NCBI RefSeq assembly: GCF_013343005.1
Contig: NZ_CP054491.1
Location: 372,001-436,000, forward strand
Origin: Candidatus Reidiella endopervernicosa
GTDB lineage: Bacteria; Pseudomonadota; Gammaproteobacteria; GCF-013343005
DNA: 64,000 nucleotides
Direction of reading: 5' to 3'
The position numbers and the translations under genes were made by a program. Below are positions 1 to 64,000 of this stretch, in pieces. Under the pieces are notes generated by a model. That model had not been told where the DNA came from. It saw nothing but the letters and a program-made list of their open reading frames with translations, and made no database searches. Each line of letters starts with the position of its first letter. Position 1 is the first letter of the stretch.

Positions 1-69
1 TGAAAACAATCAGAGCTGCACTAAAGAGTAGTAGCGACAGACCGTACGCCACAGGTGTATAGACAACTA

Positions 70-551
70 TTAATAGATTGTTACGATTTCATAACGCCGC
101 GCACGATCACCAACACCGACCTCAATCTCATCCTCAACGCGGCAACCCAGTAGCGCCCTCCAAGCGGCGCTGAGGGCGTAACGATGGTGATCTCCTTCTG
201 TTCGTGCAGCAGCTTTTAGGCCGCCAGCCGCTGGACCAATAAACAGGTAGCGTCGCGCCCCCTCCTCATCGAGGAGTTCTACCACGGCACCGATAGCCAG
301 CGGCTGCTCCGCTCGAAGAGGCGTGGTTCAAGTTGCCGAAAAACTGCCAGATCCGCCTCGCACTCTGCCACTCGCTGCGCCTGACCCTGTGCAAGATAGG
401 AGGCCTCAAGCCCCAGAGTGTCATACTTATTCTCCGCAACATTTTCATCATCGGTCGCGGTGTTATAGGCGTCCATCGCCGCCTTATTGGCAACACGACA
501 GAGTGCCGTTAAGACCTGCAATATATTTTCATGCAGCTCGCTTTTGTTCAT
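70..551 (-). CDS. GreA/GreB-domain transcription elongation factor-like protein (frameshifted)
   Basis: Two minus-strand frames together read as one Gre-type protein of about 160 residues. The upstream part begins MNKSELHENI and is a helical coiled-coil-like segment with the phrase ENKYDTLGLEASYLAQGQ, typical of GreB-like stand-alone proteins. The downstream part has LFIGPAAGGLK and the C-terminal RALLGCRVEDEIEV...YEIVTIY that resembles the FKBP-like Gre C-terminal domain. Family members act on the RNA polymerase secondary channel, but this short subfamily is poorly characterised. The frames change near 295-300, where the reading RLFERS must switch to QPLAIGAVVELL, so there is a single-base indel (error or decay). 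The start at 551 is chosen because homologous proteins begin with MNK; no strong ribosome site is seen. Confidence 0.65.
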
Positions 552-652
552 CACGGATGGCTTACGACCTATCGATAAGGGAGGCAGCGTCGGCACACAT
601 TGCGACATCCACTGTTAAATCTTTCATACATGAATGTGTCTGCAGCTCAAAT

Positions 653-1040
653 CTATTCGGCACGCAAATATTGACCAACCACGGCATCATCCCTGATCAA
701 CTCAGCCTGCTGACCATCACCGCTTACACGCAGCGTAAATTGCTCCTCAATGCTGCTGTCTGTCGCCAACGCACAGGTCATACCGATTGTCTGTGCATCG
801 ATGCCGGCCCAGAAACAGCGCCGAGCCGCCCCGGCAAGCTCATGAGAAACAGCCTCACCCGACGCGGTTTCAGCAAAGATCGTGGCACGCCCTCAAAATC
901 CACCTCGATACGTGCGAACTCCGCTGCCACCTCAACAGCGGTGGTCTCGGCAACGCGCCAGTTTGCCGCCCCAGGATGTGCAGAGCAGGCGGTCAGCAGC
1001 GCACCCGCGCAGGGGACATCAGCAGACGGATTGGATTCAT
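653..1040 (-). CDS. Small lipoprotein of unknown function (frameshifted)
   Basis: The minus strand holds a short secreted protein spread over three frames. It starts MNPIRLLM, needs a one-base correction near 1015-1020 to run into GALLTAC (a lipobox with Cys as the lipid site), continues through SAHPGAANWRVAET and VEVAAEFARIEVDF, and needs another correction near 890 to run into FAETASGEAVSHELAG and end QYLRAE. Corrected length is about 128 residues. No domain is recognised. The two indels make the annotation dependent on either sequencing error or gene decay; the continuous amphipathic reading across both breaks supports one original gene. Confidence 0.45.
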
Positions 1041-1411
1041 ATTGGCAAGACTCAGGCGGTTGCATGGACGGGAAAATCGCATTGTAACACCCGCCTATAC
1101 ACCTGAGTTTTTCGAGGTTATTAAGACATTCATCATCTAGGGGCTATTTGAAGTCATATCCCTATACTCGATCCACGGCAGCACGATAATCACTGCCAAT
1201 GAGCTAGCCCGAACACCTCCCGGATTGCTCGACTTGATGGGAGAGCACGGTTCGGCCGCGATCACGTATCCGCTCACACGTTCTTCCTTCAGGCAGTGAC
1301 TTCCATCACCCTTCAGGTCTAACTCAGTGATTAGACAGCGAATTTCGGCATGAGTCTAAGCAAGCAACCTTTTGGGTTATGACCACATTTTATATTGGAA
1401 GGAAATAGACA
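1041..1411. other. Intergenic region upstream of the sulfur globule protein
   Basis: No gene is visible in these 371 bases. They presumably carry the promoter of the sulfur globule gene. A GGAAGGAA ribosome-binding sequence sits at 1397-1404, eight bases before the ATG at 1412. I could not assign a convincing -35/-10 pair. Confidence 0.5.
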
Positions 1412-1822
1412 ATGAAGATGATCAAGGTAATGGGCGCCGCAGCCCTTCTCTGTGCAGCCACCGCAACTCAGGCATGGTGGGGACCGTTCAACAACAATGG
1501 TTGGGGCAATGGCAACAACAACGGTTGGGGTAACGGCAACAACAACGGCTACGGTAACGGCTATGGTGCTGGTGACGGCGGCGGTGACTTCGGTTTCAGC
1601 ATGAACGGTTCAGGCCGTGGTAATGGCTCAGGCTACGGTAACGGCGCAGGCAACAATGCCTATAACGGTTACAACGGTTATAACGGCAACAACGGTTACG
1701 GTGGTTACGGCGGCGCTCCTTACGGTTACGGCGCTCCTTACGGCTATGGCGCACCTGCTCCTTACGGTTATGGCGCACCTTACGGCGCAGCACCTGCACC
1801 AGTAGCACCTCCTGCACAGTAA
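1412..1822 (+). CDS. Sulfur globule protein-like, Gly/Asn/Tyr-rich secreted protein
   Basis: This 136-residue protein has a signal peptide ([21 protein letters not shown], cleavage after about residue 21), then [10 protein letters not shown] and a low-complexity body of [13 protein letters not shown] and APYGYG repeats. That composition and the WWGPF start of the mature chain match the sulfur globule proteins (SgpA/B/C) that form the envelope of periplasmic sulfur granules in purple sulfur bacteria and sulfur-oxidising symbionts. It would be exported by Sec and assemble around stored S0. A strong GGAAGGAA ribosome site precedes the start and a canonical terminator follows 22 bases after the stop, so it is a single-gene transcript. 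Low-complexity proteins can mislead, so the exact Sgp class is open. Confidence 0.75.
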
Positions 1823-1843
1823 GTTCACTGTTCAGCAATAGAG

Positions 1844-1868
1844 AGCGGGGCCAATGGCCCCGCTTTTT
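1844..1868 (+). terminator. Rho-independent terminator of the sulfur globule gene
   Basis: Perfect 9-bp GC-rich stem AGCGGGGCC / GGCCCCGCT (1844-1852 with 1856-1864), loop AAT, followed by a run of five T at 1864-1868. Confidence 0.9.
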
Positions 1869-2029
1869 ACCCAATCATCACCCATCGCCCGACAGTTTTA
1901 AATCGGCCTACCCTCTCCCGCGGCCACCGCACCCGTCGATTCTCTCATCTCTAAGTACATAGTCACGCCCTCCCATCCAACATAAGATAGGGCCACGGAA
2001 GAAGCGTTACCCCGACAAGAGGATGCCCC

Positions 2030-2611
2030 ATGTTTAAGTATTTAAGCCGAACACTGCTCACCGGCTTTATCACCCTGCTGCCGATCGTACTCACCATCTA
2101 CCTGCTCTACTGGCTAGCAATGACCTCTGAGGAGCTAATGGGCGGACTACTGAAACGGGTACTGATCGAAGATGTCTACTTCCCCGGTCTCGGCATGCTG
2201 GTCGGTATCGTGGTGATCTTTTGTCGGTCTGATGATGAATGCCTATCTGGTCCGCCAACTCTTTGGCCTGGGTGAGAAGCTGCTCTACCAGCTGCCACTG
2301 ATCAAATCGGTCTATCGCGCCTTTCGTGATTTCTTCGATTTCTTCTCTCCGAAGAAGAGGACTGGGACAGGTCGTCGCCGTTACCATTCAGGGCATGGAG
2401 CTGGTCGGCTTTGTCACCCAGGAGGAGCAGGAACGCCTGCCCCTCATTCAGAGATCGTGGCTGCGTACTGGTCTATCTGCCGATGAGCTACATGGTCGGC
2501 GGCTACACTGTGCTGGTACCAAAGGATGAACTGCGTCCGCTACAGATGAGCCGTGATGAGGCGATGCGCTTCGTCCTCACCGCAGGCATCACCGGTAAAA
2601 ATATCGATTAA
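2030..2611 (+). CDS. DUF502 family membrane protein (frameshifted)
   Basis: Three overlapping plus-strand frames make one DUF502 protein of about 193 residues. The N-terminus MFKYLSRTLLTGFITLLPIVLTIYLLYW is the typical first transmembrane helix of the family, followed by a second helix (YFPGLGMLVGIVVIF), then the conserved LPLIKSVYRAFRDFFDFF and the C-terminal VLVYLPMSYMVGGYTVLVPKDELRPLQMS. Indels near 2225, 2350 and 2455 break the frame. The family is widespread and has no established function. It stands alone between the sulfur globule gene and a convergent DUF4399 gene. Confidence 0.8.
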
Positions 2612-2624
2612 CCATTTTCACAAT

Positions 2625-3053
2625 CTACCTAACATGGACGGTGATCTTCTCCGACACCACCGGCGGCTGGTGTGGGATATGGCTCTTATCGCCGACGATC
2701 AGCTGCAGGGTGTGTCTACCCGCTGAAAGCTCGATGGTCGTCTCAGTCTGTCCACCGCCAAAGTGTTTGTGGTTGGCGTCGGACGGGAGTGGTCTATCCA
2801 GCGCTGGAAGATCCATTACATCCACCAACAGATGGTGGTGGCCTGTTTTGGCCTTTTCGACTCCAGCGGGTGCAACCCCCATACCCTGCAAACCGAATTT
2901 CACAGTCACCGGACTACTCACACGTTCACCGTTGGCGGGTGAAATGATGTAGACCTGTGCACCTTCGGGTGATGGTGTTTGATCAGCGGCCGACGCGAGA
3001 GAGATGATTAGTCCGGCCAGCGCTACAACAGCTACGAATGGTTTTAGTGACAT
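2625..3053 (-). CDS. DUF4399 domain periplasmic protein
   Basis: The protein has a signal peptide (MSLKPFVAVVALAGLIISLASA) and a DUF4399 domain with the family's conserved H-rich and repeated motifs: ISPANGERVSSPVTVKFGL, TGHHHLLVD, and HFGGGQTE...LSAGRHTLQLIVGDKSHIPH. The start at 3053 is preferred over the upstream ATG at 3071 because GAGGAGG lies just before it. Mature length is about 120 residues. The function is unknown; the histidines suggest metal or ligand contact, which is only a guess. It is transcribed towards the DUF502 gene, ending 13 bases from it. Confidence 0.85.
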   Translation of the reverse strand: MSLKPFVAVVALAGLIISLASAADQTPSPEGAQVYIISPANGERVSSPVTVKFGLQGMGVAPAGVEKAKTGHHHLLVDVMDLPALDRPLPSDANHKHFGGGQTETTIELSAGRHTLQLIVGDKSHIPHQPPVVSEKITVHVR

Positions 3054-3372
3054 GGGCCGCCTCCTCTTCATTCTTAGACGACTCTACTCATTGAGTCGAA
3101 TGAGATGTGATCGATAAAAGCCTCAATAACCCTGCACTGATAGCACCGGTTGTCCCTTCCGATCGTCCAAACCAAGCATCAGCAACGCAAGTATAGCCGT
3201 GTTTTATGCCATTCCCAGACGGATAGAAAACAGCCAATCTTCAGTACCATTTCATCATCCCTCTCAATCTCCTTCTTCTCTCCACATTTCCTACAAACTC
3301 TCACACTAATCTCCATTACGTGCATAGCGCGATTGCTCTGCAATGTGGCAGCCAACCTACCTGGAGATATCG
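3054..3372. other. Intergenic region between divergent DUF4399 and Spy-like genes
   Basis: About 320 bases with no convincing gene. It must contain the divergent promoters of the two flanking genes. I see no repeat or RNA structure that I can support. Confidence 0.4.
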
Positions 3373-3813
3373 ATGAAAAGTAAACAAAGCACCCTGCTTC
3401 TAATGCTGTGTCTACTCACCCTGCCTTCCATGGCACGCCCACCTGCACATGACTCCATCGATAAAACGCGTGATTGCCAACCGAGTGAGACTTGCCACAG
3501 TACTCAACAACAAAGATCGCAGGAGAGGATGCCCGAAATACTCTCACTGCGTGACGAACAGGTAGAGGAAGTCATGAACATCCTTGAGCGGTCGCACGAA
3601 AAACGCCATGCACTTCAACGTCGTGATAAAGAGCAGCGTCAACTGCTTCATGAAGAGACTGTCGAAGCACTCAAACCACTTCTCAATGAGCAACAGTTAG
3701 CACGCTTTGTCGGCTTTACTGCAGGGATGCGGATGGCCCATCAACGTCCGCCTAAAAATAGAAGGGACCGGTCAGCGAAAATCCACGGCCAGACCAACAG
3801 CTCTGATCATTGA
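3373..3813 (+). CDS. Spy/CpxP-like periplasmic protein
   Basis: A 146-residue protein with a signal peptide (MKSKQSTLLLMLCLLTLPSMA) followed by a charged, helical body. The central part, MPEILSLRDEQVEEVMNILERSHEKRHAL...LHEETVEALKPLLNEQQLARF, has the helical pattern seen in Spy/CpxP/LTXXQ-type periplasmic proteins, which act as chaperones or sensors of envelope or metal stress. A TGGAG site precedes the ATG at 3373. Two Cys residues near residue 35-40 could form a disulfide. It lies 25 bases upstream of a di-haem peroxidase, so the two may be cotranscribed. The family call rests on pattern only. Confidence 0.6.
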   Translation: MKSKQSTLLLMLCLLTLPSMARPPAHDSIDKTRDCQPSETCHSTQQQRSQERMPEILSLRDEQVEEVMNILERSHEKRHALQRRDKEQRQLLHEETVEALKPLLNEQQLARFVGFTAGMRMAHQRPPKNRRDRSAKIHGQTNSSDH

Positions 3814-3837
3814 ATAACAAGAAATAAGGATCATGAG

Positions 3838-4988
3838 ATGAAACTTCGCACCCTGTCGATAATCAGTATGGCCTTGATGTTGAATGTTGGCTGCAATAGC
3901 GGTGGCAGTTCTGGCGTCTCCATTGAGGCCGCGGACACCGCAGCAAGCGACACCAACACCGAAACCATAGATGAAGCCACTGAAACGACTATAACCACCG
4001 ATATCGAGACACTCGGAGGCCTGATCTATAACGACGACAACCTCTCCTCGCCTCCCAGCCAGTCTTGCGCCAGCTGCCACACCATCGGTGTCGGCTTCGA
4101 CGATCCCGATAGTGGCGACCCCACCTCACTCGGCGCTGATGGCAGCAGCATTGGCAACCGCAACTCACCCACCACCGGCTACGCGGCACCCATACCCGAA
4201 CCACAGACTGTTACCCGCACACTGCCGGACGGCACCACACGTCAGGCCTTCATAGGCGGGCAGTTCCTCGACGGCCGTGCCGACACCCTGGAGGAGCAGG
4301 CAAAGGGCCCTTCCTCAACCCGGTCGAGATGAACAACGCCAGCAAGGAGGATGTGGTCGCCCTGGTCAGGGCGTCGAGTTACGCAAGCGACTTTGAGGCG
4401 ATCTTCGGTGCAGGATCACTCGACGATGCAGAGATCGCCTACGACCTGATCGCCGATGCCATCGCTGCCTTCGAACGCACTGAAACCTTCTCGCCCTTTA
4501 GCTCGAAGTTCGATCAGGTGCAGAACGGTACAATCCTCTTCACCCTTGCCGAGGCGCGTGGAGAACGGCTCTTCAATGGTAAGGCGCAGTGCATCCTCTG
4601 CCACAATACCGTAGACATCGACGAGCAACTCTTCTCAGACTTCGAGTTTCGTAACATCGGCGTGCCCGCCAACCCCACACTCATCACCATACTCGGCCCC
4701 TTCATCGACAACGGCCGCGGTGATGTCACCGGTCGCGCGCGCGACAATGGGCGGTTCAGAACACCCACCCTGCGCAACATCGCCATCACCGCCCCCTACA
4801 TGCACAACGGCGTCTTTACATCGCTCACCGAGGTGGTTGAGTTCTACAACACCAGAGACACCACCTTCCCAGACCCACCGGAGGTAAGTGATAACGTGGA
4901 CGATTTTGCGAGTATCGGTGAGCTGGGTTTAACGAATAACGAAATCGCCGATATCGTCGAATTTCTTGAGACTCTCAGCGATCAGTGA
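3838..4988 (+). CDS. Di-haem cytochrome c peroxidase (MauG/CcpA family) lipoprotein, frameshifted
   Basis: The protein begins with a lipoprotein signal (MKLRTLSIISMALMLNVGC) and has two c-type haem sites: CASCH near residue 79 and CILCH in the second half. Conserved family features are visible: LGGLIYNDDNLS, GQFLDGRADTLEEQAKGP, the FLNPVEM motif, GKAQCILCH, and FRTPTLRNIAITAPYMHNGVF with the distal Met region. It would reduce H2O2 or oxidise a partner in the periplasm. The frame breaks near 4312 inside KGP-FLNPVEM, where one base must be added to join the two reading frames. Corrected length is about 383 residues. Confidence 0.85.
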
Positions 4989-5198
4989 GGCATGCTGATG
5001 TTTAACATGTTGCTAATGGGCGCGCATTGGCACCCGCCTGGATAGGCTTTTTACGTAACTGGCAGCCTGAACATACAGCGCTCTTTTTCTAAAGGCTCGC
5101 CCCCCGTGGTCGCTCAACGGGAGTAGTGCTGACTGGCGATTGCTAATACCGCCCCCTTAGATACAGGGCGCGACATTGATCAATATCTGCTAATCGAG

Positions 5199-5654
5199 TT
5201 ATTCAGCCGCAAGCTTCCCGTGGGGATCCTTGCCATCCAGACTTAACTTGATGCCACGAACAGCCGACATGGCGGTATGCACCAAAATCGCCAGCAGCGG
5301 TGCGATGGCAACCCAACCGCCAAAGTTGGCATTCTTGAGCAGTGCCCAGCTGATTACATTGACCTCATAACCGAGCACAAACATCATGCCGCTGTAGAGA
5401 CTGCTGAGGAAGAAGTAGACAAAGAAGGTACCGACAGAGACGATCATATGGTGGCGTACATAATCATCCTTATAACCCACCAGAATGAGGCAATAGAAGA
5501 TGTAGGCGAAGGTGCTGTAGAGGGAGATATTGATACCGTACACGTTCAGATCGGCCAGACCTATGAAGTGCACATTGACCACCAGCACCAGAATCAGCAG
5601 ATAAACCATGGCAGCCAGCCACTCTCTCTTAATACCACTCACAATCACCACCAC
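5199..5654 (-). CDS. Predicted four-helix membrane protein
   Basis: A 151-residue protein with four or five hydrophobic segments (around residues 14-35, 45-60, 70-92 and 112-130) and a short charged tail ending KDPHGKLAAE. No family is recognised. It is an isolated gene in an area with remnants of mobile DNA. The reading frame is intact and its hydrophobic pattern is regular, which supports a real protein. Confidence 0.6.
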   Translation of the reverse strand: MVVIVSGIKREWLAAMVYLLILVLVVNVHFIGLADLNVYGINISLYSTFAYIFYCLILVGYKDDYVRHHMIVSVGTFFVYFFLSSLYSGMMFVLGYEVNVISWALLKNANFGGWVAIAPLLAILVHTAMSAVRGIKLSLDGKDPHGKLAAE

Positions 5655-5793
5655 GCCTTAGTAATCAGACAAAGCGTAATAGTACGCCTCCTAAGGCATG
5701 ACCAACAACCATTCAGTCACCGAATTCATCAAACCGGATTCGGTTAGGACGGTTAAATTCCAGGCAATGCGTTCTTATCTCGATTCGACGCCG

Positions 5794-7527
5794 CTAGGAT
5801 TGCTCTAGCGGCAATCTGATTGTGAACGTTGTGCCCTTACCTGGTTCACTTTCGACACTTAGATCACCGTTGTGATTTTGAATGATTCCATACGAGAGAG
5901 ATAGACCAAGCCCAGTCCCTTCACCCACCTGCTTGGTGGTGTAAAAGGGATCGAATATTCGATGCTGGATATCTTCGGGAATACCACAACCATCATCCGA
6001 CACCTCAATGATTACACTGTCCCTGTCCACTCTTGTTCTGATCGTTATTGTTCCCTGCTTTTCTATCGCATGTGCCGCATTAACAATCAGATTCAGAAAC
6101 ACCTGATTTAATTGCGACGGAATACACTCGACCTTTGGTATTTCACCGTACTCTCGGATCACACTGGCTTTGTATTTAATCTCGTTATTGGCGATATTAA
6201 GCGTAGTATCCAATGCACTCTGAAGATCAGCAAACACCCAGTCGCTCTGCTGATCGACATGTGAAAACTCCTTCAGATATTGAACGATTTTTGTAACTCG
6301 GCTAATACCTTCGTTTGACTCTTTCAATGCATCAATGATGTCATCTTTAAGATACTCAAGATCAAGATGCTCCTTTAAACGCTGGATTGGCTCAAAAATA
6401 GCGGCCTCGTTTTTAATCACTTCATCCGCAGCACCATAAAGATCAAGAAGTCTAAATATCTCGAGAAGATCTACCGATATGGTACTAATGTTTAAATTCA
6501 CATAACCGATCGGATTGTTTATCTCATGAGCCACACCTGCGGCCAACTGACCAACAGAGGCTAATTTTTTAGATTGAAGAAGTTGGCTTTGCGCCTCTTC
6601 AAGCTTCGTTATTAGATTGCTTTTCTCTTCACTGGCATTAGACAACTCCGACTCAATATTCGTTATCTTTCTGATGGTTCCTCTGGCAATTATCGATATC
6701 ATGAATATAACAACGAAGATAATCATAAAATTGACAAAGTAGACGCTCTTGCTCTCTGCAATGGAGTTATTCGAAGAGTTCAGGATATGGTTCTTCTGCT
6801 CCTCAAGGATATGCATATACCGGGAGTCGCTATTTTTGCGAAAGTTTGTTTTGGGCATCCAAGCCCAAGCAAACAGCAAAACTTAACGCGACCGTTTATG
6901 CCTTCGGCGCCCGACCGTCCTGCGTACGTTGCGTAATCACCTCTTCGCGGCTCTACACAACTCCCTCAGTGACTCTACGCCGACATAAAGCCGCTGCTGC
7001 ATCTTCTTCGTCGTTCGCTCGCGCTCTCAACTACGAATATGCAGACGGCGTCGACTATCGCGGACTAACCGCCTTCGCTTCGCTATCCATAGCGGTCAGC
7101 GGTTGATTATCAGTTGCTCCTGTCTCGGCATCACATCGTCATAAAGAATTCTTTTCGATTCGTTAAAATCTTCATCCTCACCCGTCATCGCCAATTCAGC
7201 AGCGTGACGCAACCTGGGGACAATATCGCACACAAGAACGTCCTGCTGGGCAGATCTATTGCGCTCATCTTCGGTGAGCGGAAGGGCAAGAAATGTTTCG
7301 CGTTGGACGGTATAGGTGCTTGCCTGGGAATCGAGCTTCATCAACAGCTCATCGCGCTCAAAGATATCCTCGGTGATCAGCATCTGATTGGTGATTTTTG
7401 AGCGCTGCCTAACCGTCACAATCATGTTACTCATCAACTGCATCTTCTTACCGGAAATAACATTATTTTCCAGATTCTCATAGAGCTTATAAGAGAAGAA
7501 GAAATTGACACCCCATATCATCACCAC
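5794..7527 (-). pseudogene. Sensor histidine kinase interrupted by repeat element copy 1
   Basis: The N-terminal part (7102-7527) has a transmembrane helix and a helical periplasmic sensor resembling four-helix-bundle ligand domains (MSNMIVTVRQRSKITNQML...DDVMPRQEQL). The C-terminal part (5794-6819) continues with YMHILEEQKNHIL, a second membrane helix, a coiled coil, the phosphoacceptor box GVAHEINNP, and the ATPase N, G1 and G2 boxes (LNLIVNAAHA, SDDGCGIP, GEGTGLGLSLSYG). Removing 6820-7101 rejoins the halves in frame as LIIN-YMHILEE. As written, the element's own codons cut the protein. The true N-terminus is uncertain; the frame stays open a little upstream of 7527 without a good ATG. Confidence 0.8.
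6820..7101 (+). repeat. Dispersed ~282-bp element, copy 1 (subfamily A)
   Basis: First of eight near-identical copies. It runs from CCGGGAGTCGC to AGCGGTCAGCG, interrupts the kinase gene, and deletion restores the frame. This copy has three rather than four G at the left end and CCATAGCGG rather than CCATGGCGG near the right end. The left subterminal hairpin is GTTTG-TT-TTGGGC / GCCCAA-G-CAAAC. Confidence 0.9.
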
Positions 7528-7737
7528 CAGAACAAACAGTGAAGTAAACCCTAAATGATGAGTGGGTGGATGACTTTAGAATGTGGCTTTTTCGTTATGT
7601 CGATCGGTCACAAGAATCCAGCGGCTACTATTCCTAGAATAGGGTGACATCTACAATCTGATCTAACTTTAGCTAGTCAATCGTCACTCAACAAGGCCGA
7701 CAAAAAACCACAATAATTAGAGACGACTTTAGACTCA

Positions 7738-8793
7738 CTATAGACCACGAGCGTTGAGGATAAAACCCGGTTCTTTCAATAACCTCTCAATCAGATGCTC
7801 CATCTCCTGACTGGAGACTTCACCACTGCGACAACAGGATGAGCAGAGATTCGCTGCAGTGATCGGCTGGTCTGAGTTGACGACAAAGCGGCTCAATGCA
7901 TCGCCTCCACCCTTAAGAACATCTTTAATTACCAATGGGCTTAACATCCCTGCTGACTCCATCACAGGAAGCACCGCAACATTGTGCAGAGCTGTCAGTA
8001 GCTTGGGTCCGATAAACTGAGGAGGCATCGGCCCACTATTCTGTACCAGCAGACGTTCGGCCGTCTCCCTGTAGAAGTCGAGAAAGCTATTCTCTTTGCG
8101 AAACATCAAAAAGGCGTTGTGAACTTTCTTGTAGACCTTCAGCTTTCTACTCTTATCGTGTTGTACCCAAACCTCGCGTCCAACGGCATAGCCCTGATCA
8201 GGTAACTTAAACTCCGCTGGCTTAAAGATCAGAAAATCGGCATCGAGCCAGATAGCTGTCTCATAACCACGCTCAAGTGCAGCCTGTAAAACAGAGAGCC
8301 GAGCAAGGTCCGTTGCAATAACCCGTTGCTCCTCTGTCTTCTTCAGCAGATGCGCAGGTACGGCATCGAATAGCTCATCCCCCATAAACTGATACTCATA
8401 CCCACAGATCTCACACCAGTCACGAACGGATGAAAGGCAGGACTCAAGCCAGGGATAGGGAAGCGGGGAGTCGCTATTTTGCGAAAGTTTGTTTTGGGCA
8501 TCCAAGCCCAAGCAAACAGCAAAACTTCACGCGACCGTTTATGCCTGCGGCGCCCCGACCGTCCTGCGTACGTTGCGTAATCACCTCTTCGCTGCTCTAC
8601 ACAACTCCCTCAGTGACTCTACGCCGACATAAAGCCGCTGCTGCATCTTCTCCGTCGTTCGCTCGCGCCTCAACTACGAATATACAGACGGCGTCGACTA
8701 TCGGGGACTAACCGCCCTCACTTCGCTCTCCATGGCGGTCAGCGGCGGTGAACAGTGGGACTGGATAACGACCGTCTTGTGCATGGCGGTCAT
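7738..8793 (-). pseudogene. Glycosyltransferase-like protein interrupted by repeat element copy 2
   Basis: The N-terminal codons lie right of the element (8745-8793: MTAMHKTVVIQSHCSP or MHKTV from 8784) and the rest left of it (7738-8463: LPYPWLESCLSSVRDWCEICGYEY...). The combined protein is about 258 residues. The segment AIWLDADFLIF carries a DxD-type motif expected of GT-A glycosyltransferases, which bind a nucleotide sugar through a metal ion. Joining the two parts at the element's usual borders is one base out of frame; this copy has lost one C at the left end, so a single-base error could explain it. A degraded paralogue lies at 11830-12085. Specific sugar or acceptor cannot be told. 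Confidence 0.7.
8464..8744 (+). repeat. Dispersed ~282-bp element, copy 2 (subfamily B-like)
   Basis: Runs from CGGGGAGTCGC to GGCGGTCAGCG inside the glycosyltransferase-like gene. It has the subfamily B right end (TATCGGGGAC, CCCTCACTTCGCTCTCC) but AATATACAG at the position where other B copies have AATAGGCAG. Same orientation as all other copies, opposite to its host gene. Confidence 0.9.
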
Positions 8794-8854
8794 TATGACA
8801 CCAATCAATGTACGTAGGATTACTTAATCAGATTGAATATAGCGACAGAACTTT

Positions 8855-9060
8855 TGTGTAACAAGCATCTGGCTTTTTATAATCGTTCGTGAGAGACCCA
8901 GCACATGACACAGGCGCTGAACGGGATAACTTTCCTGATGCTGTAGAACATAGGTGTACTTAACTCGTGATGTCTGGCGAAGTACGCGGCAGTTCTTTCA
9001 ACCGGCGAACGCATCCTTTTCAGCAGCGATTCAATAATCCCGTAGTAATATCAAAGGTAG
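8855..9060 (-). pseudogene. IS3-family transposase remnant
   Basis: The minus strand contains YTYVLQHQESYPVQRLCHVLGLSRT, which matches the start of IS3-family OrfB (the HxxxYPVxxxCxVLGLSRxxYY motif). Just upstream, in another frame, LKRMRSPVERTAAYFARHHE resembles the end of OrfA (EREILKKAxAYFAxE). Only these fragments survive, with no DDE catalytic core nearby. This marks an old insertion next to repeat copy 2. Confidence 0.65.
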
Positions 9061-9457
9061 GCATTAATTACTCGCTTTTATTTACCCTCATTACAGGGAA
9101 AACTTGGTGAATTTGAGCAAGCTTGTGGAAATGTATACAACTGGTAATACAAAGAGACTCGCTAATCGTTCAGTGTGTGGTGACTGATTATTCACACAGA
9201 ATTGGTATTGAAAAACCCGGATAGTTGTCCGAAACAGTAACTATTCGATATCAGCCAAAGCTTGCATGCTCCTATACACCTACAGAAAGCTGGGATCTCT
9301 ACATGATAAAATCAGCGAACTTGAAGGAGCAAGGCTAATAAGTTTCAAAAAGGTTGATTAAACCAGCTATCAACGAATGGACTCTGTGGGCATTATTCTT
9401 AACAACTGTTAATGACATCCTGCAACTTTCACATTATGCGGGCACACTCACCATTGA
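9061..9457. other. Intergenic region without recognisable gene
   Basis: About 400 AT-richer bases between the IS3 remnant and the GGDEF gene. No open frame, RNA gene or repeat could be supported; it is probably decayed mobile DNA. Confidence 0.4.
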
Positions 9458-11563
9458 CTATTCTTTACTAAGATCATCAACGCTGGACACCTCAACACAG
9501 TTACGCCCCTTTGCCTTGGCAAGATAGAGCGCATCATCGGCGTGTTCGAGCAACTCATCAAGCGTTGTGTCCTGCGAACCCATTGATGTCACGCCAAAAC
9601 TGGCGCTAAAACAGATCTCACCAAACGAGGTATCGAGACAGCCCTCTGCAAACTGCTTACGCAGACTATTTGCAATATCACTGGCCTCCTCCAGTCCGGT
9701 ACCGACCAGAATAACGGCAAACTCCTCACCCCCAATACGCCCCAATATGTCGGTTGTGCGTATCCGGTCTTTACTGATCTGGGCAACCTCTTTTATCACC
9801 ACATCACCGGCGGCGTGTCCTTTGCTATCGTTGATCTTCTTAAAGTGATCGATGTCGAACATTAGCAGCGAGAGGGGATAGCCAACCCGTCTTGCCTGCT
9901 TAATCATCTCTTCACCCCGATTGATGAAGTGGCGCCGATTGCCAACACCCGTCAGGGCATCGGTTTCAGCCATCGCCTCAGCCGCCTCTCTCGCCTGCTC
10001 CAACTCTTGCGTGCGTAGCGCTACCCTCTGCTCCAGGACCGCATTCGACTCACCCAGATATTCGATCAGCTTTTCCTCTGCGGTGAATTTATCCTTGCGC
10101 AGCTCATTGACCTGATCGACCAGCGCCATACCCAGCAACACCGACTCCAGCAGCAGTCCCATGCGAGCAGCCCAGATGGCGTAGTCATTCATCTCAATTA
10201 GACCGATTATGCGACATAAGAGAATTACGACAGCAACACTCCAGACACTCCAGGCCGCGACGTACCAACGCGCTTCAGTTCTCTCAAGCACCTTCCAGAC
10301 CCACAGCCCAAACAGCGGCATGATAGAGAGCGACAGGACCGTCAGCATCAGAATCTGTGCAGAGAAATCCCGATAACCGAGTATGAAACTGATCCCACCT
10401 GTAGCTGACATGATCATCAACAACTTCAACAGATAATCTGCACGCGGCATCAACATCTCGGTTTTGAGAAAAACGCGGCTAAACTGAACCGCGAAACCGA
10501 AGGCCAGAGCATTTCCAATAAAGTGCACGGAGTCGGTTAAATAGGCCGATTCATTCCAAAAAAACTGGTGACCCGCCCCTGTGTTGGCCAGGAAGCCGAT
10601 GACGGCGGTTGTGAGATAGGCGAGATACCAGATAGAAGGTCGTGAACTGGGTTGGTATATGGACAATTAGATTAAAGATAATTGCAAAGATCGCACCACC
10701 AATCAGAATTCCATAGAGCGCATAGACGATGGTTTTACTTTCATGGAAGGAGTCGGGATCCCAGATTCGGGTTGCCAGCTCAACAATACCGAGATCTGCA
10801 TAGTCAAAACGCAGCACTATCCGCTCTTTCGACTGAGCGGGTGTAGCGAGCGGGAAGACAAAGGTCTCGGAGGCAACCTTACGATCGCTAAAGGGACGTC
10901 TGTCGCCCGTCTTCAGTACCGTTATCGTGCTCGACGCATCGACGTGGTAGAGATCCAGATAGTCGGTATGGGGGTGAACAGACTCCAACATCCAGTCGAT
11001 TCGCTCACCGCTACTATTCTCAACATCAATAACGACCCACCATACCGACCGGCTCATCCCCTTGAAGGTCTTCACTCGGCGACTATTGTGATGCTGCTCC
11101 GGGTCTGTGCGCTCAAGTAGTTTCTCAATCGTCAGACTACTATCGCGATCCTCAATAATCGTCATCTCATCCGCCACACTCAGGCCAGACATGACAGACT
11201 CAACCGGGGAGTCGCTATTTTTGCGAAAGTTTGTTTTGGGCATCCAAGCCCAAGCAAACAGCAAAACTTAACGCGACCGTTTATGCCTTCGGCGCCCCGA
11301 CCGTCCTGCGTACGTTGCGTAATCACCTCTTCGCGGCTCTACACAACTCCCTCAGTGACTCTACGCCGACATAAAGCCGCTGCTGCATCTTCTTCGTCGT
11401 TCGCTCCCGCTCTCAACTACGAATATGCAGACGGCGTCGACTATCGCGGACTAACCGCCTTCGCTTCGCTATCCATGGCGGTCAGCGGCTGAACTGCGGC
11501 GATCAGCTGGGGGCTGGTGAAAAACGAAAATAGAAGAAGCAGCTGACAGGCAAGTAGTTTCAT
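9458..11563 (-). pseudogene. 7TM-DISM sensor diguanylate cyclase interrupted by repeat element copy 3
   Basis: Signal peptide MKLLACQLLLLFSFFTSPQLIAA lies right of the element (start 11563). Left of it follows a 7TMR-DISMED2-type extracellular domain (SRSVWWVVIDVENSSG...LDLYHVDASSTI), seven hydrophobic helices, a coiled coil and a GGDEF domain with DALTGVGNRR and active-site GGEEF; RTTD five residues before it is an inhibitory I-site. Such proteins make cyclic di-GMP from two GTP. Deleting 11204-11487 joins IAAVQ to LESVMSG in frame. A separate frameshift near 10640 splits the membrane region. Two defects make loss of function likely if the sequence is right. Confidence 0.85.
11204..11487 (+). 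repeat. Dispersed ~282-bp element, copy 3 (subfamily A)
   Basis: Runs from CCGGGGAGTCGC to GGCGGTCAGCG between the signal peptide and sensor domain of the GGDEF gene. It carries AATATGCAG and the CGCGGAC / TTCGCTTCGCTATCC right end of subfamily A. Left and right hairpins are both complete. Confidence 0.92.
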
Positions 11564-11829
11564 ACTTCCGGTTTGCTTACGAGACGCAGCAGATTCGCGA
11601 CCAAACCGCTGGGCTGGCTCATAATCATTCAGACCAATATCGGACTTTGCGTTCACAGAGAGGTGGGGCCATTTCGATTGTGAGATGGAAGTACTCGATC
11701 GACGACGGATTATACCCGATCTAAATATTGTAAGAGGAAATAATTCGACTAGCCGATCAGAATATTCTCCCCAGGTTTTCACAGTCACAGACAGGTATTC
11801 TGCCGAAACCTCGGTCTTATAATTGCTGT

Positions 11830-12085
11830 TCTGCTGGTCTTAATATCCCTGCTGCCTCCATCACAGGAAGTACTGCAATATTGTGCTGAGTTGTCAGTCG
11901 TTTAGATACGATAAACTGCGGAGGCATCGACCCACTATTCTCTACCAGCAGACGTTCGGTTACCTCTCTGTAGAAGTCGAAAAAGCGAGTCTCTTTGCGA
12001 AACATCTAAAAGGTGTTGTGAACTCTCTTGTACACCTTCAGCTTTCCATTCATATCTTGCTGCACCCAAACATGAACGCAGAAGC
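11830..12085 (-). pseudogene. Fragment of a glycosyltransferase-like paralogue
   Basis: The minus strand reads WVQQDMNGKLKVYKRVHNTF, stop, MFRKETRFFDFYREVTERLL, ENSGSMPPQFI and NIAVLPVMEAAGIL. This aligns with the middle of the gene at 7738-8793 (WVQHDKSRKLKVYKKVHNAF, MFRKENSFLDFYRETAERLL and so on). An in-frame TAG and loss of both ends show it is a dead partial copy. Confidence 0.75.
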
Positions 12086-12174
12086 CGTCAAAATATAGAT
12101 GTTCACCCTGCAGGTCGACAACGTCGGTGAAAGTAACCATTAAGACGACGCTGCTATCTTTGCTCTTCTAACGC

Positions 12175-14466
12175 CTAGATTCCCTTCCGATACTGGGTAT
12201 TGGTGACAGGCGAGATCACCTCTTTCAATTCGTTGGCGGCCTCGGCATCACCCACGATGTATCGCTGAAATAGCTGGGTCAGCTGCGGCTTCTCCATCTC
12301 AATCTGCGTGTCGGTTTTAATATCACGCAGATCAACGAGATAGTCTGTAACCAGACTCGGCACATCACGAACGATATCCGTATTCAGATAGCTCGATTCG
12401 TTATAGACGGTATGGTAATCGCCTTTGCTCTTTTTAATTAACAGCGAGGCGTCATTCATGTTGGTGATCTGCGACGACTTCTCGCAACGCTGTATGCAGG
12501 CCCCATCAACGATATTCTTCTTGCACCCCGTCACTTGATAGAAGAGGCACGCCCGGCTGGTCATCAGGATTATCGGATGGTAGATGCTGTAGTAGATCTT
12601 AAAGTCGTCGGGTTTGACCATCTTGCGTATCTGGCCGCGATTAATCTCATTGGAGATAAACGCACCGCTGCAATTAAAGCTCTCTTTCAGACAGATCAAA
12701 CTATAGGAATTGACCAGATTAAGCTGCGGCCCCGCTATCCAGTCGATCCCTCTCTGATAGGCCTCATAGGCGATACCGGTATTGTTGGTAACGATCTGCT
12801 CAGGTCTCAACTGCTCAAGTAGCTCAACCGCTATCTGGTAATCACTGCCAATCAATACCGAGGGGAACCAGGGGATCAGGCCCTCATTGTTGCGAAACAG
12901 CTCAACATACTCGGCGCTCCCCTTCTTAAAGCTATTGGGAAGCTGATAGAAAACTTTAGCCGCACTCTCCTTGCAGAGATGGAGATCTTCCGCTGAAGAG
13001 ATTAGCAGTGAGAGTTCAGGAGAGGCCTCATCGGATGGACTTTTTTTAAGTCGCGGTAGCTCTACCGGTGCCTGTATCTCTTTAGATCCATTCAGCACAT
13101 AGAGGATTTGCCTCTTCAGCACGACCAACTCTTTAAAGGGAACAATAAGGTCGTCATCAAGTTCGCTCAGATCGATCTCATCGATAAAGTACTCGGTGTC
13201 GTTGATCGCCTTGAATCGCTCAGCCAGCAGCTCACTATCGAGTGACTGCGGAATACCCTTCTTGCTCCCTGCTCTTGCCGACGTTCGATTCTCCTTGGTC
13301 GCAGCACTGATCAGGGTACTTTCAGACTTAACCTCGAAGGAGAGATCGGATGATTTGATCGAGAGCGTTAATGGAGACCCAACCTCACCGGATGCAGAGA
13401 GGATCAGAGGTGCCTTCTCGGTACTCAGTGCAGCGATCTGCACATCTACACTGTTGATGATCTCGGTCTTCTGGTCATAGAGCTTACGCTTGGCCGTTGG
13501 CAGCGCCACCTCAACCGACATTCCACTCTTTTTGGCTTGATAGATCGCAGAGTTGTCGCGAGGATTGTCGATAAACATGTTGCGGTTAATCTCCCCCTGC
13601 AGAAAGGCGTTGGAGAAGTCGCGATTGAAGACCTTACGCAGTGAACCCTCACCACGGCCCACCTGATCCTGTTCATAGAAGCGTTTCAACTGCTGCCGCC
13701 AGCTCTCAACCACCGTATAGACGTAGTGGTGCTTCTTGATGCGCCCCTCGATCTTTAGTGAATCAACCCCAGCCTCATAGAGACCACGTAGATCAGAGAA
13801 GGCCGAGTTGTCTTTGATATTGAGTGGGAAGTCTCTGCCCTCAGCCGTAGTCAGGTACTGATCACGACAGGGCTGACTACATTGGCCACGATTACCCGAC
13901 TTACCGGCATGCACCGAACTCAGGTAACAGATACCGGAGAAGGCGATACAGTTAGAGCCGTGAACAAAGACCTCGGTCAGCATGTCGTTTTCGTGTGCGA
14001 CGGTGGATAGTGAGTGGATCTCCTCAAGGCTTAATTCACGCGAGAGATTAACCCGCGTAGCCGCCAGCTCATTCAGAAACTTGATCTGACCTGCATTGTG
14101 AGTCGTCAGCTGGGTAGAGGCGTGGACCTTGAACGAGGGGTAATATTTTTGCAGCAGATGGAAGACACCAAAGTCCTGAACAATGATGCCATCAAGCTTG
14201 GTGTTCACCAGCTTGTTTAGCAGAATGCTAAGAGCCGGTATCTCAGTCTCAACAATAATGATATTTAGCGTAAGGAAAACTTCGCAATCGTGCTGATGAG
14301 CCAACCTTAGTATCCCAGCGAGGTCATCAAAGGTGATGTTCTCCGCCCGATTACGAGCGTTAAAGCGATCCAGTCCGCAATAGACCGCATTCGCCCCTGC
14401 CACGATAGCAGCCTTGATGGAGTCGATATCCCCACCCGGCGCCAGCAATTCAATCTCATTTTTCAT
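12175..14466 (-). CDS. rlhA: Peptidase U32 family protein, RlhA-like 23S rRNA hydroxylation factor
   Basis: An intact 763-residue U32 protein. The start MKNEIELLAPGGDIDSIKAAIVAGANAVYCG is typical, and EVFVHGSNCIAFSGICYLS near residue 165-185 matches the U32 signature, followed by GNRGQCSQPCRDQY, giving the Cys set proposed to hold an iron-sulfur cluster. The RlhA (YdcP) branch hydroxylates C2501 of 23S rRNA in Escherichia coli; the long DUF3656-type C-terminal half is consistent with that branch. Extra Cys residues occur in the C-terminal GACIQRCEKSSQ. It stands alone. Assignment to RlhA rather than another U32 group is by overall length and architecture. Confidence 0.7.
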   Translation of the reverse strand: MKNEIELLAPGGDIDSIKAAIVAGANAVYCGLDRFNARNRAENITFDDLAGILRLAHQHDCEVFLTLNIIIVETEIPALSILLNKLVNTKLDGIIVQDFGVFHLLQKYYPSFKVHASTQLTTHNAGQIKFLNELAATRVNLSRELSLEEIHSLSTVAHENDMLTEVFVHGSNCIAFSGICYLSSVHAGKSGNRGQCSQPCRDQYLTTAEGRDFPLNIKDNSAFSDLRGLYEAGVDSLKIEGRIKKHHYVYTVVESWRQQLKRFYEQDQVGRGEGSLRKVFNRDFSNAFLQGEINRNMFIDNPRDNSAIYQAKKSGMSVEVALPTAKRKLYDQKTEIINSVDVQIAALSTEKAPLILSASGEVGSPLTLSIKSSDLSFEVKSESTLISAATKENRTSARAGSKKGIPQSLDSELLAERFKAINDTEYFIDEIDLSELDDDLIVPFKELVVLKRQILYVLNGSKEIQAPVELPRLKKSPSDEASPELSLLISSAEDLHLCKESAAKVFYQLPNSFKKGSAEYVELFRNNEGLIPWFPSVLIGSDYQIAVELLEQLRPEQIVTNNTGIAYEAYQRGIDWIAGPQLNLVNSYSLICLKESFNCSGAFISNEINRGQIRKMVKPDDFKIYYSIYHPIILMTSRACLFYQVTGCKKNIVDGACIQRCEKSSQITNMNDASLLIKKSKGDYHTVYNESSYLNTDIVRDVPSLVTDYLVDLRDIKTDTQIEMEKPQLTQLFQRYIVGDAEAANELKEVISPVTNTQYRKGI

Positions 14467-14677
14467 GGCGCGGAGTATAGCGAAATAGCGTCGCTAGATG
14501 TTACACACTCTCTACCCTGGTGAGGTCATCATAGTGATCTGTAGGATGATGATTAAGACAAAGGTTTCGGGCTCAGAAATCTGGTTGTAGCGACCATGTG
14601 TTGACGACATAGCTTCAACACGCACCGATAGAAAGCGATCGAAAACGTTCAAAATTCTCCGCCCAGCTGCTACCGGT

Positions 14678-16250
14678 TTAGGCTCTTGCAGCTGAGGCGA
14701 GCCGATCGACCGTGGCGATCAACTCACCGTAGTCGATCGGCTTGGTGATGTAGTTGTCAAAGCCGAGCTCCAGCCCCCTGGCGCGGTCATCATCGGTGGC
14801 GTGGGCGGTCAGCGCGATGATGTGGCTGGCGTTACGCCCCTCGTCCTGCTCGATCACACGTATCTGCTGCATGGCGCTGTTGCCATCGAGCTCTGGCATC
14901 TGGATATCCATCAGCACCAGGTCGTAGTGCTCTTCTTGATAGTGCTCCACCGCTTTCCTGCCGTTGACCGCCACCTCCAGCGCATGGGGCATCTCATCGA
15001 AAAATGAGGTGATGACAATGACGTTGAGGTGATTGTCCTCGGCCAACAGGATACGCAGCGAGCGCTGCTCGCCGCCCTTGCTCGCCGAATCGGTCTCCGC
15101 CTCGCCATTGTGCTCCGATGCTCCTACGGTGAAAGGTAGCTCGACGGTAATGATGGTGCCGACATCTATGACGCTCGAGACCTCGATATCGCCTCCCATC
15201 AGGTCGATCAGCTGGGCGACGATCGCAAGCCCCAGCCCGAGGCCGCCATGTTTGCGTGACATGGAGTTGTCGGCCTGCTCATAGGGCTCGAAGATGGAGG
15301 TGATCTTCTCGTCCGGGATACCTATACCGGTATCGCTGACGGTGAGACGCAGAACATCGGGCCGCTCCTCGTCCAGATGGGCACGCAGGGTGACAGCCCC
15401 CTGCTCGGTAAACTTGATGGCGTTATAGCCCAGATTCATCAATATCTGATGGAGACGCGCGTGGTCGACAATGATCCGCTCGGGCAACTCACTACCAATC
15501 TCGGCATGGAACGCCAACCCCTTGTTACGCGCATCGTTGCCGAGAATGGTGGCGATATCCTCGAGCGATGAGCTGAGCGCCTCCTCTCTCTCATCAAGCT
15601 GGTACTGACCACCCTTGAGCCGCGCCACGTCGAGCACATCCTCCATGGTGGTGCTGAGAATGTTAGTGGCGGTGCGAGCCACATCAAGGTGCTCACGTTG
15701 TTTATCAGAGAGCTCCGTTTTCGCCAGCAGGTCGATTATGCCGAGGATGGCGGTGATCGGAGTACGAATCTTGTGGCTGGTGGCGGCGATGAACTGATCC
15801 TTAGCCTTGCTGGCCGACTCAGCCTGCTGCAGCGCATGCTTAAGCTCCTCCTGACTGTGGTGCATGTCGGTAATGTCTTTCGCCAGCGCCAGCGAACCAA
15901 TCACCTCGCCATCAGCATCCTTCAGATCGTGTGAGTTCCAGGAGAGGACGCGCTCACTGCCGTTCTTGCAGTGGATGGTGGTCTCAAAGTTCTCTACCGC
16001 CAGTCCCTGCTCGATGATATCCATTGCTCGCGAGAAGACGTAGTTGCGGTAGGCCTCATCGGGTAGAGCAGCTCCCAGATATCGTTACGGCCAAGCACCT
16101 CCTCCCGGCTGTAGCCGCCGATCTTCTCCGCCGGCCGGTTCCACATAACCCCCTGGCATCTTTATCCAGCACATTGAGCCACATGGCACTGTTATCCATG
16201 ACAATGCGGTGAAACTCGCTGAGTTCGTCGATATCCAAATCGCTATCCAT
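14678..16250 (-). CDS. PAS-hybrid histidine kinase with receiver domain (frameshifted)
   Basis: Starting at 16250 (MDSDLDIDELSEFHRIV), a PAS domain begins (MWLNVLDKDARG) and after a frameshift near 16130-16030 continues in the frame ending at 14678. That part has a PAC motif, a HisKA box with SHKIRTPIT (usual form SHELRTP), ATPase N box NLGYNAIKFT, G1 SDTGIGIP, G2 GLGLGLAIV and a C-terminal receiver domain with phospho-acceptor Asp in LVLMDIQMPELDG and Lys in NYITKPID. It has no membrane segment, so it is a soluble sensor. Corrected length is about 520 residues. The partner output is unknown. Confidence 0.8.
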
Positions 16251-16467
16251 TTCCCTTCCTGATTCTCTTATTCTTATTTGAGCCGTGAGCCTCTACTCAC
16301 CAGCACTTTTATAAACCACTTAACAAACTCTTTCTACAACACTTCTCACAACTAAGCATTGCAACCTGTAATCGGAGGCATAACACCGACTTCATCACCT
16401 GTGGCGCACAGTTTCATCCAACCCCATTTTGAAAAGAGTGCTAAACCCTTCCGCATCAAGCAGTCAT

Positions 16468-16545
16468 GTAGCCCGGATGACGCGAAGCAGAATCCGGGGT
16501 TAGATTTTGGTCAACCCGGATTGCGTTATACTTCATCCGGGCTAC
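16468..16545. repeat. REP-like palindromic repeat (TAGCCCGGATGA type)
   Basis: Nested inverted repeat: outer arms GTAGCCCGGATGA (16468-16480) and TCATCCGGGCTAC (16533-16545), inner arms AATCCGGGGTT (16491-16501) and AACCCGGATT (16513-16522). This type is common between genes in many gammaproteobacteria. It ends 28 bases before the toxin start. Confidence 0.85.
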
Positions 16546-16573
16546 TTGCCTTGAATACGTCATATTTTTCCAC

Positions 16574-16966
16574 ATGAAAATACTCACCATACAAGAGAAG
16601 AATGGCCCATCAGCGTTCGAAGCATTTTTAAACAGTGTTTCCGAAGAGCTCGCCGCCGCCATCTGCAAAAAGCTTCAGGCATATAGTGAGGCCAATGAGA
16701 TCTTCATGAGCAACAGCCTGAAGATACTGAAGCCAAAGATTTGGGGCTACAAAGGAACCATCTACAAACTTCGCGTCGATTGCAGCAAAGAGTCAGCACG
16801 AATCATGTTTACAAAAACCCCACACAACGATATTGCGCTACTGCATGGGTTTATTAAAAAGAGTCAAAAGACACCGAAGAAGGATGCAAAGATTGCAATG
16901 GGGAATCTTGCGCACATAAAAAGCAATATTGAAGTAACAGAACTGCCAATCACAAAGTTCTTGTAG
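16574..16966 (+). CDS. RelE/HigB-type toxin (phage Gp49-like family), no antitoxin seen
   Basis: A 130-residue protein with GTIYKLRVDCSKESARIMFTK followed by ALLHGFIKKSQKTPKKD and KIAMGNL, the core pattern of Gp49/HigB-like toxins that cleave mRNA on the ribosome. In this family the antitoxin gene, encoding a helix-turn-helix protein, normally lies just downstream. Here the next gene is on the opposite strand and begins (by its end) 24 bases away, so no antitoxin partner is present. The frame is intact. The toxin may be orphaned, inactive or controlled by an antitoxin elsewhere. Confidence 0.75.
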   Translation: MKILTIQEKNGPSAFEAFLNSVSEELAAAICKKLQAYSEANEIFMSNSLKILKPKIWGYKGTIYKLRVDCSKESARIMFTKTPHNDIALLHGFIKKSQKTPKKDAKIAMGNLAHIKSNIEVTELPITKFL

Positions 16967-16989
16967 ATAAATGGGCTGACACGGACTTC

Positions 16990-17729
16990 TTATCCACACT
17001 TAAAGGGTACTGGCCCCTTATATATACCTCTCCTATACATCGTGGCAGCTCTAGATCCAACTACCGACCTCGTCACCCTCCCCTCGACCAGCTCGCGCCC
17101 CAGCCACTTCATCAATTCACGCAGACGCTGCTCATCCTTATTACTGATACGGAAGTTAAATACACGCCCATCCTCAAGCGCCAAACTAGCCAGTCGATAC
17201 TTGATTGCAATGGGTCCCTTGCGTACGACCGTAGGCGCTATCTCGACCACATAGACATCGTGCCAGGTAAGCTGCTCTTCGCGCAGCCAGGTGCGAAACT
17301 TCAGGCTAGGGCCAAATTCGATCCAGAGTGTAGTTCTCCACAGAATCCAGCCAAATATTACAATATTCAGCGGACAGAAGAGCATAGCGAGACCATCACG
17401 AAAATCACCGCGTCGCCATCTCCAGGGAGCTGTGCGTCGATTAGCTGATAGGAATAAGCGACATAGACCAAACCACCTATCAACGCAGCAACAACCAAGA
17501 GGCTAAGCAGTGCGCGCGCTCCGAAATAGACATAGACGACAGGCAGAATAATGATCGGCAGAACGTAGATGAAACTCATCAGATTAGCTTGCCAGTAGTT
17601 GTCGTGGACCAGATAGATAGCCCATGCAAACAGCGGTAAAGCGATGAAGAGCGCAGCGACAAGACGCGCCAGCGCCGTACCTAGCGTATAGATTCTTATT
17701 GGCACAGTACGCCCCGACCCCTTCCACAA
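16990..17729 (-). CDS. Predicted membrane protein (frameshifted)
   Basis: Two overlapping minus frames read as one protein of about 245 residues. The first half (17729 down to about 17385) has four or five hydrophobic helices; the second, beginning near MLFCPLNIVIFGWILW, has one more helix and a cytoplasmic domain with WLREEQLTWHDVYVVEIAPTVV and FRISNKDEQRLRELMKWLG, which could be a PH-like fold. The frames meet at about 17385-17395 within VIFVMV / LAMLFCP, requiring one base change. No function is known. Confidence 0.55.
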
Positions 17730-18009
17730 ACTATTTCGAGGTTAAAACAATGAATAAACTGATGGGCAGTTGATACCACACAACACCCGACCCACCTAAC
17801 ACGGCTTTCCTTTGATGATATAAAACAAAGACTCTATGGGCTGCTGACTTATGTAGACAGCATGATTATGCACATGCAACTGTAGCGTAAATCATAAAGT
17901 TACTACTTGCAGGTAAAACAGCAACCCACCTGTCAAATGCTAACAGGACAACTAATTTCTATACGACCCCGTTCTTTCAAGAACTTCTGTTAAATGTGTC
18001 AGCTTAGAC
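17730..18009. other. Intergenic region, no gene seen
   Basis: AT-rich sequence upstream of the membrane-protein gene, adjoining the IS30 remnant. I see no open frame or structural RNA that I can support. Confidence 0.35.
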
Positions 18010-18110
18010 TCAAGAATCAAGTGCAACACTGACAAGACCTCCTTTTAGTTCGTTTTCCATCATTTCTTGTGGCGTTCTAAATCCGTACCTTTTTCGTGGC
18101 CGCGTAATGA
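18010..18110 (-). pseudogene. IS30-family transposase C-terminal remnant
   Basis: The minus strand reads TRPRKRYGFRTPQEMMENEL then GGLVSVALDS and a stop. This is the C-terminus of IS30-type transposases (the xRPRKRxGFxTPxE motif ending VALxS). Nothing upstream continues the gene, so only the tail remains. Confidence 0.7.
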
Positions 18111-18251
18111 GTAGCCATCCTCTTCTCATTTCGATCCACCAATAATCCACTTGCAATTACATCACCATTTGACTAAAGAGGTCAGCACCCTTTATCACAC
18201 CCACTCGCCATACAATCACACAACCATCAGGTAACTCGATCATTATTCCTG

Positions 18252-19034
18252 CTACTTATTGGCGTTATACGATGCAGCTACCTCCACTGCTGTTAGCTCG
18301 CGGCTGTAGTAACCAAACTCATCGATATAGCCTGGAAAGGTATTCATACCATGCCCACCACCAATATAGAGGTCATTTCCTACTCGACTAAGTGCGCCAG
18401 ATACTGTGGCCGAGTTATTTAGAGCACCATCAATATAAAACCTCGAGTTAACACCATCGAATGTAAATGCTATGTGGTACCAGGTGTCCAACCCGAATAC
18501 GTAGCTAGTTCTGACCAATTCCGTGGTATCGGACCAATCGTAAATTATTACTCTAAACTGCCCATCAACCACCTCCGCTTTAAAACTTTTCACACCAGTG
18601 TTTTGATCGCCAAAGAAGTGGTACTTGGTTGCTAGATCAAGCGACTCGAATTTCACCCATCCTTCAAAACTCATTTCACCATCTGGAAATATCATATCTG
18701 TTACGGACTTGCCATCATAGTCATTCAATCTGACATAGTTCGTTGAGCTGCTATCGAAATAGAGGCCATTGTTAACTTTTCCATCTACCACAGACACACC
18801 GAATGGCTCACCCTCGAGAAAGTCGTCATATAAATTTTCATACACCCCGCCGACCACCTCATCAAATGTATAATAGGCCTCCTCAAACTCAACTAATTTT
18901 GGTCCGCTATCAGATTCAGAATCACTCGTATCCTCCGTTAAACTTTTCACAATTGAGGCCGTTTCCAAACACCCCGATAGAAACGCTAGACTCATCACCA
19001 GCAGCAAAACCCTTGTTCGTACTAACCCACCCAT
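18252..19034 (-). CDS. LamG-like (concanavalin A-fold) lipoprotein
   Basis: An exported lipoprotein of about 260 residues. The start at 19034 (MGGLVRTRVLLLVMSLAFLSGC) is preferred over 19061 because AAAGGGG sits eight bases before it; LSGC is the lipobox. An acidic Ser/Asp linker follows. The body is a LamG/pentraxin-type lectin domain with DGKVNNGLYFD, MSFEGWVKF, LDTWYHIAFTFDG, FYIDGALNNS and GYIDEFGYYSREL. Such domains bind carbohydrates or proteins at the cell surface, often with Ca2+. The target cannot be inferred. Confidence 0.8.
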   Translation of the reverse strand: MGGLVRTRVLLLVMSLAFLSGCLETASIVKSLTEDTSDSESDSGPKLVEFEEAYYTFDEVVGGVYENLYDDFLEGEPFGVSVVDGKVNNGLYFDSSSTNYVRLNDYDGKSVTDMIFPDGEMSFEGWVKFESLDLATKYHFFGDQNTGVKSFKAEVVDGQFRVIIYDWSDTTELVRTSYVFGLDTWYHIAFTFDGVNSRFYIDGALNNSATVSGALSRVGNDLYIGGGHGMNTFPGYIDEFGYYSRELTAVEVAASYNANK

Positions 19035-19092
19035 TAAAACGCCCCTTTTCACTATTTTCATTATTAATTACCTACCCTTTTCAGGGTCGATT

Positions 19093-19682
19093 CTACTTCT
19101 CAACATCTTCCAACCTATCCGGCAACTCTCTCTGTTGCTTAGGAGTAAAGAGGGTGTCGAATAACTCTTTTAATTTTGCTGTTGCCTGTTCGGTAAAGAG
19201 CCCAACCAGCGTCGCGACACTTGCGATGCCAAACACTTCGAAATCGGCTGCTGTGTTGCCGTTGGTTAGCAGCAACAAGCCGCCTCTCAGTGCGAAGTAG
19301 AAGACCAGCGCCAGCAGCGCACCCATCGGGGCACGCAGCAGATACCACCAGACCCAGGCTGCCTTGAATTTCTGGCTGCCGGTGAAGTTGATGAATGACT
19401 TGAGGGCGTGGATGAGGCTGCCGAGGGCGCCGCAGAGGATAACGATGATCAGCAGCCGTATCTCGTCGGGTAACGACTGCTCTTTGGTGAAGTAGATCGA
19501 TAGCCCCAGCTTGTCCACGGCTGGTTTGGCAGTTCAACGGGCCAGGCGGCAACAATGTAGAAGATATCGAGTAGGGCGAGTGTCAGGAGCGTGCCGCCGA
19601 GTAGGTGCACATACCACGATGATGGAGATAGGGTATGGCTCTGTTCGCTATCCTGCTCTGTGTTGTTCGCTTCCATGAACAC
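19093..19682 (-). CDS. Predicted membrane protein with cytoplasmic coiled tail (frameshifted)
   Basis: The N-terminal frame (from 19682; MEANNTEQDSEQS...) provides one helix (HLLGGTLLTLALLDIFYIVAAW). It shifts near 19505-19520 into a frame with three helices (IRLLIIVILCGALGSLIHAL, WWYLLRAPMGALLALVFYF, VFGIASVATLVGLFTEQA) and a charged tail ending RELPDRLEDVEK. Corrected length is about 195 residues. It resembles predicted membrane proteins with ATP-independent scaffold roles only in general shape; no function is claimed. Confidence 0.5.
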
Positions 19683-19757
19683 TCTTCCCTGTTCTTGTTA
19701 TTAGTCCTTGCCCACTATTAATAACCGATATCGCCTTCGGTTAACAGGGTCATTCCT

Positions 19758-20912
19758 TCAGGCCGATTCGGCGATGGTGAACCCGTTCTTGCCACCATGT
19801 TTGGTGACATACACGCCTTGTCGGCGAGGTTGAGCAGTTTGTCGAGGCTCTCGCCTGTGATGGGCAATAGGCGATACCGACACTGGTGCTCAGGCGGCAC
19901 CCCTCTCCTGCAATATTCATCGGTAGGTTAATCACATCGACGATCTTCTCTGCAATCGGTTCGGCATCGGCACGCTCTCCACCTTTTAGCCCAGTGAGGA
20001 TTACCACAAATTCATCTCCACCAATACGCGCCACGACATCCGACTCACGCGCCACGGATGTGATCCGTTTCGCCACCTCTATCAGCACCTCATCACCCGC
20101 GCGGTGACCCAGACGGTCGTTAACTGGTTTGAAACCGTCGAGATCGAGATAGAGCATGGCTATCTCTGTCTCATTGCGTCGCGCCTGCGCCATGACCTGA
20201 TCAAAGAGTGTATTGAGGGCCATGCGATTGTTGAGGCCGGTGAGTAGATCGTGCGTGGCGGAATCGACTGCCATCTCTTCAGCCTCCAACATGCGATGAC
20301 GAAACTGTCGCAACAACATGCCAGCAAGCAGACTGTTGATCGCTACCGAGATGATTGCGCAGAGTGAGAAGCCGATTGGAGCAAACGATTCAATCGGGCG
20401 TAGCAGCGGGTAGTCGAGCCAGTGGAGGCCGCTGATTGCCAACGCCACCACCAGTGCTTTTTAATGGCACTGTTGCGAACCATCTTGGTGGCAAAGAGCC
20501 ACGCCAAGTGCAGATTAAGTAAACCACAGAAGAGCGATACAGCAACCGCCGCCGGTAGGAATTCAGGCTGTATATGATTGAAATAACTAAGCCAGAGCAC
20601 GACCACTGCAGCCAGGGATAACAGCGTTTTGGTGTTGACCTTCAGGTAGAGAAACTGCGAACCACCGATATAGAGCGAGACAATCCAAACGACAAAGAGG
20701 GTGTTATAGAGCGCCTCACCCAGCTCGGGCCTTCCGCTCATGCCCAGCACCAGTAGTGCGATATACCCTGTACCCGCCGCAAGCGAGGAGAGTCCCCACC
20801 ATCCTGCACCGGGGTTGGTCCGCGGCATGGTTCGCGCTATGAAAAACAGCAGCGCTGTCAGCAGATAGCCGGTTGCGCCGACTATCAGGATGACTTGCAT
20901 TGGAAATGGCAT
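19758..20912 (-). CDS. Membrane-bound diguanylate cyclase (frameshifted)
   Basis: Six or seven N-terminal helices (20912 to about 20300) precede a GGDEF domain with ATHDLLTGLNNRMAL, DLDGFKPVNDRLGH and active-site RIGGDEF; RESD five residues before is the I-site for product inhibition. The chain breaks near 20460 (helix region) and near 19860 (after SVGIAYCP), and the correct end reads KHGGKNGFTIAESA with stop at 19758. It would make cyclic di-GMP at the inner membrane. Corrected length is about 384 residues. Confidence 0.75.
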
Positions 20913-20959
20913 CTCTACTCCCGCTGATAATTCAAACCAAACTCAAGCCGACTCATAAC

Positions 20960-21751
20960 AGTTACGAGCAGCCTATAAATCCCATTTTTACTAAGCACAC
21001 AAAGCATCTCATCCGTGCGCTCCGTTGCTGACGATGGCTCTTATTGAACGGCTGACCTTTTTTCGTTCTTGCATTATCGATACCCCTATACGTCATGAGC
21101 AACGTGTACTGAATCTTCTCTTGTTCGTTCATCTGCTCCAGAAACGATTCCATCTGTCTCATTGCTTCATCAGCGTCGTAACCACGTCCTTGCGGATGAG
21201 ACACCTCTACCGATCTGTCTCTCAATACATGAAGACTGTTTACGCGCGAGTAACAGTTCGCAGCCCAATCAATACCCCAGCCAAGATTATTATCTTCGTA
21301 GTTAAATCCACGCATTCTTTCGACCACAGAGTGTGAGTATGCAACCACGATGGCATCGATATTTATGGCATGGCGTAGCTCGCGTTTTGACGATGGTTTT
21401 GTTGTAGAAAGTCGTAGTCGTGTGGTGTGTGATCAACGCCAGGCCCCAGACACCGACCCTTTTCTTGGAAAAGCGCCGCGACATCTTCTCACCAGTTGCG
21501 GCCAGTCATCACACTGCGCATCTGCCTGAATGAGCAGCAGTACCTCACCATCAAAAGATCCAGACTACGGGAAAACTTCTTTCCAAAGAACCAGTCATCG
21601 GGAACCTGAGTCCAGTTTCCAGCCCCTCTTCGGCACGATCAGAGTGGTTGGAGTAGATAACGTGGAGCGCATCAACCTCACTGCTCAGAGCAGCTGCGAT
21701 CTCTCTGGCGTTTTCTGCCTGACCTTCCCAGCTGATTATGAACGCTTGCAT
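20960..21751 (-). CDS. Possible glycosyltransferase-like protein (frameshifted)
   Basis: Fragments in three minus frames read as one protein: MQAFIISWEGQAENAREIA and VDALHVIYSNHSD at the start, GLRFP then a break near 21590, KRVGVWGL, and after another break near 21350 VAYSHSVVERMRGFNYEDNNLGWGIDWAA then AMRQMESFLEQM. The layout (early strand-helix-strand with a YSN motif, later DNNLGWGID) resembles glycosyltransferase-type proteins, but I do not recognise the family with certainty. Corrected length is about 260 residues. The number of frame breaks suggests a decaying gene or poor sequence. Confidence 0.35.
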
Positions 21752-21889
21752 GATAAGCCAGTCATAAACCGACAACTCCCATCCTTAGTAATAGCGCTCA
21801 CAATCATTCCTCACTTAATCAGTCTGCCAGCCAATTCTTGGCATTTACTTCGCATCCTGCATCCATGCAGTCGTGTACGTCATTCTGGT

Positions 21890-25576
<3,687 letters not shown>

Positions 25577-25844
25577 TGCTCTAACCGAATCTATATATAA
25601 GGAGGCGGCGATATTAACACGGGCCGCCTATCATAACGTACGTTTTAAGCGCATTTACGCCCATAAACCCTATGTTTTGTGCTTTATCGCGCCCGTAAGC
25701 GACGGCCATACTGCATTTACACCTCCCCCGGCTCAAGCCAGCCATACCATCACAAAATCAGATCATGCGGCTCAGTCAATTCGACTATCAGCAACTACAC
25801 TCTGCTTTAACAACAAGCGGTTCCATGGAGCGAGCGACAATAAG

Positions 25845-26989
25845 ATGGAAGAGAGGGTCATCTATCAGCACAGCGATCTGCTCAGTGCGCTGGGCGAGCG
25901 CCTCTCGCCGAGCGAGAAGCTCGATTTCATCTACCAGCAGGTCAAACGAGCCCACCCCTTTGTCGATCGCATCGCCGTCGCGCTCTACGATGCCCAGAGC
26001 GACATCGTTAAGACCTTCATCCGCTGTCCAGGCGAGGACTCCCCCATCTCCTTCTACCAGGCGCGCCTGAGCGATACGAAATCGCTGCTGGAGATCGTGC
26101 GTTCGGGGCAGTCGCGGGTGATTGCCAACATGCCCATCGCACTGCACGACAGTGACAAGCTCCACAGCAAGAAGCTGGCGCAGCACGGCTTTCGCTCCAG
26201 CTACACCAAGCCGATGTACCTCGACGGCAACTTCTTCGGCTTCATCTTCGTCAACTCGCGCCAGAGCGACTGCTTCAGCGACGAGGTACTCAATCTCATC
26301 GACCCGCTGCTGCAGCTGCTCTCCTTGTCGATCAACCATGTGGCACGCTCAATCGACACCCTGATCGCCGCTGTCCGCACCACCCAGTCAATCACCCACC
26401 ACCGAGACCCCGAGACCGGCAGCCATCTGGAGCGGATGGCGCGCTACTCACGCCTGATCGCCCAGACCATTGCACCCAGATATGGTCTCGATGATGAGTT
26501 TGTCGAATATATCTTCCAGTTCGCACCGACCCACGACATCGGCAAGATCGCCATCCCCGATGCGATTCTGCTCAAACCCGGCAAACTCTCCGATGAGGAG
26601 TTTGAGCAGATGAAGCACCACACTGAGAAGGGGCTGGAGATGATCGAGATGATCGTCAATAACTTCGATGCCGCCGAACTCCCCTACATCGAGATGCTTA
26701 AGAACATCGCCATCTGCCACCACGAGGCGTACGACGGCAGCGGCTACCCGCGCGGTCTGGTCGGCGAGAAGATTCCCCTCGAGGCGCGCATCATCTCCGT
26801 CGCCGATGTCTTTGATGCGCTCACCAGCCACCGCCCCTACAAAAAGCGTGGAGCGTGGAGCAGGCAATGGCCGAACTGGCGGCCAACAGCGGCATCAAAT
26901 ACTGCCCGGAGTCGGTCGCCGCCCTCGCCTCGCGCCTCGACGAGGTCGTGACGATTCGCAACACCTTCACCGATGAGAGCATGATCTAG
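25845..26989 (+). CDS. GAF and HD-GYP cyclic di-GMP phosphodiesterase (frameshift near end)
   Basis: Starting at MEERVIYQHSD, residues ~20-170 form a GAF-like sensory domain (VDRIAVALYDAQSDIVKTF...GNFFGFIFVNS). The HD-GYP domain follows with HRDPETGSHLERMARYS, the HD pair in THDIGKIAIPD, and HHEAYDGSGYPRGL containing the GYP motif. Such enzymes hydrolyse cyclic di-GMP to pGpG or GMP. A one-base break near 26850, after RPYKK, must be corrected to reach the true end (EQAMAELAANSG...TFTDESMI). It runs divergently from metH. Confidence 0.85.
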
Positions 26990-26994
26990 CGGCG

Positions 26995-27417
26995 CTACCC
27001 CTCTTCAGCCTCGTAACGCATACCCGGCATGCTGGGTGGACGTGCCTGAAAACCTGAACGCTGGTAGAACGGCTCGGTGCCGTCGGCGGCGAACAGATGC
27101 ACGCTATAGACCCCCGCCGCCTTGCACTGACGGGTGATATTGGCGACCAGTTCACTGCCTATTCCCCGGCCTCGCTGTTCCGGTAGCACCATCACATCGT
27201 AGATGGTGGCGTACATCACCCGATCAGAGACCGCGCGCGCAAACCCGATCAGCTCTCCCTGCCAATAGGCCGAGACGGCGAAGCTGCTGTTGCCGATCGC
27301 ACGCTCTACACTGTTTGCATCCATCTTGAACACCTCATTCCAACCGGTGCTCAGATAGAGTGGCCAGTAATCCTTGATGTCCGGCACCTCATTTTTATAC
27401 TCGATCACGCTTGTCAC
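26995..27417 (-). CDS. GNAT family N-acetyltransferase
   Basis: A 140-residue protein with the GNAT acetyl-CoA loop VLPEQRGRGIGSELV (Q/RxxGxG/A) and the C-terminal YQRSGFQARP strand. It would acetylate an amine of an unknown substrate. The gene lies 12 bases downstream of the transglutaminase-like gene and is probably cotranscribed with it and the aminotransferase. Confidence 0.85.
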   Translation of the reverse strand: MTSVIEYKNEVPDIKDYWPLYLSTGWNEVFKMDANSVERAIGNSSFAVSAYWQGELIGFARAVSDRVMYATIYDVMVLPEQRGRGIGSELVANITRQCKAAGVYSVHLFAADGTEPFYQRSGFQARPPSMPGMRYEAEEG

Positions 27418-27429
27418 TCCCTGTCTCTG

Positions 27430-28017
27430 CTATCCCATCGGCACGCTTTTTGGAAAGAACGACCACGCCTCAGCGACCGTCAGCCCACTGTGCAACACCC
27501 TCACCAATTGCGGTAACGGCTCGGCGAGGTTGATGCGATAGTCGCACTCACCCGGCCCATCGCCACGCCAGGCGAGCTGCTCCCGCGGCGGCATGAACTG
27601 CGCATCAACACCCGGCTTGTTGCCACGCGCATCGACCCGATACCACCCCTGCTCACCGATATGGATCATGTTGTAGCCGTGCAGCATATAGTCGCCCGCA
27701 TCGTCATACAAACGCTGGTAGCCGAAACCAGTCGGAATGGCGTTGGCACGCAGCAGTGCAGCCAGAAGATGACTCTTGGCGTAGCAGAGACCGTGCCCCT
27801 TTCGGAGCACCTCGCTGGCGTTGCAGGTGAGTTGCTGCGCGCCGATGTCGTTGCTGTGATCGATCTCATCCCGCACCCATTCGAAGCAGCGCTGCGCCAC
27901 CTCCAGCGTGGTCCCACCTGCGAGCTGTTTAGCCCTGTTTGCCACATCAATATCGTCAAAGTCGATTATTTCTGACGACACCAGGTATTTTTCTATCTTA
28001 ATAACTGAACTATTCAC
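27430..28017 (-). CDS. Transglutaminase-like cysteine protease-fold protein
   Basis: A 195-residue protein with the transglutaminase-like core: Cys in [15 protein letters not shown], His in MLHGYNMIH and Asp in YRVDARG. It lacks a signal peptide, so it is cytoplasmic. Such proteins hydrolyse or cross-link amides; a substrate is not evident. Its start overlaps the end of the aminotransferase gene by eight bases, which suggests translational coupling. Confidence 0.8.
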
Positions 28018-29197
28018 CCTCTCTCTCCCTGATAACCTGCTCTACCGCCCTTTCCAACCGTGCCACCATCTCGCCAATCTCCTGCGCGCTGACGTTCAGC
28101 GGCGGCATAAAACGGAGCGTATCGGTGCGTGGCGCATTGACCAGCAGACCACCTTCAAATGCCGCAGCAGCTATCTCCACCGCCGATAACGGACCGCTGT
28201 CGAGCGCCAGCAGCAGCCCCCGACCACGCACGCCTCCCAGGCCATATTTTTTCGCCAATCCCTCAAGTGCATCGACCAGCTGAGCGCTACACTGTTCGAC
28301 GGTTGCGAGAAACTGCGTACTGGTCACCGCCTCAAACACCGCACATCCGGCTGCGCACATCACCGGATTGCCGTTGAAGGTGCCCCCCTGATCTCCCGGC
28401 TCGAAGCAGCTCACCGCATGCGTTGCCACCAACGCGGCAAGCGGCACACCACCACCCGGCCCCTTGCCGAGAGTGATGATGTCGGGCTCGATGCCGTAGT
28501 AGTTAAAAGCGAATAGCTGGCCGGTCCGGGCGATGCCGGTCTGGATCTCATCAATAATCAGCAGGCAGTTGTTGGTACTGGTCAACTCACGCAGTTGCTG
28601 TACAAAGTCGAGATCAGCGGGTATCACGCCCGCTTCACCCTGAATAAGCTCCAGCATCACTGCCACAGTCTGCTCACCGATCACGGCCTCTACTGCACCG
28701 ATATCGTTAAACGGCACCTTGATGAAACCGGGAACCTTCGGTTCAAAAAGAAGTTCGAATTGCGGCTTACCGCTGGCCGACATCGTTGCGAGCGTGCGGC
28801 CGTGAAATCCGTTCTGCATGGTGACGATCTCGAAGGCACCGTTTTTCTGTTTTGTGCCCCACTTACGTGCCAGCTTGATCGCACCTTCGTTCGCCTCGGC
28901 ACCGCTGTTGGCGAAGAAGACCTCATCGAGACCACTGTGGGCGGTGATCTGATCAGCCAGTGCCACCATCGGTTCATTGTAGAAGGCAGGTCCGATATTC
29001 ATCAGACGCCCCGCCTGCTCTGCGATCGCATCGACAACGACCTTTGGCGAGTGGCCTAGCGTGTTGACTGCCCATCCCTGCATGAAGTCGAGATAGCGTC
29101 GGCCCATCTCGTCCATCAGCCACACGCCCTTACCCTCAACAAAGCGGGTCTCGGGCCGGTTGGTAATCGGCATGATTGAACTGAAACGGGTATTCAT
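28010..29197 (-). CDS. argD: Acetylornithine aminotransferase family protein
   Basis: A 396-residue class III PLP aminotransferase. Conserved features are [29 protein letters not shown], the [12 protein letters not shown] segment with the Asp that contacts the PLP nitrogen, and the Schiff-base Lys in [15 protein letters not shown]. It matches ArgD in length and motifs; ArgD converts N-acetylornithine and 2-oxoglutarate to the semialdehyde and glutamate in arginine synthesis. Related omega-transaminases cannot be excluded. The start at 29197 is chosen over 29266 because AAGGAGAG lies just upstream. Confidence 0.85.
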
Positions 29198-29232
29198 CAC
29201 TTCTCTCCTTTTTGTCGTTACGTTGGTAATGC

Positions 29233-29318
29233 GTAGGGTGGGTTGAGTTTTAACGAAACCCAACAAATGTCAGCGTTCTTCGCCATTGGTGGGTATCGCT
29301 TTGCTCAACCCACCCTAC
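29233..29318. repeat. Palindromic repeat (GTAGGGTGGGTTGAG type)
   Basis: Inverted repeat with 15-bp perfect arms GTAGGGTGGGTTGAG (29233-29247) and CTCAACCCACCCTAC (29304-29318), with AACCCAACA and GGTGGGTAT in between. Related units are common in gammaproteobacterial intergenic regions. Confidence 0.85.
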
Positions 29319-29406
29319 TGTTCCTGCCCTAACCAGGGCTTCGATGATCAAGCAGGCCGCTCCTGCGCATCCCTGCGCCCGCGGCATACCGCCCATCCCT
29401 GGGCAT

Positions 29407-29442
29407 AAAAAAGGCCGCAGATCTCTCGGATCTGCGGCCTTT
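29407..29442 (-). terminator. Rho-independent terminator for the 51-codon minus-strand ORF
   Basis: An 11-bp perfect stem GGCCGCAGATC / GATCTGCGGCC (29413-29423 and 29429-29439) with loop TCTCG. Six A on the left side give a six-T tail on the minus strand, so it terminates leftward transcription. Confidence 0.85.
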
Positions 29443-29480
29443 GGATTTCCTGCTTAGCTGTCAGCTAATTTGCGCTAACG

Positions 29481-29636
29481 CTACCCCTTCCCCAATACAC
29501 ACAGAACCGTGTTCACGCCGCGTAGTCGCAGCATGAAACGCATTCGTAGTGCCATGGGTTTGAGGTTGTTCATGGCTGCAGTCTGCAGAACTTCACCGCA
29601 GCGTGTCAACCGATCAATAAAACTTATCTCTCTCAT
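29481..29636 (-). CDS. Small basic protein, 51 residues, unknown
   Basis: The minus strand has ATG at 29636 with GGGGAGG three bases upstream, reading MREISFIDRLTRCGEVLQTA, then MNNLKPMALRMRFMLRLRG and ending CVLGKG at 29481. It is followed 38 bases later by a perfect terminator and faces a divergent small gene at 29705. The protein is basic and partly amphipathic. No family is recognised. The strong ribosome site and its own terminator are the evidence that it is expressed. Confidence 0.45.
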   Translation of the reverse strand: MREISFIDRLTRCGEVLQTAAMNNLKPMALRMRFMLRLRGVNTVLCVLGKG

Positions 29637-29704
29637 GACCTCCCCATATTACCAACCAATCTACTAAGCTATTGCTAGTAGCAACCCGGATGGGAGGATT
29701 GGTG

Positions 29705-29929
29705 ATGACGACTGAAATCCTGATGCATATTGATGAAGATCTATCTGATCAGCAACAGAAAGATCTGCTCGCTTCGTTTGGTAATCGTACTGGTGGACTG
29801 CAGCCTCACCTGCACAGTGAAAAGGCGCACCTGATGTTTGTTGCCTACGATCCAGAGGAGCTCTGCCCCCACGACCTGATAGCTATTGCAGCCGAGTCTG
29901 GTGTACACGCTTCATTGATCGAGCTTTAA
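29705..29929 (+). CDS. Conserved-looking small protein, 74 residues, unknown
   Basis: Begins MTTEILMHIDEDLSDQQQKDL and has HSEKAHLMFVAYDPE and LIAIAAESGVHASLIEL. The start at 29705 is chosen because GGGAGG sits about seven bases before it. The beta-alpha-beta pattern resembles small ferredoxin-like folds such as heavy-metal-associated domains, but the CxxC metal site is absent. A hairpin terminator follows. Confidence 0.6.
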   Translation: MTTEILMHIDEDLSDQQQKDLLASFGNRTGGLQPHLHSEKAHLMFVAYDPEELCPHDLIAIAAESGVHASLIEL

Positions 29930-29950
29930 GGACGTTAGCTTGCTCCATGC

Positions 29951-29974
29951 ACAGCGGTTGTACGCAACCGCTGT
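29951..29974 (+). terminator. Hairpin terminator after the 74-codon gene
   Basis: Perfect 10-bp stem ACAGCGGTTG / CAACCGCTGT (29951-29960 and 29965-29974) with loop TACG, starting 22 bases after the stop. The T-run is short (TTT). Confidence 0.6.
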
Positions 29975-30066
29975 TTGCGTCCGTTTGTCTGTCACTGCAA
30001 TAATCGAACGATCTTGCGGGTCTAATACGTCTGCTGCCGCCCAAAGCAGCGTTATGGAGTTACAGA

Positions 30067-30564
30067 ATGAACCTCTATCTACATCGCGGTTATTTCAGCT
30101 TTGGCAACCTGCTCAACCCTCTTTACGGCATCGACAAGCTGCTTAATCCAAACCGCTACCGTGCACGAATTGTGCTACGAGGCAGTCCACTCGATATTGA
30201 GTGGACCGGGCGGGCCGAGCGAATCATGACGACGCTTGATCAGCCTCTGGTGGTTGAGATGCAGCTCTACTTCTCCTGCGTGGTGAAGAAGCTGGTCCAT
30301 TTTCATCAGCACGCTTTCGACCACCCCACGCTTGCTGTTAACGAGCGCTTCAGTGTCGCCTTCAGGCCGGTTCAATCAACCGCCTGTAATCCGGAGGAGT
30401 TTGCCGCCGACTATCCAGTGCTTCGCGATCTCGACTCTGCCCATGCGCAGAAGATGCGACCCTCCAGGCTTGAGATCGATTTCAAGAGGGGCGTGGACGG
30501 GGATGTATTCAGTTTAGGCAGAGCGCCCAGTTCAGATCAGAATCCGTGTTTTTATCTTCAGTGA
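30067..30564 (+). CDS. Hypothetical protein, 165 residues
   Basis: An open frame from ATG 30067 reading MNLYLHRGYFSFGNLLNPLYGIDKLLNPNRYR and then a beta-rich part with IEWTGRAERIMTTLDQPLVVEMQLYFSCVVKKLVHFHQ and NERFSVAFRPVQ. No signal peptide. No family is recognised. The C-terminal 20 residues are less protein-like and may follow a frameshift near 30495. Confidence 0.5.
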   Translation: MNLYLHRGYFSFGNLLNPLYGIDKLLNPNRYRARIVLRGSPLDIEWTGRAERIMTTLDQPLVVEMQLYFSCVVKKLVHFHQHAFDHPTLAVNERFSVAFRPVQSTACNPEEFAADYPVLRDLDSAHAQKMRPSRLEIDFKRGVDGDVFSLGRAPSSDQNPCFYLQ

Positions 30565-30587
30565 CTCGATCCAGTCGTGAAGGCGCT

Positions 30588-31118
30588 TCATCCCTTCTCC
30601 AGAATCTCACCATCGCTATAGACGTAGCTCAGTAGCGAGGCCCCTGGGCAATGCTCAACAGATGTAACGCCTGATCTCGGCTCTGCTCTGCGTAACCCAT
30701 CTCTCTAAATTGCTTCTCCAGCCAGTCGGCAAACAGGGTGAAAATCTCAGCGGCATGCTGCTTTGAACCCGCCTCCGCCTTACCAGCTCGACATTGAGTG
30801 ATCCCATTGGGCAGCCGTACTGAACGATGCCTTCAAGCTCACTAATGGGAATCTGCACAAAACGGTGCAGGCGTAGTTTCGATACTGGAAACCACTCTCC
30901 CAGGAGGCGAGCATGGTCTTCGTCTGTGCGAGTCGATCATCTATTACCGAGGCCAACAGCTCATCCTTGCTCTTGAAGTAGTAGTAGAAGTTGCCCTTCG
31001 GGATTCCAGACTTCTCTGCCACCTCAGCAAATGAGGTCTGGTTAAAACCCTTGTGGTAGAAGAGCTCATTGGCTGCCTCTACGATACGTTGTCGGTTGGC
31101 CTGCCCTTTCTCTTTCAT
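30588..31118 (-). CDS. TetR/AcrR family repressor (frameshifted)
   Basis: The N-terminus from 31118 is a classic TetR DNA-binding domain (RQRIVEAANELFYHKGFNQTSFAEVAEKSGIPKGNFYYYFKSKDEL). The frame breaks near 30890, continues as IPISELEGIVQYGCPMGSLNVEL, and breaks again to reach FADWLEKQF and the end SYVYSDGEILEKG at 30588. Corrected length is about 177 residues. It lies directly downstream of tusA-dsrE2 on the same strand, so it could control that operon, which is only a positional inference. Confidence 0.75.
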
Positions 31119-31224
31119 TACCCGGTATCCAGTAGCTGTTGTCGGCTATTATATCGCGCCACCTCAGCTCATTGCAGCGCGTGGCGGCATACACCTCCCT
31201 GTGTAGGTAGCCACTCATCACCTT

Positions 31225-31452
31225 ACGGTTTTTCACCAGAAGGTGAAGGCACCACTCTCCTCCCCGTCTCGATCAGTTCATTTCCGGTCTGGGTACAGAA
31301 CGCCTCCATATCCTTTACCGAACCGGGATCGGTGGCAAACATCTTCACCACATCACCACTGATGACACTGCCCATCGCCTTCTTCATACGCAGAATCGGT
31401 AGCGGACAGCTGAGTCCTCGGCGTCTACTTCCTGTGCTATTGCATGCTCCAT
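31225..31452 (-). CDS. tusA: TusA sulfur-carrier protein (frameshifted)
   Basis: A small SirA/TusA-fold protein starting MEHAIAQEVDA with the catalytic CPxP motif in GLSCPLPILRMKKAMGS and the family C-terminal part MFATDPGSVKDMEAFCTQTGNELI. The Cys carries a persulfide. A single-base break lies at VDA/RGLSCP (about 31415) and another near the end. It is 15 bases downstream of dsrE2. In sulfur oxidisers TusA with DsrE2 and a rhodanese shuttles sulfane sulfur to DsrEFH or sHdr systems. Confidence 0.85.
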
Positions 31453-31467
31453 TTCGTGCTCCTATTG

Positions 31468-32322
31468 CTAGATGAAAAGCCCAACATCGGCCGTGGCGGC
31501 CACGGGCAGGAATAAGGTGGCACCGACCCATTCGGTCACCTTGGGTATGAATTGATCGATCTGGTAGCCAAGCAGGTCGACCATCATCTGACAGGCGACC
31601 AGCATCACCTCCGACTCGATACAGATTTCACGCAGCTCACCGACCTTTGCGACACTTTTTTCTCAGTGTTTTGCCAAACAGCCCTTGGCCATGCCCTCAA
31701 ATCCGGGCAGGTTGTTCATCACCATGTTGGGCAACTTCCAGTTGATACGCTGGAACCAGTCGGGTCCGACCGGCAGCTTCATCGGCATCGCCGTGATGCC
31801 GATCGGTGTGACCTTCAGGTCGAGATCCTCTTCAATAGCTCGAGGCCAATGAAGGTGTAAAGATCGAGACCTCCCAGCCGAGTGCGGCGCCCGTTGAAGC
31901 AAGGGTAGGCCATATCGCGCGTGCCCCTGGTGGCGATGATCGCCATCGACGGGGCGTGTGCCGCCTCACGCTCGGCCACCTGTTTCTCGGTCACCGGGGA
32001 GTCGCTATTTTTGCGAAAGTTTGTTTTGGGCATCCAAGCCCAAGCAAACAGCAAAAACTTAACGCGACCGTTTATGCCTACGGCGCCCCGACCGTCCTGC
32101 GTTCGTTGCGTAATCACCTCTTCGCGGCTCTACACAACTCCCTCAGTGACTCTACGCCGACATAAAGCCGCTGCTGCATCTTCTTCGTCGTTCGCTCGCG
32201 CTCTCAACTACGAATAGGCAGACGGCGTCGACTATCGGGGACTAACCGCCCTCACTTCGCTCTCCATGGCGGTCAGCGAGCGAGGCGATACCTTTTCTAA
32301 TCTGCTGCCCTGCCGTAGCCAT
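31468..32322 (-). pseudogene. dsrE2: DsrE2-type sulfurtransferase gene interrupted by repeat element copy 4
   Basis: The N-terminal codons (from 32322: MATAGQQIRKGIAS) lie right of the element, the rest left of it: EKQVAEREAAHAPSMAIIATRGT, MAYP and, after frame changes near 31890 and 31850, WEVSIFYTFYGLELL, DLDLKVTPIGITAMPMKLP, NMVMNNLPGF, CESEVMLVACQM-like region and YQIDQFIPKVTEWVGATLF. The DsrE/F-like fold with tail Cys matches DsrE2, a membrane-linked partner of TusA in sulfur oxidation. Joining flanks at the usual element borders is one base out of frame. Insertion here would impair the sulfur relay. Confidence 0.75.
31994..32278 (+). repeat. Dispersed ~282-bp element, copy 4 (subfamily B)
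   Basis: Runs CCGGGGAGTCGC to GGCGGTCAGCG near the 5' end of dsrE2. It carries AATAGGCAG, which puts a stop in the frame that is open in subfamily A. All eight copies, including this one, have the same orientation; the host gene is on the minus strand. Confidence 0.92.
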
Positions 32323-32567
32323 CGCAACCACTCACATAACAAGTAAGACAACTGTCTAATTCGTAATTAAATAAATAATACAGCCGTCTTACTCTGTCAA
32401 GGTGAAACCGCTAAAGAGAGAGAAATTCAGATACAAAATACGCCGCGATCAATACCCATCATATTGATAAATAATGACTTAGACGCTTATGCCGCACAGA
32501 ACTGTGCGTGGATGTTTGATAACCTTCGGTTATCGAAGTGGGTACGAAATGTCCGTGCGAATGGCGA

Positions 32568-35185
32568 TTATGTCTTGCGAAGGCCCGCGATTGGAAGCTC
32601 AATCCAGAAGGTGCTGCCTTCACCTTCACGGCTGACAAAACCCAGTTTTCCGCCCATCGCCTGTGCCAGGTTATCGGAGATCATCAGGCCGATACCACTG
32701 CCCTCAATCTGGCTCCCTCCTGGCCTAGACGGTTGAAGGCCTCGAACATCTCGCTCTGGTGTGATTCGGAAATGCCGAAACCGCTATCGGTAACACTGAT
32801 GCGCACTCGCTCCTCAAAGAGGCCACAGCTCAACTCGATGCTACCGTTATCGTGGTTATATTTAGCCGCGTTGCTGAGCAGATTGAGCACGACCTGCTTG
32901 ATGCGGGTGTAGTCACCATAGAATTCAAGACCATCACAGACCGCCACATCACTACTCAGACTGAGAGATCTCTGCAGCAGTAGCGGCTGCATCAGCTTGC
33001 TACACTCCTCAAACAGCAGCTCTAGATTGACCTCTTCACAGATCAGTGCAAAACGGCCCGACTCGATTCGTGCGATATCGAGCACCTCATTGATCAACTC
33101 CAGCAGATGATTGCCCGCCTGCAGTATCTCTTGAATACTATCGAGTTGATCCTCACCCAGCGCCTCATCGACCTCGAGCAACTGGGCAAAACCGAGCACC
33201 GCATTCATCGGCGTGCGCAGCTCATGACTCATGCGGGAGAGAAACTCCGATTTGGCACGGTTGGCCTGCTCCGCCTCATCCTTGGCAAGTAGAAGCTGTT
33301 CGGTACGTAACTCTACACGCCGCTCCAACTCATCGTGTGAGTCACGCAACGCCTGCTCCATCGCCTTGCGCAGGGTGATATCGCGCAGCACCCCTCCATA
33401 CCAATGCTCTCACCCTGCTGGTTAAGACGCGGCTGCACATTGAGCGAAATCAGATGATCTGCTCATCCTTGCGACGGAACTGCATCTCATAGTCGTGTAC
33501 CTCGCCCTCCTGCTCGAGCCTCTGCAGCATCTGCTGCCGATCATTGGCATCGACATAGAATTGTGAGGTCTCTCTGCCTAACAGCTCATCCTCGCGATAT
33601 CCAAGCAGGTCGGTGACCGACATCGAGACGCGCTCTATCACCCCGTAGAGATCGGTACGGATAAAGGTATCGGACATGTTGTCGAGGATGGCGCGCAGAT
33701 CGGCCTCGGAACTGGTCAGCGCATGCTCAGCCTTTTACGTTCGGTGATATCTTCCACCGTTGACCAGATGTAGCGGTTCTCCTCATCCTCAATGATCAGT
33801 CCATTAAGCAGCACCGGCACACGATGGCCATCGGCGTGGATATACTCCTTCTCGTAGGGACCGTAACGGCCGCTACGCTCGAGTCCTGCGAGCTTCTGCT
33901 GCTCCGCCTGCAAATATTCAACCGGTGTGATATCGAGATAGCTGAGTCGCATCACCTCATCGATCGAACGCCCGACAATCTGCGCATAGGCCTCATTCAC
34001 ATCAACCAGCCTGCCTTCCATGGTCGCCAGAGCGAGACCGATCGGTGTCTCCTCAAACAGGGTACGGTTGTAACGCTCGCTCTTCTCCAGTGCCAGCTCT
34101 CTACTTTCACGCTCGATAATCTCGCTGTTCAGCTCATCGAGAGTTTCACGCAGATCACGCGTCATACCGTTGAAGGCCGTCGCCAGTTCGCCCAGCTCGT
34201 CGTGGCTGTCGACCTTGGCCGTTGCCTGCAGATCACCCGCTCTGATCTGGCGCGCTGTGGCGGTCAACTGTTCAACCGGATTGAAGATCGTACGTAGACC
34301 GTAGAAGGCCATGTAGAGCGCCAACAGCAGCGTTGCCACAATAATAGCGACAACCACCGAGACGGTGCGGATCGCTGGCTGCATCGCCTCGACAAAGCGA
34401 TCTCATGAACAACATGAAAGTGGAGCTGACCGACGTCCACTGGCAGCGCTGAGATCACCGCACGCCCCCTGAGATACCGGCGGCAATAACGCCCCGATGC
34501 TGTGTGTCGAAATGGGTCTCTCGCAACACCACCGAGGGGTTGGGATGGGCGAGCACCCGGTCCTCCTGATCGAGCAGATAGACCAGATTATGCTCACCTC
34601 GGCTCTGAGCCAGAATTTCGCCCCACAACCCCTTCAGGCGCAGCTCTGCAACGATGGCGCTATGCCCTCACCGCTGCGCAGATCAATTTGCGGGACAACC
34701 ATATTGAGCATCGGCTCACCAGTGAGCGATTCGAAGAGACTCTTCCGAAACTGGTTTGTTTTTTTCAATCGCCGCCTGAAATTCAGGTCGCCCGCTCCAG
34801 TTATGGTGTTCGCTGTTGTAGTTCTCATCTCGCATCGTCACCATGTTGAATTCCGAACCGTCAGCATCAACCACATAGAGCTCACGGTAGATCTTCTCCC
34901 GCACCAGCAGTTCGTACATGTACTCGCGCTGCTTCTGGGGAAGCGTGTAGAAGGTCTGGAAACGACTCAACTCTTCAACCTCACGAGAGGCATCCTGAAG
35001 AAAGACGATCACCTTGTTGGCAACATTGCTCGCCTCGCGCTGCTGTTGTGCAAAGACTCGATCGAGTTGGGTATTGTAGCTATACCAGCCGAGCAGCATC
35101 CCTGCCACGGTAAGCGGCACGATCGATATCGCCAGCAGTGCAACCGTCAGTCTCCGGCGCAGAGAATCTCTTTTACCTCAGTCAT
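32568..35185 (-). CDS. Large membrane sensor histidine kinase with HAMP and PAS domains (frameshifted)
   Basis: Segments in several minus frames form one protein of about 870 residues: an N-terminal helix (LTVALLAISIVPLTVAG), a Cache-like periplasmic sensor (VVDADGSEFNMVTMRDE), a second helix (VSVVVAIIVATLLLALYMAFYGL), HAMP (FNPVEQLTATARQIRAGDL), two PAS/PAC domains, the HisKA box SRMSHELRTPMNAVLGF, and ATPase boxes NLLSNAAKY, DSGFGIS and GSGIGLMIS, ending at 32568. Frame breaks occur near 35165, 34720, 34640, 34395, 33725, 33450 and 32720. It starts eight bases after a periplasmic binding-protein gene, which likely supplies its ligand. Confidence 0.75.
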
Positions 35186-35193
35186 CTCTGTCG

Positions 35194-36178
35194 TTACCTG
35201 ATGATTTCATCCATCTGCCGCAGCATAGAATCCCAAATGTCTAGATTGATCGCCTCGACGCTCCTCATATTGAGAAAGCTGTAGTTCTCAGCCGTCTCTA
35301 CAGGCAGGTTACCCACATCGGTGCCCTTGAGAATCTCCGCCACCAGACGTGCCGCCTGTCGCCCTATACGACGATGCTCAAAGCCGTAACAGAAGAGCGC
35401 CCTTGATCGACCTGCTGTTTGCTCGGTGCCGATAGCGGCATCGAACCCGCTTCGGCTGCGACAACAAACAGCGCCACATTGGCCTCAATGCGGCTGTCTC
35501 TGGGTAGAAAGATCGCATCTGTCTGCTCTGGCATTTGATCAATCAGGCGATCAATCTCCTGCTCTGTGTCAGCACCGATCGCCAGCAGATCGATATCCAG
35601 ATTACGCGCTGCGGCACGGATCTGCCCCAGTGACGCCTCTGCACTCGGGTCACCTGCGGTGTAAGGGAAATAGACATTTTCTATCGATGGTTTCAATCTA
35701 AGTAGCCACTCGAAACGCTTTCCGTCACTACTCGCCAGACGAATCCCTGTTACGTTGCCACCCGGCTGTTTGTAGTTGGTCACAATGCCACTGGTAAAGG
35801 GATCATTTACTGGCGCGAAGACGACTGGAATATTCAGTGGTGCCGCCTGTTTCTGGGTCGCCAGGGTGCCTGGCGTACTGGTAGAGACGATCACATCGGG
35901 CCGCGCCGCTATGACATGAGCTACCTGCGCATCGAGCTGATCAGCCGAGGTGACGACTTCTCGGCCGACGAACTCAACATTCACACCCTCACGGTATCCG
36001 TAACCATGCAGCCCCTCCACCAATCCTGAGGCGGTCTCGCTGTTGATCGCCGTAAACAGAACCATACCGACCTTCACGGTGCGAGGCTCCTCACCACCAC
36101 GCAATAGCACCACGGCAGCCGTGATTACAGCTATCAGCAGTAGGCTAATCGACAGTTTTTAGCAATGATGAACTCCAT
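35194..36178 (-). CDS. ABC-type periplasmic substrate-binding protein (frameshifted)
   Basis: The start at 36178 (MEFIIAK, then a one-base break into LSISLLLIAVITAAVVLL) gives a signal anchor. The body belongs to the ABC_sub_bind (TrpX-like) family: VGMVLFTAINSETASGLVEGL, ARPDVIVSTSTPGTLATQ, IPVVFAPVNDPFTSGIV, GNVTGI and RLKPSIENV. Another break near 35405 leads to RIGRQAARLVAEILKGTD and the end at 35194. With no permease or ATPase nearby and a sensor kinase directly downstream, it probably serves as a ligand-presenting sensor. Confidence 0.8.
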
Positions 36179-36492
36179 TTCCAGTCAGCTTAACAGTCGC
36201 CATCGGGACTAATTTAGGGGTTAGTCGCTCATGGCGCTTCAGTGCATGATAATTGAGAGTCCGACCGTATTACTAATCTTCTCTGTAATAGATTGTTAAC
36301 GACCGCAGCGATGACATGGCACAAAATAGCAATCCACTACGCAGTCCGCTGTGGAGCTTCATAACCTCTTCACCGAGATAACCCATGCTTACTTCACTTC
36401 AATGACTACCCTCTTCTCAATCACGGACGGATAGTTTCTCGTTATGTTCTCTTCCTGACAGGTACACCTAACACTGCTCCCAGGGCAATCCA
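36179..36492. other. Intergenic region, no gene seen
   Basis: About 314 bases upstream of the substrate-binding gene and downstream of the rhodanese gene. No RNA gene, repeat or terminator could be supported; it probably holds the promoter of the sensor operon. Confidence 0.4.
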
Positions 36493-36894
36493 TCAAAGCG
36501 CCACCCCCAGGGTGCTGCGCCGATGGTTCTCGTCTCGTTCTCCCTCAAAACCATCGAGTACGTTATAGACCTCGTTGAAACCCGCCTCAATCAGGGCATT
36601 ACCCGCATCGACTGAGCGCTTGCCACTACGACAGATGAGGATCACCGGTGCGCAGCCTGCGTCACCGTCACAGATGATGCCTCCCAGCATCAACTCGCGT
36701 ATCAGGCGGACAAAATTAGGATTTACCACCCAGTCGGGTTCGTCGATCCAGGGAATATGCACCGCCCCCTTGGGGTGGCCGACAAAGAGAAACTCCATGT
36801 TGGAGCGCACATCGACCAGAATCGCGCGCGGTTCCTGCTCAATCAGCTCAAATGCCGCCTTGGGGGTCAGGTGTTGTAGCTCATAATCAGCCAT
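36493..36894 (-). CDS. Rhodanese-like sulfurtransferase
   Basis: A 133-residue single-domain rhodanese. LTPKAAFELIE, ILVDVRSNMEFLFVGHPKGAVHIPW and the active Cys loop ILICRSGKRSVDAGNAL are the family motifs. The Cys would carry a persulfide. It follows nfeD and the stomatin gene on the same strand. A link with the sulfur relay at 31 kb is possible but it is not adjacent to tusA. Confidence 0.88.
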   Translation of the reverse strand: MADYELQHLTPKAAFELIEQEPRAILVDVRSNMEFLFVGHPKGAVHIPWIDEPDWVVNPNFVRLIRELMLGGIICDGDAGCAPVILICRSGKRSVDAGNALIEAGFNEVYNVLDGFEGERDENHRRSTLGVAL

Positions 36895-36929
36895 GGTGAA
36901 TCTCCACTACACTTCGGATCGCCATAGAT

Positions 36930-37376
36930 TTAGCGTAGTTCAACCTTGAGCACGACATTGTCGACACCAACCACCTCTACCTTGCTGCCCGCCTCACAAT
37001 CGGTACCCTCGATCTTCCAGATGGTGTCATCGACCTTGACCTTTCCTGTGCCATTCAGAATCGGCTCCTCCAGGGTAAAGATGCGGCCGACGTACTGGTG
37101 TCCACGGCGGTTGAGGTTGGGCTGATCGGTCTGCTCTGGGCTCTGTTTGAACCAGGCACGCCACACCAGCACGCTACTAACCGAGAGAATGGCAAAGATC
37201 AGTACCTGATACTCCCAGCCGGTCGAGGGGGCAACCAGTACCAGCAGACCCACCACAGCGGCCGAAATACCCATCCACATGAAGAAGGTACCGGGTGCAA
37301 ATATCTCGAGAATCACCAGCACCACGGCCAGAATCCACCAATGCCAGTGGTCGAGGCCCTGCAGTAGCTCGCCCAT
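36930..37376 (-). CDS. NfeD-like membrane protein (partner of stomatin)
   Basis: A 148-residue protein with three helices (WWILAVVLVILEIFAPGTFFMW, ISAAVVGLLVLVA, YQVLIFAILSVSSVLVW) and a C-terminal OB-fold NfeD domain (GRIFTLEEPILNGTGKVKVDDTIWKI...VEVVGVD). This matches short NfeD1b/YbbJ proteins, which pair with stomatin-like QmcA. Its start is 3 bases after the stop of the stomatin gene. Confidence 0.88.
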   Translation of the reverse strand: MGELLQGLDHWHWWILAVVLVILEIFAPGTFFMWMGISAAVVGLLVLVAPSTGWEYQVLIFAILSVSSVLVWRAWFKQSPEQTDQPNLNRRGHQYVGRIFTLEEPILNGTGKVKVDDTIWKIEGTDCEAGSKVEVVGVDNVVLKVELR

Positions 37377-37379
37377 TAG

Positions 37380-38303
37380 TTAAACTCCCGTCTTGTTGAA
37401 GGCCTGTTTGGCCAGCTCACCGATACCACCGATGGCACCGATCACACCGGAGGCCTCAAGCGGCATCAATACCAGCTTCTCATTCGGTGCCGAGGCGATA
37501 TTCTGCAACGCCTCCACATACTTGGTAGCAACAAAATAGTTGATGGCGTTGATGTCACCCTTGGCAATCGCCTGGGAGACCATATCGGTCGCCTTCGCCT
37601 CGGCCTCGGCCAGACGCTCGCGTGCCTCCGCCTCACGGAAGGCGGCCTCTTTTTCACCCTCCGCCTCAAGGATCGCACTCTGTTTCTCACCTTCAGCCTT
37701 GAGAATGGCCGCCTGACGGAAACCCTCAGCCTCAAGGATATTGGCGCGCTTCTCGCGCTCCGCCTTCATCTGGCGGGCCATCGCATCGACCAGGTCGCGT
37801 GGCGGCGAAATATCCTTGATCTCAATACGGGTCACCTTCACACCCCAGGGGGTGGTGGCATCATCGACCACATTGAGCAGCTGTGCGTTGATCTCATCTC
37901 GCTTGGAGAGCAGCTCATCGAGATCCATTGACCCCATCACGGTACGGATATTGGTCATGGTGAGATTGAGGATCGCCAGCTCCAGCTGATTGACCTCGTA
38001 GGCGGCCTTGGCCGCATCGACCACCTGGAAGAAGACCACGCCATCAACAGTGACCATGGCGTTATCCCTGGTGATGACCTCCTGCGAGGGCACATCCATC
38101 ACCCGCTCCATCACATTCATCTTCGAGCCGATCTTGTCGATCACCGGCACAATGAACTTAAGGCCCGGGTACAGCGTGCCGGTATAACGACCAAAACGCT
38201 CCACGGTGTACTGCATCCCCTGCGGCACCGTTTTGACGCCCATGAATATCAGCACTACACCCATTACAAGCAGGAACAACACAAACGAGGCAAATCCTTC
38301 CAT
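37380..38303 (-). CDS. qmcA: SPFH/stomatin-like membrane protein
   Basis: A 307-residue protein with an N-terminal membrane hairpin (FVLFLLVMGVVLIFMGVKTV), the SPFH domain (VPQGMQYTVERFGRYTGTLYPGLKFIVPVID ... RDNAMVTVDGVVFFQV) and a long Ala/Glu coiled coil (ERKRANILEAEGFRQAAIL region). Length and layout match QmcA/paraslipins, which assemble large oligomeric membrane cages. It forms an operon with the NfeD gene. Confidence 0.88.
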   Translation of the reverse strand: MEGFASFVLFLLVMGVVLIFMGVKTVPQGMQYTVERFGRYTGTLYPGLKFIVPVIDKIGSKMNVMERVMDVPSQEVITRDNAMVTVDGVVFFQVVDAAKAAYEVNQLELAILNLTMTNIRTVMGSMDLDELLSKRDEINAQLLNVVDDATTPWGVKVTRIEIKDISPPRDLVDAMARQMKAEREKRANILEAEGFRQAAILKAEGEKQSAILEAEGEKEAAFREAEARERLAEAEAKATDMVSQAIAKGDINAINYFVATKYVEALQNIASAPNEKLVLMPLEASGVIGAIGGIGELAKQAFNKTGV

Positions 38304-38394
38304 CTCTCTCTCCTTACCCTATTAACTGGTCTGTTTTCTAGATTAGAGCGTAACACCTGCACCGCTCCGCTGTGAATCACGATAGAATCGCAAC

Positions 38395-39138
38395 ATGACT
38401 ATTAAGATCAAACCACCCAAGGGACTGCTACGTCCCGTCGGTCGCGCTATCGGCGACTACACCATGATTCGTGAGGGCGACCGGGTAATGCTCGGCCTCT
38501 CTGGTGGCAAGGATTCACTCTCGCTACTGCATATCCTGATCCATCTGCAGCGTCACGCTCCGATCCACTTCGATCTCGCTGCGGTAACTGTAGACCCCCA
38601 GCACGAGAGCTTCGACCCCTCACCGCTAAAGGCATACCTGGCCGAACTGGGCATCCCCTACTTCTATATCTCACAGCCAATCGCCGAGGAGGCGATGACC
38701 CATCAGGATGAACCAAAGTTCTCTTACTGCGCCTACTGCTCACGCATGAAACGCGGCATTCTCTACACCACGCTGCGTAACGAGGGTTACAACGTGCTGG
38801 CGCTGGCACAGCACCTTGACGATCTGGCCGAGAGCTTCCTGATGTCCGCCTTCTATCGCGGCCAGCTGCGCACCATGAAGGCCCACTACCTCAACGATGC
38901 GGGTGATGTGCGTATTATCCGCCCGCTGGTCTACGCCCGTGAGCGTCAGACCGCCGAATTTGCGCGTGAGGCTGAGCTGCCGGTGATCTTCGAGAACTGT
39001 CCCGCCTGCTTTGAGAAGCCGACCGAGCGTTACCATATGAAGAAGTTACTGGCCGGTGAGGAGCAGCACAACAAACAGCTGTTCAAGACCATGCTGGCAG
39101 CGATGCGTCCGCTGATGGATGAGAACATGCCCGAGTAA
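38395..39138 (+). CDS. ttcA: TtcA-family tRNA 2-thiocytidine synthetase
   Basis: A 247-residue PP-loop ATPase with SGGKDSLSLL for ATP binding and the CxxC pair in YCAYCSRMKRG that holds the iron-sulfur cluster, plus a late Cys pair in ENCPACFEKP. TtcA thiolates C32 of tRNA. It is shorter than E. coli TtcA (about 311 residues), mainly at the C-terminus, so a related TtcA-like enzyme is possible. It is followed after six bases by the acyltransferase gene. Confidence 0.82.
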   Translation: MTIKIKPPKGLLRPVGRAIGDYTMIREGDRVMLGLSGGKDSLSLLHILIHLQRHAPIHFDLAAVTVDPQHESFDPSPLKAYLAELGIPYFYISQPIAEEAMTHQDEPKFSYCAYCSRMKRGILYTTLRNEGYNVLALAQHLDDLAESFLMSAFYRGQLRTMKAHYLNDAGDVRIIRPLVYARERQTAEFAREAELPVIFENCPACFEKPTERYHMKKLLAGEEQHNKQLFKTMLAAMRPLMDENMPE

Positions 39139-39144
39139 TCAGCC

Positions 39145-40029
39145 ATGCGTTCCCTACTCGCCACTCTCTTTTTCCGTCTGATCAGCCTGCTGCCGCTACG
39201 CCTCAACTATGCGCTCGGCGGCTTCATCGGCTGGTGGATGGCGGTCATCCCCAACAATCTGCGCCACATCACCCGCATCAACATCGCACTCTGCTATCCC
39301 GACATGCCATCCAGCGAACGGGCTGCACTGGTCCGAGCCAGTCTTAAATCGACGGCACGAACCGCCATCGAGGCGGGACCGATGTGGCTCTGGTCAGTGA
39401 ACGGGCACTGAAGACACTGGTCGAGGTAGAGGGCGAGTCGATACTCAACGCCGCCGTCGAACGTGGCAAGGGCATTATCCTCGCCCTGCCGCACCTCGGC
39501 TGCTGGGAGATGGTCGGGCTCTACGGCGCCGATCGTATGCCGATGACCTCCCTCTACCGTCCATTGCGCCTCGGCGGTCTCGATCAACTGGTTCGCAGCG
39601 GACGTGAACGCAACGGTGCCACCCTGGTACCCACTGATGCCAGCGGTATCCGTTCGCTCTACCAGGCGCTCAAACGCGGTGAGCTGATCGCCATCCTGCC
39701 CGACCAGGGAGCCCGCCGATGGCGGTAGCGGCACCTTCGCCCCTTCTTCGATATTGAAACCAACACCACCACCCTGCTCTCGCGACTGGCTGCCAAATCG
39801 GAAGCCACGGTTCTATTCAGCTTCGCTGAACGTCTACCGAAAGGTGGTGGTTATCGGCTCACTTTCTGGATGCCCCAGAGGGATTGCAGAGCGAGATCAG
39901 CGCCTCGCTGCAACGGCAATCAATCAGGGTGTTGAGACGTGTATCGCGCGAGCGCCCACCCAGTACCAATGGGCCTATAAACGATTCCGCAGTCGACCCA
40001 GGGCGAATCAAAACTCTATAAAAAATTAA
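39145..40029 (+). CDS. Lipid A biosynthesis acyltransferase, LpxL/HtrB family (frameshifted)
   Basis: The protein has an N-terminal anchor (LLATLFFRLISLLPLRLNYALGGFIG), the catalytic HxxxxE in LALPHLGCWEMVGLY, the conserved LYRPLRLGGLDQLVRSGRERNGA, and GELIAILPDQG. The C-terminus reads YQWAYKRFRSRP, as in the family. Breaks occur near 39395, 39718 and 39885. The enzyme adds a secondary acyl chain to Kdo2-lipid IVA. Which position is acylated cannot be told. Confidence 0.85.
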
Positions 40030-40048
40030 AACAGGGTGACGAATACCG

Positions 40049-40630
40049 ATGGAACTTGAGATACGTACTGCACAGCAGTACGACTGCTTTGCTATTGCCG
40101 AACTGGCATTGATGGCCGGCGAGGGCATTCCTGCCCACTTCTGGGAGAGCGGCCGCACCGGCGATGAACCGATCGAGGCGGTCGGCGCACGAAATGCAGC
40201 CAGCGAAGATGAGAACTTCTCCTATCGTAACGCCCACCTCGCCCTCATCGATGGCAAGGTTGCCGGTATGCTGCTCGCCTATCGGTTGCCAGCCAGCGAA
40301 GAGAGTGACGATCTCAACGATCTACCCGAGTTTATTCGCCCGCTGGTTGAGCTCGAAAAGTGTGTACCGGATAGCTTCTACATCAACATGGTCGCCAGCT
40401 ATCCCGAGTTTCGAAGCCAGGGGTCGGCACAGCGCTGATGGGTGTAGTCGATCAGCTCGCCGTCGACGCAGGTTGCGACACCGTCAGTATCGAGGTATTC
40501 GACCAGAACGAGGGGCGCTACGCCTCTATCAACGGCTCGGCTTCGATGTCATCGAGACACGCCCGGTTATTCCCCACCCTGCCATCCCTATACCGGTAAC
40601 ATCGTACTGCTGACCCGTCCGGTCAACTGA
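40049..40630 (+). CDS. GNAT family N-acetyltransferase (frameshifted)
   Basis: MELEIRTAQQYDCFAIAELALMAGEGIP begins a GNAT-like chain with YRNAHLALIDGKVAGMLLAYR and SFYINMVASYPEFRSQG. At 40430 one base must be inserted to continue as GTALMGVVDQLAVDAGCDTVSIEVFDQN, and another near 40518 to reach LYQRLGFDVIETRPVI and the end at 40630. It would be about 193 residues and has the acetyl-CoA site RSQGVGTAL. Confidence 0.8.
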
Positions 40631-40634
40631 CCGA

Positions 40635-40829
40635 CTCATAAGAGCAGTGAGGCGTCGTTAAAGAGCAGTCTCAGATAGGTGCGGTACTGCAGCAGCTGTT
40701 CGGCCAGCACCGCCTGGGTGGAGAAGACGCGTGAAACGACGATACTCCCCTCGATCACGCTGGTGAGCATATCGGCCAGTTCGGTCAGTGAGACCTCGAT
40801 ACGCATCGGATAGCGCGCTGCGATGCGTG
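40635..40829 (-). pseudogene. TetR regulator C-terminal fragment
   Basis: The minus strand reads RIEVSLTELADMLTSVIEG and SRVFSTQAVLAEQLLQYRTYL then stop: the ligand-domain end of a TetR repressor. The DNA-binding half should lie right of repeat copy 5 but is absent there. Confidence 0.75.
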
Positions 40830-41111
40830 CCGGGGAGTCGCTATTTTGCGAAGTTTGTTTTGGGCATCCAGCCCAAGCAAACAGCAAAAACTTCACGCGA
40901 CCGTTTATGCCTGCGGCGCCCCGACCGTCCTGCGTACGTTGCGTAATCACCTCTTCGCGGCTCTACACAACTCCCTCAGTGACTCTACGCCGACATAAAG
41001 CCGCTGCTGCATCTTCTCCGTCGTTCGCTCGCGCTCTCAACTACGAATAGGCAGACGGCGTCGACTATCGGGGACTAACCGCCCTCACTTCGCTCTCCAT
41101 GGCGGTCAGCG
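40830..41111 (+). repeat. Dispersed ~282-bp element, copy 5 (subfamily B), at a chimeric junction
   Basis: Runs CCGGGGAG... to GGCGGTCAGCG. It has lost one A in AAAG and one A in ATCCAAGCC near the left end. The left flank is the tail of a minus-strand TetR gene and the right flank the tail of a plus-strand sulfotransferase gene, so the two flanks were not originally adjacent. Confidence 0.92.
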
Positions 41112-41387
41112 GAGGTCGAGTCTGAGATCGATAACACGCTTCAGGAGATCGGGCAGGGAGACACACGCTTTGGCGACAAGCCAATGCTGACGGTCTACTA
41201 CGAGGATCTGGTCGCCGATCACGAGGCCATCTTCAGAGAGATCACATCTTTTCTCGGCCTACCCTACGCCAAACCAAGACTCACCCTGAAAAAACAGAAC
41301 CCAGAGCCGATGAGCGAGCTGGTGGAGAATTTCGATGAACTAAAGGCACACTTTAAGGGGCACCGTCTGGAACACTACTTTGAGTAG
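41112..41387 (+). pseudogene. Sulfotransferase C-terminal fragment
   Basis: From 41112 the plus strand reads VESEIDNTLQEIGQGD, then KPMLTVYYEDLVADHEAIFREITSFLGLPYAKP and ELVENFDELKAHFKGHRLEHYFE. This is the C-terminal third of a PAPS-dependent sulfotransferase (RYEDLVxDPE and FLG motifs). The N-terminal PAPS loop is missing because the reading starts at the right border of repeat copy 5. Confidence 0.8.
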
Positions 41388-41400
41388 CGTACAAACCTCC

Positions 41401-41721
41401 CTATTGAGCCTTCTGTTTCTGCAGACGCCGGAGAAAAACTTGCATCTCCTTGGCTGCCTGAATATCGCCGCGTTGGTTGGCAATATCGATACCGCGCTGG
41501 TAGACCACCGCTGCCGCATCATTTCGCCCGACCTCAACTAACGCCTTACCATAGAGCTTCCATGCCGCTGAATAGTCGGGATCGAGCTCGACAGCACGAG
41601 CCAAAGAGGCAATTGCACGGTTGCCATCTCCCGCCTTGAGATAGGCACCGCCGAGGGTAAAGCAGAGCATTGCGCTCTCCTGTCCGGCTGCCACCATCTT
41701 TTCGAGTGCTTCTATATCCAT
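41401..41721 (-). CDS. TPR repeat protein
   Basis: A 106-residue protein of about three tetratricopeptide repeats (ESAMLCFTLGGAYLKAGDGNRAIASLARAVELDPDYSAAWKLYGKALVEVGRNDAAAVVYQRGIDIA pattern) with a basic tail. It is a small cytoplasmic scaffold; partner unknown. Its gene ends 13 bases from the convergent sulfotransferase fragment. Confidence 0.85.
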   Translation of the reverse strand: MDIEALEKMVAAGQESAMLCFTLGGAYLKAGDGNRAIASLARAVELDPDYSAAWKLYGKALVEVGRNDAAAVVYQRGIDIANQRGDIQAAKEMQVFLRRLQKQKAQ

Positions 41722-41772
41722 AAGCTGAACTTAGTCAGCCATGTGGATGAAAACAACGAAAATCTTGTAGGG

Positions 41773-42225
41773 TTATTCTTCCTCTGCCTGGTCGATTACC
41801 CGCTCGAGAATCTCTACGGCACTCTCAACGATCTCGGGACAGCGCACTATAAATAGCGCCTGATCACGCGCTGCTTCATACCCCTCGGCGGTACCGATGT
41901 TACAACCGAGCAGCTCGCGACACTCGGTGGTGCCCCAACGCTGCTCAAACGCCGCGATCAACTCACCCACCGTGTCATAGGTATTCTGCTTCGCGGACTG
42001 ATCCTCCTTGTGCGTCGCCCCCTTCTCCAGACCGGCCACCATGATCGCACCGGTCAGTGCCCCACAGGTGTTACCGGTTCTACCCATGCCGCCACTAAAC
42101 CCAGCGGCAATCTTGAAGGCAAGTTCGGGGGCGAGACCGTACTGCTCGGCATAACTGGAGAGGATCGCCTGCGAACAGGAGGTGCCGTTGCAGAACTTCT
42201 CAGCGATCTCTTTACACTTACTCAT
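41773..42225 (-). CDS. C_GCAxxG_C_C family redox protein
   Basis: A 150-residue protein with the conserved Cys pattern: C in FCNGTSCSQAIL, the NTCGALTGAIMVAG motif (CGALTG for GCAxxG), and C in TECRELLGCNIGT and VRCPE. The family often occurs with thiol redox or metal proteins, with no defined reaction. It overlaps neither neighbour and is followed by a small lipoprotein upstream. Confidence 0.85.
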   Translation of the reverse strand: MSKCKEIAEKFCNGTSCSQAILSSYAEQYGLAPELAFKIAAGFSGGMGRTGNTCGALTGAIMVAGLEKGATHKEDQSAKQNTYDTVGELIAAFEQRWGTTECRELLGCNIGTAEGYEAARDQALFIVRCPEIVESAVEILERVIDQAEEE

Positions 42226-42233
42226 TTTGTATT

Positions 42234-42416
42234 CTATTGACCCACCTGCTCCATACGTTGCTTGAGATTCTGCTGCATCGCATCCTCAAGCTGTTTCGCC
42301 TCTTCAATGGTACGTGTCTGATCCTTCCAGACATGCTCACCCTCTTCGACCTCTGTTGAGCAACCGACGATGGACACCAGGGCCATGCCGCACAACAAGC
42401 AGTGAAACATCTTCAT
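42234..42416 (-). CDS. Small lipoprotein, 60 residues
   Basis: MKMFHCLLCGMALVSIVGC is a lipoprotein signal, followed by a short helical domain ending KQRMEQVGQ. The start at 42416 is preferred over 42467, since only the short form gives a clean signal peptide. No family is recognised. It sits between the redox protein and the methyltransferase. Confidence 0.7.
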   Translation of the reverse strand: MKMFHCLLCGMALVSIVGCSTEVEEGEHVWKDQTRTIEEAKQLEDAMQQNLKQRMEQVGQ

Positions 42417-42447
42417 CTCAGTCTCCCATTTATGAATCACCACACTC

Positions 42448-43053
42448 TTATAGCGCAGTGTGTTCATTGACGAGAGGCTTACGAGCGATCAGCTCTGCTT
42501 CGTCTCTAAAACCGTGATCCAGATCACCCACACGTCCCTCTTCACGATAGTAGATCAGCTCCAATGCAGGGAAGGCTCGTAGCAGTTCATTGGGCGCGAG
42601 ACGGAATTCAGAATTGAAGGGGCCACTGCCAGTCACGTGCTGTTGTGTATAGGTTTGATAGAAGAGCAGCCCGCCGGGCTTGAGCGCTGCTGCAATCGCT
42701 GCAAACAGCGAGCGCTCGAGATAACGACTGATGATCATCACATCGAACTGCTCGGCTTGCGGTGGTTCGGCTACCAGATCTCTCACCACACCCTGCAGCG
42801 ACAGGCCACGCTCACGTGCTGCTGCCGCAAGTAGATCGATGGCAACAGGGGATATATCCCACCCCTCACACTCCAAACCCTGTTCAGCCAACAACATAAT
42901 GTTGGCACCCATGCCACAGGCGAGCTCTACCACACGCCCCTCGCGGGGCAACAGGTGCAGATTTTCTCTGAGCAGCGCGATAGGCTCCAGGATCGAGTTA
43001 TCGGCCAACTTACGGTAGCGCGCATCCCAGCGCGCTTGATCTTCAAGACTCAT
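42448..43053 (-). CDS. Class I SAM-dependent methyltransferase
   Basis: A 201-residue protein with SAM-binding motif I VVELACGMGANIMLLAEQG, motif II WDISPVAIDLL, and VMIISRYLERSLFAAI with LKPGGLLFYQTY as the later motifs. The opening WDARYRK resembles TehB/thiopurine-type enzymes. The substrate cannot be named. It ends the minus-strand cluster downstream of trkH, seven bases away. Confidence 0.85.
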   Translation of the reverse strand: MSLEDQARWDARYRKLADNSILEPIALLRENLHLLPREGRVVELACGMGANIMLLAEQGLECEGWDISPVAIDLLAAAARERGLSLQGVVRDLVAEPPQAEQFDVMIISRYLERSLFAAIAAALKPGGLLFYQTYTQQHVTGSGPFNSEFRLAPNELLRAFPALELIYYREEGRVGDLDHGFRDEAELIARKPLVNEHTAL

Positions 43054-43059
43054 GGCCGA

Positions 43060-44511
43060 CTATTTACGCCAGAACGTAGGGGTAAGCAGCACCAGCAGGG
43101 TGAAGATCTCAAGACGCCCGAGCAGCATCGCAAAAGAGAGTACCCACTTGGCCAGATCACTGATGTCAGCGTAGTTGGAACCGACATCACCCAGCCCCGG
43201 ACCGAGGTTGTTCATGCAGGCAGCCACCGCCGAGAAGGCGGTCACCTGATCGAGCCCGGTCGCCATCAGTGTCAGCATCATTACGGTAAAACTCGCCACG
43301 TAGATGGCGAAGAAACCCCATACGGCATCGACCACCTTCTCCGGCATCGGTGTGTTGCCAACCTTGATCAGCAGTACCGCATTAGGGTGAACCAGTCGCT
43401 TGATCTCACGTACGCCCTGCTTGAACAGCAGCAGAAAACGCATCACCTTCATGCCGCCACCGGTCGAGCCAGCACAGCCGCCGATAAAGCTGACAAAGAG
43501 CAGCATCACCGGCAGAAAGCCGGGCCAGGAGGCGTAGTCTGCGGTGGTGAAACCCGTGGTGGTACCGATTGAAACCGCCTGGAAGATACCGTGGTGCAAG
43601 GCACTGCCGAAGTCGCCGAAGGTCTGCGTCAGCACCAGGTAGATAGTGGTAATCGCAGCGGTGACCAGCAGCACCACAAAGTAGGTGCGTGACTCAGGAT
43701 CTTCACTATAAGGTGCCGCGCTCAAGCGCCGCCACGCCAGATAGTGCAGCGCGAAGTTGATACCGGAGAGCAGCATGAAGACCACCGCAACCGACTCAAT
43801 CAGTGCACTGTTAAAGAAACCCATACTCATGTCGTGAGTCGAGAAGCCACCGATCGCGACCGTCGAGAAGCTGTGTGCAATCGCATCGAAGGGGTCCATG
43901 CCAGCGGCAAAGTAGGCCACTGCACAGGCGATGGTCAGACCCAGATAGATATACCAGAGCGCCTTGGCCGTCTCGGTAATCCGTGGTGTGAGCTTGTTAT
44001 CCTTCATCGGCCCTGGCGTCTCGGCACGATAGAGCTGCATACCACCGACACCGAGCATCGGTAGTACCGCAACCGCCAATACGATGATGCCCATGCCACC
44101 GAGCCACTGTAGCTGCTGGCGATAGAAGAGCAGCGAGTGGGGAAGATCATCAATACCCACCAGCACCGTAGCACCGGTGGTGGTGAGCCCCGAGAGCGAC
44201 TCGAATACCGCCCCGGCAAAGTTGAGATTGAGCTCTTCTGCCAGTGCCAGTGGCACCGCACCCGAGAGGCCCAGCACGGTCCAGAACAGGACCACCACCA
44301 CAAACCCGTCGCGAAGGCGCATATCCTCGTCGATATGGCGTACCGGCAACCAGAAGAGCAGACCGGCAACAAAGATCAGCAGAAAGCCCTGCATGAAGGG
44401 TGAGATGGCACCATCGCCATAGAGCCAACCGACCAGAATCGGCGGCGCCATGGAGAAGCTGAAGATCATCAGCAGCAGACCAAGAATGCGTTGTACGACC
44501 AGAAGTTGCAT
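43060..44511 (-). CDS. trkH: Trk potassium uptake protein TrkH
   Basis: An intact 483-residue membrane protein with the four-fold helix-pore-helix design of TrkH. The selectivity-filter region is visible in SLSGLTTTGATVL, STVAIGGFSTHD, AVSIGTTTGFTTADYASWP and AACMNNLGPGLG. It imports K+ together with TrkA. The gene follows trkA by 15 bases. The usual order trkA-trkH within the ntr-rsm-fmt-def cluster is kept. Confidence 0.96.
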   Translation of the reverse strand: MQLLVVQRILGLLLMIFSFSMAPPILVGWLYGDGAISPFMQGFLLIFVAGLLFWLPVRHIDEDMRLRDGFVVVVLFWTVLGLSGAVPLALAEELNLNFAGAVFESLSGLTTTGATVLVGIDDLPHSLLFYRQQLQWLGGMGIIVLAVAVLPMLGVGGMQLYRAETPGPMKDNKLTPRITETAKALWYIYLGLTIACAVAYFAAGMDPFDAIAHSFSTVAIGGFSTHDMSMGFFNSALIESVAVVFMLLSGINFALHYLAWRRLSAAPYSEDPESRTYFVVLLVTAAITTIYLVLTQTFGDFGSALHHGIFQAVSIGTTTGFTTADYASWPGFLPVMLLFVSFIGGCAGSTGGGMKVMRFLLLFKQGVREIKRLVHPNAVLLIKVGNTPMPEKVVDAVWGFFAIYVASFTVMMLTLMATGLDQVTAFSAVAACMNNLGPGLGDVGSNYADISDLAKWVLSFAMLLGRLEIFTLLVLLTPTFWRK

Positions 44512-44526
44512 CTGCTAACCGGGGCC

Positions 44527-45900
44527 CTAGAAGAAGGTCACATCGACCTGGAACAGTGTCTCGACCTCAGCAATACGCTGCTTGTCGACCAAGAACATGA
44601 TGACGTGATCCTCTGCCTCAATGATGGTGTCGTGATGCGCCATCAGCACCTCACTGCCACGCACGATCGCACCGATGGTGGTGCCTGGTGGCAGGGTGAT
44701 CTCATCGATCTGTCGCCCTACAACCTTAGAGTTTTTGCTATCGCCATGAGCCACCGCCTCGATCGCCTCGGCCGCACCACGACGCAACGAGTGGACCATT
44801 GCCACATCACCTCGGCGTACATGGGCGAGCAGACTACCGATGGTCGCTTGCTGCGGCGAGATGGCGATATCGATACTGCTACTCTCAACCAGATCGACGT
44901 AGGAGGCGCGGTTAATCAGCGACATCACCTTACGCGCACCGAGCCGTTTGGCGAGCATCGCCGAGAGGATATTCGCCTCATCATCGTTGGTCAGTGCGCA
45001 GAAGATATCGGTATCCTCGATATTCTCCTCCAGCAGCAACTCCTCGTCGGCGACATCGCCCTGCAGCACGATGGCACTGTTGAGCTGCTCTGAGAGCTGG
45101 CGAGCACGAACCCGATTGTGCTCGACTATCTTCACGTAGTAGTTGCTCTCCAGCGCCTTGGCGAGACGGGTGCCGATGTTGCCACCACCAGCAATCATGA
45201 TCCGCTTCACCGGCTTATCGAGCCGACGCAGCTCACTCATCACGGCACGGATATTTTTGCGCGCGGCAACAAAGAAGACCTCATCATCGGCTTCGATTAC
45301 GGTATCGCCTTCGGGAATGATCGGTTTGCCACGGCGGAAAATCGCCGCAACGCGGGTATCGATACCCGGCATGTGATCACGCAGGTTATGCAGCTCATGG
45401 CCCACCAGAGGTCCACCGTAGTAGGCACGCACCGCCACCAACTGTACCCGGCCAGCGGCAAAATCGAGCACCTGCAAGGCACCGGGGTGTCTGACCAGGC
45501 GCAGAATATCGTCGGTGACCAGCTGTTCGGGGCTGATTAACACATCGATCGGCAGCGACTCCTGCGAGAAGAGGCGAGGGTGGGCGAGGAACTCAACACT
45601 GCGCACACGCGCGATCTTGGTCGGGGTACGGAACAGGGTATAGGCAACCTGACAGGCGACCATGTTGGTCTCATCACTGTTGGTCACGGCAAGGATCATG
45701 TCGGCATCCTCGGCACCGGCACGAATCAGCACATCGGGGTGCGCGGCGTAACCGGCCACGGTACGCAGATCGAGACGATCCTGCAGATCACGCAGAATCT
45801 CGCTACGCTGATCGACCACGGTAATGTCATTGGCCTCGCTGGCGAGGTTATGCGCCACCGATGCACCGACCTGTCCCGCGCCGAGGATGATGATTTTCAT
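44527..45900 (-). CDS. trkA: Trk potassium uptake regulator TrkA
   Basis: A 457-residue protein with two RCK_N/RCK_C tandem units. The NAD-binding loops are [13 protein letters not shown] at residue ~3 and [15 protein letters not shown] at ~230. It forms a cytoplasmic ring that gates TrkH in response to nucleotides. The frame is intact. Confidence 0.96.
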
Positions 45901-45985
45901 AGTCTGCTCAAGCCAACCAATGCCTTAAATATGGTGCGCGATAATACGCCTGCCACGTGAGCATCTCTACCTATTCAGGGGCATG

Positions 45986-47353
45986 CTATCGACCGACACT
46001 CTTCGGATCGATACCCAGCGCCTTCAACTTACGATAGAGATTAGTGCGCTCCATGCCGGCCAGCTTCGCCAGTTTACCAACACTGCCACCACTCACCTCG
46101 AGCTGATGCTCAAGATAGACACGCTCAAACTGATCACGCGCCTCACGTAGCGGCAGATCGAAGACGGTCGGTGAGAGGCCATTGATCGCCACCGGTACCG
46201 CCTTGCTACCAAGCATCGTCTCCACCTCTTCGAGGCCGATCTCCTCATCACCACCGAGGATCAATAGACGCTGCACCAGGTTCTTTAGCTCACGGATATT
46301 GCCGGGCCAGCCGTAGTTACGTAGTCGATTCTGTGCCGCCATGCCGAAATGGCGATAGGGGAGGTTGTCGTTACGTACGCAGTAGTCGACGTAATATTGC
46401 AGCAGATCGGAGACATCCTCGGCATGCTCGTGCAGCTCCGGGATCTGTAACGGCATCACGTTGAGGTTGTAGTAGAGATCCTCACGAAAAGCCCCTTCAC
46501 GGACCAGTTGTTCGAGGTCACGATGTGTCGCTGCGACCACCCGCACATCGACCTCAACCGACTCACTACCACCGACCCGCATGAAGTTTTTGCTCTCGAG
46601 CACACTCTGCAGACGCGCCTGGGTCTGCTGGTCCATATCGGCGATCTCATTTAGGAACAGGGTACCGCCGTTGGCCTGCTCGAAGAGACCGTAGTGGACC
46701 CGGTCACCCTCTTCACTACCAAACAGTTCAACCGCTGAGTTCTCGCCAGCGATTGCACCCACGCCGACCTCGACAAAGGGTGCATCGGCACGGGCGCTGG
46801 AGGCGTGCAGATAACGTGCAAAGACCTCTTTACCGGTACCCGGCTCACCAAGGATCAGCACACGGGTATCGTGCTGAGCGATACGCACCACCTGATCGCG
46901 TAGCTGCTGCATGCGCTCACTCTTACCAGAGGGTTCATCGGCGGGTGCCTGTTTTTTCAGACCGACGTTCTCACGCTGCAGACGGCCACTCTCAAGAGCG
47001 CGCTGCACCATCACCAGCAGCTTGGCAAGTGAGATCGGTTTCTCGACAAAGTCGTAGGCGCCAAGACGAGTTGCCTCAACCGCCGTCTCTACCGTGCCGT
47101 GGCCCGACATCACGATGACTGGCGAGGGTAGGCCGCCAGCTTCATTCCACTCCTTGAGCAGAGTGATGCCGTCAATATCGGGCATCCAGATATCGAGCAT
47201 GATCAGATCGGGGCGTCGACCGCGTAGTGCCTGTCGCGCCGCCTCACCATTTTCAGCGGTAGCGACATCGTAGTTCTCATCCTCAAGGATCTCCTTGAGC
47301 AGGTTACGAATATCGGGTTCGTCATCGACGATTAATATGTGAGGTGCACTCAT
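45986..47353 (-). CDS. ntrX: NtrX-like response regulator with AAA+ domain lacking GAFTGA
   Basis: A 455-residue protein with an N-terminal receiver (LIVDDEPDIRNLL, phospho-Asp in IMLDIWMPDIDG, Lys in VEKPISL), an AAA+ domain (Walker A GEPGTGKEVFAR, Walker B GGTLFLNEIAD, arginine finger region GWPGNIRELKN) and a Fis-type HTH at the end (VGKLAKLAGMERTNLYRKLKAL). The σ54-contact loop GAFTGA, expected after ELFG, is replaced by SEEGDRVHYG. This form is probably not a σ54 activator. It is 37 bases downstream of ntrY. Confidence 0.92.
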   Translation of the reverse strand: MSAPHILIVDDEPDIRNLLKEILEDENYDVATAENGEAARQALRGRRPDLIMLDIWMPDIDGITLLKEWNEAGGLPSPVIVMSGHGTVETAVEATRLGAYDFVEKPISLAKLLVMVQRALESGRLQRENVGLKKQAPADEPSGKSERMQQLRDQVVRIAQHDTRVLILGEPGTGKEVFARYLHASSARADAPFVEVGVGAIAGENSAVELFGSEEGDRVHYGLFEQANGGTLFLNEIADMDQQTQARLQSVLESKNFMRVGGSESVEVDVRVVAATHRDLEQLVREGAFREDLYYNLNVMPLQIPELHEHAEDVSDLLQYYVDYCVRNDNLPYRHFGMAAQNRLRNYGWPGNIRELKNLVQRLLILGGDEEIGLEEVETMLGSKAVPVAINGLSPTVFDLPLREARDQFERVYLEHQLEVSGGSVGKLAKLAGMERTNLYRKLKALGIDPKSVGR

Positions 47354-47390
47354 CTTGTTATCTCCACTTCATCTCTCGCCTGACTTACGA

Positions 47391-49583
47391 TCAGGCTTGC
47401 TCCTCGCGGTCACTCTTTCCATCCATAACCGGCAACTGAATCACGATCGCTGCGCCGTTTGGTTCGAGATTCTCACCGCGAATCACACCACCATGCTCCT
47501 CAACAATCTTCTTCACTATCGCCAGACCCAGTCCTGTTCCCTTCGTCTTGGTCGTTACATAGGGTTCAAACAACTGCCCCAGCAGCTCCTCGGGGAAACC
47601 GAGACCATTATCCTCAAAACGAAGCTCAATGTAGCGACAATCTTCTTTCTGCATACAGGCCGTTCGTACCGTTACCACTGGCGTATCTACATCCTCCAGC
47701 GCCTCAATCGCATTCTTGAGCAGATTATGCACCAACTGCCGTAGCCTGCCCGCATCGGCCTCAATCTCTGGCAGCGCATCGGCCAACGACTTTTCGATCG
47801 CGACACCACTACCCGGACCGCGATAGAGCTCGAGCACATCGTAGACCAGGGTATTGAGATCGAGTCGCTGCAACTCGATCTTCGGCGCACGCGCATAGTC
47901 GGAGAAGGCGTTAACCATCGCCTTCATCGCATCCACCTGCTGGACGATAGTATGGGTAGAACGATCGAGCACCGCCGCATCCTTCTCCTCCATCTTATTG
48001 AGGAATTTGTGACGCAGCCTCTCTGCCGAAAGCTGAATCGGTGTGAGCGGATTTTTGATCTCATGGGCGAGACGACGAGCTACCTCACCCCAGGCAGCAT
48101 CGCGCTGTGCCTGCACCAGGTTGGTAATGTCATCAAAGACGATAACGTGACCAACCGCCCCCCCATCCTCATCAGGCAGGGTGGTGCCGCGACACATCAA
48201 CACTTGGCGGCCACCGCCACTAAATAACGTCACCTCTTCACGCCACTCGCTACCGCCCTGATCGAAGTGAGGCGTTAGCGCAGCCACAAAATCCTCTAGT
48301 CCCGGATGCAGTTCCGCCAATTGAGTGAAGGGCTGATCGAGGAGCGCACTTCGGTCAACCTTGAGGAACTGCACGGCCATCTCGTTGATGGTCCGCACAT
48401 AGAGCTCACTATCGAGCACCACCACACCGGATGTGAGGCGCGATAACACCGCCTCAAGATAGGCGTGCTGGCTCTGCGCCTCCTGTTGGCTGCGTCGTGC
48501 CTCATCACTGGCGTGTGCGATGCGTTTGGTCATGACGTTGAATGAGCGCACCAGAATTCCGAGCTCATCGCCGCCAATCTCTGGAATGCGTTTGTTGTAG
48601 TCGCCCGCTGCAACCGCACGGGTACCCTCAGCCAGATCACCAATCGGTGCCACCAGCCGACGCGCCGAGGAGAAGGCAGCGAGTACCGCGGAGAGGATAC
48701 TCAGTAGCAGTACAAGAGAGAGGGTAACGATAAAGCTGAACTTGAGTGGTTCACGCAAATAGGCGAGCGCTTTGTAGCGCCCATAGGCGTCCTGAACGTT
48801 TCTCGCGAGCCGATCGAGCCGTTCTGCGACCGGATAGAGCACCTGCATAATGAAACCACCCATACCCCCATCAACTACGCCCGTCACCGGCACGACCACT
48901 CGAATGTAGAGTAGATCGTTAATCGCATCGAGTCCGACATAGGGTCCCGTGTTACGCACGTAAGAGAGGATCACATCGTCGGGTTGATAGGGAACGATGC
49001 GGGTCGGGTCACTACTACTGGAGGCGACGATGTGGCCGTTCTGCGCCAGCAGGGTCAGCTCATCGGCGCCACTCTCAACGCGCAAATCATCAACCTCTAC
49101 CGCCATAAAGGTATCACTGACGTTCTCCAGCTTGCCTCCCATCACCTCACTGTCGTGCAGCAGCTCCTTCATGCGTGCATCGAGCGAACTACGGCTCAGC
49201 TCTATCGCATCCTCCAGTGCACTCTCCACCTGCACATTGAACCAGCTATCGATACCACGCATCAGAAACTGCACTGAGAAGAGGTAGACGATGGTCACCG
49301 GGGTAACGGCGAGAATGACAAACATCACCACCATGCGCATGGTCAGACGTGCGCCGGGGGCTCGGTTGCGATAGCCACGAATCAGCTTAATCACACTGTA
49401 GATGATCAGACCGAGCAGAATCACCAGAATCAGCGCATTGAGCGCCAACATGGCGATGTAGAGCTGGGAGAACTGTTCGCTGTTCTGGGTCGACTCACTC
49501 AACAGATAGAGCGAGGTGAGCAGCATGGCAAAGAGCAGCAGCGCGGGAAGCGTACCGCTGAACAGGTAACGCACAAACCTCAT
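47391..49583 (-). CDS. ntrY: NtrY-like nitrogen-related sensor histidine kinase
   Basis: A 730-residue protein with several N-terminal membrane helices (residues ~10-30, 40-62, 82-105), a periplasmic sensor, HAMP (GDLAEGTRAVAAGDYNKRI), PAS, the HisKA box RRLAHEIKNPLTPIQLSAERLR and ATPase boxes NLLKNAIEAL, FEDNGLGFP and GTGLGLAIV. It pairs with NtrX. The frame is intact. Confidence 0.93.
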   Translation of the reverse strand: MRFVRYLFSGTLPALLLFAMLLTSLYLLSESTQNSEQFSQLYIAMLALNALILVILLGLIIYSVIKLIRGYRNRAPGARLTMRMVVMFVILAVTPVTIVYLFSVQFLMRGIDSWFNVQVESALEDAIELSRSSLDARMKELLHDSEVMGGKLENVSDTFMAVEVDDLRVESGADELTLLAQNGHIVASSSSDPTRIVPYQPDDVILSYVRNTGPYVGLDAINDLLYIRVVVPVTGVVDGGMGGFIMQVLYPVAERLDRLARNVQDAYGRYKALAYLREPLKFSFIVTLSLVLLLSILSAVLAAFSSARRLVAPIGDLAEGTRAVAAGDYNKRIPEIGGDELGILVRSFNVMTKRIAHASDEARRSQQEAQSQHAYLEAVLSRLTSGVVVLDSELYVRTINEMAVQFLKVDRSALLDQPFTQLAELHPGLEDFVAALTPHFDQGGSEWREEVTLFSGGGRQVLMCRGTTLPDEDGGAVGHVIVFDDITNLVQAQRDAAWGEVARRLAHEIKNPLTPIQLSAERLRHKFLNKMEEKDAAVLDRSTHTIVQQVDAMKAMVNAFSDYARAPKIELQRLDLNTLVYDVLELYRGPGSGVAIEKSLADALPEIEADAGRLRQLVHNLLKNAIEALEDVDTPVVTVRTACMQKEDCRYIELRFEDNGLGFPEELLGQLFEPYVTTKTKGTGLGLAIVKKIVEEHGGVIRGENLEPNGAAIVIQLPVMDGKSDREEQA

Positions 49584-49597
49584 CGTCCGATCACCCG

Positions 49598-50179
49598 CTA
49601 CTTAACACGCACTTCATGCCAATCACCACCGAGATACCAGGAGGGTTTGACGAAGGCGAGAGTACGCAGAGGAATCGGCAGCGCATTGAGATCGAGGCTG
49701 GCACGCAGACGCACCGTATATTTGTCATTGCTATCGAGCAGGTTGCTGTCGATTACCGGCACCCCCTCGACAATACCGAGTCGATAGAGCGCCGTCTCCA
49801 GGCCGGAAACACTCTCCTGCACACCGCTGTTGAGATTGATCAGGATGTAACGCTCGGTAAAGGCGTGGTAACGCAGCTCGTAGCGCTGCAGCAGCGAGGC
49901 GACCGTCTCAGTCCAGAGGAACTGGCGTTTGTGCAGCAGTTCAATCTGCAACTCAAAGACCAGTGGCACTCCGCTCTGCAGCGCATCAAGTGCCGAGTTG
50001 CTGAGGCGATATTCGATCGCCGCATCGAGCTGATAGACCTCATCGATCAGCTCAACCTCAACACTTCTGACCTCAAAGCCGGGATCGGCCGCAGCTGCCG
50101 GCACCGCAATAAGCGCCGTCAACCAGCCGAACAGTGCAAATAGCACGCTCCAGGTTCGATGTTGTGTTGGTCCGAACAT
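49598..50179 (-). CDS. DUF4390 periplasmic protein
   Basis: A 193-residue exported protein (signal peptide ending AVPAAAA) with the DUF4390 layout: VRSVEVELIDEVYQLDAAIEYRLS, ELLHKRQFLWTETVASLLQRYELRYHAFTERYIL and LASLDLNALPIPLRTLAF. It sits between rsmB and ntrY, the standard place for this family. The function is unknown. Confidence 0.9.
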   Translation of the reverse strand: MFGPTQHRTWSVLFALFGWLTALIAVPAAAADPGFEVRSVEVELIDEVYQLDAAIEYRLSNSALDALQSGVPLVFELQIELLHKRQFLWTETVASLLQRYELRYHAFTERYILINLNSGVQESVSGLETALYRLGIVEGVPVIDSNLLDSNDKYTVRLRASLDLNALPIPLRTLAFVKPSWYLGGDWHEVRVK

Positions 50180-50239
50180 TCAGTCGTCACAATCGACGCA
50201 ATGCGCCGCACACCCTTTTTATAATCAGTTTATTTATAA

Positions 50240-51532
50240 CTATCGCTTCATCAGAGAAGCGTAATAGAAACCATCCATCCCATCACTACCCGGTAGGATT
50301 TGACGCCCATACGGCTGTACCAACCCCCACTGCGACGCGATTGGCTGCTCCTCGGCATCGTCGTGTTGTTTTAGAAACGTCTCGATCTGCTCGCTATTCT
50401 CCACCGGTAGCACTGAACAGGTAGCGTAGACCAGCATACCGCCAGGGGCGAGCAAGGGCCACAACGCCTCCAGTAATCGCTGCTGCTCTTCGACCAGCGA
50501 TGCTATATCACTCGGTCGACGCAACCATTTGATATCGGGATGACGTCGGATAACACCCGTCGCCGAGCAGGGCGCATCGAGCAGAATTCGATCAAAAGGC
50601 TTGCCATCCCACCAGGCCGTTTCAGCTGCATCCGCCTCGATCAGCTCAGCTGAAAGACCGATGCGCGCAAGATTATCGGCGACCCGAATCAGCCGTTCAC
50701 CCTCCGAGTCGATCGCCACCACCTCTGCCAGCGCAGCTTCAGACTCGAGAATATGACCGGTCTTACCACCCGGCGCTGCACAGGCATCGAGCACACGCTG
50801 CCCCGGCTGCAGATCGAGCAGAGGTGCGGCCAGCTGTGCCGCAGCATCCTGCACCGACACCAGGCCCTCTTCAAAACCGGGCAGGCGCATCACATCGACA
50901 GGCTCTGCCAGGATCAGTGCAGAGTCGACCACAGGATGCGGTTGCGCCGCTATCTCGGCACTCTCTAGCTGCAGCAGATACTCCTCACGCGTGGTAACCG
51001 AGCAGTTAACGCGTAATACCATCGGCGCCCGTTCATTATTGCCCTGCAGAATTGCCTGCCACTGATCTGGCCACGCTTTGCGCAGACGCTCGATCAACCA
51101 CTGCGGATGGGCATACTGCACATCCAGTTTGTCCGCAGCAGTGGCTGGTAGCGCCTCGCCCTGCCGCTGCAGATTACGCAGCACACCGTTGACCATGCCG
51201 CTAGCCCAACCCTTCTTCAGCTGACGTGTGGCGGCCACGCACTCATTCAGCGCCGCATGGGCTGGCACCTTGGCATCAAAGAGCTGGTAAGCACCACTGA
51301 GCAACAGCGCCTCGATATCGGAATCACGTTTTTTCAGTGGCTGTTTAAGCAGGGGTTTGATCAGCGCACGGAGGCGGGGTAGATCACGTAATACGCTGTA
51401 GCAGAGGTTCTGCACAAAACCGCGATCCTTGGCGACAACCTTGTTAAGCACAGACGGCAGGGCCGAGGAGAGCGAACGCCCCTCGCCCAACACCTGCGCC
51501 AGAACACGGGCGGCAGCGGCCCGTGAGTTCAC
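50240..51532 (-). CDS. rsmB: 16S rRNA m5C967 methyltransferase RsmB
   Basis: A 430-residue protein with an N-terminal NusB-like domain (residues 1-140) and a methyltransferase domain. Motifs are CAAPGGKTGHI, LIEADAAE, LDAPCSATGVIRRHPDIKW (motif IV with catalytic-turnover Cys) and YATCSVLPVENSEQIE (motif VI with nucleophile Cys). It methylates C967 of 16S rRNA. It overlaps fmt by four bases (ATGA). Confidence 0.97.
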   Translation of the reverse strand: MNSRAAAARVLAQVLGEGRSLSSALPSVLNKVVAKDRGFVQNLCYSVLRDLPRLRALIKPLLKQPLKKRDSDIEALLLSGAYQLFDAKVPAHAALNECVAATRQLKKGWASGMVNGVLRNLQRQGEALPATAADKLDVQYAHPQWLIERLRKAWPDQWQAILQGNNERAPMVLRVNCSVTTREEYLLQLESAEIAAQPHPVVDSALILAEPVDVMRLPGFEEGLVSVQDAAAQLAAPLLDLQPGQRVLDACAAPGGKTGHILESEAALAEVVAIDSEGERLIRVADNLARIGLSAELIEADAAETAWWDGKPFDRILLDAPCSATGVIRRHPDIKWLRRPSDIASLVEEQQRLLEALWPLLAPGGMLVYATCSVLPVENSEQIETFLKQHDDAEEQPIASQWGLVQPYGRQILPGSDGMDGFYYASLMKR

Positions 51533-52485
51533 GCTTGACCGCCTAGTACGACACCGCTCAGATCACGTGAATTGATGAAATCAGCCACCGGTAGGGCCTT
51601 GCCGCCAGGGAGCTGGACCTCCAGCAGGCGCAACACCCCTTCGCCACAGGCGACATCAATACCATCGGCACTCGTATGCACCACGGCACCGGGGGTGGCA
51701 TCTGTCGTAACACCCTCTACAGTTCGCGCCTGCCAGATGCGCAGTGTCTGTTCTGCCAACGCCGTCTGAGCCACCGGCCAGGGATTAAAGGCCTGTACCG
51801 CCTGTGCGATCTCCCGAGCAGGATTGGACCAGTCGATCTGCGCCTCCGCTTTACTCAGCTTGGCGGCATAGGTCACACCCGCTTCATCCTGCGGTTGTGG
51901 CGAGATATCACCGTCACTCATACGCGCCACGGTATCGACCAGTGTGGCAGCACCGAGCTGTGAGAGTTTGTCGTGCAGAGTCGCTGAGGTCTCCTCGGGG
52001 AGAATCGGCAGAGTGGCGAGACTCAGCACGTCACCGGTATCGAGCCCCACATCCATCTGCATGATTGCCACACCCGTCTCGCTGTCACCGCTGTGGATGG
52101 CGCGCTGAATCGGCGCCGCACCACGCCAGCGCGGCAGCAGTGAGGCGTGGATATTGATACAGCCAAGGCGCGGTGCATCGAGCACCGCCTTCGGCAGTAG
52201 CAGGCCGTAGGCAACCACCACCATCAGGTCGGCATCCAGTGCTGCAATCGCGGCCTGCTCTGCCTCATCCTTGAGCGAGAGTGGCTGGAAGACGGGAATA
52301 TTGTGTTCAAGCGCCACCGTCTTAACCGGACTGGCGCGTAGCTTACGTCCCCGACCGGCCGGGCGGTCGGGCTGGGTATAGACGGCGCAGACGGTGTGTT
52401 CGGAGTCAAGCAGTGCCTGCAGGGGCGGAACGGCAAAATCGGGCGTACCCGCATAGATAATCTTGAGGGGGGAGTTACTCATCAT
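51529..52485 (-). CDS. fmt: Methionyl-tRNA formyltransferase
   Basis: A 318-residue protein with the formyl-THF hydrolase-like fold: IIYAGTPDFAVPPLQALL, the catalytic signature NIHASLLPRWRGAAPIQRAI, and METGVAI-like region GDSETGVAIMQMDVGLDTGDV. It formylates initiator Met-tRNA. It lies between def and rsmB. Confidence 0.97.
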   Translation of the reverse strand: MMSNSPLKIIYAGTPDFAVPPLQALLDSEHTVCAVYTQPDRPAGRGRKLRASPVKTVALEHNIPVFQPLSLKDEAEQAAIAALDADLMVVVAYGLLLPKAVLDAPRLGCINIHASLLPRWRGAAPIQRAIHSGDSETGVAIMQMDVGLDTGDVLSLATLPILPEETSATLHDKLSQLGAATLVDTVARMSDGDISPQPQDEAGVTYAAKLSKAEAQIDWSNPAREIAQAVQAFNPWPVAQTALAEQTLRIWQARTVEGVTTDATPGAVVHTSADGIDVACGEGVLRLLEVQLPGGKALPVADFINSRDLSGVVLGGQA

Positions 52486-52511
52486 CTTCTCGGTGAACGC
52501 CAGCGGCGTTG

Positions 52512-53054
52512 TTAAATCGCCTTCTCGCCATCAGCAGGGCTCTGCGCTGAACTTCCCGCCTGCTTGCGCTCCTTCTCGAGTCTTTTACGGATACGCTGAC
52601 GCTTCATCTGCGAGAGGTAGTCGACAAACAGCTTGCCATCGAGATGGTCGATCTCGTGCTGGATACAGACCGCCAGCAATCCTTCAGCCGACAATTCATA
52701 GGACTCACCTTCACGATCAAGGGCTCGCATCTTGACCCGTTCGGCACGCTGCACCAGCTCATAGGTACCCGGCACAGAGAGACACCCCTCCTCCATCTCT
52801 TCAACACCCTCGAGTTCGAGTATTTCGGGGTTGATCAATACCAGTGGATTGTCCTTATCCTCGGAGACATCGATCACCACGATACGCTTGTCGATGTTGA
52901 CCTGAGTCGCCGCCAGACCGATGCCCGGCGCCTCATACATCGTCTCAAACATGTCGGCAACAATCTGGCGCACACCATCATCAACCTCTGTCAACGGCTT
53001 GGCCTTGTTGCGAAGTCTGGGGTCTGGAAAGCGAAGGATCTCTAGTTTTGCCAT
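52512..53054 (-). CDS. def: Peptide deformylase
   Basis: A 180-residue protein with all three deformylase motifs: [20 protein letters not shown] and [16 protein letters not shown], giving the Cys and two His metal ligands plus the catalytic Glu. It removes the N-formyl group from nascent proteins. Its upstream region contains repeat copy 6. Confidence 0.97.
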
Positions 53055-53138
53055 CTGTATTTACCGAAATTTCTGATATACAACTGCTATGCTACGATCA
53101 TACCGGAAATGGCCATATCAAACCTACTATAAGAGTAT

Positions 53139-53421
53139 CGGGGAGTCGCTATTTTTGCGGAAGCATGTTTTGGGCATCCAAGCCCAAGCAAACAGCAAAA
53201 ACTTAACGCGACCATTTATGCCTACGGCGCCCCGACCGTCCTGCGTACGTTGCGTAATCACCTCTTCGCGGCTCTACACAACTCCCCAGTGACTCTACGC
53301 CGACATAAAGCCGCTGCTGCATCTTCTTCATCGTCCGCTCGCGCTCTCAACTACGAATATGCAGACGGCGTCGACTATCGCGGACTAACCGCCTTCGCTT
53401 CGCTATCCATGGCGGTCAGCG
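53139..53421 (+). repeat. Dispersed ~282-bp element, copy 6 (subfamily A), in the def-lysM divergent region
   Basis: Runs CGGGGAGTCGC to GGCGGTCAGCG between def (start 53054) and the LysM gene (start 53485). It has GGAAGCATG where others have GAAAGTTTG, and one C is missing in CTCCCCAGT. It adds 283 bases to the divergent promoter region, so it could alter transcription of either gene. Confidence 0.9.
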
Positions 53422-53484
53422 GTGGATATCGGCTAGAATCGCCGAATCGCCACAATAACGTATCTAGGATTGATAGGGATAACT

Positions 53485-54501
53485 ATGCGAATCATCAAGC
53501 TGTTTACTCTGCTGTTTTTACTGGTAGGTGCTGTTAACGCCGCTGATGAAGTTAAGCTAAGAGCCGACCACCCCGACCGCTACGTGGTCGTTAAAGGCGA
53601 CACTCTCTGGGACATCTCCGAACGCTTTCTGATGAGCCCATGGCTCTGGCCCGAGGTATGGCAGGCCAATCCCCAGATCGAAAACCCCCATTTGATCTAC
53701 CCCGGCGATGTCATCACCCTGATCTATGTTCAGGGAAAACCGAAGCTGGTGATCGAACGCAAGATTCCAACCGTCAAACTCTCACCGCAGATTCGCGCAC
53801 AGCGTATCGAGCAGCCGATCCCGCTGATACCCATCGACACTATTCGCCAGTTCCTTAACGAGAACCGTGTTGTCGGTAAAAATGAGTTCGACAACGCGCC
53901 CTATGTGGTGGCCCACGATGAACTGCGACTCGCTACTGCCAGCGGTGACAAAATCTATGCTCGTGGTATCACTAGTGCCGATCAGAATTACTCAATTCTG
54001 CGCCTCGGCGACGCCTACACCGACCCTGACAGTAAAGAACTACTGGGTTACGAAGCAGTTCACGTCGGTAACGCAAAGATGCTCCGCAGCGGTGATCCAG
54101 CCACGTTCAAACTCTCTGGCACCAATCGTGAAGTCCAGACCGGCGACCATCTACTCCCGATACTGGAAACCCCCGTACTACACAACTATCTGCCCCACGC
54201 CCCCAAGACTCAGATTAAGGGCCGCATCATTTCGATCTTCGATGCCGTCTTCCAGGCGGGGCGCGACCAGGTGATCACCATCAATCTGGGTGAACGAGAT
54301 GGTATGGAAATCGGCCATGTACTTGCCATCGATCGTGCAGGCGATGAAATCGTTGACTCCGTCAAGGGCGGCACGGTACAGCTTCCTGACGAGCAGTCTG
54401 GACTACTGATGGTCTTCCGCACCTTTGAGAAGGTCAGCTATGCACTGATTCTAGAGTCGAGTCGTGCTATCCATATTCTTGATAGCGTAAGAACTCCATA
54501 A
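53485..54501 (+). CDS. LysM domain periplasmic protein
   Basis: A 338-residue protein with a signal peptide (MRIIKLFTLLFLLVGAVNA) and one LysM domain at about residue 35-85 (VVVKGDTLWDISERFLMSPWLWPEVWQANPQIENPHLIYPGDVITLIY). The remaining beta-rich part has QTGDHLLPILETP and a second repeat-like domain. It is the LysM protein usually found upstream of dprA. It binds peptidoglycan. The start at 53485 is preferred over 53470 for its better ATG and signal peptide. Confidence 0.92.
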   Translation: MRIIKLFTLLFLLVGAVNAADEVKLRADHPDRYVVVKGDTLWDISERFLMSPWLWPEVWQANPQIENPHLIYPGDVITLIYVQGKPKLVIERKIPTVKLSPQIRAQRIEQPIPLIPIDTIRQFLNENRVVGKNEFDNAPYVVAHDELRLATASGDKIYARGITSADQNYSILRLGDAYTDPDSKELLGYEAVHVGNAKMLRSGDPATFKLSGTNREVQTGDHLLPILETPVLHNYLPHAPKTQIKGRIISIFDAVFQAGRDQVITINLGERDGMEIGHVLAIDRAGDEIVDSVKGGTVQLPDEQSGLLMVFRTFEKVSYALILESSRAIHILDSVRTP

Positions 54502-55022
54502 CCAGATTCTCCGGGGCAAAGGATGGCCCCTGTTAAGTGTCAAACAGCGAATATCCCATTGAAGCAGTGAAGCCGTGGCTTCAGCTACTCCACACGCCCG
54601 GCATCGGGCCTCGCACCTACGCCAAGCTACTCAATCACTTTGATTCACCAGTGGCTGCAATCAATGCATCCACATCCATTCTGAAAGAACTGGGGCTTCG
54701 CGAGCAGAGCATCCGGCACCTGCAGCAGAACAATGAAGATCTTATTTGCGCCGATCTTGAGTGGCTTGAGGGCAGCGCGAACACAATCATCACGCTCAAC
54801 GACACCCGCTACCCCGTGCTGTTGCGTGAGATCGCCGACCCGCCACCGCTTCTTTTTGTCCACGGCGACCCAGACTTCCTCTCATCACTACAGATTGCGA
54901 TAGTAGGCAGTCGTAACCCGACAACCGGCGGCAGCGAGACGGCGCGTGACTTTGCCCGCCACCTGGCCGGCGCATCATTTACTATCACCAGCGGTCTGGC
55001 GCTCGGCATCGATGCCGCCAGC

Positions 55023-55305
55023 CCGGGGAGTCGCTATTTTGCGAAAGTTTGTTTTGGGCATCCAAGCCCAAGCAAACAGCAAAACTTCACGCGACCGTTT
55101 ATGCCTTCGGCGCCTCGACCGTCCTGCGTACGTTGCGTAATCACCTCTTCGCGGCTCTACACAACTCCCTCAGTGACTCTACGCCGACATAAAGCCGCTG
55201 CTGCATCTTCTTCGTCGTCCGCTCGCGCTCTCAACTACGAATATGCAGACGGCGTCGACTATCGGGGACTAACCGCCCTCACTTCGCTCTCCATGGCGGT
55301 CAGCG
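55023..55305 (+). repeat. Dispersed ~282-bp element, copy 7, in dprA
   Basis: Runs CCGGGGAGTCGC to GGCGGTCAGCG. It combines AATATGCAG (as in A) with the B-type right end, so it is intermediate. It lies between AGC and CAC codons of GIDAA-S-H, with no duplicated flank. Confidence 0.93.
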
Positions 55306-55516
55306 CACGAGGGCGCACTGCAGGGTGGTGGCCCCACCATTGCCGTAGCCGGTACCGGACTCGACCGCGTCTACCCCGCCCGACACCGTGACCTCGCCCA
55401 CCGCATTGCCGCACACGGCGCACTGGTCTCCGAGTTCCCACCCGGCACCGGCCCCCAACCCGGTCACTTTCCACGCCGCAATCGAATCATCAGTGGTCTC
55501 AGCCTCGGTACTTGTC

Positions 55517-55791
55517 CCGGGAGTCGCTATTTTGCGAAAGTTTGTTTGGGCATCCAAGCCAAGCAAACAGCAAAACTCACGCGACGTTATGCCTGCGGCG
55601 CCCGACCGTCCTGCGTTCGTTGCGTAATCACCTCTTCGCGGCTCTACACAACTCCCTCAGTGACTCTACGCCGACATAAAGCCGTGCTGCATGTTCTCCG
55701 TCGTTCGCTCGCGCTCTCAACTACGAATAGGCAGACGGCGTCGACTATCGGGGACTAACCGCCCTCACTTCGCTCTCCATGGCGGTCAGCG
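55517..55791 (+). repeat. Dispersed ~282-bp element, copy 8 (subfamily B), in dprA
   Basis: Runs CCGGGAGTCGC to GGCGGTCAGCG and is the shortest copy (275 bp). It has single-base losses at GTTTGTTTGGGC, AAGCCAAGC, ACTCACGCGACGTTATG and GCCGTGCTG. It carries AATAGGCAG and the B right end. It lies 211 bases from copy 7 in the same orientation. Confidence 0.92.
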
Positions 55792-56224
55792 ATTGAGGCG
55801 GCACAACGAAGCGGATCGCTGATTACCGCGCGGCTCGCCATGGAACAGGGACGCGAGGTCTTTGCCATTCCCGGCTCAATCCACAACCCACTTGCCCGCG
55901 GCTGCCACCGCCTGATTCGCGACGGCGCCAAGCTGGTGGAAACGGCCAACGATGTGCTCGAAGAACTTGGCTCACTGGCGACGGCACAGGCTCATGCCAC
56001 TCAAGATGCGACGACCGATAACGCGTTGGAATCCAACCTCGATCCAGACTATCAACGCCTGATAGAGGCGATCGGACACGACCCCGCCTCGGTCGACACC
56101 CTCATCGAGCGCAGCGGATTGACGGCCGATGTTGTTTCATCCATGCTGCTTATATTAGAGATGCGCGGTATCATTACCGCACTGCCCGGCGGCAGCTACA
56201 CCCGGACAAGCCACGAGAGCCACG

Positions 56225-56704
56225 ATGAAAGAGAACGTCCTTGACGCCCTGATGTACCTGTTCGAACAGTACTATCTGGACGACGACAGCAACCTCACCC
56301 CCGACCACGATTCGATCAAAGATCGGCTCAACGAGGCTGGTTTTCTTGAGGGCGAAATCGACAAGGCGATTCACTGGCTTGAGGAGCTTGCCGACAATCA
56401 GCACCTTATCGACACTATCGTTCCAGCCAACCGCTCATTCCGCATCTATACCGACCAGGAGGCCGCTCGCCTCAACAAAGAGTGTCGCGGATTTCTCATC
56501 TTTCTTGAGCAATCTGGCATCCTCACCCCACTCAGTCGCGAGCTGGTGATCGAGCGTTTTATGGCACTCAATACCGATGAGATCGACCTCGAACAGCTCA
56601 AGTGGGTTGTGCTGATGGTGCTCTTCACCCGCCCCGGCGAGGAGGAGGCCTACGCATGGATGGAAGACCTCGTATTTGACAACCCTACCGGGTATCTGCA
56701 CTAA
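56225..56704 (+). CDS. smg: Smg protein (DUF494)
   Basis: A 159-residue protein, MKENVLDALMYLFEQYYLDDDSNLTPDHDSIKDRLNEAGF, with IDKAIHWLEELAD and the C-terminal WVVLMVLFTRPGEEEAYAWMEDLVFD, matching DUF494/Smg. Its start overlaps the dprA end, as is usual in the dprA-smg-topA cluster. The function is unknown. Confidence 0.95.
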   Translation: MKENVLDALMYLFEQYYLDDDSNLTPDHDSIKDRLNEAGFLEGEIDKAIHWLEELADNQHLIDTIVPANRSFRIYTDQEAARLNKECRGFLIFLEQSGILTPLSRELVIERFMALNTDEIDLEQLKWVVLMVLFTRPGEEEAYAWMEDLVFDNPTGYLH

Positions 56705-56785
56705 TCTCCCTCCCATAGCCTTGACGTTTTATGCCGAACCGGCAGCGTCAACCATTGACCTAACGCAACGCAAGCCATTGATAAA

Positions 56786-59077
56786 ATGAGCAAAAACCTT
56801 GTAATTGTGGAGTCGCCCGCAAAGGCGAAGACCATCAAGAAATATCTGGGCAAGGACTTCGAGGTCCTCGCTTCATATGGTCACGTGCGTGATCTGGTAC
56901 CGAAAGAGGGTGCGGTCGATCCCGATAACGACTTCGCTATGAAGTATCAGGTGATCGACAAAAACGACAAACATGTGCAAGCGATCGCCAAGGCGTTTCG
57001 CAAGGCCGATGTACTCTATCTCGCAACTGACCCTGATCGCGAGGGTGAAGCGATCTCCTGGCATCTGCTAGAGATACTACGCGCCAAAAAGCTACTAAAA
57101 GAGAAACCGGTCTTCCGTGTTGTCTTCCACGAAATCACTAAACGCGCCGTCAATGATGCCGTCGCCAACCCTCGCGAACTGGCTCAATCACTGATTGATG
57201 CGCAGCAGGCGCGTCGCGCCCTCGACTACCTGGTCGGCTTCAACCTCTCACCACTACTGTGGAAAAAGATCCGTCGCGGTCTCTCCGCCGGACGAGTGCA
57301 GAGCCCCGCGCTACGCATGATCGTTGAACGCGAGGAGGAGATCGAGGCGTTCGAGGCGCGTGAGTACTGGACCATTGAGGCGGGCGCGAGTAAGGATAGT
57401 CAGCCGCTACAGGCCAAGCTCTCCTACTACAAGCTCTCCTACTATAAGGGTGAAAAGCTCGGACAGTTCACCATCAACAACGGTGAACTCGCCTCTGAGG
57501 CGGAGCGCACCCTGCTTGAGGCAGCAGGCGGCAAGCTCACCATCGACAAGGTGGAGAAGAAGCAGCGCCGTCGTAATCCGGCCGCCCCTTTCACCACTTC
57601 TACTCTGCAGCAGGAGGCGTCGCGTAAGCTCGGCTTTACCACACAGCGCACCATGCGTACCGCACAGCAACTCTATGAAGGTGTTGATATTGGTGGTGAG
57701 ACCGTTGGCCTGATCACCTACATGCGTACCGATTCGGTTAATCTCGCCCAGGAGGCGTTGGATGAGATTCGCAGTCTGATCGCAGAGCGTTACGGCGCAG
57801 AAAATGTGCCGAAGGAAGCGCGTGGCTACAAGACCAAATCGAAGAATGCTCAGGAGGCGCACGAGGCGGTACGCCCCACCTCGGTCAACCATCTCCCTGA
57901 CGAGATAGACCGCCCTACCGGCAGTACAACCTACAACCCGATCGAAGGTACCTCGTCGCAGATGATCCATGCCAGCGTCGACACGTGGAGTTGACTCGGA
58001 TGCCGGTGAAGGCAACACCTTCCGCGCCACCGGCTCCACCATCACCAAACCCGGCTTCATGACCCTCTATCAGGAGAGTAGGTGATGCCGGGCGACACCG
58101 CGATGAGAGTGCTACCGCCGATGAATGAGGTGAGACGTCCGAGCTGTCGATTAAGCCGGTCACAGCGTTCACGAGCACCACCACGTTACACCGAGGCGAG
58201 TCTGGTCAAGTCGCTTGAGGAGCACGGCATCGGCCGCCCCTCCACCTACGCCAGCATCATCTCCACCCTGCAGAACCGTGAATACGTAGAGATGGACAAA
58301 AAACGCTTCATCCCCACCGATGTCGGCCGGGTGGTAAAGCGTTTCCTTACTGAACACTTCACCCCCTACGTCGACTATGACTTCACCGCCAAGCTCGAGG
58401 ATGATCTCGATGCGATCTCACGTGGCGAGATGGAGTGGGTGCCGGTGCTGAGCAAGTTCTGGAAACCGTTCAAGGAACAGATCGACGATAAGGAGGTGAG
58501 CGTCAAACGTAGCGACGTTACCACCGAAGCGCTCGACGAGGAGTGCCCCAAGTGCAGCAAGCCTCTCAACATCCGCCTCGGACGTCGTGGCCGCTTTGTT
58601 GGCTGTAGCGGTTACCCGGAATGCGACTACACCCGTAATCTGGGCGATGACAACAGCAGCAACGAACCTGAAATTGTCGAGGGTCGTAGCTGCCCCGATT
58701 GTGACTCTCAGCTGGTTATCAAGCAGGGTCGTTACGGCAAATTCATCGGCTGCAGCAGCTACCCCGACTGCAAGTTCATCGAACCGCTGATCAAACCGGA
58801 AGATACCGGCGTAGAGTGCCCCAAATGCAAACAGGGGACGATCCTCAAGCGTCGTTCACGCCGTGGCAAGATCTTCTACTCCTGTGCCCGCTACCCCGAC
58901 TGCGACTACGCGATCTGGAACGAGCCACTCAACGAGCCGTGCCCCAAATGCGACTGGCCGATTGTTACCGTCAAGACCACCAAGCGTCGCGGTACCGAGA
59001 AGGTCTGCCCGCAGAGCGAGTGTGACTTCGCCGAACCCTATGAGGTTGAAGAGAACGAATCCTCCAGCGACAGCTAG
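56786..59077 (+). CDS. topA: DNA topoisomerase I (frameshifted in the middle)
   Basis: The N-terminal 400 residues have the Toprim domain (LVIVESPAKAKTIKKYLG, ATDPDREGEAISWHLLEIL) and active-site Tyr in LITYMRTDSVNLAQEAL. The C-terminal frame (from about 58180) has FSEASL-like YTEASLVKSLEEHGIGRPSTYASIISTLQNREYV and several zinc ribbons (CPKCSKPL, CPDCDSQL, CPKCKQGTI, CPKCDWPI). Between 57890 and 58180 the reading needs at least four base changes. Topoisomerase I is normally needed, so this block is more likely low-quality sequence than a dead gene. Confidence 0.93.
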
Positions 59078-59125
59078 ATTACAAACCACCATTTTTCACA
59101 AAGTTAAGAAACGGAAGTTATCAAC

Positions 59126-59635
59126 ATGAGCAAACCATTCGTAGCCATCCTGATGGGATCTGACTCCGACCTGCCCGCGCTGCAGGCCACCTTCAAGGCC
59201 CTGAAATCTTTTGATATTACCTATGAGGTGCGTATCCACTCGGCACACCGCACCCCAGAGGCAACCCACGACTATGTCACCGGTGCTGAAGCGCGCGGTT
59301 GTCAGGCCTTTATCTGTGCTGCAGGCCTTGCAGCGCACCTCGCCGGCGCTGTCTCCGCCATCACCGTACGCCCCGTTATCGGTGTACCGATGGACGGCGG
59401 CCCACTCAAGGGTCAGGACGCGCTGCTCTCCACCGTAATGATGCCCGGCGGTATCCCGGTTGCCACCGTTGCTATCGGAAGTGCTGGCGCCAAGAACGCC
59501 GCCTATCTGGCCGCACAAATCATGGCCGTCTCCGATAGCGATCTGGCACAGAAGCTGCGCGATGAGCGTGAAGCGAACAAGAAAAAGATTCTCGCCCGCA
59601 ATGACGAAGTGCAAAAGGAGCTTGGGCTAGCCTAA
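59126..59635 (+). CDS. purE: N5-carboxyaminoimidazole ribonucleotide mutase
   Basis: A 169-residue PurE with MGSDSDLPALQATFKAL, the catalytic SAHRTPEATHDYV and LAAHLAGAV and the conserved VIGVPMDGGPLKGQDALLS. It converts N5-CAIR to CAIR in purine synthesis. No purK follows. Confidence 0.95.
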   Translation: MSKPFVAILMGSDSDLPALQATFKALKSFDITYEVRIHSAHRTPEATHDYVTGAEARGCQAFICAAGLAAHLAGAVSAITVRPVIGVPMDGGPLKGQDALLSTVMMPGGIPVATVAIGSAGAKNAAYLAAQIMAVSDSDLAQKLRDEREANKKKILARNDEVQKELGLA

Positions 59636-59651
59636 GCAGCGGGCCTATCCC

Positions 59652-60212
59652 TTGGCCACACCCTTCCAGATCAGGCATGCCACCCACGCACTACGGCGTG
59701 GTGGCATCGTCGCCTATCCAACAGAGTCGGTCTTTGGCCTCGGCTGCAACCCCCTCAATGGAGCCGCTGTGCTGCGCCTGCTGGCGTTAAAGCAGCGCCC
59801 TATCGATAAGGGGTTGATTCTGATCGCCTCCGAATTAGTGCAGCTTGAACCCTTTCTACAACCACTAGCCAAACCGATGCTAAGGCGGATCAGTCAGCGT
59901 TGGCCCGGCCCGACTACCTGGCTACTTCCCGCTCGCTCAGAGGTACCTCAGTGGCTATGCGGTCATCACAACACACTCGCTGTACGGGTCACCGCCCACC
60001 CACTAGCCGCTGCACTCTGCGACAGCTTTGGAGGTGCGCTGGTCTCAACCAGCGCCAATCGTAGCAATCAACCACCAGCACGTAGCGCTCTGCGTGTAGA
60101 GCAATATTTCGACAATCGACTCGACTACACACTTCACGGTGAGTTAGGTGGGAACGCTCAGCCAACCGAGATCCGCGATGCCGCTAATGGGCGACTGATT
60201 CGTGCCGGCTAA
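59652..60212 (+). CDS. tsaC: Threonylcarbamoyl-AMP synthase TsaC
   Basis: A 186-residue YrdC-domain protein with AYPTESVFGLGCNP, the KxRxxxKGL motif in LKQRPIDKGLILIA, RWPGPTTWLLPA and ALVSTSANRSN. TsaC makes threonylcarbamoyl-AMP for t6A in tRNA. The start is TTG at 59652, chosen by family alignment (ATPFQIRHATHAL). It lies 16 bases after purE. Confidence 0.93.
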   Translation: MATPFQIRHATHALRRGGIVAYPTESVFGLGCNPLNGAAVLRLLALKQRPIDKGLILIASELVQLEPFLQPLAKPMLRRISQRWPGPTTWLLPARSEVPQWLCGHHNTLAVRVTAHPLAAALCDSFGGALVSTSANRSNQPPARSALRVEQYFDNRLDYTLHGELGGNAQPTEIRDAANGRLIRAG

Positions 60213-60295
60213 AACTCATCGATACATGCCGCCATCACGCGATTCTGTTAACGTCGCAACCTTCAGCCAACAACTAATAAGACAGGGATAACACC

Positions 60296-61699
60296 ATGGG
60301 TACAAAGAGCGTACTGGCCATCATCACACTCGGCGCGGCGGGCGCCGCTGTTGGACTCCCCTACTACAACGGCATGCAGGCCGAGCAACACTTCGATACC
60401 CTGCTGACACGCTACACCACACCTGGCGTTATCAAGCTCGACAGACTCGAGTATCAGCGCTCACTCTTCGATGCGAGTGCACGCTCCCAGATGACGCTTA
60501 ATCATCAGAAGGGCACCCTGATTCTCGAACTCAACCATAAGATCCAGCATGGTCCTACAATCGATTCCACCGACGCCTTTACCATTACCACTGAGGCGAC
60601 TATCCCCGCCGATCAGCAGTACGAGTTCAAACACTACTTTGGTGATCAAGCACCACTGAGCGTCATCAGCCGAATCGCCCATGATGGTAGCGAGGCAACC
60701 GAGATCCTCTCACCCGCCTTTAGCGGCAGCGCACTGGAACGCCCTTCGGTTGCGATCGAGTGGCAGGGAGTGAACGGCACCATCCATCAAGACCAACAGA
60801 TGAAGCAGACCAACGCCGATCTAAAGGCGCCAGGTCTCAAGGTCTCCGATAGCGAGGCGAGTATGGAGATGGGCGAGATCTCCATGCTCGCCAATCTGAA
60901 CCGTGTACGCGATATGGTCTGGATCGGCGAGAGTCGTATCGGCATGGATCATCTTAAATTCGACTTCACTGCACCCGACAAACCCGACTTCCGCCTCGAC
61001 AAGCTACGCATCGTCTCTAATCAGCAGGCTGAGAGCGAGAAGTTACACACCATCTCCGTCGCGTTCGATGCCGACAGCCTCACCGTCGATGACTATCAGC
61101 TCACCGCTCCCGGCTATGCGATCGAAATCAAACATCTCGATATTGACGCCTATGTGGAGCTGAATCGGAAAATCACCGAGATTCAGGCGATGGGCATCGA
61201 ACCAGAAGCCGCTGTACAGATGATGGGGCTGACCCTGATCGGCAATCTACCGACCCTACTGCGCAGCTCACCCGAGATCTCAATCACCCGTATGGGGGCG
61301 ACCACTCCCGAAGGGAGGGTTAACGGCAACCTGCGCATCGCCTACACCGGCGATGGCAATCTCCATCTCGATCAACCGATGGCACTACTGATGGATCTCG
61401 ACGGCGATGTTGAGTTCGACATGCCCAAGGCACTGGTGAAAAAAGCGATGCTCCAATCGAGCAAACAGCGTATCGCCACCGCCGCTGCCCAGCAGGGACA
61501 GGAGATCGCCGACGATGAACTTGAAGCGCTGGCGCTACAAGGGGTTGAGAGCCAGCTGATCCTGTTTGGTCAACAGCAGTGGATCGTTGAGCAGGGCGAC
61601 AGCTACCGCAGCCGCATCGAGTACCGCAAGGGTGCACTGACCATCAACGGTCAGGCAGCCGACATCCTCTCGATGCTGATGCAGCAACCCCAGCAATAG
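60296..61699 (+). CDS. YdgA/DUF945 family protein
   Basis: A 467-residue protein with an N-terminal signal or anchor (MGTKSVLAIITLGAAGAAVGLPYYNGMQAEQHF) and a long repeat-rich body matching DUF945: SLFDASARSQM near the start, MLANLNRVRDMVWIGESRIGMDHL in the middle, and GRVNGNLRIAYTGDGNL near the end. It acts in the cell envelope. The family function is unknown. Confidence 0.85.
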   Translation: MGTKSVLAIITLGAAGAAVGLPYYNGMQAEQHFDTLLTRYTTPGVIKLDRLEYQRSLFDASARSQMTLNHQKGTLILELNHKIQHGPTIDSTDAFTITTEATIPADQQYEFKHYFGDQAPLSVISRIAHDGSEATEILSPAFSGSALERPSVAIEWQGVNGTIHQDQQMKQTNADLKAPGLKVSDSEASMEMGEISMLANLNRVRDMVWIGESRIGMDHLKFDFTAPDKPDFRLDKLRIVSNQQAESEKLHTISVAFDADSLTVDDYQLTAPGYAIEIKHLDIDAYVELNRKITEIQAMGIEPEAAVQMMGLTLIGNLPTLLRSSPEISITRMGATTPEGRVNGNLRIAYTGDGNLHLDQPMALLMDLDGDVEFDMPKALVKKAMLQSSKQRIATAAAQQGQEIADDELEALALQGVESQLILFGQQQWIVEQGDSYRSRIEYRKGALTINGQAADILSMLMQQPQQ

Positions 61700-61702
61700 C
61701 CG

Positions 61703-62128
61703 ATGTTTACCCTCCATCCCCAACTCGATAACGACTGCTTTACTCTAGGTCGTTTTGAACTCTGCCGATTGCTGATGATGAACGATGCCAGCTATCCCTG
61801 GTTCATTCTGGTGCCGGAGAGGAGTGAGCTACGCGAGATCCACCATCTCGACGAGGGCGATCAGCAGCAGCTGATCTCTGAGTCTAGCGCCCTGGCCAGC
61901 GCTATTGAAACGGCCTTTGCGGCCGAAAAGATCAACGTCGCCGCACTCGGCAATCTGGTGCCACAACTGCACATACACCATATTGCCCGCTACGCCTCCG
62001 ATCCCAGCTGGCCAGCACCGGTATGGGGCAAACACCCGGCAAAGCCATACAACGATCGGCTGCGTGACGAACGGATTGAACAGCTACTTGATCAACTCCA
62101 ACGCCCCCTTTACCCCGTTGATTGCTAG
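61703..62128 (+). CDS. HIT domain protein
   Basis: A 141-residue HIT-superfamily nucleotide hydrolase with the His triad in VPQLHIHHIARY and WPAPVWG as in the HIT-like group near hemF. It acts on dinucleoside or nucleoside phosphates. It begins four bases after the DUF945 gene. Confidence 0.88.
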   Translation: MFTLHPQLDNDCFTLGRFELCRLLMMNDASYPWFILVPERSELREIHHLDEGDQQQLISESSALASAIETAFAAEKINVAALGNLVPQLHIHHIARYASDPSWPAPVWGKHPAKPYNDRLRDERIEQLLDQLQRPLYPVDC

Positions 62129-62235
62129 GGGAATAGAGGTAATTTTTCCGATAAAGCGCTAGAATTTGCCGCTTCTGGAATTTTCACCGCGACGATCGCG
62201 GTCCAAACCGATTTAGAGAGATCAGGAGCATACCC

Positions 62236-64000
<1,765 letters not shown>

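Follow-up and report, generated by a model that had tools for sequence, protein, structure and literature searches.

A candidate small RNA with its own terminator in Candidatus Reidiella endopervernicosa

Locus and neighboring genes

The genome of Candidatus Reidiella endopervernicosa is a single contig of 3.45 Mb and is the sole member of its family and order among the genomes compared. The window is the whole 64,000 nt stretch of this contig that was analyzed, and all positions below are positions in the window. A first-pass annotation drew attention to a minus-strand open reading frame of 51 codons, with ATG at 29636 and stop at 29481, which was taken as a small gene with a strong ribosome site and its own terminator, or else as the trace of a small RNA. 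The open reading frame is found in the sequence at these coordinates, and GGGGAGG is present upstream of the ATG as described. The locus displays the following features.

29705–29929, plus strand: gene of 74 aa, divergent neighbor of the 51-codon open reading frame
29646–29654, minus strand: extended −10-like box TGGTAATAT, 6 bases above the proposed RNA start
29639–29645, minus strand: GGGGAGG, SD-like, 2 bases from the ATG; probably the spacer between promoter and RNA start
29481–29636, minus strand: open reading frame of 51 codons (ATG 29636–29634, stop ending at 29481), probably no gene
29403–29640, minus strand: candidate small RNA of ~235 nt, with start (~29640) and end (~29404) proposed from the box, the fold and the terminator
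29612–29640, minus strand: predicted hairpin 1, which holds the AUG of the open reading frame
29574–29611, minus strand: predicted hairpin 2
29483–29566, minus strand: predicted central long hairpin of 33 pairs (z = −5.0; plus strand, −1.7)
29456–29482, minus strand: predicted hairpin 4
29443–29455, minus strand: open stretch AAGCAGGAAATCC preceding the terminator
29407–29442, minus strand: intrinsic terminator, with a 14-pair stem at 29410–29442 and T6 at 29412–29407
29356–29405, minus strand: two small hairpins with CAGGGATG in the loop, directly behind the terminator
29231–29318: long palindrome, ends carrying GTAGGGTGGGTT, between the terminator and the aminotransferase gene
29197 (ATG), minus strand: class-III aminotransferase, acetylornithine-type, the next gene downstream and on the same strand as the open reading frame

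The 74 aa protein shows no Pfam or NCBIfam match (E = 1) but is matched in 23 of 143 genomes, its own included, and in two named MAG contigs; by these sequence matches it is a conserved small family without a name.

Two of the listed features recur in the genome. Parts of the 29231–29318 palindrome are found at approximately six other sites. The 29356–29405 stretch is found again at G000:C1:1034434-1034535, in two copies of which the nearer lies directly behind another terminator-like stem, and at G000:C1:1440344-1440398. The CAGGGATG loop resembles the CsrA-binding consensus.

Elsewhere in the window, a TetR-type regulator (30655–31118) is apparently broken: a 112 aa open reading frame holds the N-terminal domain, and by eye a piece resembling the C-terminal part is in another frame at 30655–30858. 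An HD-GYP-like open reading frame (25557–26951) also seems to switch frame close to its end (26820–26990). The expected tail sits, by eye, in the open reading frame 26855–26989, which would represent a frameshift or a sequencing error.

The 51-codon open reading frame

The predicted product is basic, with seven R and two K against three D/E by an eye count, and belongs to no known family (no Pfam and no NCBIfam match), both as first described. Its length is of the order expected by chance. When the 262 bases before the terminator are shuffled 3000 times, open reading frames of at least 51 codons appear in 15.7% of the shuffles if any start is allowed and in 7.4% if ATG is the first codon. The codon score is −0.07; a value this low is seen in only 2.8% of real coding pieces of the same length, and one this high in 21% of off-frame pieces, in a model built from 160 long open reading frames in 456 kb of the source genome, which is a weak test at 51 codons.

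A search of 143 related genomes with the protein sequence (E = 0.01) showed two hits, the source genome itself and G025. The G025 match (E = 0.002) carries an internal stop codon and overlaps a 315 aa open reading frame that by eye resembles a LuxR-type regulator, and it is therefore taken as chance. No match to the product was found in the plasmids or phages searched. A pattern scan of GTDB contigs, which can pick up close relatives alone and may omit the nearest records, gave none either. The three loci that bear the closest relatives of the 74 aa gene also give no significant match to the open reading frame. Thus the search in relatives that had been suggested as a check yields no convincing relative of the open reading frame among the 143 genomes.

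The SD-like sequence is strong in pairing and poorly placed. With respect to duplex energy, the open reading frame is the only one of 454 small ATG-first open reading frames (40–60 aa, itself counted) to reach its value. The aligned distance from GGGGAGG to the ATG is 10, whereas 35 of the 67 scored starts of long open reading frames lie at 13–16 and only four of the 67 at 10 or less. E. coli data put the optimum at an aligned distance of ~14, and there the AUG of AUGUG was without activity when a strong SD lay at distance 10 (PMC9841429). Since that assay set the AUG against a second start codon, a lone AUG may still be used weakly. The SD is not at a working distance from the start codon of this open reading frame. 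In addition, for each of three assumed transcript starts the AUG is predicted to be mostly base-paired.

The proposal of a gene for a basic peptide of 51 aa, equipped with a ribosome site and a terminator of its own, draws on an intact open reading frame, the strongest SD pairing of its set and a terminator that begins 38 bases past the stop. It is nevertheless very improbable in view of the failure to find homologues, the poor codon usage, the misplaced SD and the mostly paired AUG. Of the packaging that had been called unusual, the terminator is indeed beyond chance and the SD pairing is strong, but the length of the open reading frame is chance-like and the spacing is bad.

A possible sigma-54 promoter inside the open reading frame (TGGCACTACGAATGC, 29540–29554) was also considered. 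This pattern occurs twice in the window, where 0.76 occurrences are expected, and 20 of 100 shuffles give as many. The fuller consensus with two mismatches is found 30 times against 34.7 expected, and the candidate was dropped.

The terminator and the downstream gene

The 11 bp stem and T6 tail first described after the stop are both present (GGCCGCAGATC/GATCTGCGGCC), and the stem reaches 14 pairs with the flanking A-T pairs. An 81 nt segment covering it (29400–29480) folds with z = −5.8, a value equaled in none of 200 shuffles. A simple terminator scan gave four matches in the window against 3.5 expected, and this terminator was absent from them, perhaps because three of its T residues were counted as stem.

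The terminator is not explained by a neighboring gene, as the upstream neighbor is the divergent 74 aa gene. Such orphans make up 12 of 40 strong sites in a sample of the genome, i.e. sites with no same-strand gene ending within 150 bases; the count relied on a rough gene calling with 443 genes at 83% coverage, and the set takes in both strands of the present terminator palindrome. The use of orphan terminators as a guide to small RNA genes is established practice (PMC2573895). Alone, an orphan terminator is modest evidence.

The position of the terminator also suggests a regulatory 5′ leader, an attenuator in which it would gate transcription into the aminotransferase operon that starts at 29197. 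The enzyme gene is the next gene on the same strand, and its ATG lies 209 bases beyond the T tail. Until the 3′ arm of the terminator is transcribed, most of the 5′ arm is predicted to pair with upstream sequence, which offers a possible competitor. In being terminator-ended and upstream of an amino acid enzyme gene, the locus is similar to amino acid operon leaders. However, all four of the closest relatives inspected (L058–L061) are without a strong terminator before the enzyme gene, and lax settings in L059 and L060 give only weak hairpins with four T residues. Elements repeated in the genome sit between the terminator and the aminotransferase gene, and the finished terminator coexists with the other hairpins, so that no clear switch is seen. 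A leader is thus judged distinctly unlikely here. The match to Trp_leader (RF00513) has 15.4 bits where the gathering score is 41, and that to Thr_leader (RF00506) has 15.1 bits where it is 55; the locus is a member of neither. A broader proposal, in which the locus would represent a new structured regulatory RNA family of an isolated gammaproteobacterial order, a leader or small RNA tied to the aminotransferase operon and controlling amino acid metabolism, is highly doubtful.

Strand-specific folding

Without the terminator, the minus strand from 29640 to 29445 has a predicted folding energy of −76.4 kcal/mol. Four runs gave z = −5.4 (200 shuffles), −5.2 (100), −4.5 (300) and −5.1 (1000) for the minus strand of 29445–29640 and −0.1, −0.4, −0.2 and −0.3 (the last with 1000 shuffles) for the plus strand. 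With the terminator included (29400–29640), the minus strand reaches z = −7.6. Of the 65 predicted pairs, 11 are G-U pairs, formable on one strand only. Folding energies of an RNA and its complement differ enough to help in assigning the strand (PMC1892782).

The background consisted of 672 intergenic windows, unscreened for terminators; four that overlap the gap 29205–29704 were left out, leaving 668. The difference in z between strands for 29445–29640 is 4.77 (1000 shuffles), which is above that of all 668 background windows. The largest background difference was 4.73 in a first pass with 30 shuffles, and when the top 12 windows were redone with 400 shuffles the differences were at most 4.42 and 4.36. 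The limits of the segment were set to match the proposed RNA, and the difference is sensitive to them: moved by 17 bases (29462–29657), the segment shows 3.68, a value reached or exceeded by five of the 12 redone windows.

Of 1336 background strand tests, 25 reach z = −4.5, so that strong folding by itself would place a strand in the top 2%. On the better strand this value is reached by 17 of the 668 windows, and in none of the 17 does the other strand lie above −1. In a first sample of 260 of the 672 windows the contrast had looked stronger than it did over the whole set; none of the 60 coding windows tested with that sample reached z = −4.

A remnant without function, either a decayed palindrome or an insertion by a terminator that is now ownerless, would account for the failure to find conservation and would suit a place with two kinds of repeats within the next 200 bases, in a genome where orphan terminators are as frequent as in the sample above. 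On the other hand, the stretch is single-copy in its own genome, and folding here is confined to one strand. The 17 background windows that fold best all do so on both strands to a certain extent. A remnant is considered unlikely.

Searches for relatives of the RNA

At the DNA level, 14 of 143 genomes show matches, the source genome counted. The source genome matches the query over its full length and G142 matches it over 30 bases (query positions 50–79); all other matches lie at query positions 274–320, which correspond to the terminator and its edge.

A covariance model of a 126 nt core, built from two copies of one window sequence, was searched against 369 genomes of the class (E = 0.1) and matched the source genome and four others. 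Matches L108 and L110 lie inside coding-like open reading frames and were rejected, L109 gives an alignment identical to that of L108, and L111 (21.6 bits) covers positions 18–71 only. Foreign matches score 36 bits and less, close to the 31 bits reached by the plus strand of the window itself, so that scores of this size can come from any long hairpin. The candidate RNA thus has no convincing homologue in the 369 class genomes, and the model, run with no positive control, finds nothing at E = 10 in the three nearest genomes tested. This absence is weak evidence, because only one genome of the order was compared.

No Rfam family matches the window at its gathering cut-off and only weak matches are found. 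One of these, STnc40 (RF02057), covers 29408–29484 on the minus strand and so mostly the terminator; its 23.1 bits fall well short of the gathering score (45), and membership was rejected. Topic searches of the literature showed nothing on this locus.

Interpretation

The suggestion that the open reading frame could be the trace of a small RNA receives moderate support from the one-strand fold, the orphan terminator and a well-placed promoter-like box. The candidate is thus a small RNA of ~235 nt that would probably act with Hfq on mRNAs from elsewhere, a reading to which we assign a probability of roughly 0.5; the figure would have been ~0.6 before the full census of 668 windows.

Beyond the computed one-strand fold, orphan terminator and hfq gene, we infer a promoter, transcription, Hfq binding and a target. 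Transcription would start on the minus strand at ~29640, from a promoter adjoining the divergent promoter of the 74 aa gene. This start is proposed because TGGTAATAT reads as an extended −10 and 29640 is the first base of hairpin 1; GGGGAGG would then be untranscribed, lying between box and start. The box is promoter-like by its sequence. No good −35 accompanies it and a promoter scan gave no match here. The pattern TGNTAWWWT occurs six times on both strands of the 64 kb window against 6.4 expected from shuffles, and TGNTAATAT occurs twice against 0.85 expected.

The RNA would fold into a row of hairpins, end at the intrinsic terminator at ~29404 and base-pair, most likely with Hfq, with mRNAs transcribed elsewhere. 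The genome carries an hfq gene (102.9 bits) and shows no ProQ domain (E = 0.001). The predicted hairpins, the open stretch 29455–29443 and the U-run terminator fit an Hfq-type RNA. The neighboring genes are not indicated as targets, as the open loops pair more weakly there than with most of 317 genes: 97.8% of these pair at least as well as the aminotransferase start region and 87.4% at least as well as that of the 74 aa gene.

Small folded RNAs of this kind are common. Like the Hfq-dependent small RNAs of Gammaproteobacteria, the candidate is intergenic, with hairpins, its own U-run terminator and hfq in the genome. Unlike them, it showed no relative in sequence or structure in the searches above. 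It would be an ordinary kind of small RNA, lineage-specific as far as visible.

With the small RNA as the preferred reading, the 51-codon open reading frame is probably a by-product of the RNA gene. If transcribed, the locus would be an RNA gene that mimics a small-protein gene, its SD-like string a promoter spacer, and gene callers that score an open reading frame together with an SD and a terminator would be misled by it. It would also add a candidate small RNA from a lineage of which few relatives have been sequenced.
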